A program made the translations under genes and the position numbers. From Prochlorococcus sp. AG-459-M13 (lineage in GTDB: Bacteria > Cyanobacteriota > Cyanobacteriia > PCC-6307 > Cyanobiaceae): DNA of 64,000 nt. Location of the stretch: positions 1 to 64,000 of the forward strand of contig QCRE01000003.1 in the NCBI GenBank assembly GCA_003212005.1, read 5' to 3'. How positions within the stretch are numbered: position 1 is the stretch's first letter; the number at the start of each line of letters is the position of its first letter. The notes beneath the pieces are model-generated. The model did not search any database. It was not told the DNA's origin and saw only the letters and a program-made list of their open reading frames with translations. This document shows positions 1 through 64,000 of this stretch, piece by piece.

Positions 1-284
1 CATTTATAAGAGATAGAGCTAAGGTGAGAAAAATTATTGGATCTAAGGACTTTGTTGAAGTTTATTGTGCTGCAGATATCAAAGTTTGCGAAAACAGAGA
101 TACTAAAGGTCTTTATAAGAAAGCTCGTTTGGGAGAAGTTAAGGATTTTACAGGAATTTCTAGTCCTTATGAAGCTCCTCAGAAACCAGAAATTGTTGTT
201 AATACAGGTTCTTTAGATTTAAAGGATTCGGTTGAAAAAGTTGTTGATTATCTTAAAAAAGAAAATTTCCTTACAAAGTTCTAA
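1..284 (+). CDS. cysC: Adenylylsulfate (APS) kinase, C-terminal part; gene runs off the left edge (frame open from the window start, FIRDRAKVRKI...)
   Basis: Translated C-terminus resembles CysC (YCAADIKVCENRDTKGLYKKARLGEVKDFTGISSPYE); frame is open upstream of the listed start at 24. Confidence 0.85.
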   Translation, partial: FIRDRAKVRKIIGSKDFVEVYCAADIKVCENRDTKGLYKKARLGEVKDFTGISSPYEAPQKPEIVVNTGSLDLKDSVEKVVDYLKKENFLTKF

Positions 285-299
285 TGCAAAAATATTAGT

Positions 300-836
300 T
301 CATTGATTTTGAAGATAATTATCAGCTCCAATAGTTGATAACTTACTATTTTTGGTTCTTACCTGGGCGTGAAGATTTTGTCTAAACTCTTTTAAATTTT
401 TTTTTATTGATTCATCAAATAAACTTATCATCTCTATTGCCAATAATCCCGCATTTTGGCCTCCATTAATTGCAACTGTTGCTACTGGTATCCCAGCAGG
501 CATTTGAACAATTGATAAAAGAGAGTCTATCCCTTTAAGTGTCTTACTTTCTACAGGTACTCCTATAACAGGAATGCAAGTGATGGATGCCAACATTCCA
601 GGAAGATGAGCAGCACCACCAGCACCTGCAATGATTACTTTTATGTTTTTTGATTCTGCATTTTTTGCATATTCCATCATCTCCATAGGTGTTCTATGGG
701 CAGAAAGTATACAAACTTCTGTTTTTATTTTAAATTTTCTCAATATATCTATTGCAGGTTTTAAGGTTTTTAGATCTGAATCACTACCCATTACGACAGC
801 GATTTTATAAATATCTTTAGAATTCAAATCTGACAA
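300..836 (-). CDS. purE: 5-(carboxyamino)imidazole ribonucleotide mutase
   Basis: VVMGSDSDLKTLKPA and SAHRTPMEMMEYA motifs of PurE. Confidence 0.95.
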   Translation of the reverse strand: MSDLNSKDIYKIAVVMGSDSDLKTLKPAIDILRKFKIKTEVCILSAHRTPMEMMEYAKNAESKNIKVIIAGAGGAAHLPGMLASITCIPVIGVPVESKTLKGIDSLLSIVQMPAGIPVATVAINGGQNAGLLAIEMISLFDESIKKNLKEFRQNLHAQVRTKNSKLSTIGADNYLQNQ

Positions 837-924
837 AATAACAAATCAATTCTTTCCTATAATGGCGCGCAATTAATTTAGTGCCAGTTAGTTAGTATAA
901 AAAGAATAAATTTCCTAGTATATT

Positions 925-1626
925 ATGTCGCCAAATAAGATTATTGAAAAAAGTGAAGTTAGGGATTATTTCAATGGAACTGGCTTTGAAAGATGGAACA
1001 AAATATATAGCAATTCTGATGAAATTAATAAAGTTCAGAAAAATATTAGGAAAGGACATCAAAAGACAGTAGATGATGTAGTCTCATACATCAAAAAATA
1101 TCCTGAACTAACAAAAAAAAGTTATTGTGATGCAGGCTGTGGTGTTGGAAGTCTATCTATACCTTTACTAAGGCTTGGCATAAAAAAATTACAGGTTAGC
1201 GATATTTCTTCTGAAATGATTAAAGAAACAAAGAAACGCATAAATGAATTAGGTCTAAACCAAGGTAGAATCAAATATGAAGTCTGTGACCTGGAACAAT
1301 TAAAAGGCTTATTTGATGTTGTAGTTTGTTTGGATGTATTTATTCATTATCCCCAACCGGTCGCTGAAGAAATGGTCCAACATCTATGCGATTTAACCAA
1401 AGAGAAACTAATCGTTAGCTTTGCTCCTTATACTCCAGTTCTTGCTGTTCTAAAAAATATAGGTAAATTATTTCCAGGGCCAAGTAAAACTACAAGAGCA
1501 TATACATTAAGAGAAAAAGGTATTATTAATGCTGCTAAAGATAGAGGATTTAAAGTAGTTAAAACGAAATTAAATCAAGCTCCTTTTTATTTTTCAAAAC
1601 TAATTGAATTCGAAAAAATTCAATAA
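925..1626 (+). CDS. chlM: Mg-protoporphyrin IX methyltransferase
   Basis: SAM-methyltransferase fold with ChlM-type sequence (CDAGCGVGSLSIPLL, SFAPYTP). Confidence 0.9.
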   Translation: MSPNKIIEKSEVRDYFNGTGFERWNKIYSNSDEINKVQKNIRKGHQKTVDDVVSYIKKYPELTKKSYCDAGCGVGSLSIPLLRLGIKKLQVSDISSEMIKETKKRINELGLNQGRIKYEVCDLEQLKGLFDVVVCLDVFIHYPQPVAEEMVQHLCDLTKEKLIVSFAPYTPVLAVLKNIGKLFPGPSKTTRAYTLREKGIINAAKDRGFKVVKTKLNQAPFYFSKLIEFEKIQ

Positions 1627-1627
1627 T

Positions 1628-2356
1628 TTACTTTACTAAGTGATTTTCAAGAGCATAACGAACTAATTCAGTTCTGCTAGATGTACTTGTCTTGATAAAA
1701 AGTCTACTTACATATTTTTCAACATTTCTAATAGAGGTTTCAAGTTTTCTTGCAATCTCTTTATTCATTAGACCCTCGGCAACAAGCTGTAGAACGCTTG
1801 CTTCTCTTGGTGTAAAACTAGGAATATCGATAGAATTTTCTTGATTTAATGGATTTTGATCTGTAAGCATAGACTTTATTTCAGTTATTTGTTTTGCCAT
1901 TTTACTTACATCAATATCAGCAAATCTTGCTGCCTCTTTAAGTAATCGCTCTTGCCTATTAATTACATTTTTAACTCTCGCAGATAATTCATCTGGATCA
2001 AATGGTTTAGAAATATAATCGTCAATGCCTGCAAGATATCCTTGAGTTCTATCTAATGTCATTCCTTTTGCTGTAAGAAAAATAACAGGAGTACCTCCTA
2101 GCTTTTCATCTTCTCTTATTTTTTCTAATAAGGCATAACCATTAGATCTCGGCATCATAATATCGCTAATAATTAGATCTGGGAAAATTGTTTGAGCTTT
2201 TTCCCATCCATCATCTCCGTCAACAGCAATAAAGATTTCAAATCCTTCATCTTCTAAAAATGTTTTTACAGCTGTTCTTAGGCCAGGCTCATCATCTACT
2301 AATAAAATTTTTGATTTTCTAGTTGTTTCATTATTTATTTGATTAGTGTTATTCAT
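1628..2356 (-). CDS. Two-component response regulator, REC plus LuxR/NarL-type HTH
   Basis: REC motifs (LLVDDEP, DLIISDIMMP, KPF) and LuxR HTH (FTPREASVLQLVAEGLMNKEIA). Confidence 0.9.
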   Translation of the reverse strand: MNNTNQINNETTRKSKILLVDDEPGLRTAVKTFLEDEGFEIFIAVDGDDGWEKAQTIFPDLIISDIMMPRSNGYALLEKIREDEKLGGTPVIFLTAKGMTLDRTQGYLAGIDDYISKPFDPDELSARVKNVINRQERLLKEAARFADIDVSKMAKQITEIKSMLTDQNPLNQENSIDIPSFTPREASVLQLVAEGLMNKEIARKLETSIRNVEKYVSRLFIKTSTSSRTELVRYALENHLVK

Positions 2357-2412
2357 TGTTTAACTTTTGAATTAAATTTTTTTAAGCCTAATGATAATTT
2401 TATATACTAAAT

Positions 2413-3561
2413 ATGATGCTTTCAACTCCCATACTACTAGATTATCAATCATCAACTCCTTGCTCTAAAGATGTTGTTGATTCAATGAAACCTTTTTGGA
2501 GTGAGATATTTTCTAACCCTTCAAGCAAATCTAATTTGGCAGGTATAAACGCAAGCGCCATATTGGAAGCCTCAAGAGAAAAAATAGAGCAAAAATTATT
2601 TCTTCATAATAAAAAGGTTATTTTTACAAGTGGTGCTACAGAATCTAATAACTTAGCCTTGATAGGTTTTGCAAGAAATTACTATAAAAAAACAGGAAAT
2701 TATGGACATATTATTACTTTAAAAACGGAGCATAAAGCCGTATTGGAGCCTCTAAATCAACTGAAAGAAGAGGGATTTATGGTTACAGAAATTACTCCAG
2801 AAAGAGATGGTTTAATTTCAGAAGAAACGTTCACTAAGACAATAAGAGAAGATACATTTATGGTGAGCGTCATGATGGCAAATAACGAAATAGGAGTTAT
2901 TCAGCCCATAGAGAATATTTCAAAGATATGTAATTCGCGAGGCATAACTTTCCACTCAGATTTTGCACAATGTTTAGGTTATGTCGAGTTAAACGATCTT
3001 TTATCAAATGTAAATATGATAACTATGAGTTCCCATAAAATCTATGGTCCCAAAGGGATAGGACTTCTCTTGATTGATGAAGAAATTAATTTGGAACCTT
3101 TAATTGTTGGAGGAGGTCAAGAATATGGTCTAAGATCTGGCACATTACCTCTCCCACTAGTAGTAGGCTTTGCAAAGGCAATAGAGTTAGCCGTTCTTAA
3201 TCAAAAAAAGAATGCTGAGAAATTACTTTTGTATAGAAATAACCTTTTGGAGGGCTTGTTAGAAAATAATTCTGGTTTATTAATTAATGGCTCTCTAACA
3301 AAAAGGTTACCCCATAACTTGAATTTGACTGTATTGGATTTAAACGGAGCAAAATTTCATAAACTTTTAAAATCTCAAATAATTTGTTCTAGTGGATCGG
3401 CATGCAGTAATGGTGAACCTTCTCACGTTTTACTCGCCTTAGGTAGATCTTTTAAAGAAGCAGAATCTTCAATAAGGTTAAGTATTGGATTAAGCACTAG
3501 TTTAAAAGATATAAAACAAGCAATTCAAATACTTACTAATATGATCAAATTATTGCGTTAG
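2413..3561 (+). CDS. Cysteine desulfurase (NifS/IscS-like aminotransferase class V)
   Basis: FTSGATESNN, SSHKIYGPKGIG (PLP lysine), SSGSACSNG catalytic cysteine region. Confidence 0.9.
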   Translation: MMLSTPILLDYQSSTPCSKDVVDSMKPFWSEIFSNPSSKSNLAGINASAILEASREKIEQKLFLHNKKVIFTSGATESNNLALIGFARNYYKKTGNYGHIITLKTEHKAVLEPLNQLKEEGFMVTEITPERDGLISEETFTKTIREDTFMVSVMMANNEIGVIQPIENISKICNSRGITFHSDFAQCLGYVELNDLLSNVNMITMSSHKIYGPKGIGLLLIDEEINLEPLIVGGGQEYGLRSGTLPLPLVVGFAKAIELAVLNQKKNAEKLLLYRNNLLEGLLENNSGLLINGSLTKRLPHNLNLTVLDLNGAKFHKLLKSQIICSSGSACSNGEPSHVLLALGRSFKEAESSIRLSIGLSTSLKDIKQAIQILTNMIKLLR

Positions 3562-3575
3562 GAATAATTGTCTCA

Positions 3576-4478
3576 CTAATTTAATTGAGCAATTCTTAAT
3601 TTTCCACTTCTAGCTCTTTTGTTTACCTTTACTTCTTGTTCGGATGGAGTTATTGGCTTTTTTGTCAGGTTTTTTAATCTTTGATCATTCTTAAAAGAAC
3701 TTTTAACTAACCTATCCTCCAGGGAATGAAAACTAATAATAGAAATAATTCCGCCTGGTAGTAGCCAATCAGGGACAATTTGCAAGAATTTTTCTAAAAC
3801 CTCAATTTCCTTATTAACGGCAATTCTTAATGCTTGGAATGTTCTAGTTGCCGGGTGTATTTTTTTATATCTTTGTTTTGGTGGGAAGCAGCCAGCAATA
3901 GAATAAGCTAACTGTTTTGTACCAGAATATTTCCCATTTTCCTTTAAATCCATTTTTATTTTCCTAGCAATCTTTCTTGATAATCTTTCATCTCCATATT
4001 TATAAATTAGATCAGCTAAATCTTTTTCATTTAAAGTCTCAATTAATTTCTCTGCATCACTCTCAAGAAATGGATTCATACGCATATCAAGTGGACCATC
4101 TTTTTGGAAACTAAATCCTCTTTTAGGGTCATCAATTTGGTTACTATTTACTCCAAGATCTGCGATCACAAAAGAAACTTTTTCTTTTGGTTCAAAATCC
4201 GCAAAATTTGAAGCCCTTATATCAATCCTATTTTTAAATTCAAGAAGTTTTTTTGATGCTGATTCTCTTGCGAATGGATCTTGATCAAGTCCAATTATAT
4301 TTAAATCCGAATATTTTCTTAATAAATGAAAAGAGTGACCGCCACCGCCTAAAGTTGCGTCTATACCTTTAAGTTGGTTGTTATGTATTAATGGGTAATG
4401 CTCTAATGACGTCAAAATCTCATCTGTCATAACTGATTTATGATTGAAAAAAGATGAATCAGATAGGTCAGTTTGCAT
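3576..4478 (-). CDS. rsmH: 16S rRNA (cytosine(1402)-N(4))-methyltransferase
   Basis: HKSVMTDEI, DATLGGGGHS, SFHSLEDRLVK motifs of MraW/RsmH. Confidence 0.95.
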   Translation of the reverse strand: MQTDLSDSSFFNHKSVMTDEILTSLEHYPLIHNNQLKGIDATLGGGGHSFHLLRKYSDLNIIGLDQDPFARESASKKLLEFKNRIDIRASNFADFEPKEKVSFVIADLGVNSNQIDDPKRGFSFQKDGPLDMRMNPFLESDAEKLIETLNEKDLADLIYKYGDERLSRKIARKIKMDLKENGKYSGTKQLAYSIAGCFPPKQRYKKIHPATRTFQALRIAVNKEIEVLEKFLQIVPDWLLPGGIISIISFHSLEDRLVKSSFKNDQRLKNLTKKPITPSEQEVKVNKRARSGKLRIAQLN

Positions 4479-4516
4479 AACTTTCGACTAAGATTTATTT
4501 AGAAGTTAAATTTCGA

Positions 4517-5704
4517 ATGGCTCAGCTAGAGACTAGAACAGAACCAATGGTGGTCAATTTTGGCCCTCACCATCCCTCAATGCATGGGGTTTTAAGGTTA
4601 GTTGTAACTCTTGATGGTGAGAATGTCATTGATTGTGAGCCGGTAATTGGATATTTGCATAGAGGGATGGAAAAGATAGCTGAAAATAGGACAAATGTCA
4701 TGTATGTCCCTTATGTAAGCAGAATGGATTATGCAGCAGGAATGTTTTATGAAGCTATTGTAGTAAATGCTCCCGAAAGATTAGCTAATATTCCAGTCCC
4801 TAAAAGAGCTAGTTACATAAGAGTTCTTATGCTGGAACTTAATCGTATTGCTAATCATCTTTTATGGCTTGGCCCCTTTTTAGCAGATGTAGGAGCTCAA
4901 ACTCCATTTTTCTATATTTTTAGAGAAAGAGAAATGATTTATGATCTTTGGGAAGCTGCTACTGGACAAAGGCTGATAAATAATAATTTCTTTAGGATAG
5001 GTGGTGTCGCATGTGATCTTCCTTACGGATGGTTAGAAAAATGTATAGACTTTTGCGATTGGTTCGGTCCAAAGATAGATGAATACGAAAAATTAATCAC
5101 AAATAATCCAATTTTTAGAAAAAGAATTGAAGGTCTTGGAACAATAGAAAGAGATCAGGCAATTAATTGGTCATTGTCTGGGCCAATGCTCAGAGCTTCA
5201 GGAGTTTCCTGGGATTTAAGGAAAGTCGATAGCTATGAATGTTATGACGATTTTGATTGGCAGATTGCTTCAGAAAAAGAAGGAGATTGTTATGCAAGAT
5301 ATAGAGTAAGAGTTGAAGAGATGAGACAATCACTAAGCATCATTCGCCAAGCCTGCAAAATGATTCCAGGAGGTCCAACAGAAAATTTAGAAGCACAAAG
5401 AATGGCTACTGAAGATAAGAAGAGTGAAATATTTGGTATTGACTATCAATATGTAGCTAAGAAGGTTGCTCCAACTTTTAAAATTCCTAATGGAGAATTG
5501 TATACAAGATTAGAGTCCGGCAAAGGAGAAATAGGTGTATTTATTCAAGGAAATAATGAAGTTACCCCATGGAGATTTAAAATCAGAGCAGCTGACTTAA
5601 ATAATCTACAAATCTTGCCTCATATTCTTAAAGGTGCCAAAATCGCCGATATAATGGCAATCCTTGGTTCAATAGATGTCATTATGGGATCTGTTGATAG
5701 ATAA
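4517..5704 (+). CDS. ndhH: NAD(P)H-quinone oxidoreductase subunit H
   Basis: [15 protein letters not shown] and full-length NdhH-like sequence ending in GSVDR. Confidence 0.97.
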
Positions 5705-5713
5705 GTTCGTTAG

Positions 5714-6166
5714 ATGAACCCCTCTGATTGGTTAATATTGAAGAAGAAAGTACGATTTGGCGATTGTGATTCTGCAGGTGTAATCCATTTTCATAACTTA
5801 TTAAAATGGTCTCATGAAGCTTGGGAAGAGAGTATTGAAATTTACGGGATTCCTTATCAAGATATTTTCCCAGATTTTTCTATACGTAAAAGTCAAATAA
5901 TTTTTCCAATAGTAAATTGCGAAGCGAACTTCATAGCACCTATTAAAATTGGAGATTACTTAAAAATAAAAATTACCCCCCATAAAATTAATACTCATTT
6001 GTTCCAAGTAAATAGCCTTTTTAAAAAAAATGAAAATAAAGTTGCAGAAGGAAAAATAATACATTGTTCTTTAGATGTTGATTCAAGAAAAAAAATAGAC
6101 CTTCCCGATCAGCTAGAAAGATGGATAGAGGCTTCAAATATAAGTACAAATTTAAAAGAGCTCTAG
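5714..6166 (+). CDS. Hot-dog-fold thioesterase, likely 1,4-dihydroxy-2-naphthoyl-CoA hydrolase
   Basis: [17 protein letters not shown] 4-HBT thioesterase motif; adjacent to men genes. Confidence 0.85.
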
Positions 6167-6173
6167 TTTTTAT

Positions 6174-7379
6174 TTATTGTTTTTTAAATTCATAGTTGAT
6201 TTTTGCTTTACTTGTATTTTTATTTTTAATAATCCACTTTTCGGGTTTTTCATGTTTAGGCCAACTTTGAGAAAATTTTTTTAATATTTTTAATGAACTT
6301 TCAATATTTTTATGATTTGTGAGTTCTTTAAATTCAACGATTATTCTAATTTTATTTCCCCAAAATTTGTCGGGTACTCTTGATATATTGCACCTATTAA
6401 TTGGGATATTTTCTTTAATAATGAAATCATTTAATCGAGATACAATTACTTCTGGAAAAACTATTTCTCCTCCTGAATTAAAAGCGTTATCAATTCTTCC
6501 AATAAACTTTAAATATAAAGAATTATTGATTTGATTTATTTCACCTAAATCACCGGTTTGCCACCACCCATTTTTATTTTTGAAATTTTTAGTTTTTGAA
6601 GAGTCTATTATTTCGATTCCAATTCTGGCTGACTTTAACTCGATTAATCCTTGTTCGTTAATTCTGATTTTTGTATCCGGCAGTATTTCTCCAACATTTT
6701 CAAAACCCATTAAGAATTCTTTTGGTTTTAAACTTGTAACCATTGCTGCTGTCTCAGTTGAGCCGTAACAAGGTGCTAATTTTATTTGTTCTTGTATACA
6801 TTTTTCTGCTGTTTCACGGGTAATTGAGGCTCCACCTACCCAAATTAAATCAAAAATTTTTAGCCAATTAATGCCATCTTTTTCAGCTAAAAGCCTTTTT
6901 AATTGGGTAGGTACTAATGAAGTAATCAGGTGTTTTTTGTTTTTTTTAGACTTAATTGTAAAAAGTAAAAGTTCTCGAGTTTTTTTTATTAAATTCGGAG
7001 AAATATTAATACAATCACATCCCCAAGTTTGACTTCTGAAAATTGGCATTAATCCACTTATGTGGTTAAGGGGTAAAGTATTAAAAATTAAGCAGTTTTG
7101 CAATTCAAATCCTTGCTCTTTTAGCCATTTTCCTGAAGTGGTGGCAGATAATTTGAGATTATCTAAATGGTGAATACATTTTCTAGGCTTACCACTGCTC
7201 CCACTGCTGTTTAAGATAATTGCTGGTGCATTTTCAGTAATTGTATCTAATACATCTTCATCTGCATAAAATTTGTTTTTTACATAAATAATTTTATTCT
7301 CTCTAATTTTTTTAATAATTTTTTCTACAGATTGAGTTTCATTATTTTCAACTTCAATAGTATGAATTTTATTTTTCAT
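6174..7379 (-). CDS. menE: O-succinylbenzoate-CoA ligase; preferred ATG at 7379 overlaps the menC stop as ATGA (track start 7391)
   Basis: AMP-binding enzyme motifs (ILNSSGSSGKPRK, YGSTETAA, WWQTGDLGE); clustered with menC and menA. Confidence 0.85.
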   Translation of the reverse strand: MKNKIHTIEVENNETQSVEKIIKKIRENKIIYVKNKFYADEDVLDTITENAPAIILNSSGSSGKPRKCIHHLDNLKLSATTSGKWLKEQGFELQNCLIFNTLPLNHISGLMPIFRSQTWGCDCINISPNLIKKTRELLLFTIKSKKNKKHLITSLVPTQLKRLLAEKDGINWLKIFDLIWVGGASITRETAEKCIQEQIKLAPCYGSTETAAMVTSLKPKEFLMGFENVGEILPDTKIRINEQGLIELKSARIGIEIIDSSKTKNFKNKNGWWQTGDLGEINQINNSLYLKFIGRIDNAFNSGGEIVFPEVIVSRLNDFIIKENIPINRCNISRVPDKFWGNKIRIIVEFKELTNHKNIESSLKILKKFSQSWPKHEKPEKWIIKNKNTSKAKINYEFKKQ

Positions 7380-8341
7380 AGTTGATCCCATATCTTTTTT
7401 GCTTCATTTAAAAATAGAAACGAATTAGGGAATTTATTCATTGCTAAACCAGGAACTTTTGGAGTTGGTCCTTGTAATTGTAGAGATGATAAATGATATA
7501 GCCATCTATTCCCTATTCCAGTTTCAAATGAGGTACTTATAGATATTAAAGCTTTTTTATTTTCTAATTCTCTTAAAAGCTTAACTGGATTATTTTCTTG
7601 AGAAGGCCTTCGAATTTGCCAACCCTTCCACTCATCAATCAAAGTTGGAAATTTTAAAAGTGATTCGTCTAAGGCTATTGGGATTTTTTTGTTGAGTTCT
7701 GTCAGTCCATCAATATCATCAACGCAGAGAGGTTGTTCTAACCAATCTATATTTTTGTTGTCTTTCAAAATATCAGCCCATCTATTAGCTATGTCTCTTT
7801 CCCAAGAACCATTAGCATCTATTCTTAATTTAATATTATTATCTATTTGGCTTAAAATTTCTTCTAAAATTGCTTCTTCATCATGGTTATTTTTTAATGC
7901 TACTTTCCATTTTATAGTTACTAATTTTCCAATATTAGATTGTCTTGTTTTAATTTCATTTAGATCTGAAATTACATCTTCAGGATTTAAAAGTATGGCA
8001 GTTTTATCAATGTCATCAAAGTCATAGTTTTCTTTAAAAATTATTTTTCCATCTATCTCAGCTAATGCAGAATTTATTCCAGATTGAATGCAAGGGTGAA
8101 AAATATTTATTTGCTCAGATAAATTAAATACTTCAACATACTCAGGGATCATATTTAGTTGTTTTGCACATTTTTTTAAGTCTTCTTTATGAAGCGGTGA
8201 AACTTCTCCAAACCCAATTTTTTTATCATTACTTGTTAATTTAATTATCCAACCAGATTTTGTAAGGTAAGTGGATTTAGAATTTTCTACTTTTGTGGAT
8301 AACTTAAAGCTATATGATTTTTTTTTAAATATTAAGTTCAT
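7376..8341 (-). CDS. menC: o-succinylbenzoate synthase
   Basis: Enolase-superfamily motifs (TIKWKVA, LRIDANGSW, WLEQPL, IALDESL). Confidence 0.88.
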   Translation of the reverse strand: MNLIFKKKSYSFKLSTKVENSKSTYLTKSGWIIKLTSNDKKIGFGEVSPLHKEDLKKCAKQLNMIPEYVEVFNLSEQINIFHPCIQSGINSALAEIDGKIIFKENYDFDDIDKTAILLNPEDVISDLNEIKTRQSNIGKLVTIKWKVALKNNHDEEAILEEILSQIDNNIKLRIDANGSWERDIANRWADILKDNKNIDWLEQPLCVDDIDGLTELNKKIPIALDESLLKFPTLIDEWKGWQIRRPSQENNPVKLLRELENKKALISISTSFETGIGNRWLYHLSSLQLQGPTPKVPGLAMNKFPNSFLFLNEAKKIWDQL

Positions 8342-9255
8342 TTATTAAGCAAGTAATTAAATATTAATCCTGTGATTAAGCCAATTCCATTAAGAGTTTG
8401 AAATTTTATCGCGACGAATTTGCAATTTTTTATAGCAGAGGGTTTTTTATATGAAGATTTTAATAAATTTATAAGTCTTATTGCTTGAGGAAAACTAATC
8501 AAATAAAGAATACAAAACACTGGAATGAATCCAGTAACTATAGTTAAAAGTTGAAAAATATATATTGTAAAAATTATCCATGGCACGAATTGCGAACCTT
8601 TTTTTGCTCCTAAGCGAACTAAAGGTGAATTTTTCCCATGCTTTTTATCTTCAGAAATTTGATGAAAATGAGAACAAAATAATACAAGAGTTGTTGCCAA
8701 GGAAGGTCCTGAACCAAGTAATAAAGAAACTTTCCAAGGAATATCTTCGAAATAAATATTAGACGGATTTAACGCAATTAAGACTGAAGAGTAAGCAAAA
8801 GGTCCAAATGCAAGCCAGCATAATGGTTCTCCTAAACCTTGATAGCCAAATCTAAAAGGAGGTCCTTGATATAAATATCCTAAGAAGCAGCAAGCTGCCA
8901 CTAAAATCAAAATGTTTATACTTGTTGATACTGAAATAATTGAAATTATTAATAAACCAATAACTAAAGATGAATATGCAATAAATGAAATTATTTTTTT
9001 ATTTTTTACAAGATTTACAATTGAATGGAATTTAAATTCATCGATTCCTGTTTCTGCGTCGAATAAATCATTCGTTAGATTTTCCCAAAGTAATATCAAA
9101 ATTGCAGCTAAAGTAAATGCAATCAAATTATAAATTTTTACCTTTTCATATTGATTGAGTAAATAAGCCCCTGTTATTAAAACCGGAAGTATGGCAACAG
9201 AATAAAGAGGCCATTTTATTGCTTGTTTCCATAATTTTTTTTTATCTTCTTCCAT
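8338..9255 (-). CDS. menA: 1,4-dihydroxy-2-naphthoate phytyltransferase/prenyltransferase
   Basis: UbiA-type prenyltransferase with NDLFDAETGID motif, multi-TM; in men cluster. Confidence 0.9.
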   Translation of the reverse strand: MEEDKKKLWKQAIKWPLYSVAILPVLITGAYLLNQYEKVKIYNLIAFTLAAILILLWENLTNDLFDAETGIDEFKFHSIVNLVKNKKIISFIAYSSLVIGLLIISIISVSTSINILILVAACCFLGYLYQGPPFRFGYQGLGEPLCWLAFGPFAYSSVLIALNPSNIYFEDIPWKVSLLLGSGPSLATTLVLFCSHFHQISEDKKHGKNSPLVRLGAKKGSQFVPWIIFTIYIFQLLTIVTGFIPVFCILYLISFPQAIRLINLLKSSYKKPSAIKNCKFVAIKFQTLNGIGLITGLIFNYLLNK

Positions 9256-9356
9256 TTTTAATTAACATACAAAATTTGATAATTATTAAATGTAGTTTAT
9301 AAATTGAGTTACATTTTTTACTTTATTGCATGATTTTTAGTTATTTTCAATAAGTA

Positions 9357-10769
9357 ATGAAAAATGATTTAAACTTAACAGACTTTTTAAAAGATGTATT
9401 TTCCTCTTTCGATAAGAAAGTGGAAAATTCTGGATTAGTAAGTATTTGTGTTGAGATTCCTTGTATTGATTTATTTGAAGTTTATGAATTGTTAATAGAT
9501 AAATATCCGTTCTCTTCATTTTGGGAGGAATCTGATGGCATTTCATATATAGCTTTCGAGAAGTGTAAATATGTTACTTTGGATGGTCCAAAAAGATTTG
9601 AGTTAGCAAAAGAGTTTAATTCTGAGAATTTTAAAAATTTAATTAACTTAACTAACGAATCGCATAATTCTGCACTTTCAAAAATAATTTATTTATTTTC
9701 TTTCTCTGAAAATTTGAATAATAAGAATTTATCTACAGATATCCCTAGTTTGGAAGCCATCTTACCAAAAATATTAATTATTAAAAGTGATAAGAATTGC
9801 TGGTTAAGAATCAATGGTCATGTTGAAGGTAAATCATCATTAAGAACATTAATTGAAGAAATATGGACAATTAGAAATCAAGTTATTAATTCTGGCTCAG
9901 AATTAATTAAATCATCTGGCTTAAAAACTAGTTTTGATTCCCCTATTATTGATGATTTCTCACGCTCCTTAGAAACTTCTAAAACAAATTTGAAAAAAGT
10001 AGTAAATAGAGGAATTCAATTAGTAGAGAAAGGTGTCCTCGAAAAGATAGTTTTAGCGAATAGGATTAAAATCAAACTTAAAAATAAATTAGATTTAGTA
10101 GAAATTTTAAAAAGATTTAAAAAGAATCAACCAAATACATGTAGATACGTTTGGAAAAGGAATAGTAAGGATATTTTGTTTGGAGCATCTCCAGAAAAAT
10201 TATTTTCTTTTACTAAACCTAATTTAACCTTGGAGGCTCTTGCTGGAACTATCTCTACTAATTCAAATTTTAAGAAACTCCTAAAAAGTACTAAAGACTT
10301 AAAGGAACATAATTATGTAATACAGTATTTGATTAAATGTTTAGAAGTTTCAAAAATAACAAACTTTAAGAAAAGTGATATCAAGGTAAATTCATTTGGA
10401 GATATTTCTCATTTGCAAACGCTCATTTTCTCCAAAGTTGAAAATATTTGTCCTTTTGAATTGCTTAAAAACCTACATCCATCTCCGGCTGTTTGTGGAT
10501 ACCCAAAAAATCCAGCATTGAATTGGATAAATACTCTTGAGTCATTTCCTAGAGGAAATTATGCTTCTCCAATGGGTTGGGTTGATTCATCAGGAAATGC
10601 TTCATTTCTTTTAGCAATAAGAGGCGCAAGATGTATTGAAGAAAATATTGAATTTACTGCAGGTTCAGGTATAGTTTCAGGTTCCGTTTTAGAGAAAGAA
10701 ATAGATGAGATTAAATTAAAATTTGAATCTATAGTAAAACAGATATTTTCCGCTAAAAATCCTAGATAA
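9357..10769 (+). CDS. menF: Isochorismate synthase
   Basis: Chorismate-binding domain ([48 protein letters not shown]). Confidence 0.92.
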
Positions 10770-11685
10770 TTTTTACTAATTTTTCAATAACTTCCTCTGA
10801 AACATTCTTATTGGATAAATTTTCTATTTCTCTTAAACCTGTTGGACTGGTTACATTAATCTCGCTAAGCATTCCATTTATTACATCAATACCCACAAAA
10901 AATAAACCTTCATCTTTGAAGTGTTGAGATAATTCTGAGCAGATACTTTTTTCTTTTTCTGTTAATAATGTGGGTTCAGCCTTACCTCCCATCGCTAAAT
11001 TACTCCTAAAATCACCTCCTTGAGGAATTCTATTTATAGATCCAATTGCTTCACCGTTTACGATAATTATTCTTTTATCACCCTCTATTACTTCAGGAAT
11101 AAATTTTTGCATCATAACGGGTAATTCTTCTTGAGAAGTGATTAATTCAATGATTGATTTAATTCCGGGAGAATTTTTATTTATCCTTATAACACCTTGA
11201 CCACCTTTTCCTCCAAGAGGTTTTATGACTACTTCATTATTTATATTTGCAAAATTAATAAGATCTTTTACCTTACTCGCAACTATTGTAGGTGCCATTA
11301 AGTGGCTGTATCTCAAAGCACCTAGCTTTTCATTCCATGCTCTTAAAGATGAGGGTTTGTTAATTACTTTTACTCCTTTTCTTTCTGCAACTTCTAAAAG
11401 ATGGGTTGCATATAAATAAGCCTCATTTACAGGAGGATCTTTTCTCATCCAAATGCAATTAAATTCGGCGAGAGGTATGCAATCATTCTCTTTGAAAGAA
11501 ATCCATGGATTTACTTCAACTTTTACGGAAGATGCCCATACTTCATCACCTCTAGCTTCAAGGTCTTGAGGAGTACAACTCCAGATTTCAATATTTTTTT
11601 TTGATGATGCTTGCATTAAAGCAGCAGTTGAATCTTTTAAGGGATTTATATTTTTAATTGGATCTATTACGAATAGAAATTTCAT
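10762..11685 (-). CDS. gshB: Glutathione synthetase
   Basis: ATP-grasp sequence [42 protein letters not shown]. Confidence 0.95.
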
Positions 11686-11690
11686 AAGAT

Positions 11691-11945
11691 CTAGTTTAAT
11701 AATGCTTCTAATTTATTTTCGTTTTCTAATGCGTAGAGATCATCGCAGCCTCCGATACCCTCATTATCTATAAATATTTGTGGTAATGTTTTTCTACCAT
11801 CAGCTCTCTCAATCATCAATGCTCTGGCATCTTTGTCGCCATCTATTTTATATTCTGTAAAATTTACATTTTTTTTCTTGAGTAGTGATTTTGCTCGAAT
11901 ACAGAATGGGCAATATTGCCAAGTATAAATTTCAACTTTGGACAT
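11691..11945 (-). CDS. grxC: Glutaredoxin
   Basis: [12 protein letters not shown] active site, [17 protein letters not shown]. Confidence 0.95.
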
Positions 11946-12021
11946 TTTTTTAAAATAATACTTAGTTTATACTATTAAACAAAAGTGCTTGTTAGATTAT
12001 AAATAACGATTAAATTCTATT

Positions 12022-13144
12022 TTGATAGAAATTACTGAGTTCAAAAAAGATCTTTCGGAACTAACAAAGCGCCTGGGTAATGCTCAGGATTGTCTTTGAC
12101 GTTCCAAGATTAAAAGCGAAAAGGAGAGAGTTAGAGCAAATTTCTGCTCAACCTGAATTTTGGGAGAATCAAGAAGAAGCGAAAAAACAAATGTTAATTC
12201 TTGATGATGTCAAAGATCAACTAGAATTGTTAGATAAATGGGAAACGTTTATTTCAGATGCTAAAGCATCTCTTGAACTTTATTCTTTAGAACCTGAAGA
12301 AGAAATGATTTTGGAATCCCAGCAAGGCTTAAAAATATTAAGAGAGAATTTAGATAAATGGGAATTTGAAAGATTGTTATGTGGTGAATATGATAAGAAA
12401 GGAGCAGTAGTTTCTATTAACTCAGGTGCTGGTGGAACAGATGCACAGGACTGGGTAGAGATATTATTGAGAATGTATTCAAGATGGGCCGATAATAATC
12501 AAATGAATCTTCTCATTAATGAATTATCTCAAGGAGAAGAAGCAGGTATTAAAAGTGTAACGTTTGAAATTGATGGAAAATATGCATATGGCTATCTTAA
12601 ATATGAAAAAGGAACTCATAGATTAGTAAGAATTTCTCCTTTCAATGCTAATGGCAAAAGACAAACCAGCTTTGCTGGGGTAGAGGTTATGCCAAAATTA
12701 GATGATAATATTTCGCTTGATATTCCTGAAAAAGATTTAGAAGTCACAACGAGTAGATCCGGTGGAGCTGGAGGACAAAATGTTAATAAAGTAGAAACAG
12801 CAGTAAGAATTGTTCATTTGCCTACAGGTATTTCAGTAAGATGCACCCAAGAAAGATCTCAATTACAAAATAAAGAAAAAGCTATGCTTCTTCTTAAGTC
12901 TAAACTACTAGTGATTGCTAAAGAACAACGAGCAGCTGAAGTCGCTGATATTAAAGGTGATATTGTGGAAGCTGCATGGGGCAATCAAATAAGAAATTAT
13001 GTTTTCCATCCTTATCAAATGGTAAAAGATCTCAGGACTATGCAGGAAACTAACGACTTAGAAAGTGTTTTAGATGGTGGACTTGACCCATTTATTCATG
13101 AATTATTACGAATGAATATTTCTTCTAATGAATCTATTGAATAA
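12022..13144 (+). CDS. prfB: Peptide chain release factor 2, with programmed +1 frameshift at CTT TGA C (12094-12100); candidate TTG start at 12022
   Basis: Zero frame [25 protein letters not shown] then TGA 12097-12099, continuing in +1 as [15 protein letters not shown]...; RF2 GGQ motif ([13 protein letters not shown]). Confidence 0.93.
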
Positions 13145-13147
13145 CTA

Positions 13148-13330
13148 ATGCAAAATCAAAACGAAAATTTTGAAAAAAAAGTTTCTCCTCCAAGTTTTAT
13201 TAAGCTTGCTATGAGAAATATGGTGAGGAAGGGTTCAAAAAGTGTTTCTCATTTTTCAATTACCTTTCTTGTCTTGATTGCGATATTAATTCTTTTGGCC
13301 ACAATAGGTAAGCCTAATATTCCTTTATAA
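13148..13330 (+). CDS. Conserved small single-TM protein (DUF3285-like)
   Basis: 60 aa, PPSFIKLAMRNMVRKGSKSVSHFSITFLVLIAILILLATIGKP; sits between prfB and ybeY. Confidence 0.7.
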   Translation: MQNQNENFEKKVSPPSFIKLAMRNMVRKGSKSVSHFSITFLVLIAILILLATIGKPNIPL

Positions 13331-13336
13331 GAATTT

Positions 13337-13876
13337 ATGAAAGAAAAAATTTTTTCTGAAATAAATTTAGATTTGGTTTTTAAATGTAATGATTTTTCTC
13401 AATTCTCAGATAAGTTAAAAGATACTAAAAGTAAGCTTATTTTTGAATCTATTTTTTGGGAGAGAGTTTTTTTATCTTGGATAAATACAATATTAAAAAA
13501 AGATGATTATAAATTGCAAAAGTTTATTTTTGAAAAAAAATCTTTTTCATTAGGCTTACAAATAATTTCTAATCGAGAAATTGCCTCTATGAACCAGAAG
13601 TGGATGCAAAAAAATGGACCAACTGATGTTCTATCTTTCCCAATTATTACTGATGAATCTTTAAATAATTTAGATCATATAGAGTTGGGGGATATATTTA
13701 TATCATTAGATATGGCATTTGAACAATCTTATGAATATAAACATTCAATTTATAAAGAGATGCTTTGGTTAGCTAGTCATGGATTTTTGCATCTTTTGGG
13801 ATGGGATCATAATAGTGATCTTGATTTAGATAATATGTTAAATTTTCAGGAATATTTAATTTCTCGATTAGATTAA
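13337..13876 (+). CDS. ybeY: Endoribonuclease YbeY
   Basis: GPTDVLSFP and [11 protein letters not shown] zinc motif. Confidence 0.93.
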
Positions 13877-13880
13877 ATAT

Positions 13881-14291
13881 ATGCAAAAAAAAATTAACTC
13901 TATTAAAAATAGAAAAGAATCATACAAAACTTCTCAGAATGTATTAATAAGTTTTAAGTATGCTTTTAGAGGAATTTTTTACGTATTAAAAACTTCAAGA
14001 AATTTCAAAATTCAATTACTTTTTGCATTAATAATTTTAATTATTGGTTTTTTACTGCAAATCAATCTTAGTAATTATGTGATTTTGATTTCCACCATTA
14101 TGTCTGTTTTAATATTGGAAATTTTAAACACATCTATCGAATCAATAGTTGATATAGTCGTGAAAAAAGAATTTAATAGTTTGGCTAAAATTGCAAAAGA
14201 TACAGCTGCAGGAGCTGTATTATTAGCTTCCATTAATTCTGTTATTATTGCTGTATATACCTTTTTTCCTAAAATAAAATTATTATTTTAA
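13881..14291 (+). CDS. dgkA: Diacylglycerol kinase
   Basis: DgkA-like small membrane protein, EILNTSIESIVD and KDTAAGAVLLAS motifs. Confidence 0.9.
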   Translation: MQKKINSIKNRKESYKTSQNVLISFKYAFRGIFYVLKTSRNFKIQLLFALIILIIGFLLQINLSNYVILISTIMSVLILEILNTSIESIVDIVVKKEFNSLAKIAKDTAAGAVLLASINSVIIAVYTFFPKIKLLF

Positions 14292-14303
14292 ATCCTCATA
14301 AAA

Positions 14304-14900
14304 ATGTTTCTTGTTATTGATAATTACGATAGTTTTACTTATAACCTTGTTCAATATTTAGGAGAACTTTCTGTCGAGCATGAAATAACTAAAGAATTAA
14401 TAGTAAAAAGAAATGATGAAATTACTTTAGAAGAAATTATCAAACTAAATCCTAGTGGTATATTATTATCACCAGGTCCTGGGAATCCAGATCAATCTGG
14501 AATTTGTTTGCCAATACTAAAAAAATTATCTAAAAATATTCCAATATTAGGAGTTTGTTTAGGTCATCAAGCTTTGGCCCAAGCTTTTGGAGGTAAGGTA
14601 ATAGTTGGTAAAGAATTAATGCACGGAAAGACTTCTAAAATTTTTCATAATAAAAAAGGATTATTCAAAGATATTGAAAGTCCATTTGTTGCAACTAGAT
14701 ATCATAGTCTTATAGTAGATACAAATTCCCTCCCATCTTGTTTTGACATAACTGCCACTCTAGAGGATTCTACTATTATGGCTATTTCTCATAAACAATA
14801 TAAAAAATTGCATGGCGTCCAGTTTCATCCAGAAAGTGTTTTAACACAATTTGGTCATAAATTAATTAGCAATTTTCTAAATATGGCCGAACAGAAGTAA
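14304..14900 (+). CDS. Anthranilate/aminodeoxychorismate synthase component II (glutamine amidotransferase)
   Basis: LVIDNYDSFTYNLVQYLGEL, LSPGPGNPDQSG, GVCLGHQALAQAFGG, GVQFHPES. Confidence 0.92.
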   Translation: MFLVIDNYDSFTYNLVQYLGELSVEHEITKELIVKRNDEITLEEIIKLNPSGILLSPGPGNPDQSGICLPILKKLSKNIPILGVCLGHQALAQAFGGKVIVGKELMHGKTSKIFHNKKGLFKDIESPFVATRYHSLIVDTNSLPSCFDITATLEDSTIMAISHKQYKKLHGVQFHPESVLTQFGHKLISNFLNMAEQK

Positions 14901-14921
14901 AATAAACTATAAACTTATTCA

Positions 14922-15650
14922 ATGAATATTATTAAACTTAAAAAATTTTTTCTTTTTATATTATTTGTAATTTTAATGCCCGCATCGGTCATTGCAGGTG
15001 ACCTAATATTAAAAAATTATGGTCATAGTAGTTTTTTAATTAAAGGGAGAGGAAAATCGGTTCTTTTAAATCCCTTTAAGGCTGTTGGTTGTGCAAGTGA
15101 TTTAATTGAGCCAAAAGGGGTAAATGCTGATTTAATTTTAGCCAGTTCAAAACTAGTTGATGAGGGGTATAATCCAAATGATCAATTGATGTTTGTAAAT
15201 CCGGGAGTTTATAAATTTGGAGATATATTATTCAATGGTATTGAGGTTCCACATGACAGAGTTGGTGGAAGAAGATTTGGAATGGCTACAGTGTGGAGTT
15301 GGAAGCAGAATAATTTAAAAATAGTACATATGGGTGGAGCTGCTGGCGAAATAGATATGAATGCTCAAATAATCTTGTCCCGCCCAGATATTTTATTCAT
15401 TTCAATTGGAGGAGGAATAAAATCTTACGATGGAGAAGAAGCTTCAAGAATAGTTAAGACTTTAAAACCTAATATAGTAATTCCTGTTCATTTTGCACGT
15501 AGCGAACAAACTATTAAAGAATGTGATTTTTCAAATGCTGATTTATTTGTCGAAAATATGAAAGACTTTAAAGTCAAATATGTAGGAAAAGATTTTCAAA
15601 TAAAACCTAAAAGAATTGATCAAAATACAATTTATATTTTTAGTAATTAG
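14922..15650 (+). CDS. Exported metallo-beta-lactamase-fold (UlaG-like) protein with degenerate metal motif
   Basis: N-terminal signal peptide-like segment; NYGHSSFLIKGRGKSVLLNPF; the canonical HxHxDH region reads LILASSKLVDEGYN. Confidence 0.7.
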   Translation: MNIIKLKKFFLFILFVILMPASVIAGDLILKNYGHSSFLIKGRGKSVLLNPFKAVGCASDLIEPKGVNADLILASSKLVDEGYNPNDQLMFVNPGVYKFGDILFNGIEVPHDRVGGRRFGMATVWSWKQNNLKIVHMGGAAGEIDMNAQIILSRPDILFISIGGGIKSYDGEEASRIVKTLKPNIVIPVHFARSEQTIKECDFSNADLFVENMKDFKVKYVGKDFQIKPKRIDQNTIYIFSN

Positions 15651-16759
15651 TTGATTAAATCTAATTCCTTGTAATTATTCCAGAAAAAACTCATTTGTTC
15701 TTTGTTTCCAATACTTACCCTTATAGAATTATCAATATCTTTTTTGTTTTCCATACTTCTAATTAAAATTCCTTTTTCTTTCATCTGTTTTATTAAGGTT
15801 TTAGGATCTTTATTTGGCCAAATTAAGAAATAATTACCTCCACTAAAGTGAGCTCTAATTTTTGTTGATTTAAATTTATTTAAAATCCATTCTCTTGCTT
15901 TTTTTACTTCCAAGACGTAATTATCTACATATGATTTGTCATTAAGTGCTGCTAATGCTGCTGTTATAGCAAAGCTATTTACATCATATGGTCCAGTAAG
16001 TTTATTAATATACTGAATTATATTTTTATTACCAAAAGTAAAACCTATTCTTAAACCAGCTAAACCTGCTGTTTTTGATAAAGATTGAATTATTACTATA
16101 TTTTTATTCCTTTCAAAATTAATTGATTCAAGAAGACTATCTCCATTAAATTTTTCATATAATTCATCAACTATAAATAATGAATTTTTATTTATATTAG
16201 CTAAGTTTATTATCTCATTAGTATTTATAACTGTTCCTGTGGGATTATTAGGATTACAAATAAATACTAACTTAGGATTATGATTTATAATTTCCTTTCG
16301 AAATTCTTCAATAGGGAATTGAAAATTGTCTCCAACGTAAGAACAAGTTATTTTTTTCATCCCTCTCATTTCTGAACAAGGAGAATAATAACCAAAAGTT
16401 GGATTTGTAGTTAGAAAAATTTGATCTTTTTCTCCAAAGCAATTGAAAATTGCATTGATTGCCGCATCTGCTCCATTGAAAATTCCAATTTCATCTTTAT
16501 CGAATTTTCTTGAATCAAGATATTGATCACATAAAAATTTTTTTAATAAATTATATTCTGGATAAATTGAAATCTCGTCTAATTTTATTGCTCGTAATGC
16601 TTCTAAAACCTTAGGACTTGGACCTAAAGTATTTTCGTTGAAGTCTAAGCGGAGCAAATTTCTTCTATTTTCTAAAGGTGCAGAGTAAGACTTCATATTT
16701 ATTATTTCTTCTCTTGGTTTTGGGAAAAGATTATTTAATGGATCAAAATCATTCATCAC
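15647..16759 (-). CDS. hisC: Histidinol-phosphate aminotransferase-like class I/II aminotransferase
   Basis: [39 protein letters not shown]. Confidence 0.85.
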
Positions 16760-18570
16760 ATTCTTTCTAAAGTTTCAATTCCCAGAAGCTCTAAGCTTAA
16801 TTTTAGTGTTTTTGCAGTTAGGTCACATAAATTAAGTCTAGAAATTTTTTTTTCTTTTTCTTCTTTTAGGATTTGAACTTGATCATAGAATCTATTAAAA
16901 GTCTGACATAGTTCAAAAAGGTAATTGCAAAGTCTGTTTGGCATTAAATCTTTTTCAATAGAGATTATAACTTCATCAAACTTAAGTAATTTTCTGATAA
17001 GTTTCCACTCAGATTTATGTGCATAATTTATAGATTGAAAATCTTTAGCATCATATTCTAAATTGTTTTTTCTTTTGATTCCTGAAATTCTTACAAGAGT
17101 ATATAGTAAATAAGGAGCAGTATTTCCATTTAGGGAAAGCATTTTATCAAAACTAAATTGATAATTAGTAATCCTATTTTGACTTAAATCTGCATACTTA
17201 ACAGCTCCTAATCCAATTTTCCTTGAAGTATTTGCAATAAATTCTTTAGTCTCATTACGATCTTCATCTTCTATTCTTTTCAATAAATCTTCTTTTGCTC
17301 TTCTTACAGCTTCATTTAATAAATCTTTTAAACGTATTGTTTTACCCTCCCTTGTCTTTAATTTTTTGCCATCAATCCCCTGAACTAAACCAAAAGGAAC
17401 ATGGTCTACTTGACAGTTATCTGGGATCCATTTTGCTTTTTTTGCAACTTGAAAAACTCCCGCAAAATGATTTGTTTGTCCATGATCAGTTACATAAATA
17501 ATTCTTGAAGCATTATCCCCACTAGGAGCTTTATTAAACCTATATCTTATGGCAGCAAGATCTGTAGTGGCATAATTAAAACCGCCATCTTTTTTTTGAA
17601 TAATTAGAGGTAAAGGTTTGCCTTCTTTATTAGTCATCCCATCTAAAAATACACATTTTGCACCTTGATCTTCTACAAGTAATTGCTTAAAATTCAATTC
17701 CTCAATAACTGACTTTAAGAAGGGATTATAAAAAGATTCACCTCTTTCTTTTATTTTTATTTTTAAATTTTTATAGATTTCATCAAATTCCTTTCTCGAT
17801 TGATCACATAATAATTTCCAGGCTTTAATCGATTTACTATCTCCACTTTGTAACTTAACTACTTCCTCTCTCGACTTTTTTTGAAATTCAGATTCATTAT
17901 CAAATCTTTTTTTTGATACTTTATAAAATTCAACTAAATCACTTATCTTAATGTTCCCTATTTCTTCTAAATCATTTGAATATAAATCTTTGAGTTGAGT
18001 AATAAGCATTCCAAATTGTGTTCCCCAATCACCAACATGATTGAGTCTTAATACTTCATAACCTCGTAATTCGAGAATTCTGGATATTGAGTCACCTATT
18101 ATTGTTGATCTTAAATGTCCTACATGCATTTCTTTAGCAATATTAGGACTAGAAAAATCTACAATAACTTTATTAGATAAGCCATTATTTAATTCTTTTT
18201 TAATTAGAGGTACTCCAGCTCTTTGGCATTGCATATTTGCTTTGATTTCATTAATCAGAATAGTATCTTTTAATTTTATATTTATAAATCCAGGTCCTGC
18301 TATTTCTAGACTCTTGCATAATTTGGATATGCTTTTATTTTTATTTAAAAGGCTAACAAAATCGCTAGAGATCTCTCTTGGATTCTTTTTATATATTTTA
18401 GATAAACTTAGACAAACATTACATTGATAATCTCCAAAATCCTCTTTTGATGATTGTGTAATTAAATTTTTTCTTAGATTCTCGAATTCTCCTTTTTTAT
18501 CATTTCTTTCAAGACTATCTAAAAGAGATTGCTCAAAGTTTTTAGTTAATTCTTTTAAAAGGATAAGCAT
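16756..18570 (-). CDS. argS: Arginyl-tRNA synthetase
   Basis: [25 protein letters not shown] (HIGH-like), [10 protein letters not shown]-terminus. Confidence 0.97.
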
Positions 18571-18597
18571 TAATTATTCAATTATTTGTCTATATAG

Positions 18598-19464
18598 TTA
18601 ATTAATATAACGCATACTTAAATCAATCCAATTACTTTTAGTAATTGAAGAACTTGTTGAAATTAAATCGATACCTTTTATGAGATATTTATTAATTTCT
18701 TTATGATTTATACCAGAAACTTCTATTAACAAATTTTTATTGACTTCTTTTTTTAAGCTATTTCTTGATAAATCCCTCAATTCTTGAACGCGCTTTTTGA
18801 TTGTTTCAGGGTTAATTTCATCTAATAAAATACTATCTGCACCTGCTAATACTGCTTCTTTGGCTTGTTCAATATTCTCGGCTTCAATTATTATATGAGT
18901 TGTAAAAGGCGAATTTAGTCGAATTTTTTTTACTGCATTTTTAAGATTATCTGTCCATGCAATGTGATTCTCTTTTATCATGGCAGCATCGTAAAGTCCC
19001 ATTCTATGATTTACACCCCCTCCGCATTGGAAGGCATATTTTTCAAATATTCTTAAGCCAGGAGTTGTTTTTCTAGTATCTGCTAATTTTATGTTCGTGC
19101 CTTCTAACTTATTTACAAGATTCTTTGTATGGGTAGATATCCCAGATAAATGCATTGCTAAATTTAGGCTGATTCTTTCGCAAGCGAGCAAACTTTTTGA
19201 AGGTCCATATATTTCCAGGAGTTTTTGATCTTTAACAAATTTATCCCCATCAGAGATATTAAATTTAGAACTGATTTGTAAATCAATCTTTTTAAAAATT
19301 TCTTTTATTATCTCCACACCACAAAATATACCCTCTTCTTTTGCAATCCAATATGCATTACTATTTTCTTTTGTAATAGAGCAACTTGTTAGATCTCCTT
19401 TACCTATATCTTCATCGATCCAATTATCAATGGTCTTACTTATTTTTGGAGTATTTAAATCCAC
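18598..19464 (-). CDS. nadC: Nicotinate-nucleotide pyrophosphorylase
   Basis: DEDIGKGDLTS, ADTRKTTPGLRIFEKYAFQCGGGVNHRMGLYDAAMIKENHI. Confidence 0.97.
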   Translation of the reverse strand: MDLNTPKISKTIDNWIDEDIGKGDLTSCSITKENSNAYWIAKEEGIFCGVEIIKEIFKKIDLQISSKFNISDGDKFVKDQKLLEIYGPSKSLLACERISLNLAMHLSGISTHTKNLVNKLEGTNIKLADTRKTTPGLRIFEKYAFQCGGGVNHRMGLYDAAMIKENHIAWTDNLKNAVKKIRLNSPFTTHIIIEAENIEQAKEAVLAGADSILLDEINPETIKKRVQELRDLSRNSLKKEVNKNLLIEVSGINHKEINKYLIKGIDLISTSSSITKSNWIDLSMRYIN

Positions 19465-19552
19465 TAAACTAAATAAATAAATAATTGATTAATAAAAAAT
19501 TCAACTGAACTTAGAAAATCAACTATATATCAATATGTAATTTTACTCAAAT

Positions 19553-20935
19553 CTATTTGCCAATACAAAACTTAGAAAAAATATTATCTAGAAGTTCCTC
19601 TGTTAATTCTTGACCAGTTATTTTAGATAAGTTTTGAATACCATCTCTCAATTCAATTGATAACAAATCAAATGGTAATCTATCTTCAATTATTTGATCA
19701 GTATCATTTAAATTAGAGAGGCAAGCGCTCAAATTAGTTAGATGTCTTTCGTTTAAAAATATATTGATATTTTCTACTTGTTTTAATCCGCATTTTTTTA
19801 TGATTGTGTCGATTAATAATCTTTCACCATCATTATTTTTAATGCTCATAAGAATTGTGTTTTTTAACTCTTTTAGATCAATTTTTTGAGAATCAATTAA
19901 ATCTTTTTTATTTCCCAAAATAGTAATTAATTTCTTTTTGGGTATTTCTTTTATTATTTTTTTGTCTTCTTCAGTAAATCCTTCTTCAAGACTGTAAAGA
20001 TAAATTATAAAATCAGACTCTTTTATTTTTCCAAAACTTTTTTTAATTCCAATACTTTCAATTTGTTCATGAGTTTCTCTTATACCAGCTGTATCAATTA
20101 TTTTCATTGGAATGTCGTTAATACTTAAATTTACTTCAATAACATCTCTAGTTGTACCTGGAATATTAGTGACGATTGCCTTCTCTTTTTTTGCAAGCAA
20201 ATTTAGTAAAGAGCTTTTACCAACATTTGTTTTACCTATAAGCGCAATGGATATCCCATTATGAATATATGAATTTCTTTTTGCATTCTCTATTAATAAT
20301 TTTATTTTATCTTTTACTTTTTTGATGTTTTTTAGATATTTGGTGTAATCAAAATCTCTAAAGTCTTCTTCAAAATCAACTCTTGCTTCTATCTCGCAAA
20401 GTTCATTTATAAGGTCATTTTTTATATCATCAATTTTTTTCTTTATTTCTCCTTGAACTCCGCTAAAAGCTAACTCTGCTGATCGGATATTGCTTGCGTT
20501 AATTAATTGATTAATTGATTCGGCTTGTGTAAGATCTATTTTCCCGTTGAGAAAAGCTCTCTGACTGAATTCTCCTGGATTAGCAAGTCTAACTTTAGAA
20601 TTATTAGATAATAATATTTTAAGAACTTTATTTACTAAGATAATTCCTCCATGGCAATGTAATTCAACAACATCCTCTCCTGTAAAGCTATTTGGAGATT
20701 TCATTACTAAAATTAAAACTTCATCTATAAATTTGTTTTGTCTATTTTCCTGAATAAAACCATGAAAAACTCTATGTGATTCCCATGCATATTTAGATTT
20801 AGTTTTAACAATTTTTTTACAAGAATTTATTGAGTCTTTCCCAGACACTCTTATTATTGCAACTCCTCCTTTCCCTATACTTATAGCTGAAGCAATTGCT
20901 GCTATCGTATCTTCTGTAGTAACTATAGAATCCAT
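19553..20935 (-). CDS. mnmE: tRNA modification GTPase MnmE
   Basis: [21 protein letters not shown]-terminal FCIGK. Confidence 0.97.
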
Positions 20936-21000
20936 CTCTCGCTTTGTTATAGATAATTAAGTAAGATTATCAAGAATTTAAATTTGTATTTTCTTTCTGA

Positions 21001-21444
21001 ATGAGATCTAAAAGAGATTTTTACTATAAAAAAATTCTATCATTATTTAGGCATCAGAATGGAAGTCCCTTTTTTAATGCTAAAGGTTTAGCTATAGGGG
21101 TGTTTAGTGGCTGCTTTCCTTTTTTTGGATTTCAGACTTTAATAGGGGTATTTTTTGCGAAACTAGCTAAGGGAAATATTGTTCTAGCTGCAATTGGTAC
21201 TTGGATCAGCAACCCCTTTACATACATTCCACTTTATTATTTTAACTATAAAGTTGGTTCGATTTTATTAAATTCTTCTTCTAATAACATTATTGAAAAA
21301 AGTTTGGTTATTGATGATTTATGGAAAAAAGGTAGAATTTTTTCACTAAAATTGCTGTTAGGTTCATCTTGTGTTGGGTTGTTGTTAGCTTTGATCTGCG
21401 GCAGTATTGTTTACTTAATTTACAAGATAAAAATTAAAAGATAG
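21001..21444 (+). CDS. DUF2062 family membrane protein
   Basis: GLAIGVFSGCFPFFGFQT ... WISNPFTYIPLYY. Confidence 0.8.
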   Translation: MRSKRDFYYKKILSLFRHQNGSPFFNAKGLAIGVFSGCFPFFGFQTLIGVFFAKLAKGNIVLAAIGTWISNPFTYIPLYYFNYKVGSILLNSSSNNIIEKSLVIDDLWKKGRIFSLKLLLGSSCVGLLLALICGSIVYLIYKIKIKR

Positions 21445-21454
21445 TTTTGTCTGA

Positions 21455-23764
21455 TTAAATTTGTCCAACTCTGGCAATATCTAAAACATCTGCCATTGAT
21501 TTAATTTGGTCCATTGTTTTATGAAGTTGATTATAACTTTCTAGACCAACGCAAAGATTGATAATAGCTGGTTTGCCATAAGCTGTTTTAACATTGGCAT
21601 CGCTAACGTTTATACCTTTATCAGATAACCGCATTAGAATATCTTTAAGGACTCCAACCCTATCAATTACTTCTATTCGTAGTTGAATAGGAAACTTATT
21701 ATCTCCAGTTCTATTATTTTGATTCCATCCAACAGGTAATCTTCTTTCTATTGGGATTGGTATGACATTTTCACAATCTGCCCTATGAATGGTTATCCCA
21801 TGGTTACCAAGAGATACGGTTCCGACTATATCTTCTCCTGGAAGTGGGGTACAGCATTTGCCTATTCTGTAATCAAGACCTTCTATTCCCGAAATTGGTG
21901 ATTTAGCCGCCGCATGAGATTTCTTAGTTGATAAATTATTACTACTTTTAAGAGAATTTGCTATTTCAGAATCAGATTCATTTTTAATATCTTCAGTCTG
22001 TAATTTGATTTCTTCTCTGAGTCTGTTTAATACTTGATGTAAAGTTAAACCGCCAAAACCAAGCGATGCCAGTAGATCTTCCGTATTTTTTAAATTGCAT
22101 CGATTAGCAACTTTTTTCATGGCATCGCTAGAAAGTAATGTTTCAAAACCGTTTCTACCTACTTCTTTTTCAAGTAATTCTCTGCCTCTTTTAATCGTTT
22201 CATCCCTATGGCTTTTCTTATACCATTGGCGAATTCTATTTTTAGCAGTTGGCGTAACTACAAAGTTCAACCAATCCAAGCTTGGAGTGGCATTATTATT
22301 TGTCAAAATTTCTATGAAGTCCCCATTTTGTAGTGATGTAGATAATGGAGAAAGCTTTTCATTAATTCTTATTCCATTACAGTGATTTCCAACTTCAGAA
22401 TGAATTCTGTAGGCGAAATCTATTGCAGTAGATCCTTTTCTTAAACCAACAACATCTCCCTTAGGAGTGATTACAAATACTTCTTCATCAAATAAATCTT
22501 CTTTAATTGAAGCTAAATAATCATTATGATCTCCTTCATTACCTTCTTGTTGCCATTCGACTAACTGTCTTAGCCAATTAAATCTTTCGGCATTACTTTT
22601 AGCAGGAGAACCACCCTCTTTGTATTGCCAATGAGCGGCTATACCATATTCAGCAATTTGATGCATAGAAGTAGTTCTTATTTGCACTTCAATAGGTCGA
22701 TGTCTTCCAATTACTGAAGTGTGCAAAGATTGATATCCATTAGGTTTGGGTAATCCTATATAGTCTTTAAATCTACCTGGAATTGGTTTGAATGTATCAT
22801 GTACGACTGCTAGAGCTCTATAACAACTATCTGAATTGTCCATGATAATTCTTAAAGCAGCAACATCATAAATTTCGTGAAACTGTTTTTGTTGTCTTTC
22901 CATTTTGCTCCAAATGCCATAAAGATGTTTTGGTCTTCCAGTTATTTCAAAGTTTTTTAAACCCGCTGAGACTAAGTTTTCTTTCATAAGATTCAAAGTT
23001 ACTTTTAATCTTTTTTCCCTGTCACTTCTTTTAACAGCGATTTGATCTTTTAGATCTTGGTATTCTTTAGGCTCTAGGAATTTAAATGCTAAATCTTCTA
23101 ATTCCCATTTAAATCTATTTATTCCTAATCGATTAGCTAAAGGTGCATAAATCTCTCTTGTTTCTCTTGCTATTCTTTGTTTTCTTTCATCATTTAGCCA
23201 TTCAATAGTTCTCATATTATGTAGTCGATCTGCAAGTTTTACTAAAACAACTCTGATATCACTAGCCATAGCCAAAAACATTTTTCTAAGATTCTCAGCT
23301 TGTGCTTCAGTCCTGTTATTAAAGTGAATTCCTCCTAATTTTGTTACACCTTCTACAAGTATTTTTACTTCTAATCCAAAATTTGCTTCTATTGCCGATA
23401 AATCGATGCCTGTATCTTCAACAACATCATGTAAAAGACCTGCAGCAATAACAGAAGAACTAGCGCCTATCTCTTTGAGAAGATTTGCAACAGCAATTGG
23501 ATGAATAATATAAGGTTCACCACTTGCACGAAGTTGTCCTTCATGAGCTTTATAAGCAAGTTTAAATGCCTTTACAATAAGGTTTTGATTCTCATCGTTT
23601 ACGTTATTTGATTTTTCATAATTATTAATATCTTTAAAAAGCCAATCGGGTATTTTTATCTCATAATTCAAAGATTCACTTACATTTTTTTCATTTTCAG
23701 GCAAAATAGTCTTGGAAACTTTAATTTCTTTTTTTTCTTTTGAATTTGCAGCTGCCTCAGACAT
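21455..23764 (-). CDS. spoT: Bifunctional (p)ppGpp synthetase/hydrolase
   Basis: HD domain (LLHDVVEDTG), RelA/SpoT synthetase, TGS and ACT domains. Confidence 0.96.
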   Translation of the reverse strand: MSEAAANSKEKKEIKVSKTILPENEKNVSESLNYEIKIPDWLFKDINNYEKSNNVNDENQNLIVKAFKLAYKAHEGQLRASGEPYIIHPIAVANLLKEIGASSSVIAAGLLHDVVEDTGIDLSAIEANFGLEVKILVEGVTKLGGIHFNNRTEAQAENLRKMFLAMASDIRVVLVKLADRLHNMRTIEWLNDERKQRIARETREIYAPLANRLGINRFKWELEDLAFKFLEPKEYQDLKDQIAVKRSDREKRLKVTLNLMKENLVSAGLKNFEITGRPKHLYGIWSKMERQQKQFHEIYDVAALRIIMDNSDSCYRALAVVHDTFKPIPGRFKDYIGLPKPNGYQSLHTSVIGRHRPIEVQIRTTSMHQIAEYGIAAHWQYKEGGSPAKSNAERFNWLRQLVEWQQEGNEGDHNDYLASIKEDLFDEEVFVITPKGDVVGLRKGSTAIDFAYRIHSEVGNHCNGIRINEKLSPLSTSLQNGDFIEILTNNNATPSLDWLNFVVTPTAKNRIRQWYKKSHRDETIKRGRELLEKEVGRNGFETLLSSDAMKKVANRCNLKNTEDLLASLGFGGLTLHQVLNRLREEIKLQTEDIKNESDSEIANSLKSSNNLSTKKSHAAAKSPISGIEGLDYRIGKCCTPLPGEDIVGTVSLGNHGITIHRADCENVIPIPIERRLPVGWNQNNRTGDNKFPIQLRIEVIDRVGVLKDILMRLSDKGINVSDANVKTAYGKPAIINLCVGLESYNQLHKTMDQIKSMADVLDIARVGQI

Positions 23765-23819
23765 TTTATATTACTTTAAATTTATTTTATTTAGGACTAG
23801 AAAAATTTGCTATAAAATC

Positions 23820-25415
23820 ATGGAAATAAAAAATAGCAAAATTCTTGAAGTCAAGAATCTAAATGTCAAATATGGTTCTAATCAGAAATCTACCATAAAA
23901 AATTTTAAATTAGATTTGTTTAAGGGAGATCACTTGGCCATAATAGGACCTTCTGGATGTGGAAAAACTACATTTGCAAAAACAATCATTAATATCCTTC
24001 CTATTGGTTCCGAAATTCAAGGTGATATTAAAATTGCTGGTAAAGATATAACTAAAATCGATAAAAAAGAAATTCAATTATTTAGGAGAAATAATTTTGG
24101 TTTTATTTATCAAGATTCTATAAAAAAACTAAATCCTTTAATGACGGTCGGAGATCATTTATATGAATTATTAAAAACACATTTTCATAACAAATCATCT
24201 TTAATTCTTAAAGATTTGGTAAAAGAAACTTTTCGAAGGGTAGGTATTGATTGCGATAGATTAGATTCATTCCCTCATGAATTCAGTGGAGGAATGAGAC
24301 AAAGAGTTTCAATTGCAATGGCTTTAGCTTTAAAACCGAAAATATTAATAGCAGATGAACCTACTACAAGTCTTGATACTAAGACTAGTTTTGAAGTAAT
24401 GAATGAGATTTTATTTTACTGTGAGCAATCTGAAACCACTTTAGTTTTGATAAGTCATGATATTAATCTCGCAGCAAAATGGTGTAAAAAAGTTTTGATA
24501 ATGGATCAAGGCTCAATTCAAGAACAAGGAAATATTAAAGAAGTTTTTAAATTCCCAAAATCAAAAGTTGGTAAAAAATTGGTAAATGCAGCAAAAAAAT
24601 CTTTGCATCCAACAAAAAAAATTATTTCTAAAAATGACATTATCCTTGAAGCGAATAACTTAAGACTTTGGTATAGATTAAATTCTTCAATTTTCCGTCC
24701 CAAATGGAATAAAGCTTTGAAAGAAGTTAGTTTTAAAGTATATCGAAATGAGACTCTTGGAATTGTTGGATCATCTGGGAGTGGTAAAAGTACTTTAGTT
24801 AGAGCTTTAGTAGGACTATTAAAAGTAAGAGGGGGCGAAATAAAACTATACGAGAGAAATTTGAGATTAAATGAAAAAAATTCTAATAATTTAAGAAACA
24901 TGCAAATAATTTTTCAAGATCCCTTTTCAAGTTTGAATCCAAAAATGAAAATTAAAAATATTTTGAAGGATATATTATTAATAAAAAAAATATCTAATAA
25001 TTATCAAATTAAAAATGAGATTAAATTAATTTTGAAAAATTTAAGTCTGCCTTCAGATGATGAATTCTTAAACTCTTATCCAAGCCAATTGTCTGGAGGC
25101 CAGTTACAGAGGATTTCAATTGCTAGATCGTTATTACTTAAACCAAAAATCCTTATTTGCGACGAAAGTGTAAGCATGCTAGATGCATATGTAAAAATTG
25201 AGATACTTGATTTACTTAGAAAGATACAAGAAAAAATGGATCTAACAATTATTTTTATTACTCACGATTTAGGCATTGCTAAAAGATTTTGTAACAGATT
25301 ATTAGTTATGCATTGTGGGCAAATTATTGAAGATGGTCAGTCTTCATTAATTTTTTCTAGACCCAAGAATAATATTACAAAAGCTTTAGTAAAAAGCTCC
25401 TTAAATCTTAATTAA
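23820..25415 (+). CDS. ABC transporter ATP-binding protein, two fused ATPase domains (oligopeptide type); start preferred at ATG 23820, track start 23712 lies in spoT
   Basis: Two Walker A (GPSGCGKTTFAK, GSSGSGKSTLVR) and two signature motifs (FSGGMRQRVSIA, LSGGQLQRISIA). Confidence 0.92.
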   Translation: MEIKNSKILEVKNLNVKYGSNQKSTIKNFKLDLFKGDHLAIIGPSGCGKTTFAKTIINILPIGSEIQGDIKIAGKDITKIDKKEIQLFRRNNFGFIYQDSIKKLNPLMTVGDHLYELLKTHFHNKSSLILKDLVKETFRRVGIDCDRLDSFPHEFSGGMRQRVSIAMALALKPKILIADEPTTSLDTKTSFEVMNEILFYCEQSETTLVLISHDINLAAKWCKKVLIMDQGSIQEQGNIKEVFKFPKSKVGKKLVNAAKKSLHPTKKIISKNDIILEANNLRLWYRLNSSIFRPKWNKALKEVSFKVYRNETLGIVGSSGSGKSTLVRALVGLLKVRGGEIKLYERNLRLNEKNSNNLRNMQIIFQDPFSSLNPKMKIKNILKDILLIKKISNNYQIKNEIKLILKNLSLPSDDEFLNSYPSQLSGGQLQRISIARSLLLKPKILICDESVSMLDAYVKIEILDLLRKIQEKMDLTIIFITHDLGIAKRFCNRLLVMHCGQIIEDGQSSLIFSRPKNNITKALVKSSLNLN

Positions 25416-26370
25416 TTTTTTTTAAAACCTTCAATAATTTTAGAAAATCTTTTGGTAAATCTGCTTCAAATTTCATTTTCTCACCATTAATTGGATGAAA
25501 AAGTTCTAGCTTTATTGCATGTAAAGCCTGACCATCCAATTTGCAAGGAACCTTTTTACATCTCCCATATAAAGGATCACCGAGAATAGGATGATTTATG
25601 TGTGCACAATGTACTCTTATTTGATGAGTTCTGCCAGTATCTAATTTGAAACTCATTAATGAGTAATTACCAAATCTTTCTAATAATTTCCAGTAAGTGC
25701 AAGCATATCTCCCAGAATTTTTATCAACTACTGCATATTTTAATCTATTTAATTTATCTCTTCCTATATGGCCAATAATTTTACCTTCTGAAGTATTTGG
25801 CGCTCCATGAATTACAGCTAAATAGTTTCTTGAAGCGATTTTTTCTCTCATTTGAATTTGAAGATTGACAAGTGACTCCTGGGTTTTTGCTACAACCATG
25901 CAGCCAGAGGTGTCTTTATCTAATCTATGAACTATTCCAGGTCTTAATTTGCCGTTTATTCCGGGTAGATCTTTACAGTGAAAGAGTAGCCCATTTACTA
26001 AGGTGCCTGATTTATGTCCAGGTGCGGGATGGACTATTAATCCGGCTTGTTTGTTAATTACAATAATGTGTTCATCTTCAAAAAGAATATTTAAGTTAAT
26101 CTTTTCAGGTTTCAAATAGATGAGAGGTTCTGGTGGAGGCATCCAAATTTGGATATTATCTCCTGTTTTCAGTGGAGTTTTGGCCTTTGCAGTTTTGTAG
26201 TTAACGAGAACTAAACCTGCATTTATAAAATTTTGTATTCTTGCTCTACTTTGTTCTGGCTTTTTGCTAACAAGCCATCTATCGAGGCGCATGGGAAGTG
26301 GTAGCTCATAAGTAATTTCAATAAGTTCACCTTCACCTGCTCCGAAAGAATTTTCATTTCTTGATTTCAT
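25408..26370 (-). CDS. rluD: 23S rRNA pseudouridine synthase, RluD family
   Basis: S4 domain plus RPGIVHRLDKDTSG catalytic motif, DTGRTHQIRVH. Confidence 0.92.
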   Translation of the reverse strand: MKSRNENSFGAGEGELIEITYELPLPMRLDRWLVSKKPEQSRARIQNFINAGLVLVNYKTAKAKTPLKTGDNIQIWMPPPEPLIYLKPEKINLNILFEDEHIIVINKQAGLIVHPAPGHKSGTLVNGLLFHCKDLPGINGKLRPGIVHRLDKDTSGCMVVAKTQESLVNLQIQMREKIASRNYLAVIHGAPNTSEGKIIGHIGRDKLNRLKYAVVDKNSGRYACTYWKLLERFGNYSLMSFKLDTGRTHQIRVHCAHINHPILGDPLYGRCKKVPCKLDGQALHAIKLELFHPINGEKMKFEADLPKDFLKLLKVLKKIN

Positions 26371-27233
26371 ATCGGCACTTCCAATGCTATTTTCCCAAGT
26401 AGTTGATTACGGTAATCTTCTAATAATTTATGAGCCATTCTTTTTCTGTCACCTGAAGTATGTTTTAAAGCTACAAGATCGATCCATTCATGAGGTCTAT
26501 TAAAATTGTTTAATAAATTAACTCCATATCTATCAGATATTTTTTCTAGTGAAATGTTTGCATTTGTATTCTCTTTTAATTTAAAAATTATTTTTATAAA
26601 TTCAATAGCGACACTTTCTATGTCATAAGCAGCTTCTCCTATATCATCGCAAAGTGCAAGATTTAGAGCGGAATTTTGATCCTCTAAATTTGGGGGTATA
26701 ACCCCTGGAGCATCAAGTAAATCTATTCCATTATCTAATCTTATCCATCTTAGATTACGCGTTACTCCTGCTTTCTTAGCGCTTTCTACAACTTTTTTGC
26801 TAGCGATTCTATTTATTAATGCAGATTTGCCTACATTAGGAAATCCGAGGGTAAGAGCTCTAATAGGTCTTATCTTCATTCCTCTGGATAATCTCCTCTT
26901 GTCAATTGATAATCGGGATTCCTTAGCAGACTTGCAAATTTCTTTTATCCCCTTACCTTTTTTTGCATCACACCAAAGAGGATACATATTATTTTTTTTA
27001 AACCATTTGTTCCAATTTGAAATTGTTTCAGTCGCTATCATATCTGCACGATTTATAACAAGGATATGCTTTTTGTTTGTGATCCATTTATTGAGGTGAG
27101 GATGACCTGTTGATAAAGGAATTCTTGCATCTCTAACTTCTATAATTAAATCTACTCTATTTATTACTTCGGATAATTTTTTTTCGGCTTTAGCAATATG
27201 GCCAGGGTACCATTGAATTTTAGGTATTTCCAC
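26367..27233 (-). CDS. rbgA: Ribosome biogenesis GTPase, circularly permuted (YlqF/RbgA)
   Basis: WYPGHIAKAEKKL, NRADM, GFPNVGKSALINRI, DAPGVI. Confidence 0.95.
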   Translation of the reverse strand: MEIPKIQWYPGHIAKAEKKLSEVINRVDLIIEVRDARIPLSTGHPHLNKWITNKKHILVINRADMIATETISNWNKWFKKNNMYPLWCDAKKGKGIKEICKSAKESRLSIDKRRLSRGMKIRPIRALTLGFPNVGKSALINRIASKKVVESAKKAGVTRNLRWIRLDNGIDLLDAPGVIPPNLEDQNSALNLALCDDIGEAAYDIESVAIEFIKIIFKLKENTNANISLEKISDRYGVNLLNNFNRPHEWIDLVALKHTSGDRKRMAHKLLEDYRNQLLGKIALEVPI

Positions 27234-27458
27234 TTGATTAAATCCAAAAAATTTTATTTATGTACCTTTTGAATATTATTAATTAAAAAAGTAATTACAT
27301 TTAATTTTAATGTAAAAATTAAAATATTTTTTATTTAATAAATTTAATTTTCGATACTAATTCTTAAAATTTATTAAGGCATAAGTAACAGTTACTACTT
27401 TTTAACCCAATAAGCTGAAATAAACGTTAGGGTTTCTTGGTAAAAACAGGATTTTTTA

Positions 27459-28667
27459 ATGTCGAAGTTGTCTCTTTCCAGTCTTGATAAGTCTAAATTA
27501 GAAGGAAAAAAAGTTCTTGTTAGGGTTGATTTTAATGTGCCATTAAATGAAAGTGGCAAGATTACAGATGATACAAGAATTAGAGCAGCAATTCCAACTA
27601 TAAATTATCTGATAAATAATTCAGCTAAAGTTATATTGGCTGCACATTTTGGAAGACCCAAAGGTAAAGTAAATGAAAAAATGAGATTAACTCCTGTTGC
27701 CGAAAGATTAAGTGATATTTTGAAAAAGAAAGTAAATCTAACAGAAAGCTGTATTGGTGAAGAAGCTCTAGGTAAATCTAATAATTTAAATAATGGCGAT
27801 GTTTTATTACTAGAAAATGTTCGTTTTTTTGAGGAAGAAGAAAAAAATGATTTAGATTTTGCCAAAAATTTAGCTGCTCATGCAGATATGTATGTTAACG
27901 ATGCATTTGGAGCTGCACATAGAGCTCATGCTTCAACTCAAGGAGTTACAAAATTTTTAGAGCCTTCAGTAGCAGGATTTTTGTTAGAAAAAGAGTTGAA
28001 ATATTTACAAGGTGCAATAGATGCCCCAAACCGTCCTCTTGCAGCAATAGTGGGCGGCTCTAAAGTAAGTAGCAAAATTGGAGTTTTAGATTCTCTTCTA
28101 GATAAATGTGACAAAATTATTATTGGGGGAGGTATGATTTTTACTTTTTATAAAGCAAGAGGATTAGACGTTGGAAATAGTCTTGTTGAGGAAGATAAAC
28201 TCGAGCTAGCCAGAAATCTAGAAGCCAAAGCTAAAATTAAAGGAGTGGAGCTGCTTTTACCATCTGATGTGGTACTTGCAAGTGAGTTTTCTCCTGATGC
28301 GGAAAGTAAAGTCTCTCAAATAGATTCAATAAGTGGCAATTGGATGGGATTAGATATTGGGCCACAATCAATCAAATTGTTCCAAAATACGCTCTCTGAA
28401 TGCAAAACAATTATTTGGAATGGCCCAATGGGTGTTTTCGAATTTGATAAATTTGCTGAAGGCACAAATGCAATAGCAACAACACTTGCAGATTTAAGTT
28501 CTTTCTCGGAGGTTTGTACCATAATTGGGGGAGGTGATTCTGTAGCAGCAGTGGAAAAAGCTGGGTTAGCTGAAAAGATGTCGCATATATCAACTGGTGG
28601 AGGTGCTAGTTTAGAACTTTTAGAAGGCAAAACCTTACCTGGGGTAGCTGCTTTAAAGAACTCTTAA
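27459..28667 (+). CDS. pgk: Phosphoglycerate kinase
   Basis: [19 protein letters not shown], full-length PGK. Confidence 0.98.
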
Positions 28668-29399
28668 TTACAATTTTTCAACAATTTCAACGCTTTTTGT
28701 AAAAGAAATCATCCCTTTAGGATGGAAGATTATACCTGACCAAATTTGCGTTCCTGGTTTGGATGATGCTCTAGTTGTTTTGAAAATACCTCCAGAGACT
28801 AAAGGTTTAATATCAATTTCTTGTTTTAGATAAGATTCATCCTGATGCGATAAAATTCCTCCAGCTATAATAACCTCACCAAGAGGTTCATTCAGAATAA
28901 TATCAATATCATATTTAGTACCAGTAAGAACTTTATCTGGGATTCTAAAGAGTACATCAATTTTATTTTGATCATTTCTTATAGTTGAAAATAAATTTTT
29001 TATACTCCCATTATTTATTTTGTCATTATGGGTAGAAAAAAAATACTTAAAATTTGATTCAAGGAAGTATATTTCACCATTCACTATTTTTTTCCCATTC
29101 ACTACAATATCGAATATTTTTTCATTTGATTTTTTTTCGCTTAATTGATTAATTTGCCATTTTGAATTGGGAAAATCTTTGATTAATTCAGTAAATTTTT
29201 CTTGAATTTTTACGTTTTCTTCATCTTTGAAATTGCTTTTTATCAATTGTAAGTTTCTAGTATTAAATGCATGTTCAAGATCTTTTCCTATATCAACTTT
29301 TGTGTTTTGGGTGATTGCTAATTTTGGGAAAATGAGATAAATAACTATATAGATAAAGAATCCTATTCTTGGGAACAAACTTAAATTCAGCATTTTCAT
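28668..29399 (-). CDS. Hypothetical exported/membrane-anchored protein
   Basis: 243 aa ORF with hydrophobic N-terminus filling the pgk-murG gap; no family recognised. Confidence 0.7.
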   Translation of the reverse strand: MKMLNLSLFPRIGFFIYIVIYLIFPKLAITQNTKVDIGKDLEHAFNTRNLQLIKSNFKDEENVKIQEKFTELIKDFPNSKWQINQLSEKKSNEKIFDIVVNGKKIVNGEIYFLESNFKYFFSTHNDKINNGSIKNLFSTIRNDQNKIDVLFRIPDKVLTGTKYDIDIILNEPLGEVIIAGGILSHQDESYLKQEIDIKPLVSGGIFKTTRASSKPGTQIWSGIIFHPKGMISFTKSVEIVEKL

Positions 29400-29433
29400 A
29401 ACTTTCTAATTTATTTTACATATTTAATTTTTA

Positions 29434-30531
29434 ATGTCTCATAAAAGAAATAATTTATTAATTGCAGCAAGTGGGACAGGAGGACATATTTTTCCTGCTT
29501 TAGCAGTTTCAAAAAAAGTTGAAAAAGATTGGAATACGTATTGGTTAGGCGTTCATAAACGACTTGATTCTAAATTTGTGCCTATCAAATATAATCTTTT
29601 AACTTTAAAGCTTGAGACACCAAAAAAAAATATTTTTATATTAGGTCAATATCTAAAAATTCTTTTTTCAACTTTAAATATCATTAAAATACTAAAAGAA
29701 AAAGAAATTAATTTAGTTTTTACAACTGGCGGCTATATTTCAGCTCCTACAATTCTTGCTGCAAAGTTGCTAAAAATACCTGTTATTATTCATGAATCTA
29801 ATTTAATACCAGGCACAGTTACCAAATATTTTGGTTTTTTATGTGAATTTGTTCTTCTAGGATTTAAAGGTACTAGTTCCTACTTAAAAAATTGCAAAAC
29901 AATTTATACTGGAACTCCTCTAAGGGAAGAATTTTATGAAACTAATTCTTTGCCAGAATGGGTCCCAAAAGGAAAAGGACCTCTCATAATTGTCATGGGA
30001 GGAAGTCAAGGTGCAAAGAGTATTAATGAAGCTTTTGGTGAATCTCTTAGTTGTTTAAAAAAACAAAATTTTCGTATAGTTCACATTGTTGGAGAAAATA
30101 ATCTAAATAATCTTTGCAAAAAAAAAATATATAATAATTATGTCCAAAAGACATTTACTAATCAAATTGCATCTCTAATGCAACACTGTGATCTCGTAAT
30201 ATCGAGATCTGGAGCAGGAACTATAAATGAACTTATACAAACTGGAAAACCATCAATCTTAATTCCATACCCAAACTCTAAAAATAATCACCAAGAAGAA
30301 AATGCAATGATTCTCGCCTCTATTGGCGGTGCGATTTTAGTTAATCAAAATAAAATATCAAAATTGTTTTTTGCAGAAACTTTGAAAAGGATTTTTAAAG
30401 TGAAATTAAAAAAAGGAAAACCTAAATATGAAATTTTAGATTTAATGAAAGAAAATATGAAAAAATTTAAATCTGTTAAATCCACAAAAGAGATTAAAAA
30501 CTTAATAAATTATTTTTTAAAAGAATTATGA
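29434..30531 (+). CDS. murG: UDP-N-acetylglucosamine transferase MurG
   Basis: IAASGTGGHIFPALAVS, GGSQGAKSIN, SRSGAGTINEL. Confidence 0.96.
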   Translation: MSHKRNNLLIAASGTGGHIFPALAVSKKVEKDWNTYWLGVHKRLDSKFVPIKYNLLTLKLETPKKNIFILGQYLKILFSTLNIIKILKEKEINLVFTTGGYISAPTILAAKLLKIPVIIHESNLIPGTVTKYFGFLCEFVLLGFKGTSSYLKNCKTIYTGTPLREEFYETNSLPEWVPKGKGPLIIVMGGSQGAKSINEAFGESLSCLKKQNFRIVHIVGENNLNNLCKKKIYNNYVQKTFTNQIASLMQHCDLVISRSGAGTINELIQTGKPSILIPYPNSKNNHQEENAMILASIGGAILVNQNKISKLFFAETLKRIFKVKLKKGKPKYEILDLMKENMKKFKSVKSTKEIKNLINYFLKEL

Positions 30532-31640
30532 ATTTCTCTACATAAAATTTTATTCTTTTTTCTATTTTGTAAACTTATTCTTGCCCAGTTTTTATTGAGA
30601 TATTTAAAAGTTGAGCATTCTCTGATTAATATACCTTTGCTCTCTAAGTAATTAATATTGGAAGATAAGGAGAATTTACTTTCTATTAAAAAAAAGTTTG
30701 TTGAGGAATGATGCACTTTCAGTTTTTTTATTTTTGATAATTCATTAGAAACCCATTCACCCTCCGTTCTTACCCAATCATGAATCTTTTTAATCCATTT
30801 TTTATAAAATTTTTTATTACTTAATAATTCTATTCCAGCCTTTATAGCAAAAGAATTTAATGGCCACGGATCTCTTTTAATGTTCCATTTTTTAAGTTTT
30901 TCAGATGAGCCAATAATGTAACCTAATCTTAAACCTGCAATATTAAAGATTTTGGTCAAACTCCTAATAACAATTAAATTATCATAAATTTTAGTGAGCG
31001 GGATTAAGGATTCTTTCTCACCATTAGGAGTTATTGATAAGAAAGCTTCATCGCAAATAACTAATTTATATTTACTTAAAACTATTTCTAATGACTTTTT
31101 ATCCCATAATTGTCCAGTGGGATTATGTGGGTTTGTTATCCAAAGGACATCGCAAATTGGTTGAAGAGGAAAAGATTGAGGAAAATTATTACTCCAATTT
31201 TTTGGCAATTCTGAATTATAGAAACTAGCATTCCAGCATTTTAGCGATCTTTCATAATCAGCAAATCCTGGACTTGGAATACAACTTTCTCCAAACTTGG
31301 AAGCTTCGTAGCCTGCCCAAGTTATTAACTCAGAAGCACCATTACCTGGCAAAATATTATCAGGATTTATTTGATGAAATTCTCCAATTATTTCTCTCAA
31401 ATTATCTAGATTGCGTTCGGGATAATATCGAAATCCTAACGTTTTAATTTCTGAAGTTAAAGCATCTAAAAGTAGCTTAGGGGGATTAAAAGGTACCAGT
31501 GATGCACTTGAGTCAATTATTTTAGATGGTAATATATTTAATTTTTTTGCCTTAAATAATATATTTCCTCCATGATTGAAGTCCATATCTGTCATGTTTT
31601 TATTATTTAAATTATCTATATTTAATTCATACATAAGCAT
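30510..31640 (-). CDS. Aminotransferase class I/II, L-threonine-O-3-phosphate decarboxylase-like (CobC/CobD family)
   Basis: FNHGGNILFKAKKL, NPHNPTGQLW, SLTKIFNIAGLRLGY. Confidence 0.8.
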   Translation of the reverse strand: MLMYELNIDNLNNKNMTDMDFNHGGNILFKAKKLNILPSKIIDSSASLVPFNPPKLLLDALTSEIKTLGFRYYPERNLDNLREIIGEFHQINPDNILPGNGASELITWAGYEASKFGESCIPSPGFADYERSLKCWNASFYNSELPKNWSNNFPQSFPLQPICDVLWITNPHNPTGQLWDKKSLEIVLSKYKLVICDEAFLSITPNGEKESLIPLTKIYDNLIVIRSLTKIFNIAGLRLGYIIGSSEKLKKWNIKRDPWPLNSFAIKAGIELLSNKKFYKKWIKKIHDWVRTEGEWVSNELSKIKKLKVHHSSTNFFLIESKFSLSSNINYLESKGILIRECSTFKYLNKNWARISLQNRKKNKILCREIHNSFKK

Positions 31641-31647
31641 CCTAAGT

Positions 31648-32817
31648 TTATTCGATCCATTCTAAATTTGATCCAATAGCTTCTCTTATATTTGATAATT
31701 GGTGAGTATTAAGTTGTTTGATTATTCCATTAAGAATATTTGGAACTAATTGAGGACCTTTATATATCCATCCAGTGTATATTTGAATTAAAGATGCTCC
31801 AGAACATATTCTTTGCCAGGCAGATTCTGGACTATCAATTCCACCTACACCTATTAAATTAATTTTATTGTTTATATTGTAAATATGACGAATAATTTTA
31901 TTTGCTTTTGATTGAAGTGGTTTGCCACTTAATCCACCATCCTCTTCAGAAAGTAAAAGACCAGTTTGCTTTATTTTCCTTTGTTCAAGACCAAGTCTAT
32001 CTAGACTAGTATTGGTTGCAATAATTCCATCAATATTTTCATCAATTATTAATTGGCATATATCTTCAATATCTTTATAACTTAAATCTGGTGCAATTTT
32101 CACGAATAAGGGTGGACAATTATCTAATTTTTTAATTTCTCTAAGTAGTTCTTTAAGAAGAACAGGATCTTGCAACTTTCTAAGACCTTCAGTATTTGGT
32201 GAACTTACATTTATAGCGGCGTAATCACAATAAGGAATCAAAAGTTTCAAAGATGTTAAATAATCTTCTTCAGCCTTGGATAAGCTTGTAATTTTAGATT
32301 TACCAAAATTTATTCCCAAACAATTATTTTTTCTATTTTTTTTTAAATTAATGCCTTGCTTTAAAAAGTTTTTAACAAGATTTTCAGCGCCATTATTATT
32401 AAATCCCATTCTATTTAATGCTGCCTCCTCTTTAGCCAATCTGAATAATCTTGGTCTCGGATTCCCAGATTGAGCAAATTTAGTAACTGTACCAATTTCA
32501 GCAAACCCAAATCCAAAATCCCTCCAAATATTTGCAGCAACACCATTTTTATCAAAACCAGCTGCCAAACCTACTGGATTACAAAAATCTATCCCACATA
32601 TTTTTTGATGTAATCTTTCATCAATTACACAAAATTCTTGACTCAGATTTTTTATTATTCTTGAAATTAAAGGCCAATTTCTATTATTTGAACTAAAAGT
32701 TAGAAGACTCAAGGATAAATTTGTAAGGTACTCTGCATCAATTCCAGTATCTTTTTTAAGAATAGGAGTTACCAACTTCTTATAAATAGTACTAAATCCC
32801 CCTTTCTGTTCAATCAT
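31648..32817 (-). CDS. pyrD: Dihydroorotate dehydrogenase (quinone type)
   Basis: NPVGLAAGFDKNG, NVSSPNTEGLRKLQ, GVGGI. Confidence 0.96.
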   Translation of the reverse strand: MIEQKGGFSTIYKKLVTPILKKDTGIDAEYLTNLSLSLLTFSSNNRNWPLISRIIKNLSQEFCVIDERLHQKICGIDFCNPVGLAAGFDKNGVAANIWRDFGFGFAEIGTVTKFAQSGNPRPRLFRLAKEEAALNRMGFNNNGAENLVKNFLKQGINLKKNRKNNCLGINFGKSKITSLSKAEEDYLTSLKLLIPYCDYAAINVSSPNTEGLRKLQDPVLLKELLREIKKLDNCPPLFVKIAPDLSYKDIEDICQLIIDENIDGIIATNTSLDRLGLEQRKIKQTGLLLSEEDGGLSGKPLQSKANKIIRHIYNINNKINLIGVGGIDSPESAWQRICSGASLIQIYTGWIYKGPQLVPNILNGIIKQLNTHQLSNIREAIGSNLEWIE

Positions 32818-32832
32818 AAAAATATTAAATAC

Positions 32833-33558
32833 TTAAGTATAGTTTTTTTTCTCTATTATCCAATATTTTTCATTTTTAGGGATCAATCTCCAATTACGCC
32901 ATTCAAACAATTCATATTTTTTTACATCAATATAACTTTCTTCTCCAAGCAATTCTTTCAATTCACTAGAATTTAAAAAATACTTTTTTTCAGCAAATTT
33001 TTCAAGTAACTCATTTTTGGAGAGTAATTTTTGAATTTCAATTTTTTTTTGTTCTTGTAAAAAGTCTTTTGCTAAAGATGATTTCTTAACTTCACTAACC
33101 AAGGGAATTCCTTTACTATAACTAGTGGCTATCAAATCAACCCTCTCATTCTGTTTATCTCCACTATGACCTTTTACAAATTCCATCTCTAAACCTTTAA
33201 TTCTTAAACCATCTATTTGTTGCCACAAATCTAAATTTTGAACCGATTTCCCAGAGCTAGTCTTCCATCCATTTCTCTTCCAGTTAATTATCCATTTTGT
33301 ATAACCTTCAATAACATATTTACTATCTGTTCTTAATTTAAAGTTTTCTTTTAACTGAAAGTTTCTTAACTTTTCTAGTGTTTTTATGGCTGCAGTAAGC
33401 TCCATTCTATTATTAGTAGTACTTTTCTCTGCCCCACCTATTTCTAATTCACTATTATCATTAAAAATTATTAGACCTCCCCAACCTCCTGGCCCAGGGT
33501 TACCACTGCAAGCTCCATCTGTTGCAGCCGCAATTGCAATATTTTTTTCACTATTCAT
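32833..33558 (-). CDS. rnhA: Ribonuclease HI with long C-terminal extension
   Basis: ATDGACSGNPGPGGWG, MELTAAIKTLE, DSKYVIEGYTKWI, KGHSGDKQNERVD. Confidence 0.93.
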   Translation of the reverse strand: MNSEKNIAIAAATDGACSGNPGPGGWGGLIIFNDNSELEIGGAEKSTTNNRMELTAAIKTLEKLRNFQLKENFKLRTDSKYVIEGYTKWIINWKRNGWKTSSGKSVQNLDLWQQIDGLRIKGLEMEFVKGHSGDKQNERVDLIATSYSKGIPLVSEVKKSSLAKDFLQEQKKIEIQKLLSKNELLEKFAEKKYFLNSSELKELLGEESYIDVKKYELFEWRNWRLIPKNEKYWIIEKKNYT

Positions 33559-33604
33559 AATTTTAAAGCCAATAAAAGATATATCGGCTAGAAAAATTGT
33601 TTCT

Positions 33605-34000
33605 TTATTTTAGTGTAACTTTACCACCAGCTTCTTCAATCTCTTTCTTTAAGGTTTCAGCATCTGCTTTTGCGATACCCTCTTTTACTGTCTTTGGCGC
33701 TGATTCAACAAGTGCTTTTGCATCACCAAGACCTAGACCAGTTGCATTTCTTACTACTTTAAGAACTTTGATTTTAGCAGCAGCATCGAAGCTTTCTAAA
33801 ATTACATCGAATTCAGTTTTTTCTTCAGCTGCTCCACTTTCTCCATCGCCACCACCAGCCCCGGGAGCTGCCATTACTACACCAGCTGATGCAGCTGCGG
33901 AAACACCAAATGCCTCTTCAATCTGTTTAACAAGCTCAGAAGCTTCTAGTAGTGAGAGGGATTTTAATGATTCAAGAATTTCTTCGGTTTTTGCAGTCAT
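33605..34000 (-). CDS. rplL: 50S ribosomal protein L7/L12
   Basis: Full-length L7/L12 with [22 protein letters not shown]. Confidence 0.98.
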
Positions 34001-34028
34001 TTTCTTAATAGATAATTAATTTTAAAGT

Positions 34029-34556
34029 TTAAGATTCTGATTTTTCAGAATGTTGTTTGAGTGATCTAGCAATTCCAGAAGGCACTTCATTGATAGAAAT
34101 AGCAATTTTTGTGGCAACATTATTTAATGCTCCCGCAATTTTTGCCATTAGTACTTCTTTAGAGGGTAGACTCGCGATCTCATCGATTTCTGAGTCACTG
34201 AGCAATTTACCCTCGAATAAAGCTCCTTTGGTTTCAGATTTTTTTGTTTCTTTTTGAAAAGATTGGATTGCTTTTACAGCTCCTCCAACATCTTCTTTAA
34301 TTAAAACAAAAGCATTAGTCCCTGTAAGTAAAGATTCAAGACCATCCCAATCACTGTTTCCATCAATCGCTTTGCGCATTAATGAATTTTTAGTAACTTT
34401 ACAAATGCCATTATTTGTTTGCAATCTTGATCGCAAATCAGACATTTCTTTGATACTTAAACCTTTATAGTCAAGAACTACAGCCATTTCCGAATCGTCT
34501 AAGAGAGATTTTATTTCTGTGACGATTTTTTGCTTGTTCTCTATTGTTCGGCCCAT
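34029..34556 (-). CDS. rplJ: 50S ribosomal protein L10; start preferred at MGRTIENKQ (34556), the track extension to 34601 lies in the leader
   Basis: L10 sequence ([34 protein letters not shown]). Confidence 0.95.
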
Positions 34557-34604
34557 TGTTGTTTTTGGATCGTTATTTAGGAAGAGCAGGAAATGCGGCA
34601 AAGT

Positions 34605-34740
34605 TCATTAATAAAAGAGGCCGCATTCATTAGATCCAAAAAGAAAATAATTAAGACGAAACCTCGGCAGGATTTAAGAATTTAGTAGTAACTAAATAAA
34701 CCTGCTTTCTTTGGCCGTATTATTGCATTAAAATTATACT
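34605..34740 (-). promoter_or_regulatory. L10-type ribosomal protein leader with candidate -10 box (TATAAT at 34733-34738), upstream of rplJ
   Basis: On the minus strand: TAGTATAATTTTAATGCAATAATACGGCCAAAGAAAGCAGG...AAATCCTGCCGAGGTTTCG...AATGCGGCCTCTTTTATT; complementary GCAGG/CCTGC and GGCC segments plus the CCTGCCGAGGT consensus typical of L10 leaders. Confidence 0.7.
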
Positions 34741-34748
34741 ATAGAGCG

Positions 34749-35456
34749 TTAACTTTCAGGCTGATAATCTTGTAAAGTGTTTATATCTACTTGAACAGAA
34801 GGTCCCATCGTTGAAGTTATATAGAAACTTTTCCAATACTTACCCTTGGCACCACTAGGCTTATTTTTATCAATAGATTCTTGTAAAGTCTTTAAATTTT
34901 CAAATAAAGCATTTTCGGCAAAACTAGCTTTTCCGAAGCGAACATGCACAATACCAGCTTTGTCGGCTCTAAATTCAAGTTTACCAGCTTTAAATTCTTT
35001 TATTGCACTAGCTATATCTCCAGTAACAGTGCCCGCTTTAGGGTTTGGCATCAACCCCCTGGGGCCTAGAACCCTTCCAAGTTTTGCTACTTTTGGCATC
35101 ATGTCAGGAGTTGCAATAAGCAAATCAAAATCCATATTCCCTTTGTTGATGCTTTCCACAAGATCCTCCTCTCCAAAAAGATCCGCCCCAGCAGATTTAG
35201 CTTTAGCTACATTTTCGCCGCTTGTAATAACAGCAATCTTTATACTTTGACCAGTGCCATGTGGGAGAGCAACAGTTGTTCTTAACTGTTGATCTGTATA
35301 TTTTGGATCAATACCTAAACGAATATGAGCTTCAATCGTTTCATCAAATTTAGCGTTTGCATTTTCCTTGATAATACCTAAGGCTTCCAAGGGGGCATAT
35401 GTGCGGTCTTCTATCTTTTTTGATAGAGCTTGCATTCTTTTGGATAGTTTTTTCAT
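34749..35456 (-). CDS. rplA: 50S ribosomal protein L1
   Basis: Full-length L1, [19 protein letters not shown]. Confidence 0.98.
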
Positions 35457-35522
35457 AATATGATTGGGTTCAAACGGTTAAAAAATTAACCTCCCCTAAA
35501 AAGTGAATGTTTGGAATTGAAT

Positions 35523-35948
35523 TTAATCAGTAATTGAAACTCCCATATTTCGAGCAGTTCCTTCAATCACCTTCATTGCTGATTCAATACTTGTACAGTT
35601 TAGGTCAGGAAGCTTCGTTTTGGCTATCTCCTCTAATTGAGATTTGCTAATTTTGCCAACAGATCCTTTTGAAGATTCACCAGCTCCTTTTTCGATACCA
35701 GCTGCTTTAGTTATTAAGACTGAAGCTGGTGGTGTTTTGGTTATAAAGGTAAAGCTTCTATCTTCAAAAACTGAAATTTCTACAGGAATAACAAAACCTG
35801 CTTTATCTTGGGTTCTTGCATTATATTCTTTGCAAAATGCCATGATATTTACACCGTGTTGACCTAAAGCTGGACCAACTGGTGGGGCTGGGTTTGCTTT
35901 GCCAGCTTGAAGTGCTAGTTTAATGACCGCAACAATTTTTTTTGCCAT
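35523..35948 (-). CDS. rplK: 50S ribosomal protein L11
   Basis: Full-length L11, [20 protein letters not shown]. Confidence 0.98.
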
Positions 35949-36012
35949 TAGATTCTTGAATTAAACGGGGTTTTTAAAAATGATTATTTTACTCTATAAA
36001 CAGTAATAATAA

Positions 36013-36624
36013 TTAATTTTGTTTATTGATTTGGGAGAACTCTAATTCTACAGGAGTTTCGCGCCCAAATATTGAAAGTAATGCTTTTAATTTATTTCTT
36101 TCACCTGAAACTTCTATTACTTCGCCTTGGAAATCTTTAAAAGGTCCGCTAGTAACAATGATTCTATCTTTTTCCTCAACATCTAATTTTATTACTGCTT
36201 TTTTCTCAGAGGCCCGCTTAAATATTCTATTTACCTCTTGACGTGATAAAGGTCGAGGTTTGATATGTCCTCTTGATCTCCCACTACCTCTACCATCTTC
36301 TGCACCAACAAAATTTATGACATTTGGTGTACTTTTGACAGCCATCATTGTATCTTCGTCAAGTATCATCCTTACTAAAACATAACCAGGAAAAACTTTC
36401 TCCTCAGTTGTTTGTCTAGAACCATCCTTCTTGAGTTTAATCCCAGGGGTTTGAGGGATCTCAATTTCAATAATTCTATTATTAACACCTAAGGTTACAG
36501 ACCTTTGTTCTAGGGTTGCTTTTACTTTCTTTTCACAGCTTGAGGCAACTTGAACTGCATACCATCTTGCAATACTTGTATTTGCTTTTGAGGAGCTAAG
36601 ATTTGTTGTCATTTCATTACTCAT
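36013..36624 (-). CDS. nusG: Transcription termination/antitermination factor NusG
   Basis: RWYAVQVASSCEKKVKATLEQR, FPGYVLVRM, GPFKDFQGEV KOW motif. Confidence 0.96.
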   Translation of the reverse strand: MSNEMTTNLSSSKANTSIARWYAVQVASSCEKKVKATLEQRSVTLGVNNRIIEIEIPQTPGIKLKKDGSRQTTEEKVFPGYVLVRMILDEDTMMAVKSTPNVINFVGAEDGRGSGRSRGHIKPRPLSRQEVNRIFKRASEKKAVIKLDVEEKDRIIVTSGPFKDFQGEVIEVSGERNKLKALLSIFGRETPVELEFSQINKQN

Positions 36625-36695
36625 TTTTTTCTTTGTAAACGGGATAAATTATCTTTTTAAAATAATAGGATTAAATCTATATGAAAAATTTTACT

Positions 36696-36935
36696 TTAAC
36701 GGAAGATTTGTGATGCTGCCCATCCATAAAATCTACTTACAGAGGCAATTGCTGCTGCAGAAAAGGATACCATAATAATAACAGCAACTGATTCGCTAAA
36801 TAACTGTTGTTTGTTAGGCCACACAACTAATTTGAGTTCATCGAACGTAGAACTTAAAAAATTCTTCTTTTTCTTTGGCTCTTTTATTTCAGAGGGCTCC
36901 TTTTTGAGAAGTTTTTGATCAGTAGGACTTGTCAC
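36696..36935 (-). CDS. secE: Preprotein translocase subunit SecE
   Basis: Small single-TM protein ELKLVVWPNKQQLFSESVAVIIMV immediately upstream of nusG. Confidence 0.92.
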   Translation of the reverse strand: MTSPTDQKLLKKEPSEIKEPKKKKNFLSSTFDELKLVVWPNKQQLFSESVAVIIMVSFSAAAIASVSRFYGWAASQIFR

Positions 36936-36994
36936 AAAATTTTAATTTAGCTTTAATTATAAATTTAGTTTATTTTAGCTTATTGCTTTACTTA

Positions 36995-39754
36995 TCAGCT
37001 AGGTTTGAAAATAATCTCATCTTTTTTTGAAGGGCTAATCTTTATAGAAATATTTTTTTTATTTTTAAAATTATCTTCTAAAAGTTTTGATGCCAATGGA
37101 TTTTCTATTTGTCTTCTAAGTTCTCTACCTAATGGTCTAGCACCATATTGAGGCTCATATGAATCATTTGCAATTTTTTGAATAACTTTTTTATCTATAT
37201 TAATTTTTATTTCCTGCTCAAGCAATAATTTTTTTAATTCCTCTATTTGTAAAAGAATTATTTTTTGTAGTTGATCAATTGATAAAGGGTCAAATTTTAC
37301 CACTTCATCGATTCTGTTTAAAAATTCGGGTCTAAAAATAGAGGATAATGATTTATTAATAGATTCTTGTAAAGTTTGTTTTCTTAATTCGGAATTTTCT
37401 TTATTATTCAGATTTCTTTTTGAATCCTCTAATATTATTTTCCCAGCTAGATTGCTTGTCATTATTATTACTGTATTTTTGAAGTCAACTGTTCTTCCTT
37501 GAGAATCTGTTAATCTACCTTCATCTAAAACTTGCAAAAGAACATTGAAGACTTCTGAATGTGCTTTTTCAATCTCATCAAGAAGAATTACAGAATAAGG
37601 TTTTCTCCTGACTGCTTCTGTTAATTGACCTCCTTCTTCATACCCAACGTAACCTGGAGGAGCTCCTAATAACCTTGCAACAGCATTTTTTTCCATATAT
37701 TCACTCATATCTAACCTTAATAACGCTTCTTCTTCGTCAAATAATGATGATGCTAGAGATTTTGCTAATTCTGTCTTACCAACTCCTGTTGGGCCCATAA
37801 ATAAGAATGATCCAATTGGTCTTTTTGGATTCTTCATCCCAACTCTTGCTCTTCTTATGGCAGCAGAAACAGCTTCTATAGCTTTTTCCTGTCCTATAAC
37901 TTTTTCACTTATTTCCGATTCTAAATTAACTAATTTTTTTCGTTCATTAGAAACTACTTTTGTAATAGGGATCCCAGTTATTTTTGAAATAACATCAGCA
38001 ATATCATCAGGTTCAACTTGATATTTAAAATTAAATTTTCTATTTTTTTGAAGTTTCATGAAGCTACTTTCAATATTCTTAATTTCAAATTGAACTTCAT
38101 TGAGATCTTCTTCAAGATTATTTAGAATATTAAAATTGTTAATTTTTTCATTATTTGCACTCAGATCGTCGATTTGCAGAATAATCCTATCCTCTTCTTT
38201 GAAAAGAGAATTTAATTTTTCCATATTTTTTCGCTCATTATTCCAATCCTTAGTAAGCTCATTTAATCTATTTATAGATGAATCTTTGCTCTCTAATAAT
38301 TTTTCTCTATCTTCAATGTTTTCAGGGGAAAGATTTATTAACATATTTTCAATGTCTATAATGTTGTTCTCTTCAACTGTTATCTCTTTAGGTTTTATAT
38401 TAGATTCAATTTTTAATTGAGCTGCTGCTTCATCAATTAAATCTATTGCTTTATCTGGAAGACACTTATCACTAATATATCTATCTGCAAGTTTGGCAGA
38501 AAAATTAATTGCTTCTTCAGTAATTTTAATACCATGATGTAATTCATATTTCTTTTTTATACCTAGTAAAATTTGTGAAGTTAACTCAACTGATGGTTCA
38601 TTAACTAATATCTTTTGAAAGCAATTATTTAAGGCCTGATCTTTTTCAATACTGTCTCGAAACTTTTCTGGGGTTGTTGTTCCTATACATCTCAAGTCAC
38701 CATCAGTTAGTAAAGGTTTTAACATATTACTTATATCTGTTGTAGATCTGTCCGAATTAATTATTGTATGAATTTCATCAATAAATAAAATTATCCCATG
38801 ATTTGAATCTTTAATTTCATTTAGTAATAAACTCAACCTTTCTTCTAGTTGACCTCTAAATTTTGTTCCGGATACTAATGCTCCTAAATCAAGAGAAATA
38901 ATTTTTAAGTTTTTTAATGAATCAGGAACTTTTTTTTCTACTATCAAATTAGCAAGTAATTTCGCAATAGAAGTTTTGCCAACTCCTGGATAACCAATGA
39001 GGATAGGATTGTTTTTACTTCTTCTAGATAAAACTCTCATTAAGTTATTAATCTCATCTTCTCTACCTATTACTGGATCTAGTAAACCTTTTTCAGCAGA
39101 TTCAGTTAAATCTTTTCCGTAACGAGAGAGTGCATTCTCCTCAATTGTTTGGTTAGATATTATTTCAAGATTACTTCTTGGTGAAGGGATGATAGATTTT
39201 GAGTCCTCTATTAAATCTTTTTTGTCACTTTTATCAATTGATTTGTTTATTAGAGTTTTATCTTCATCAAGTACACTTTTTTTATTTTCTATAAAATTTT
39301 TACTTTGATTTACATTAGGGAAAAATTTTAATTCTTCCTCTAATTTTTCTACTGAAAGATCTCCCTCCTGAAAAACATAATTACCGATTCTTGAATCTCT
39401 ACCTAAAGCAATTAATAAATGAGGAATCTCTATTAAATTTGATCCCCATTGAGTTTTTATTTGATTTGCATTGTCCAATAAAATTTCAAGATCTTCACCA
39501 ATGGTTAAAATATCTGAATCATTTGTTGGAGTTTCTTCTAAAAAATCTTCTGTAATGTCTAAAACTATATCTTGATCTACTGATAACTTTTCTATAAATG
39601 CAAAAAAGTCACTTGAAGTGAACAAGGTATGAATAATGTGTTCGATATTAAATTCACTATGATCCCATTTCTTTGCAGTTTCTTCTCCTAACAAAAGAAG
39701 ATTCCAACTTATATCACTAAAAAGTTCTGGATTTGATGTAAGAGTTTCTCTCAT
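36995..39754 (-). CDS. ClpB-like AAA+ disaggregase/Clp ATPase (cyanobacterial ClpB2-type)
   Basis: Two AAA domains (GYPGVGKTSIAKLL; MGPTGVGKTELAKSL), coiled-coil middle region, RPEFLNRIDEVV. Confidence 0.9.
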   Translation of the reverse strand: MRETLTSNPELFSDISWNLLLLGEETAKKWDHSEFNIEHIIHTLFTSSDFFAFIEKLSVDQDIVLDITEDFLEETPTNDSDILTIGEDLEILLDNANQIKTQWGSNLIEIPHLLIALGRDSRIGNYVFQEGDLSVEKLEEELKFFPNVNQSKNFIENKKSVLDEDKTLINKSIDKSDKKDLIEDSKSIIPSPRSNLEIISNQTIEENALSRYGKDLTESAEKGLLDPVIGREDEINNLMRVLSRRSKNNPILIGYPGVGKTSIAKLLANLIVEKKVPDSLKNLKIISLDLGALVSGTKFRGQLEERLSLLLNEIKDSNHGIILFIDEIHTIINSDRSTTDISNMLKPLLTDGDLRCIGTTTPEKFRDSIEKDQALNNCFQKILVNEPSVELTSQILLGIKKKYELHHGIKITEEAINFSAKLADRYISDKCLPDKAIDLIDEAAAQLKIESNIKPKEITVEENNIIDIENMLINLSPENIEDREKLLESKDSSINRLNELTKDWNNERKNMEKLNSLFKEEDRIILQIDDLSANNEKINNFNILNNLEEDLNEVQFEIKNIESSFMKLQKNRKFNFKYQVEPDDIADVISKITGIPITKVVSNERKKLVNLESEISEKVIGQEKAIEAVSAAIRRARVGMKNPKRPIGSFLFMGPTGVGKTELAKSLASSLFDEEEALLRLDMSEYMEKNAVARLLGAPPGYVGYEEGGQLTEAVRRKPYSVILLDEIEKAHSEVFNVLLQVLDEGRLTDSQGRTVDFKNTVIIMTSNLAGKIILEDSKRNLNNKENSELRKQTLQESINKSLSSIFRPEFLNRIDEVVKFDPLSIDQLQKIILLQIEELKKLLLEQEIKINIDKKVIQKIANDSYEPQYGARPLGRELRRQIENPLASKLLEDNFKNKKNISIKISPSKKDEIIFKPS

Positions 39755-40041
39755 GAACTAAACAAATTTTATGCATGATCATTCTATTTTTATCTTAATT
39801 GAGATTAGACTTAATGATCATTTAAAATTAATTTATTATATTATGAAAGATAAAATTTTTTAAATTAAAACATTACTATCTAGTTTGTTTGAAAAGGTTT
39901 TTTGTAAATTGACTAATTACCTTGTGTAATCTTTAAATAAGTTGTTTTGAAATCAAAAAAAATTATTTGATTAACTTCTTTATATTTCAGATATTAGCCA
40001 AATACTTCAGCTATTTATAGGATTTAAATAGTATTAATTAA

Positions 40042-41337
<1,296 letters not shown>

Positions 41338-41340
41338 TTT

Positions 41341-43011
41341 TTATTGCTTAAGCTTTTCAAGCCGAGAACCTTTTCTCATGCGTAATTGACACTTAATCCA
41401 ATCAATGCTTATGGGAGTTGCAAAAATTAAAGGCAAGATGGCAAAATTATTTTGATTGTTAGTGACTAGTAAAGCTGATGATATTGTTAAACTCCCTATA
41501 AGTATTGAATGACCCAATGATTTTTGTGCAGTAAACATTCTTTTGAATTGTCTATCAGATTCACCCATCCTTATTTGTAATTGTAAATCACCCTGTTCTA
41601 ATCTTTCTAAACTCTCATCAATTCTTTTGGGTATGCCTACAGCTTTAGATCCTAATTCCCCAACTTGTTTGCCAAATTGATTAATTAAATCATTAGGTGT
41701 TTGATTTTTAGAAGTCATTAGATCAATTAGATAAGGCTTTGTAATTGATACAAGGTTAAACCTTGGATCTAGCATTCTACCAACACCTTCAAAAGTTGAT
41801 AGTGCTCTCATTACAAATATTAAATCAACTGGTAGCTGAAAAGGAGTTTCATAAACAAGTTCGTACAAATCCCCAGATAGTTTTTCGATGATGTTTGGGC
41901 TAAATGGCGGAGTTAATGCTTCTTTAAGCATTAATCTTACTAATCTTCTAACAGGTCCTACATCAATATCTTTAGAAATCAAGCCTGCTTGCTGAAGTTG
42001 AGTTACAAGTGATGATGCATCTCTTAATGCCGCATATTGAACCATAGTTCCTAAGCTTAATTGTAGATTATTTGAGATATTACCCATCATTCCAAAATCA
42101 TAAAAGATTAATTTGCCTGAATTTGAAACGGCTAAATTTCCAGGATGAGGATCAGCATGAAAAAAACCAAAATTTACAAGTTGTTTCAGATAAGAAATAG
42201 CACCTATTTCTGCAATTTTTGGTAAGTCAATATTTTTGGATTTTAATTTTTCAATATCACTTATTTTGGTACCCTCTAAATAACTTAAACAAAGAACTTT
42301 TTCACTACTCAAGTCCCAAATCACCTCAGGGACTTCTACATTTTCATCATCAATAAATTGTTGCCTAAACCTTGCAGCATATTGAGCTTCACATTTAAAA
42401 TCTAATTCTTTCATAAGAACTTTTCTACACTCTTTTGCTATTTCAACCCAATTTCTGCCTCTACTCCAATTCTTATTCTTTTGCAGTAGAGAAGCAATTT
42501 GTTGCATTATTTTTAAATCGATTATGAATAAATTCTTTAAATTTGGTCTTTGTACTTTAAATACAACTTTCTTGCCATTTCCCAAAGTTGCTTTATGCAC
42601 CTGAGCTAACGAAGCTGATCCAATTGGGAGTGGATTTATTTGGTTTATTTCTAAGAACTTATGGCCTAATTCTTGTTTGATAATCTCTTCAATTTTTGAA
42701 TATGAAATCTGAGGAACTTGATCTTGCAACTTTGATAATTCTTGTATCCAAGTATTGGGTATTAAATCAGGCCTTGCAGATAATAGCTGACCAATTTTGA
42801 TAAAAGCAGAACCAAGTTTAATTAGTTGATTAGTAAACCACCTAGCTCTCTCAATTTGAACTTTGTTTTTTTGATCGCTCGAAGGCTGAAAAATTTTAAA
42901 TCTTAAATTGTCTAGCCATAATTTTATCAAAAGTAAAATAAGTGTCTTCCAAATCTTAAAGCCTCTCTTGATTTTCTGTATTCGATTTTTAAATTTATGA
43001 TTGATCATCAA
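41341..43011 (-). CDS. ABC1/UbiB-family atypical kinase
   Basis: LGSAFIKIGQLLSARPDLIP, PLPIGSASLAQVHKA, FFHADPHPGNLAV, FYDFGMMG. Confidence 0.93.
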   Translation of the reverse strand: MMINHKFKNRIQKIKRGFKIWKTLILLLIKLWLDNLRFKIFQPSSDQKNKVQIERARWFTNQLIKLGSAFIKIGQLLSARPDLIPNTWIQELSKLQDQVPQISYSKIEEIIKQELGHKFLEINQINPLPIGSASLAQVHKATLGNGKKVVFKVQRPNLKNLFIIDLKIMQQIASLLQKNKNWSRGRNWVEIAKECRKVLMKELDFKCEAQYAARFRQQFIDDENVEVPEVIWDLSSEKVLCLSYLEGTKISDIEKLKSKNIDLPKIAEIGAISYLKQLVNFGFFHADPHPGNLAVSNSGKLIFYDFGMMGNISNNLQLSLGTMVQYAALRDASSLVTQLQQAGLISKDIDVGPVRRLVRLMLKEALTPPFSPNIIEKLSGDLYELVYETPFQLPVDLIFVMRALSTFEGVGRMLDPRFNLVSITKPYLIDLMTSKNQTPNDLINQFGKQVGELGSKAVGIPKRIDESLERLEQGDLQLQIRMGESDRQFKRMFTAQKSLGHSILIGSLTISSALLVTNNQNNFAILPLIFATPISIDWIKCQLRMRKGSRLEKLKQ

Positions 43012-43325
43012 ATTGAATTATTCATTTTTAAATTAAATTGCTCAATTGCTTTATCAATCTTCTGGATCTCTTCTAAAACCTCACTTAAGTTTGGGTCTAG
43101 GGAAGTTTCTGAACTGTCAGATTTTCTATTTATATTCATTTCCTGTTCCATTCTCTCAGCCTCTTCAAAGATGGCTGTTTTTAGAGTGTTGAATTCTTTT
43201 TTAATTAATTCTGGGGTATCTTGTGCAATGTTTGTCGCTTCTTCAATTTTTTCTGCAACTAGTTCGTTTAATTTTTCAGTTACCTTTTTTATAGCAGCTT
43301 TTAAAAGATAATCAGAATTCTTCAT
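43008..43325 (-). CDS. Hypothetical coiled-coil protein, overlaps UbiB-family start by 4 nt
   Basis: 105 aa charged, helical ORF translationally coupled to the downstream gene. Confidence 0.65.
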   Translation of the reverse strand: MKNSDYLLKAAIKKVTEKLNELVAEKIEEATNIAQDTPELIKKEFNTLKTAIFEEAERMEQEMNINRKSDSSETSLDPNLSEVLEEIQKIDKAIEQFNLKMNNSI

Positions 43326-43573
43326 AGATGGTATTTGAAGGCCTTTAGTAATTACTAATATGAATTCAATAATAGATCAATTAAGAACAAATCAGGTAAT
43401 TGATTTCCTTTAAGATTTATTTATTCTTCTTTTTCCTATGTAAGTTTGTATCTATATTCTGCTTTTTTCTTTTTTTTCTCTTAGCTTATATCTATAAAAG
43501 GGTAGAAATCTAAAAATTATATTTTTCTATCCAAAAACTCATCTAATTATTGATTAAAAGGAGTTTTATTAAA

Positions 43574-44530
43574 TTGGAAATTATTGAAACAGATGTTGCT
43601 ATTATTGGAGGTGGTCCAGCTGGATGTACCTGCGCTCTTTATACATCTCGTTCTAATCTAAAGACTGTCATAATAGATAAAAATCCATCTGTAGGTGCTT
43701 TAGCAATAACTCATCAGATAGCTAATTATCCTGGAGTTCCAGTAGATATTAGTGGCGATAAATTGCTTACATTAATGAGAGAACAAGCAGTGCAATATGG
43801 AACCGATTACAGAAGAGCTCAAGTGTTCGGTATTGATGTTAGCGAAGAGTGGAAGACTGTTTATACTCCTGAAGGAACTTTTAAGGCTAAAGCACTTGTA
43901 TTAGCAAGTGGCGCTATGGGTAGACCTGCTTCTTTTAAAGGAGAAGCAGATTTCTTGGGTAAGGGTGTAAGCTATTGTGCTACATGTGATGGTGCTTTTT
44001 ATAAAAATAGAGAGGTTGCAGTTGTTGGAGTAAATAAAGAGGCAATCGAAGAAGCCACTGTTCTTACTAAATTTGCCTCAACGGTTCATTGGATTACATC
44101 AAGTGATCCAAAACCTGATAATGAGGAAGCAATGGAATTAATGGACAACTCGAATATTAAACATTGGAGTAGAACAAGATTATTAGAAATATTAGGGAAT
44201 GATATGGGAGTAAATGGAGTTGTTGTAAAGAATAAACAAGAAGAGGGCCCCATTAATCTTGATTTAGATGGCGTTTTTGTATACATGAGTGGTTCAAAGC
44301 CAATTACTGATTTTTTAGGAGATCAAATTGCTTTAAAGGAAGATGGAGGAGTAATTGTTGATGACTTTATGTCAACAAATACTGATGGTGTATGGGCTAT
44401 TGGCGATATAAGAAATACACCTTTCAAGCAAGCTGTTGTTGCAGCATCAGATGGGTGCATAGCAGCTATGTCTATAGACCGGTATTTAAATAGTAGAAAA
44501 AATATAAGAGTAGATTGGATACACTCTTAA
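43574..44530 (+). CDS. trxB: Thioredoxin reductase-like flavoprotein; start preferred at TTG 43574 after AAGGAG
   Basis: VAIIGGGPAGCTCALYTSR, YCATCDGAFYKNREVAVVG. Confidence 0.9.
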   Translation: MEIIETDVAIIGGGPAGCTCALYTSRSNLKTVIIDKNPSVGALAITHQIANYPGVPVDISGDKLLTLMREQAVQYGTDYRRAQVFGIDVSEEWKTVYTPEGTFKAKALVLASGAMGRPASFKGEADFLGKGVSYCATCDGAFYKNREVAVVGVNKEAIEEATVLTKFASTVHWITSSDPKPDNEEAMELMDNSNIKHWSRTRLLEILGNDMGVNGVVVKNKQEEGPINLDLDGVFVYMSGSKPITDFLGDQIALKEDGGVIVDDFMSTNTDGVWAIGDIRNTPFKQAVVAASDGCIAAMSIDRYLNSRKNIRVDWIHS

Positions 44531-44552
44531 GATAATTAGAAAGTGAAAATTT

Positions 44553-44834
44553 TCATAAAGGTGTTGCTTCTGAAATATAAGCAACTCCACCGTAATAACT
44601 TAGATCAGACTTGATATTATCGCGCATTTGATCAATTAATTCTTGCTCACAGAAAACTATAACATGAGCATTGGAACCTAAACCTGTAAACTCCATATCT
44701 TCAGTAACAACCCTTTCAGGACCTCTTCCAGTAGCATGTTTCATTACAGTATATCCAGGCACATTAGCTTTTTCTAATGTATTGATGATTGCATCAAGCT
44801 CTCTTTCACTGAAAATTAAATCTAATCTTTTCAT
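44553..44834 (-). CDS. PII-like protein, likely SbtB
   Basis: PII-fold-like 93 aa protein (MKRLDLIFSERELDAIINTLEKANVPGYTVMKHATGRGPERVVTEDMEFTGLGSNAHVIVFC) directly downstream of an SbtA-like gene. Confidence 0.82.
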   Translation of the reverse strand: MKRLDLIFSERELDAIINTLEKANVPGYTVMKHATGRGPERVVTEDMEFTGLGSNAHVIVFCEQELIDQMRDNIKSDLSYYGGVAYISEATPL

Positions 44835-44837
44835 TTT

Positions 44838-45836
44838 TTACAAAGGGGTAAGTGGAATAATTTTATTTACTAAGCTCATATAAATCGGGATACCTAGTAC
44901 TATGTTGAATGGGAACGTTAAACCTAATGTTGTGGATATATAGTAACTTGATTTTGCTTCTGGAACGGTCATACGCATGGCTGCCGGTACGGCTAAATAC
45001 GATGCACTTGCACATAAAACCACAAATAAAAGGGCGTTTCCAGGCTCTAGAGATAAAAATCTTGCAACGAAAACACCTATCAAAGAATTAAATAATGGCA
45101 TGAAGATGGCAAATCCAATTAAAAATGATCCCGCATTCTTTAGTCTGGGTAATCTTTGAGCTGCAACTATTCCCATATCTAAAAGGAAAAAGCATTCAGC
45201 TCCATAGAACAATTGTCCAGTAAAAGGTTCCATTTTTGTAATTGCTGAAGGATTACTCAAACTCGTAAGAAAACCTACAATTAAACTAGATAGTAATAAA
45301 TAAACAGATCCGTTTAAAAGAGATTCATGCAATATTGAACTAAGATGCATTCTTCTTGAATTGGGTCTATTTTTAGGACCTGCAAATTTTACTAACAATA
45401 AACCTACGATGATGGCAGGCGATTCCATTAAAGCTAAAGCTCCTACCATGAATCCATCAAAATCTATATTTTGACTCTCTAAGAAACTTTCTGCGGAAAT
45501 GAATGTAACAGCACTTATGGATCCGTATGCAGCAGCAATAGCTGCGGAGTTAAAAACATCAAACTTATACCTTAAGATAAAAAAACCAATCAGGGGTATA
45601 ACTAAAGACATAAGTATCGCCGCACTTAATGTTGGTAAAACTTGATCAGTAAAACCACTTTTTTGTATTTCAATACCTCCCTTAAAACCAATTGCCAAAA
45701 GTAGGTATAAGGAAAAAAGTTTAGGTAATGGAGCAGGTATTTCTAAATCAGATTTGAAAAAAATAGAAATTGCTCCAATTAAAAAGAAAAGTACTGGTGG
45801 AGCTAATACATTTTGAAGTATGGGATTTATTTCCAT
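44838..45836 (-). CDS. Sodium-dependent bicarbonate transporter SbtA-like (DUF897)
   Basis: Multi-TM protein LAIGFKGGIEIQKSG, AAYGSISAVTF, SASYLAVPAAMR. Confidence 0.88.
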   Translation of the reverse strand: MEINPILQNVLAPPVLFFLIGAISIFFKSDLEIPAPLPKLFSLYLLLAIGFKGGIEIQKSGFTDQVLPTLSAAILMSLVIPLIGFFILRYKFDVFNSAAIAAAYGSISAVTFISAESFLESQNIDFDGFMVGALALMESPAIIVGLLLVKFAGPKNRPNSRRMHLSSILHESLLNGSVYLLLSSLIVGFLTSLSNPSAITKMEPFTGQLFYGAECFFLLDMGIVAAQRLPRLKNAGSFLIGFAIFMPLFNSLIGVFVARFLSLEPGNALLFVVLCASASYLAVPAAMRMTVPEAKSSYYISTTLGLTFPFNIVLGIPIYMSLVNKIIPLTPL

Positions 45837-45842
45837 AGATTA

Positions 45843-47498
45843 TTAGGTTAATTCATTTAAAGCTATTTCTAAAGCTTCTTTCCGAGTCTCAATAATGCCA
45901 TCAACTCCAAATTTAGATAATCTTTCTTTGACTTTTTCATTGGCTCCAGCTACAAATGCTTTTCTAGAATTATTTTTTGCTTCTTGCATCATGTCCTCAA
46001 TAGCAAGTGTTGCTGTGACTCCAAGTCTTGGAACATCAGTAATATCTAAAATTAAGATTTTATAGTTTCTTACTAACATCATTCTTTCGGAAATGCCTTT
46101 AGCTGCACCAAAACTAAGAGGTCCTTTTAATCTAAATAACATTACTTCTCCAGAACATCTATCTAGAAGAGCTTTTTCATCAGCAGGTAAGAGATTTTTA
46201 CTTTGCGTCTCCTCATTAGATAAAGGATTGTCCTGATCCATCCCTTCTAATTGAGTTTCAGTAATTGAATCTATTGTTAGCATGTTTGCAATAAATACCC
46301 CAACTAATACTGCCCATATTAAATCCCAAAAAACTGTCATTAATAGGACTCCATACATAACTACCGATGTTTTAAGTGATAATTTGTGAGCTCTTCTCAA
46401 GAATCCCCAGTCAATAATATCTAAACCTACTTTTATAAGAATCCCTGCTAAAAGAGCAGTCGGAATTTGCTCTGCTAATGGACCAGCACCTACTAGGACA
46501 ATAAGTAGAACAATAGAGTGAACCATCCCTGAGATAGGTGTAGATCCTCCAGATTTGACATTTATAACTGTTCGCATTGTCGCTCCAGCCCCAGGTAAAC
46601 CTGAGAATAATCCCGCTATTGCATTTCCTATTCCCTGCCCAATTAATTCTCTATCAGAATTATGCTTTGTTTGAGAAATATTATCTGCTACTAAAGATGT
46701 AAGCAACGAGTCAATGGCTCCAAGAACTGCAAGTACTAAGCCAGCTTTGAAAATAATGGGAAAGTATTGATTAAAACTTGGCAAATTTAAAGATGGAACT
46801 CCCCTTGGAATCTCACCAATTCTGTCTATTGCCCCATCGCCGAAAATTATTATTGATATTGGGGTTACTATTAATAATGCTAAAAGAGGTGAGGGCACCC
46901 ACTGACTAATTTTCCTAGGAGTTAGAAATACTATCCCTAAAGTCATTATCGCTACTCCAATAGCTGCCCCATTAGGTTGGAAATTTGAAAAAACAGTTGA
47001 TAAAGACTCAACTACTCCTCCTCTAGTACTTATCCCAAGAAGTGGGCCAATTTGAAGTGCAATTATTATTACGCCTATTCCAGACATGAATCCAGAGACA
47101 ACAGAATATGGGACAAGAGTTATGTATTTACCAAGTTTCAAAATTCCAAACAAAATTTGTAATAAGCCACCAATGACAACAGCAGCCATTACTAGAGGTA
47201 AAATTTGTCCTGCTGAAAGATCTCTAGGTACACCAACTGCTGCTAAACCTGCTACAACTCCTGCTACTGTTACACTCATTGGCCCAGTTGGCCCACTAAC
47301 TTGTGCAGGTGTGCCTCCAAATAAAGCCGCTAAAAACCCAACTACAACGGCTCCATATAAACCGTAAATAGCCCCCCCTGGTCCTAACGCTGCGTTTCCA
47401 AAAGCAAGTGCAAGAGGCAAAGCGACTACTGCAGCTGTTATTCCTCCTAAAATATCACCTCTAATATTTTTTAGATTAAATCCGTTGATTATTTCCAA
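45843..47498 (-). CDS. SulP-family anion transporter with STAS domain (BicA-like, probable bicarbonate)
   Basis: GITAAVVALPLALAFGNAAL, FGGTPAQVSGPTGPMSV, C-terminal STAS domain; next to sbtA/sbtB-like genes. Confidence 0.88.
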   Translation of the reverse strand: MEIINGFNLKNIRGDILGGITAAVVALPLALAFGNAALGPGGAIYGLYGAVVVGFLAALFGGTPAQVSGPTGPMSVTVAGVVAGLAAVGVPRDLSAGQILPLVMAAVVIGGLLQILFGILKLGKYITLVPYSVVSGFMSGIGVIIIALQIGPLLGISTRGGVVESLSTVFSNFQPNGAAIGVAIMTLGIVFLTPRKISQWVPSPLLALLIVTPISIIIFGDGAIDRIGEIPRGVPSLNLPSFNQYFPIIFKAGLVLAVLGAIDSLLTSLVADNISQTKHNSDRELIGQGIGNAIAGLFSGLPGAGATMRTVINVKSGGSTPISGMVHSIVLLIVLVGAGPLAEQIPTALLAGILIKVGLDIIDWGFLRRAHKLSLKTSVVMYGVLLMTVFWDLIWAVLVGVFIANMLTIDSITETQLEGMDQDNPLSNEETQSKNLLPADEKALLDRCSGEVMLFRLKGPLSFGAAKGISERMMLVRNYKILILDITDVPRLGVTATLAIEDMMQEAKNNSRKAFVAGANEKVKERLSKFGVDGIIETRKEALEIALNELT

Positions 47499-47718
47499 AG
47501 ATAAATCTCCTTAAATAAATACATTGATTAGAAAATATTATCTCTTTATGTACAAAATTTGTGAAAAAATTAAGTTTGTGCAAAATATATCAACAACTTT
47601 TTAAATTATATTTTGATTATAGTTAGGTTAATTTTCCCAAAAAAAAGGGATTTTTTTATGGAATTTATGGGACTATCTTATTAGTAAATAATTAATTTTA
47701 CAATTTCAAAATATTTAT

Positions 47719-48720
47719 ATGAATTTAATTATTCGCCCAAGAAGATTAAGAAGGTCAGAGGCAATTAGAGAGATGGTTAGAGAAAACCATTTAAATCCTG
47801 CAGATTTTATATATCCATTGTTCATTCATGAAAAGGACTATAAAGAAGAAATATCTGCAATGCCTGGAATTTATAGATGGGATATTGCTGGATTAGTAAA
47901 AGAAGTTTTCAGAGCTTGGGATCTGGGCATTAGATGTGTTGTCCTTTTCCCAAAAATTGATAATAGTTTAAAAACAGAAGATGGATCTGAGTGTTTCAAT
48001 GAAGCCGGCTTAATACCTAAAGCCATCAGGATGTTAAAAAAAGAGATACCTGAAATGGCAATAATGACAGATGTTGCATTAGATCCCTATTCATGCGATG
48101 GACATGATGGATTGGTTGATGATAATGGGAAAATATTGAATGATGAAACTATTGAGGTTCTGAAAAAACAGTCTATTATCCAAGCACGAGCAGGAGCTGA
48201 TTTTATCGGTCCAAGTGACATGATGGATGGTAGAGTTGGAGCTATAAGGTCGGCTTTGGATCTTGAGGGCTTTAGTGATGTAGGAATTATTAGTTATACA
48301 GCAAAATTCTCATCTGCCTATTATGGTCCTTTTAGAACAGCTTTAGATTCTGCTCCGAAAAAGAATAATAAGAAAATAATTCCTGATAACAAGTCCACAT
48401 ATCAAATGGATCCTGCTAATTCAAAGGAGGCTTTAATAGAAGCCGCATTAGATCAGTATGAAGGAGCAGATATCCTAATGGTTAAACCAGGTGTTTCTTA
48501 TTTAGATATAGTTTATAGAATAAGTAATTTTACAAATAAACCTTTAGCTGCTTATAACGTTAGTGGAGAATATTCCATGGTTAAAGCTGCTGCTCTGAAA
48601 AATTGGATTGATGAAAAGGATATTGTTCTAGAAACATTACTCAGTTTTAAAAGAGCAGGAGCTAAATTAATTCTTACCTATCATGCTTGTGATGCATCAA
48701 AATGGTTGAAAGAAAAATAA
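47719..48720 (+). CDS. hemB: Delta-aminolevulinic acid dehydratase
   Basis: RPRRLRRSEAIREMV, MTDVALDPYSCDGHDG, LMVKPGVSYLDI. Confidence 0.96.
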   Translation: MNLIIRPRRLRRSEAIREMVRENHLNPADFIYPLFIHEKDYKEEISAMPGIYRWDIAGLVKEVFRAWDLGIRCVVLFPKIDNSLKTEDGSECFNEAGLIPKAIRMLKKEIPEMAIMTDVALDPYSCDGHDGLVDDNGKILNDETIEVLKKQSIIQARAGADFIGPSDMMDGRVGAIRSALDLEGFSDVGIISYTAKFSSAYYGPFRTALDSAPKKNNKKIIPDNKSTYQMDPANSKEALIEAALDQYEGADILMVKPGVSYLDIVYRISNFTNKPLAAYNVSGEYSMVKAAALKNWIDEKDIVLETLLSFKRAGAKLILTYHACDASKWLKEK

Positions 48721-48777
48721 AAACTCATTAAAAATGAAATTTTTGTTTATTCTAAATAATATATTCTATTAATTGTT

Positions 48778-49170
48778 TTGCTTTTAAATGGTACAAAAGG
48801 TGTTCAAAGAATTGGGCACATTGCACTTAGAGTAAAAAATCTCGAAAGAGCTAAGTCTTTTTATTTGGAATTAGGGATGAAATTAATTTGGGATGATAAA
48901 GATTGGTGTTATTTGGAGGCTGGAGAAGGCAAAGATGGAATTGCTTTGTTAGGTAAAAGTTATAAAGCAGCCGGCCCACATTTTGCTTTCCATTTTGAAG
49001 ACAAAAAGGAAGTGGAAAATATTTATTGTGATTTAAAAAAATCTGGGGTAAAAGTTGCACCCATTCATGAACATCGTGATGGAACAGCTTCTTTTTACAT
49101 GCAAGATACTGAAGGTAATTGGTTAGAAATGCTTTATGTTCCTGCAGGTGGAATTAAGTCAAATATTTGA
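48778..49170 (+). CDS. Glyoxalase/VOC-family protein
   Basis: RIGHIALRVKNLERAKSFYLELGMKLIW, TEGNWLEMLYVP. Confidence 0.88.
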   Translation: MLLNGTKGVQRIGHIALRVKNLERAKSFYLELGMKLIWDDKDWCYLEAGEGKDGIALLGKSYKAAGPHFAFHFEDKKEVENIYCDLKKSGVKVAPIHEHRDGTASFYMQDTEGNWLEMLYVPAGGIKSNI

Positions 49171-49183
49171 TTATTTTCTTTAA

Positions 49184-51595
49184 ATGAATGAGAAAAGTCA
49201 TTATAAAAAATCATTTGCATATAGATCACTATCTGAAGAATCTATAAGTCTTTTAGAGTGGGATACTTTGAAAACTCATCTTGCTTCTTTTGCTTGCACA
49301 AAAATGGGAAAAAATGCAATTTTAGATTTTGAAATCCCTACTAAATACGATATCTCAAAGAGACTATTGCAAGAAACTATCGAAATAAATAATTTAGAAA
49401 AGCATCTAGATAAATCGATTAGTTTTTCGGGGGTGTTTGATATCACAAAAAATATTGAGATTTGTTCAAAAGGGGGGGTAATTACTTCTTCTAATTTATA
49501 TGAAATTGCCGAAACAATATCTGCTGCAAGAGAATTAAAAAAAATATTATTAGATAATGAGGAAAGACCGTTCATCTCGTCATTTTTAAATCGTTTAATT
49601 GATCATAGTCAAATTGAGAAAATTCTGAAAATTGGTATTGAATCCAATGGTAGAGTTTCAGATCGAGCTAGTCAAAACTTGGCAAGCCTTAGACAAGAAT
49701 TGTTATCTAAAAAGTTAGAAAGGAGGTTATTAGTTGATAAATTTATTCAAAAAAATATCAATTATATGCAAGATACTACTATTGGTGACAGATTTGGGAG
49801 ACCTGTTTTAGCTGTAAAAGTAAACTTTGCCGAGAGATTCAAAGGAATAATTCATGATTCTTCTGCATCTGGAAATACTATATATTTAGAGCCGGAATCT
49901 ATAGTTTTAAAGGGTAATAAAATTGCTTCTATTGAGGCTAAAGTCTCAGGAGAAGAATTTAAATTATTAAAAGAGTGGTCACAAATTATTTGTGACAATT
50001 ATAAAAGTCTTATTGACATGTCAGCTATTCTCTTGAGAACGGAGCTAGCTCTAATACGTTCAAGATATTCAAATTGGATTGGAGGTAATGCACCTGTAGT
50101 TGAAAATAATCCAATTGTTACTTTGATTGGTTTTTCTCATCCTCTAATGATTTGGGAAAATAAAAAAAAAGGAGCTTCGAAACCTGTTCCTATAGATTTT
50201 CATATAAATAGAGCCACCAAAGTAGTAGCTATTACTGGGCCTAATACTGGAGGTAAAACTGTTGCTTTAAAAGGTTTAGGGATAGCATTATTGATGGTTA
50301 GATCAGGATTATTTGTTCCTTCAATAAAAAAACCTATTATCCCTTTTTGTCCAAATATATTTGTTGATATCGGGGATGATCAATCCTTAGAAGGAAATTT
50401 ATCTACTTTTAGCGGCCATATTTTTCGAATTAAAAATATATTGGAATCGCTTAAAAATAAAAAGGGCTTATCAGTTGTTTTGTTAGATGAAATAGGTTCT
50501 GGAACTGATCCATCTGAAGGTACTGCTCTTGCAATCGCATTACTTAAAGAATTTGCAAAAATATCTGATATTACTCTCGCTACTACTCATTATGGCGACA
50601 TTAAGGCTTTAAAATATAGCGATAACAGATTTGAAAATGTTTCTGTTTCTTTTGACGAAGAATCTCTCAAACCAATGTATACACTTAATTGGGGATTGCC
50701 TGGCAGAAGTAACGCTTTATCAATTTCAAAAAGAATTGGAATTCATGAAAAAATACTTAATGAAGCGTCTAAATATTTAGAACCAAAAGAAGTTGAAAAC
50801 ATAAATAATATTATTAAGGGATTAGAAGAGGAAAGGATAAAGCAGCAAAATTCGGCAGAAGAGGCAGCTGAACTTATAGCTAGAACGGAAATATTGCATG
50901 AAGAAATAAAAAAGAACTATGAATACCAAAAATTGAACGCTGAAAAAATACAAGAAAGTGAAAGGCAAAAATTATCAAAACATATTAAAGCAGCTAAAAA
51001 AGAGGTTATTAATTTGATTAAGAGATTAAAAGACCAAAATGCAAATGGGGAAGATTCTAGATTGATTGGAATAAGGCTCAAAGAAATTGAGAACGAACAT
51101 CTAAATCAACCAGTTACCACAAAGGCGATATCTTGGAGTCCTAAAATTGGAGATTTTATAAAAATTAAAAGTTTAAATAGTACAGGTCAAATAATAGATT
51201 TAGATGAAAAAACTAAATCTTTTGAGGTTAAATGTGGATTATTTAGAAGTACTTTATCAATTAATGATTTTGAAGGTATTAATGGGGAAAAACCCGATTT
51301 AAAAAATTCTAAAATTCAAGTTAATGCTGTAAAGGATGATTTTTCTTTTTCTAAAATTAGAACTAGTAAAAACACGTTAGATGTGAGGGGGATGCGAGTT
51401 CATGAAGCAGAAATAATAATTGAAGAAAAGATGCGAAAATTTCATGGCCCTCTTTGGATAATTCATGGAATTGGAACTGGAAAATTGAAGAAAGGTTTAC
51501 GTGTTTGGTTATCTGGTTTAAATTATGTTGATAAAGTTGAAGATGCTGCAATTAATGAAGGAGGGGCTGGTTGCAGTATTGCGTGGATAAAATAA
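49184..51595 (+). CDS. mutS2: Endonuclease MutS2
   Basis: ITGPNTGGKTVALKGLG, DEIGSGTDPSEGTALA, C-terminal Smr domain LDVRGMRVHEAE...IIHGIGTGKLKKGLR. Confidence 0.95.
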   Translation: MNEKSHYKKSFAYRSLSEESISLLEWDTLKTHLASFACTKMGKNAILDFEIPTKYDISKRLLQETIEINNLEKHLDKSISFSGVFDITKNIEICSKGGVITSSNLYEIAETISAARELKKILLDNEERPFISSFLNRLIDHSQIEKILKIGIESNGRVSDRASQNLASLRQELLSKKLERRLLVDKFIQKNINYMQDTTIGDRFGRPVLAVKVNFAERFKGIIHDSSASGNTIYLEPESIVLKGNKIASIEAKVSGEEFKLLKEWSQIICDNYKSLIDMSAILLRTELALIRSRYSNWIGGNAPVVENNPIVTLIGFSHPLMIWENKKKGASKPVPIDFHINRATKVVAITGPNTGGKTVALKGLGIALLMVRSGLFVPSIKKPIIPFCPNIFVDIGDDQSLEGNLSTFSGHIFRIKNILESLKNKKGLSVVLLDEIGSGTDPSEGTALAIALLKEFAKISDITLATTHYGDIKALKYSDNRFENVSVSFDEESLKPMYTLNWGLPGRSNALSISKRIGIHEKILNEASKYLEPKEVENINNIIKGLEEERIKQQNSAEEAAELIARTEILHEEIKKNYEYQKLNAEKIQESERQKLSKHIKAAKKEVINLIKRLKDQNANGEDSRLIGIRLKEIENEHLNQPVTTKAISWSPKIGDFIKIKSLNSTGQIIDLDEKTKSFEVKCGLFRSTLSINDFEGINGEKPDLKNSKIQVNAVKDDFSFSKIRTSKNTLDVRGMRVHEAEIIIEEKMRKFHGPLWIIHGIGTGKLKKGLRVWLSGLNYVDKVEDAAINEGGAGCSIAWIK

Positions 51596-51634
51596 AATTT
51601 GTAAATATCTAAAAAATTATTTATAAACTTTTAA

Positions 51635-52618
51635 GTGCAATTTATTGATCAAGCTAACATTATTCTCAAAGCTGGTAAAGGTGGCAATGGGATAGTTTCA
51701 TTTAGAAGAGAAAAGTTTGTTCCTGCAGGAGGACCTTCTGGAGGTAATGGAGGGAAGGGTGGTTCAATAATACTCATCGCTGATAGTAATCTTCAAACAC
51801 TTTTGGATTTTAAATTTAATAGAGAAATACTTGCCAAAGATGGTATTAAAGGAGGGCCAAACAAAAGGACTGGAGCTTCAGGGGAAAATACAATCCTTAA
51901 AGTTCCTTGCGGTACCCAAGTAAGAGATATCCAGTCTGGCATTATTTTAGGTGATCTAACTCAAGATAATCAGAGATTAATTGTTGCTTATGGAGGTAGA
52001 GGTGGACATGGTAATGCATATTACTTAAGTAATGAAAATAGAGCTCCGGAATCTTTTACGGAGGGGGGAGAAGGAGAGATTTGGGAGGTGCAATTAGAAT
52101 TAAAACTTCTTGCGGAAGTAGGCATAATAGGGCTCCCAAATGCAGGGAAAAGCACGTTGATTTCTGTTTTATCATCTGCACGTCCTAAAATTGCGAACTA
52201 TCCTTTTACAACTTTAATACCTAATCTAGGTGTTGTAAGGAAGTCTGATGGGAATGGATGCCTTTTTGCAGATATTCCAGGTTTAATATCTGGAGCATCT
52301 AGAGGAGTAGGTTTGGGGCATGACTTTTTAAGGCACATACAAAGAACTAAGCTTCTTATTCATTTGATTGATGCAATTGCAGATAATCCTATTGATGATT
52401 TTGAGATAATTGAGGAAGAATTAAAAAAATATGGCAACGGTCTTATAGATAAAAAAAGAATAGTAGTTCTCAATAAAATAGAACTTGTAGATGAAGATTA
52501 TTTGCGGAAAATCACAAAAAAGTTGGAAAATTTATCTAAGAAAAAAGTTTTTGTTATTTCTTCATCTTTACGAAAAGGCCTTTCTGTACTACTGTCTGAG
52601 GTTTGGAAAAAGATTTAA
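51635..52618 (+). CDS. obgE: Obg-family GTPase (GTG start)
   Basis: [50 protein letters not shown]. Confidence 0.96.
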
Positions 52619-52639
52619 ATTTTTGAAGAAATCAGTTTA

Positions 52640-52888
52640 TTGAAAAAAATACTTGATTTAATAATAAAAATTAGTCATAAAGTATATACTGCCTTTAATA
52701 AACTTATGAATTTTTATAGTTGCTTTGATAAACAAGGAAAAATAATTGCAAGATGTCAGACCATCCAGGATATTGAAGTTTTAAAGAAAATGGGAAGACC
52801 GATAGTTGAAGTAAAAGAAATGAAGAATGAAGAATCAGTGGTCTGCTCATTAACTGGGAGTCCTTCAGATTTCAATATGGATTATTAA
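52640..52888 (+). CDS. Conserved small hypothetical protein
   Basis: 82 aa ORF directly after obgE and followed by a strong terminator; TTG start. Confidence 0.7.
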   Translation: MKKILDLIIKISHKVYTAFNKLMNFYSCFDKQGKIIARCQTIQDIEVLKKMGRPIVEVKEMKNEESVVCSLTGSPSDFNMDY

Positions 52889-52890
52889 AA

Positions 52891-52919
52891 AAAAAAGGGC
52901 TTTTTAAAAGCCCTTTTTT
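52891..52919. terminator. Bidirectional rho-independent terminator between convergent genes
   Basis: AAAAAAGGGCTTTT T AAAAGCCCTTTTTT inverted repeat with A-tract and T-tract flanks. Confidence 0.9.
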
Positions 52920-52943
52920 ATTTGAATTATGAAATATTAAAGT

Positions 52944-53162
52944 TTAATCGTCATAAACTAAACATTCAGGTTCATCTGGATTAGCGTCGCAAAATAATTC
53001 CAATGCATTAGGATCATGCTTATCTTCAGGATGATGAACCTTATAATCTTCAAGTTCCTTTAATTCTTCAGTTAAATGTCTGACCTTAGGAAGATTACCC
53101 TCTTCTTTTGCAGAGGCGATTTCCGATTGATCTTTTTGAATGTGTTCGTCAATGGATTTCAT
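52944..53162 (-). CDS. CP12 Calvin-cycle regulatory protein
   Basis: C-terminal motif DPNALELFCDANPDEPECLVYDD typical of CP12. Confidence 0.92.
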   Translation of the reverse strand: MKSIDEHIQKDQSEIASAKEEGNLPKVRHLTEELKELEDYKVHHPEDKHDPNALELFCDANPDEPECLVYDD

Positions 53163-53292
53163 TTTGAGCTTTTCATACTTACGTAGACATCTATAACATA
53201 GTTAATTTTAATTGACTTTGCATTATCTATTAATAAGATCCGTGTTCATTACAACATCTAATTCATAAGTAAGTTTTGATTTTAAGATTTAA

Positions 53293-54240
53293 TTATATAG
53301 CGTTTGATTGCATTATCTCCTTTAAAGAAGGGAGAATTGGAGTAATTTGACTCGGGTTTAAAGGAAAAATTGCTTTGTAATAGTCTGTTTTCCATTCAGA
53401 ATCAAAACATGTTTCAGCAACATCAGTTAATTTAAAAAATTTTAATCTCCATTCAATAATTTTCTCAAAATCTAATAGTTCTTGTTCAGTACATTTAAAA
53501 AGTTTGCTATATATCAATTCCCATCTTATAAGTGTTGGGAAAAGGTAAATATCTGCGAAAGTCAACTCTTCTCCAAATATCCAATCCCCTTCATTACGGC
53601 TCATTATATTTTGAACCTCATTTAAAGCTGAGAAAAGATTTTTACTTGCTTTCTCATATGATGACTGGTTTCTGGCGAATCCACACTGATATACACCATC
53701 ATTAATATTATTATGAATTAATTTTAAAAACTTTTGATTACAGTCTTGGATATTTAGTGTTTGATATTTCGATTCACTTTTTATTGAATTAAGTAATATT
53801 ACTATCTGGGAACTTTCATTAGATAAAATATTTGCTTTATCGTTGTCAAAACCAATTAAAAGAGGTAAAGTCGCTCGGAAAATTATTTTTTTATTAGATT
53901 TTTTGTAAAGTTCAGAAAGCCTCTTAAATCCTTTGAAATTTTTATTAAAAATCCATTCACCATGTTCAACATCTGCTTTTAAAAAAACAACTTTTACTTC
54001 ATTAGAAAGGTTTTTTATTTTATGGATGAGTAAAGTTCTGTGACACCAAGGACAAGATTTACCGAGCAATAAATAAATTTGTTCATTTTCTTTAATAATA
54101 TTGTAATCACTTTTATTTGTTATTCCTCTAGGCCTTTTATAATTACCTTATGGATCTGATGGTGCAAAACCATCCATTAATTTTGTCCAAAACCAATACC
54201 AAAAGATTTTTGAGGCTTTAATTAAGTATTTATTTTGCAT
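53293..54240 (-). pseudogene. Glutathione S-transferase-like gene interrupted by in-frame TAA at 54148-54150; track ORF covers 53293-54069 only
   Basis: ATG at 54240 reads MQNKYLIKASKIFWYWFWTKLMDGFAPSDP-stop-GNYKRPRGITNKSDYNIIKENEQIYLLLGKSCPWCHRTLL in one continuous frame. Confidence 0.7.
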
Positions 54241-54262
54241 TAGGTTTTATTTTAAAGAAAAA

Positions 54263-55168
54263 ATGACTGTTCAAAGAATACTTATCGTTTCAGGCACACA
54301 TGGGAATGAAATTAATCCTGTTTGGGCTGTTAATCAATTTAATCGAGAGGAGAATAGAATTAAAAAAGGTATTGAGTATGAGTACATAATAGGCAATCCT
54401 ATTGCTTATGAAAAAGGCTGTAGATATTTAGATGTAGATTTAAATAGATCTTTTAAAGAAAGTAAGAATTATCATCAATACAAGAATACTATCTATGAAA
54501 TTAATAGAGCTAACTTTTTAGTGGATCAATTTGGAATAGATGGATCTAAACCCTGCCAAATTGCTATCGATTTGCATACCACAACTGCAAATATGGGAAC
54601 GAGTATAGTTTTGTATGGGAGGAGATTTAGAGATTTTTGTTTAGCTGCATTACTGCAGAATAAATTTGGATTGCCTATTTATCTCCATGAAAAAGATAAA
54701 GACCAAACTGGATTTCTTGTAGAAGCTTGGCCTTGTGGTTTAGTTATTGAAATAGGAGCTGTCGCACAAAATTTTTATGATCCAAAAATCATAAATAGAT
54801 TTTTAATAATAATTAGCTCTTTAAGAGAAGAGATATCTAAACTGCAAAATAAACTAATAGAATTGCCTAAGGAATTGATTATTCACGTCCATAAAGGGAG
54901 TATAGATTATCCAAGAGATGAAAAAGGAAATATTGATGGCTTGATTCATCCTGAAAGAATAAATCAAGATTGGAAAATGATTAAAAAAGGAGATCCATTA
55001 TTTCTTGATAGCCACGGGATTGTCCATAAATATGATGGAGATCAGTTAATTTGGCCTGTTTTTATTGGCGAAGTTGCTTATAAAGAAAAAAAAATTGCGA
55101 TGAGCTATACACAAAAGGAAGTTATTTATTTCAAAAATGAATGGATTCAAGAGTTTGAACGCCTTTAA
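54263..55168 (+). CDS. Aspartoacylase/succinylglutamate desuccinylase-family protein
   Basis: ILIVSGTHGNEINPVW, DLNRSF, IDLHTTTANMG. Confidence 0.88.
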   Translation: MTVQRILIVSGTHGNEINPVWAVNQFNREENRIKKGIEYEYIIGNPIAYEKGCRYLDVDLNRSFKESKNYHQYKNTIYEINRANFLVDQFGIDGSKPCQIAIDLHTTTANMGTSIVLYGRRFRDFCLAALLQNKFGLPIYLHEKDKDQTGFLVEAWPCGLVIEIGAVAQNFYDPKIINRFLIIISSLREEISKLQNKLIELPKELIIHVHKGSIDYPRDEKGNIDGLIHPERINQDWKMIKKGDPLFLDSHGIVHKYDGDQLIWPVFIGEVAYKEKKIAMSYTQKEVIYFKNEWIQEFERL

Positions 55169-55286
55169 ATTAAGAAATAAGAACAATAAATTGCTAACAG
55201 CTAATAAGAATTGTTTATTTAACAGATAAGTTTATTTAATGTTTTATAATTTATCTTTTTATTAATACCTTTTAAGATTTTTAAAT

Positions 55287-55415
55287 CTAAATTCTTTCGC
55301 TCCAATAAATAATAGCTCCAAAAGCCTCTAATTGCAGTCTTCTATTCTTAGCTTCTTTCACGGAAACCACCTCTTTTGATCTTTTGCCATTAAGAAGCCA
55401 TTCGATTATTACCAA
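55287..55415 (-). CDS. Candidate small protein (42 aa, possible TTG start) upstream of and opposite to psbA; not in the ORF track
   Basis: Minus-strand frame open from 55442 to TAG 55287-55289: ...LVIIEWLLNGKRSKEVVSVKEAKNRRLQLEAFGAIIYWSERI; protein-like composition in an otherwise empty gap. Confidence 0.5.
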   Translation of the reverse strand: MVIIEWLLNGKRSKEVVSVKEAKNRRLQLEAFGAIIYWSERI

Positions 55416-55503
55416 GTTAAATCCGCGATAACAAAGAAAATATTAAGACATAAAGGTTGTATTCTTCTTATTTTCAAAAAATAACTTTACTTACAAGAAA
55501 ACC

Positions 55504-55536
55504 TTTTACACATTTTCAGCGATTTTGGTCTAAAAT
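55504..55536 (+). promoter_or_regulatory. Candidate psbA promoter
   Basis: TTTACA-like and TAAAAT hexamers about 60-100 nt before the psbA ATG; spacing (about 20) is longer than ideal. Confidence 0.4.
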
Positions 55537-55604
55537 CATTGGAGCGGAAATTTTTATCCGTTTTTATTTACACGTCTCACTTTAGAGACATACTTTACGA
55601 ACTC

Positions 55605-56687
55605 ATGACAACTATTCAGCAGCAGCGTTCTTCGCTGTTAAAAGGTTGGCCACAGTTTTGTGAGTGGGTAACATCAACTAACAATAGAATTTATGTTGGT
55701 TGGTTCGGCGTCTTAATGATCCCATGCCTACTTACAGCAGCGGCTTGCTTCATCGTTGCATTCATCGCAGCACCACCAGTAGACATTGACGGAATTAGAG
55801 AGCCAGTTGCTGGTTCATTCCTATATGGAAACAACATCATCTCAGGTGCAGTTGTTCCTTCATCTAATGCTATTGGTCTACACTTCTACCCAATTTGGGA
55901 AGCAGCTACAGTAGATGAGTGGTTATACAACGGTGGTCCTTACCAGCTTGTAATTTTCCACTTCCTAATCGGTATCTCAGCATACATGGGAAGACAGTGG
56001 GAGCTATCATACCGCTTAGGTATGCGTCCTTGGATCTGTGTTGCATACTCAGCACCAGTTTCAGCAGCTTTCGCAGTATTTCTTGTATACCCATTCGGTC
56101 AAGGTTCATTCTCTGACGGAATGCCTCTAGGTATCTCTGGAACATTCAACTTCATGTTTGTTTTCCAGGCAGAGCACAACATTCTTATGCACCCATTCCA
56201 TATGGCTGGTGTTGCTGGTATGTTCGGAGGATCTTTATTCTCAGCTATGCATGGTTCACTTGTTACTTCATCTCTAATCAGAGAAACAACTGAGACAGAG
56301 TCTCAGAACTATGGTTACAAGTTCGGACAAGAAGAAGAAACATATAACATCGTTGCAGCTCATGGCTACTTCGGTCGTTTGATCTTCCAATATGCAAGTT
56401 TCAACAACAGCAGAAGTCTTCACTTCTTCCTAGCTGTATTCCCAGTTGTTTGTGTATGGTTAACTTCAATGGGTATCTGCACAATGGCATTCAACCTTAA
56501 CGGTTTCAACTTCAACCAGTCAGTTGTTGATGCAAACGGTAAGATTGTTCCTACATGGGGTGATGTTCTTAACAGAGCAAACCTAGGTATGGAAGTAATG
56601 CACGAGCGTAACGCTCACAACTTCCCACTTGATCTAGCAGCAGCTGAGTCTACAACAGTAGCTCTTACAGCTCCAGCTATCGGTTAA
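55605..56687 (+). CDS. psbA: Photosystem II D1 protein; true start ATG 55605 (track start 55539 is in the 5'UTR)
   Basis: Full-length D1 from [35 protein letters not shown] to VALTAPAIG. Confidence 0.99.
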
Positions 56688-56708
56688 GCTTAAAGTTCTT
56701 AAATTTAC

Positions 56709-56735
56709 AAGCCCCCTTTTTGGGGGCTTTTTTTT
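56709..56735 (+). terminator. Rho-independent terminator of psbA
   Basis: AAGCCCCC TTTTT GGGGGCTT followed by T-tract. Confidence 0.95.
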
Positions 56736-56795
56736 GTTTATTTATTCATTGAGTTCATATAATAGTTAGTAGAACTCAAACAATTTGATATTTCT

Positions 56796-57890
56796 ATGAG
56801 TAGCAGTTTTGGAAAAATTTTTCGTGTAAGTACTTTTGGAGAATCTCATGGAGGTGCAGTTGGAGTGATTCTTGATGGATGTCCTCCAAAGTTAAAAATA
56901 AATATTGATCTCATACAAAATGAATTAGATAGAAGAAGACCCGGTCAAAGCAAAATTACAACTCCAAGAAATGAAGAAGATAAACTAGAGATACTAAGTG
57001 GGTTAAAGGATGGAACTACACTAGGAACACCTATTGCTATGATAGTTCGCAATAAAGATCAAAGACCTGGAGATTACAGTAATTTGGAGCAGGTCTTTAG
57101 GCCATCTCATGCAGATGGTACTTACCATTTAAAGTATGGAATTCAGGCAAGTTCTGGAGGTGGTAGAGCTTCCGCAAGAGAAACGATAGGAAGGGTTGCT
57201 GCAGGAGCCATAGCAAAACAATTATTGAAAACGTTATTTAATACTGAAATTCTTTCTTGGGTAAAACGTATACATGATATAGATTCTCAAGTTAATAAAG
57301 ATAAACTTACTTTAGAAAAAATAGATTCAAATATTGTTAGATGTCCCGATGAAAAAATTGCTGCAACAATGATAGATAGAATAAAAGAATTACAGAAAGA
57401 AGGCGATTCCTGCGGAGGTGTAATTGAATGTTTAGTAAAAAATGTTCCATCAGGATTAGGGATGCCTGTTTTTGATAAATTAGAAGCTGACTTAGCAAAG
57501 GCCTTGATGTCTTTACCTGCTACAAAAGGTTTTGAAATAGGTTCGGGTTTCTCAGGCACCTATTTAAGAGGAAGTGAACATAATGATTCATTCGTAAAGT
57601 CTGATGATATTAATAAGCTAAAAACAATATCAAATAATTCAGGAGGTGTACAAGGAGGTATTAGCAACGGAGAGAACATAGAGATGAAAATTGCTTTTAA
57701 ACCGACTGCAACTATTGGTAAGGAACAGAAAACTGTTGATGCTAATGGAAAAGAAGTATTAATGAAGGCTAAAGGTCGACATGACCCATGTGTTTTACCA
57801 AGAGCAGTTCCGATGGTTGATTCAATGGTAGCTTTAGTATTGGCAGACCACTTACTTCTCCATCAAGCTCAATGTTCAATTATGAAGTAA
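56796..57890 (+). CDS. aroC: Chorismate synthase
   Basis: [58 protein letters not shown]. Confidence 0.98.
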
Positions 57891-57897
57891 TTAGTTT

Positions 57898-58566
57898 TTA
57901 ATTAGATTTATAGTTTAGAAATTCAAATATCTTGGGATCTATGTTTCTATTTTTAAAACCCTTATCCCCAATTACTATAGCTTTATATCCCAAAGACTTA
58001 TAAAGTGGTAAATCACATATGGATAGACCTCCAGCTGCAATGAAATCGATATTTTTATATTGCGATAAATTTATAGATTTATTCTTATCCTTTACTGGGT
58101 AAATTTTTATAATTTTACAATCTAAATCTATAGCTTCTTTAAGATCTTCTAAATTTTTTATGCCAGGAATTAATAAATGGTTTTTTGAATTTGAATAATT
58201 TAAAAGATCCTTATCCCAAAATTTCATCATTGAATATTTTAGTCCGATTTTTATAGATTCATCTATGGACTTCTTATTTATTATTGAAGCAGATCCTAAA
58301 TTAACTTTTGGAAACTTTAATTTTAGGTTTGATACAAAATTGAACCAGTATTTATGATCAGCCCAACTTATTTCTATATTGCTTGCCCCTCCTTTTATTA
58401 ACTTTTCAATTTGCCTTTCAACAAAGTCCCTATCTCTATCATTTGTATAAATATTGTGCGTTGGTTTTATTAATAAAAAAAAAGAAATTAATTCATTTTT
58501 AGAGAAAAAATCTACTTTGTTTTTAATATTATTATCGGATTTTATAAAATCATATATAGTTCGCAA
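57898..58566 (-). CDS. KDPG/KHG aldolase-like protein (divergent)
   Basis: GGASNIEISW, LLIPGIKNLEDLKEAIDLDCKIIKIYPV, IDFIAAGGLSICDLPLY; class I aldolase fold pattern. Confidence 0.75.
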   Translation of the reverse strand: MRTIYDFIKSDNNIKNKVDFFSKNELISFFLLIKPTHNIYTNDRDRDFVERQIEKLIKGGASNIEISWADHKYWFNFVSNLKLKFPKVNLGSASIINKKSIDESIKIGLKYSMMKFWDKDLLNYSNSKNHLLIPGIKNLEDLKEAIDLDCKIIKIYPVKDKNKSINLSQYKNIDFIAAGGLSICDLPLYKSLGYKAIVIGDKGFKNRNIDPKIFEFLNYKSN

Positions 58567-60403
58567 CTTTTACCTCAGAGCGGTTTAGTAAATCTTGGAT
58601 ATCTTCAGTGTCAATCGTTTCTCTTTCGATTAACATTGAGGCCATTTCATCAAGGACAGTTCTGTTTTCTGTAAGTACTTTTGTAGCTCTCTTATATGCT
58701 GTGTCAACAAGTTCAGATACTTCTACATCAATAGTAGCTGCTGTATCTTCAGAGAAATCTCTGGTGGCGCTCATATCTCGTCCTAAAAACATTCCTCCTT
58801 GTGATTGACCCAAAGCTACTGGCCCTATTTTGTCACTCATTCCAAATTTAGTGATCATTTGTCTTGCAACATTCGCGACCTGTTGCAAATCATTAGACGC
58901 ACCAGTAGTTACTTCCTCTTCTCCATAAACAATTTCTTCGGCAACTCTACCTCCAAGCGCTACAGCCATTTGGTTTTGTAAATAGGACCTTGAGTAAAGA
59001 CCAGACTCCATCCTCTCCTCGCTAGGAGTAAAGAAGGTTAATCCCCCTGCTTGACCTCTAGGGATTATAGAAACTTTTGCGACAGGGTCATAATCTGGCA
59101 TTAAAGCCCCCACTAAAGCGTGTCCCGCCTCATGATAAGCAACAAGTTCTTTCTTTTTATCGCTTATAACTCTATCTTTTTTTTCTGGACCTGCCATTAC
59201 TCTCTCAATCGCATCTCCCACCTCATCATTGCTAACTGTATCTAGGTCTTTTCTTGCTGCAAGGATAGCTGCTTCGTTTAAAAGGTTTGCCAAATCAGCG
59301 CCTGTAAATCCTGGAGTTCTTCTTGCAACTTTGTCAAGGTCTACATCTTTTGAAAGGGTTTTATCCTTTGCATGGACATTTAAAATTTGTAATCTTCCAG
59401 CATAATCAGGTCTATCTACAGTTACTTGCCTGTCAAATCTACCTGGCCTCATTAATGCTGAGTCTAAAACATCTGGTCTGTTCGTAGCAGCAACAATAAT
59501 TATTCCAGAATTACCTTCAAAACCATCCATTTCAGTCAGTAGTTGGTTTAAGGTTTGCTCTCTTTCATCATTACCACCCCCCATACCAGCACCTCTCTGT
59601 CTTCCTACAGCGTCAATTTCGTCAATAAAAACTATACAAGGAGCATTTTTTTTAGCCTGTTCAAATAAGTCTCTAACCCTACTTGCACCAACTCCTACAA
59701 ACATTTCTACAAACTCTGAACCTGATATTGAGAAAAATGGAACACCTGCTTCTCCAGCAACTGCTTTAGCCAAAAGAGTTTTTCCTGTGCCTGGAGGTCC
59801 CACTAAAAGGACTCCCTTTGGGATTTTGGCTCCAACTTCAGTGAATCTGTCTGGACTTTTAAGAAAATCAACAACCTCAGTTAATTCTAATTTTGCACCT
59901 TCTACACCTGCAACATCTGAAAAAGTTACTTGAGTAGATGGTTCCATTTGAAGTCTCGCTTTACTTTTACCAAAACTCATTGCAGGATTACCACCACCAC
60001 CGCTGCCGCTTTGAGACCTCCTAAATAGAAAGAATAAACCTCCAATTAATAAAACAGGAAAAATTAAACTACTAATAGCTTGCTGCCAAGGATTAGATAA
60101 TTTTGTAGGAGTAACAGCTATATCTACGTCGTTCTCAGTAAGAATTTTGAGTAAATCTTTATCCGGAGCCAAGTTAACTTCAGATCTGCTCCCATCATTT
60201 TCAACTACTAAAGCAGTACCATTATCTGGAGATAATAATACCCTACTAATTTCTTTATCTTGAACGGCTTCGATAAAATCACTATATCTAAGAGTTTTTG
60301 TAGCATTTTCAGTATTAGGTTTATCAAAAACAGAAGTGCCTATAAAAATGACTGTAATAACTGCTAGAACATAAAGTCCTACATTTCTCCAACGTTTATT
60401 CAC
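58550..60403 (-). CDS. ftsH: ATP-dependent zinc metalloprotease FtsH
   Basis: [26 protein letters not shown] region, HEAGHALVG zinc motif. Confidence 0.98.
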
Positions 60404-60449
60404 GGTAATAAATCAGTATTAAATCTATAATACTAATAATAAAACAATA

Positions 60450-61625
60450 TTAAGACTTTCTTAGAACATCTACTACACTTTTGAACGCAAACCATTCTGG
60501 TATTGGATCACCATTTCTTAGTTTTTTTCTAAATTCTGTACCGCTGAGTTTCATTACTTGATAATTATGGTCTTTTGCTTCTTCAGCAGTTAAGTAACCT
60601 TTTTCTTTTGTGTATACCAAATTTTTTGAAGGTACAGTTTTCATCATTAACTCTTCTGCACATTCATTAGCAAAGTTTTGAGCATCATACGGTCCATAAA
60701 AATCTTCACCAGTAGATGATGATTTACATCCAGCCATATCTCTACCAATTATAAAATGTGTACATCCATAATTTCTCCTGATAATCATGTGTTGTAGAGC
60801 TTCTCTTGGTCCTGCCATATGCATAGAGTAAGGTAAAAAAGCCCATTTTATTTTTTTATTAGAAATCTCCTCTTCTAATTTTTTATATGTCAAATATCGA
60901 ACTTTTCCAGGTATGTCATCCTGTTGCGTTGGTCCACAGGTTGGATGAACCAAAACAACTGAATTTGAGGATACATTTTCTGAATGCAAAGCATTAGAAA
61001 ATAATTCATAATGAGCTCTATGAATTGGATTTCTGCATTGAAAAGCTACTACATCAAAATTCGCAGGCAATAAACTTCTCACTTCTCTAGGTGTTTTACA
61101 TGGAAAATCCCTATTGGGGAGCTCCAAACCATATATTTTACCTCCTAAGTAATACCGACCTCTCTCATTGAAAATCATTTTTACTGCAGGATGATCTAAG
61201 GAATTAGTTCCGTAACAAAATTTTGCTTCTATGGATTTATCTGGCTCCCATTTTGAACTTACTTCTAATATTGCTAATTTTTGTTTTTTGTAGGTAAGTA
61301 ATAATTTTTTACCAACGTTGATTTGTGCACTATCGGTGTCTAATACAATTGGCAAACCAAAAAGTAAACCTTTTGAATCTCTATGGATTTTAATGACCGA
61401 TTCATAATCTTTTTTATCCATAAATCCCTCGAGAGGAGAAAATCCTCCAACCATTAAAAGCTCTACATCACATGCATTTCTATCACTACATTCATGCTCA
61501 TAAGAAACTTCAGAAAGTAATTTTAATTTATGTTCTTCATTCTGGATAATTAATTCTTTTAATTCTCCTCCATATGCAGGGATAAGACCTTTTGAATCCT
61601 TTTTAGATTCTTGTTTTAAGTTCAT
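60450..61625 (-). CDS. sat: Sulfate adenylyltransferase (ATP sulfurylase)
   Basis: QCRNPIHRAHYEL, VHPTCGPTQQDD, HFIIGRDMAG. Confidence 0.97.
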   Translation of the reverse strand: MNLKQESKKDSKGLIPAYGGELKELIIQNEEHKLKLLSEVSYEHECSDRNACDVELLMVGGFSPLEGFMDKKDYESVIKIHRDSKGLLFGLPIVLDTDSAQINVGKKLLLTYKKQKLAILEVSSKWEPDKSIEAKFCYGTNSLDHPAVKMIFNERGRYYLGGKIYGLELPNRDFPCKTPREVRSLLPANFDVVAFQCRNPIHRAHYELFSNALHSENVSSNSVVLVHPTCGPTQQDDIPGKVRYLTYKKLEEEISNKKIKWAFLPYSMHMAGPREALQHMIIRRNYGCTHFIIGRDMAGCKSSSTGEDFYGPYDAQNFANECAEELMMKTVPSKNLVYTKEKGYLTAEEAKDHNYQVMKLSGTEFRKKLRNGDPIPEWFAFKSVVDVLRKS

Positions 61626-61653
61626 TTTATTATTGTATTAAGAAAAATTTAGA

Positions 61654-61686
61654 AAAAAAAAGGGCACATTAGGCCCATTTTTTTTA
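61654..61686. terminator. Terminator-like hairpin 3' of psbO (minus strand), potentially bidirectional
   Basis: GGGC(acattag)GCCC stem flanked by A-tract and T-tract. Confidence 0.75.
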
Positions 61687-61698
61687 TCTTATTTAGAA

Positions 61699-62493
61699 TT
61701 AAGCTTTTCTTCCGTAAAGCTCACCAATTATCTTTACATCAAGAGGTTCTTTTGAACCCATATCTGTATCAGAAGGTTGGATTGCTACAAATGTACCTGC
61801 AAATTCATCCGTATCAGAATCTACATTTTCAATTGATAGTGTTACTACTCCAGTACCATTTACATCAACTTTAATATTTTCTTTAGCAAGTTCTTCATCA
61901 TCACCACCTAAGGCAACAAGACCTTGTGCGTATTCAACACCAGTATTTTTAGCTCTTGCTTTTGGATCTAAAAAATCTCCAGTTCTATAATTAGGTGTGA
62001 AAGTGGCACCACTCACTTCTGTTCCTGGCTCAATTGATGAAGGTAAATCAGCTGTTAAATCTTTTGCAGAAAAAGCAAATGGGACCTCTAAGCCACCAGG
62101 CGTTAGAACAGTTATTAATTGAAAATCAATCCCACCTTTTTCGATAAAAGTTCCTGAGTCGATATCTCCATACACCTCTGTGACTGTAGTGTTATTTCTA
62201 GGGCTAATAATTTTTGTCGCAACAAATTCAGCTTCTTTTCGTTTAGAGCCAGGAACTTTTACATAAACTTCTGTAGGGTGCATACATATACCTTTTAAAG
62301 AATCTCCATTTCCTAATGATATTGATCCAACAAGAGATGAATCTAATGAGGGACAATCATTAGCTTTCCCTGTATTTACAACATCAGTAAACTGAGCATT
62401 TCCCCTTTCTGAGAAGGCATATGTTTTATCTGGGAAGAAAGCAAAAGTTAAACAAAGAGAAATAACAAAAGCTAATAAAGAACGAATGCTCAT
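61699..62493 (-). CDS. psbO: Photosystem II manganese-stabilizing protein
   Basis: Signal peptide plus CPSLDSSLVGSISLGNGDSLKGICMHPTEVYVKVP..., TEVYGDIDSGTF, GGIDFQLITVLTPGG. Confidence 0.97.
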   Translation of the reverse strand: MSIRSLLAFVISLCLTFAFFPDKTYAFSERGNAQFTDVVNTGKANDCPSLDSSLVGSISLGNGDSLKGICMHPTEVYVKVPGSKRKEAEFVATKIISPRNNTTVTEVYGDIDSGTFIEKGGIDFQLITVLTPGGLEVPFAFSAKDLTADLPSSIEPGTEVSGATFTPNYRTGDFLDPKARAKNTGVEYAQGLVALGGDDEELAKENIKVDVNGTGVVTLSIENVDSDTDEFAGTFVAIQPSDTDMGSKEPLDVKIIGELYGRKA

Positions 62494-62713
62494 AATAAAA
62501 TTTCAGTAAAGTTCTGTAACTGCTGGTAAAGGATTACCTTAAAAATGTTCAGTACGGATATTACAAGAAAAAGAACCACAAAAGTTAGTTTTTTGTATCC
62601 TCGAAACAACCCGTAGCTTTTTTGAATTTTTTTTAAAATCAAAATCATTTTAAGATATAAGACTATTTTTAATGATTAAGATTACAAAAAAATACAAATA
62701 TCACAGTTATGAA

Positions 62714-63976
62714 TCATTTATTAGTTGAAATAATTTGATTTATTAAATTGTTAGCCAATTCAATTTTTGATGTTTTTTCTATATGACTTTCCATATCTTT
62801 TTTATCAAAAAGCCAGCCTTCATTTTTGGCTAAGGGACCAAATCCTTGTTCCTCGATATCTATAGGATTTGCAAAGAGGAGATCACAACCCTTCAGTATT
62901 AATTTCTCTTTAATTATTTTTTTTGCATTTTTCATAGGACCTGTAAATGCACAAAAGCCAACAAAAATTTGATTTTCTTTTTTCAACTTACTTATCTCAC
63001 TTAAGATATCTGGAACAAATTCTATATTTTTATTATTAAAAAATTTTATAAATTTATTTTTTGGAATTTTCTTCGAAGTATCACCTAATATTTTGAAATC
63101 TGATACTGCAGCATTCATTATAAAATAATCACATTTCGAAACTTCTTTTTTAATTGCATTTTTTAATTCATAACTATTCTCTATTTCATGCATTTTGATA
63201 CCCTCATTTATATCCAATTTATTTTTTAAAGGACCATGTATGTAATTTACTTTTGCGCCTCTAAATCTTGCTACTTGAGCAAGCATTAATCCCATAGTTC
63301 CAGAACTATTGTTTGTTATCTTTCTGGCGGCATCAATTTTTTCTGAAGTACAACCACCAGTAATTAAAAACCGTTTATTTAATAAATCTCTGTAGAAGGG
63401 TTTTTTATTTTGTATGAGTATAAAAGTTAAGGCTAAATGGATTAAATCATTGGAAGGTATTTTACCAATTCCAATTTCGTCGCAAGCAAGAATTCCATTA
63501 CAAGGTTTGAGTAGTAAAACATTAGAATAGTCTTGTAAATTTTGATAATTTTTTTGAACAGCATTATTAAGCCACATCTTAGAGTTCATGGCAGGTGCAA
63601 CAATAATAGGTTTATTATTTGCTAATAAAATACTTGAGATTAATCCATCTGCATTACCCGTGACCCACTTTGAGAGAGTTGTGGCTGTTAAAGGAGCAAT
63701 TATTAAAACATCAGCCCAATTGCATAAATCAATGTGTAGTGGACTTGATTGGAGATATGACCATTGATCATTATCTAATATGCAAGGGTTCCTACTCAGG
63801 ATAGATAGAGAAGCTGGTTGAATTAATTTTTCAGCATTTTTAGAGACAACGCATTTAATGTCATAATTATCCTTAAATAGTTGACTAACAAGTAGAGGGA
63901 TTCTTACTGCAGCAATACTTCCGGTTATTAATAGAAGAACTTTAACTTTTGATTCCCTAGATTTAGTTTTCATCAA
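62714..63976 (-). CDS. coaBC: Bifunctional phosphopantothenoylcysteine decarboxylase/phosphopantothenate-cysteine ligase
   Basis: LLLITGSIAAVRIP, APAMNSKMW, LITGGCTSEKIDAARKITNNSSGTMG. Confidence 0.95.
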   Translation of the reverse strand: MMKTKSRESKVKVLLLITGSIAAVRIPLLVSQLFKDNYDIKCVVSKNAEKLIQPASLSILSRNPCILDNDQWSYLQSSPLHIDLCNWADVLIIAPLTATTLSKWVTGNADGLISSILLANNKPIIVAPAMNSKMWLNNAVQKNYQNLQDYSNVLLLKPCNGILACDEIGIGKIPSNDLIHLALTFILIQNKKPFYRDLLNKRFLITGGCTSEKIDAARKITNNSSGTMGLMLAQVARFRGAKVNYIHGPLKNKLDINEGIKMHEIENSYELKNAIKKEVSKCDYFIMNAAVSDFKILGDTSKKIPKNKFIKFFNNKNIEFVPDILSEISKLKKENQIFVGFCAFTGPMKNAKKIIKEKLILKGCDLLFANPIDIEEQGFGPLAKNEGWLFDKKDMESHIEKTSKIELANNLINQIISTNK

Positions 63977-64000
63977 ATGGTTCCTGATCTAGGAGATGAA

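Follow-up and report, generated by a model that had tools for sequence, protein, structure and literature searches.

The window, i.e. the whole 64,000-nucleotide stretch of Prochlorococcus sp. AG-459-M13 DNA that was analysed (contig QCRE01000003.1), has a gene for a glutathione S-transferase (GST)-like protein that is interrupted by one stop codon (Table 1). Translation of 53293-54240 (-) gives 316 codons including the final stop, with a single internal TAA at codon 31 (54148-54150). The earlier note, made from the letters of the window, had described a frame split by one in-frame TAA, and its coordinates and peptides are correct on translation. The residues before the TAA are MQNKYLIKASKIFWYWFWTKLMDGFAPSDP; after it the frame resumes with GNYKRP and is open until the stop at codon 316. 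A mechanical ORF call starts at TTG 54069 and has a length of 258 amino acids. There is no in-frame ATG, GTG or TTG in 54070..54147 (-), which is the interval from the TAA to residue 58. The TTG at residue 58 is five codons ahead of the catalytic Cys63 and is unlikely to be a start codon. The gene next to the GST is divergent and encodes a product which we take to be aspartoacylase/succinylglutamate desuccinylase-like. The start codons of the two genes are separated by 22 nt (window 54240-54263), or by 23 nt in several relatives; therefore, the promoter or leader of each gene must overlap the opposite gene.

Table 1. Features of the interrupted GST-like gene and its neighbour (window coordinates)
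Feature	Position	Strand	Basis
GST-like gene, full frame, interrupted once	53293..54240	-	Translation; orthologues cover the entire frame
In-frame TAA, codon 31; CAT, CAA, TAT or CAC in 99/99 distinct relatives	54148..54150	-	
Codons 1-30, conserved N-terminal extension (W..W..LM.GFAPSD)	54151..54240	-	Genus orthologues and class alignment
26 codons from the TAA to the first in-frame TTG; conserved G.YKRP	54070..54147	-	
TTG at residue 58, the first in frame past the stop, within an LLLG stretch	54067..54069	-	
CPWC motif, residues 63-66; Cys63 aligned to the catalytic Cys of Xi-class enzymes	54043..54054	-	
C-terminal GST domain (helical), containing Tyr184, Tyr244 and Tyr287/288	53377..53691	-	Pfam GST_C_2 and alignments
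Divergent neighbour, intact here, aspartoacylase/succinylglutamate desuccinylase-like	54263..55168	+	Sequence reading

The protein matches Pfam GST_N_2 (4.8e-06) and GST_C_2 (1.3e-08), both passing the cut-off; an NCBIfam profile search of the protein gave no match above the cut-off. The nearest PDB matches are to Xi-class enzymes, among them 4fqu (1.8e-30), YqjG 3r3e (1.5e-29) and 4uss (3.6e-28), and include fungal Xi enzymes, which bears out the resemblance to YqjG/ECM4 seen in the earlier note. The gene shares several features with the Xi-class glutathione transferases, or glutathionyl-hydroquinone reductases, which include YqjG of E. coli, ECM4 of yeast and Slr0605 of Synechocystis. These are a thioredoxin-like GST N domain and a helical GST C domain (Pfam, PDB), a catalytic cysteine in a CPW motif (Cys63 of CPWC aligns with CPWA), an aligned NES glutathione-binding motif, and an active-site tyrosine triad that is placed by alignment only (Tyr184, Tyr244, Tyr287/288). 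The roles of the catalytic cysteine, the NES motif and the triad in the Xi class have been described (PMC5063366). The gene differs from these enzymes in having CPWC for CPWA, a cyanobacterial N-terminal extension (W..W..LM..LAP.D..G.Y.RP) and the TAA interruption.

CPWA is described as strictly conserved in Xi-class glutathione transferases (PMC5063366) and is present in the other cyanobacteria sampled in the class alignment, including the sister genus. All Prochlorococcus copies that were looked at, the distant ones included, have CPWC. Since CPWC replaces CPWA, the protein is termed Xi-like rather than a canonical Xi-class member. The genus-wide form is CPWCQR or CPWCHR, both in the window (54043-54054) and in all genus orthologues, and the second cysteine, which is glutaredoxin-like, seems from these alignments to have originated within Prochlorococcus. 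Many cyanobacteria carry two genes of the Xi-like type. One has the long W..W..LM..LAP N-terminus and is closest to the GST here; the other is shorter and YqjG-like. Slr0605, the Xi enzyme of Synechocystis, reduces glutathionyl-hydroquinones and protects against benzoquinone and cobalt, and deletion of slr0605 leaves normal growth unaffected (PMC11673678). By analogy, the intact protein may have a role in quinone or redox detoxification.

The gene is found in 118 of 151 genus genomes and in 47 of the 51 high-quality ones. These orthologues (310-325 codons) share their locus, divergent neighbour, start and family with the window copy, but have a sense codon where it has the TAA. The 99 distinct relatives all align from residue 1 across the 30 pre-stop codons, and the start at the matching position is ATG in 98 and GTG in one. 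Orthologues were tested for downstream starts that lack upstream homology and none was found; homology extends over all 30 upstream codons, in keeping with the split gene proposed earlier. The residue at the stop site is variable, and the flanking W..W..LM..LAP.D..G.Y.RP is conserved across cyanobacterial families in the class alignment. Since the N-terminus is homologous and its surroundings are conserved, the short ORF is the form of a broken gene and not of a misplaced gene start. The open frame upstream of the TAA is thus more than chance.

The codon that matches the TAA is CAT in 70, CAA in 14, TAT in 14 and CAC in one of the 99 distinct Prochlorococcus relatives. None of them has a stop at this site, and all of the sense codons are one or two base changes from TAA. 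In the seven nearest sequences by DNA, the codon is CAA in five, TAT in one and CAT in one. The CAA to TAA change suggested in the earlier note is a fair guess from these neighbours, but CAA is a minority codon (14/99) and TAT is likewise a single base change from TAA. The nearest copy of the gene among those compared, none of which comes from a close relative of this lineage, has 84% DNA identity.

The genes of the window form a mosaic with respect to two groups, for which HLI-like (group of complete genome G015) and HLII-like (group of complete genome G156) are labels of our own. Genes in 300-23764 are mostly nearer to G156, and those in 23820-52615 are nearer to G015. The GST and its neighbour (53293-55168) are HLII-like again, and 56796-63973 is HLI-like. 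A second contig of the assembly, C2, is HLI-like almost throughout. The switch at about 23.8 kb may be either an old recombination or a chimeric contig.

Apart from the stop, the window copy resembles an intact gene. Measured against the HLI-like outgroup, it has a dN of 0.236, where the intact HLII-like copies have a median of 0.237, and its whole-gene dN/dS against the HLII-like copies is 0.17, which equals the value within intact copies. The 284 codons past the TAA are open and have a dN/dS of about 0.18. Of 87 columns that are otherwise invariant, three are altered in the window copy, and no intact copy has more than two such changes. The window copy is also about 2.6 times further (dN) from the HLII-like copies than these are from one another, and given this more divergent lineage we read the three altered columns as neutral evidence. 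The copy has one mark of a pseudogene, a disabling change relative to intact orthologues (TAA against the sense codons of 99 distinct relatives); the other, relaxed constraint or further decay, was not found, as dN and dN/dS are the same as in intact copies. An old pseudogene is rejected since neither measure shows relaxed constraint, and for the same reason the stop is either very recent or not a real one.

The draft assembly totals 1.02 Mb over 56 contigs, with 64.55% completeness and 0.02% contamination, and probably comes from a single amplified cell. The background rate of stops was surveyed by comparing the proteins of the two complete genomes with the window and contig C2, which together cover about 120 genes over 139 kb; contig C1 was left out because its first 12 kb are non-syntenic with the references. 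The TAA in the GST gene is the only clear mid-gene stop in this set, and no frameshifts were seen among these conserved genes. Other flagged stops were rejected, as they lie in the opening few codons of references that are over-extended, or in the last codons. A lone mid-gene stop in about 120 genes fits neither an assembly that is sloppy throughout nor a recoded genome.

Other genomes of the genus also have damage at this locus. The GST copy of G148 (L123, G148:C18:1000-2700) is independently disrupted. It is like the window copy in being the same gene with in-frame stops, but its two internal TAG lie at other codons, it starts with GTG, and its dN exceeds that of every other copy in the set, which together suggest older decay. 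In G013 (L191, G013:C3:16400-17900), the divergent neighbour gene is interrupted once, by a TGA in place of a conserved Trp. The stops flagged in the GST copies of G021 and G029 turned out to be terminal ones. No internal stop occurs in the full-length mutS2 and aroC copies from the same 151 genomes; the aroC of G010 is split over two frames, which looks like an artefact. The presence of stops in the GST (here and in G148) and in its neighbour (G013), with none in full-length mutS2 or aroC, slightly favours real mutations in dispensable genes, with the caveats that the numbers are too small to be decisive, that the genome was chosen for its stop and that the G010 aroC looks like an artefact.

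These observations establish a stop codon with homology on either side, in a gene with no other damage and no relaxed constraint. The best explanation, with a probability of about 0.6, is that an Xi-like (YqjG/ECM4) GST gene, present genus-wide and normally intact, has recently acquired a nonsense mutation through a single base change. This change would have produced the TAA at codon 31, so that translation from ATG 54240 would stop after 30 residues; the remainder, including the catalytic Cys63, would not be made at a useful level and the cell would be without the enzyme. Two points are inferred: the cell itself carries this base, and it makes no functional product. Since dN and dN/dS equal those of intact copies, the damage would be too recent to show in either measure, and since slr0605 is dispensable in Synechocystis (PMC11673678), the loss is tolerable in a relative. 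The broken gene in G148 also counts in favor of a nonsense mutation. Counting against it are the retention of the gene in 47 of 51 high-quality genomes, which makes its loss uncommon, the draft state of the assembly (64.55%, 56 contigs) and the distance to the nearest gene copy (84% DNA identity).

The earlier note had listed a recent nonsense mutation, a sequencing error, readthrough and re-initiation; the first two remain, but the others are poorly supported, as there is no recoding and no plausible start. It is possible, but less probable than a mutation, that the TAA is an artefact of a base change in single-cell lysis, whole-genome amplification or assembly and that the true gene is intact. 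The size, contig number and completeness of the assembly seem to fit a single amplified genome, and a C-to-T change would match cytosine deamination, which is known to generate false variants when single cells are amplified (PMC8214697). The unrelaxed constraint fits an artefact equally well, and isolated damage occurs in other genomes (the TGA in the neighbour gene of G013, the two-frame aroC of G010). However, this is the only such event in 139 kb of this genome, and mutS2 and aroC, with far more codons, are stop-free when full-length while the stops seen fall in the GST and its neighbour, albeit in numbers too small to be decisive and with this genome having been chosen for its stop.

The intact and constrained downstream frame would also be expected if the stop were real and a functional protein were still made, through readthrough of the TAA or re-initiation at TTG 54069 or at a rare ATT/ATA. 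This is improbable, since a young stop already explains the constraint. Recoding of TAA is rejected because this is the sole clear mid-gene stop among about 120 genes, and readthrough is likewise unsupported. For re-initiation, the first ATG, GTG or TTG past the stop is only at residue 58, and a product from this TTG would lose the conserved N-terminal extension together with most of the strand ahead of the catalytic cysteine. That readthrough or two-piece expression is a regulated feature of the lineage is more improbable still. The least credible possibility is that the 30 upstream codons are outside the gene and that the natural protein starts downstream, where the mechanical call begins (TTG 54069). 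The matching start in the 99 distinct relatives (ATG in 98, GTG in one) is followed by the same N-terminus, which is conserved across the class, and the alignments refute this reading.

As a finding, one nonsense codon in a gene of a known type, whether a young mutation or a sequencing artefact, is an ordinary one. The annotation can be corrected in either case, as the gene starts at ATG 54240 and not at the TTG, which is a spurious start. If the stop is not real, the gene is an example of the false pseudogenes that come from single-cell genomes. If the stop is real, as under the preferred reading of a recent nonsense mutation, it would be the first step in the loss of a near-universal stress gene from a streamlined genome.
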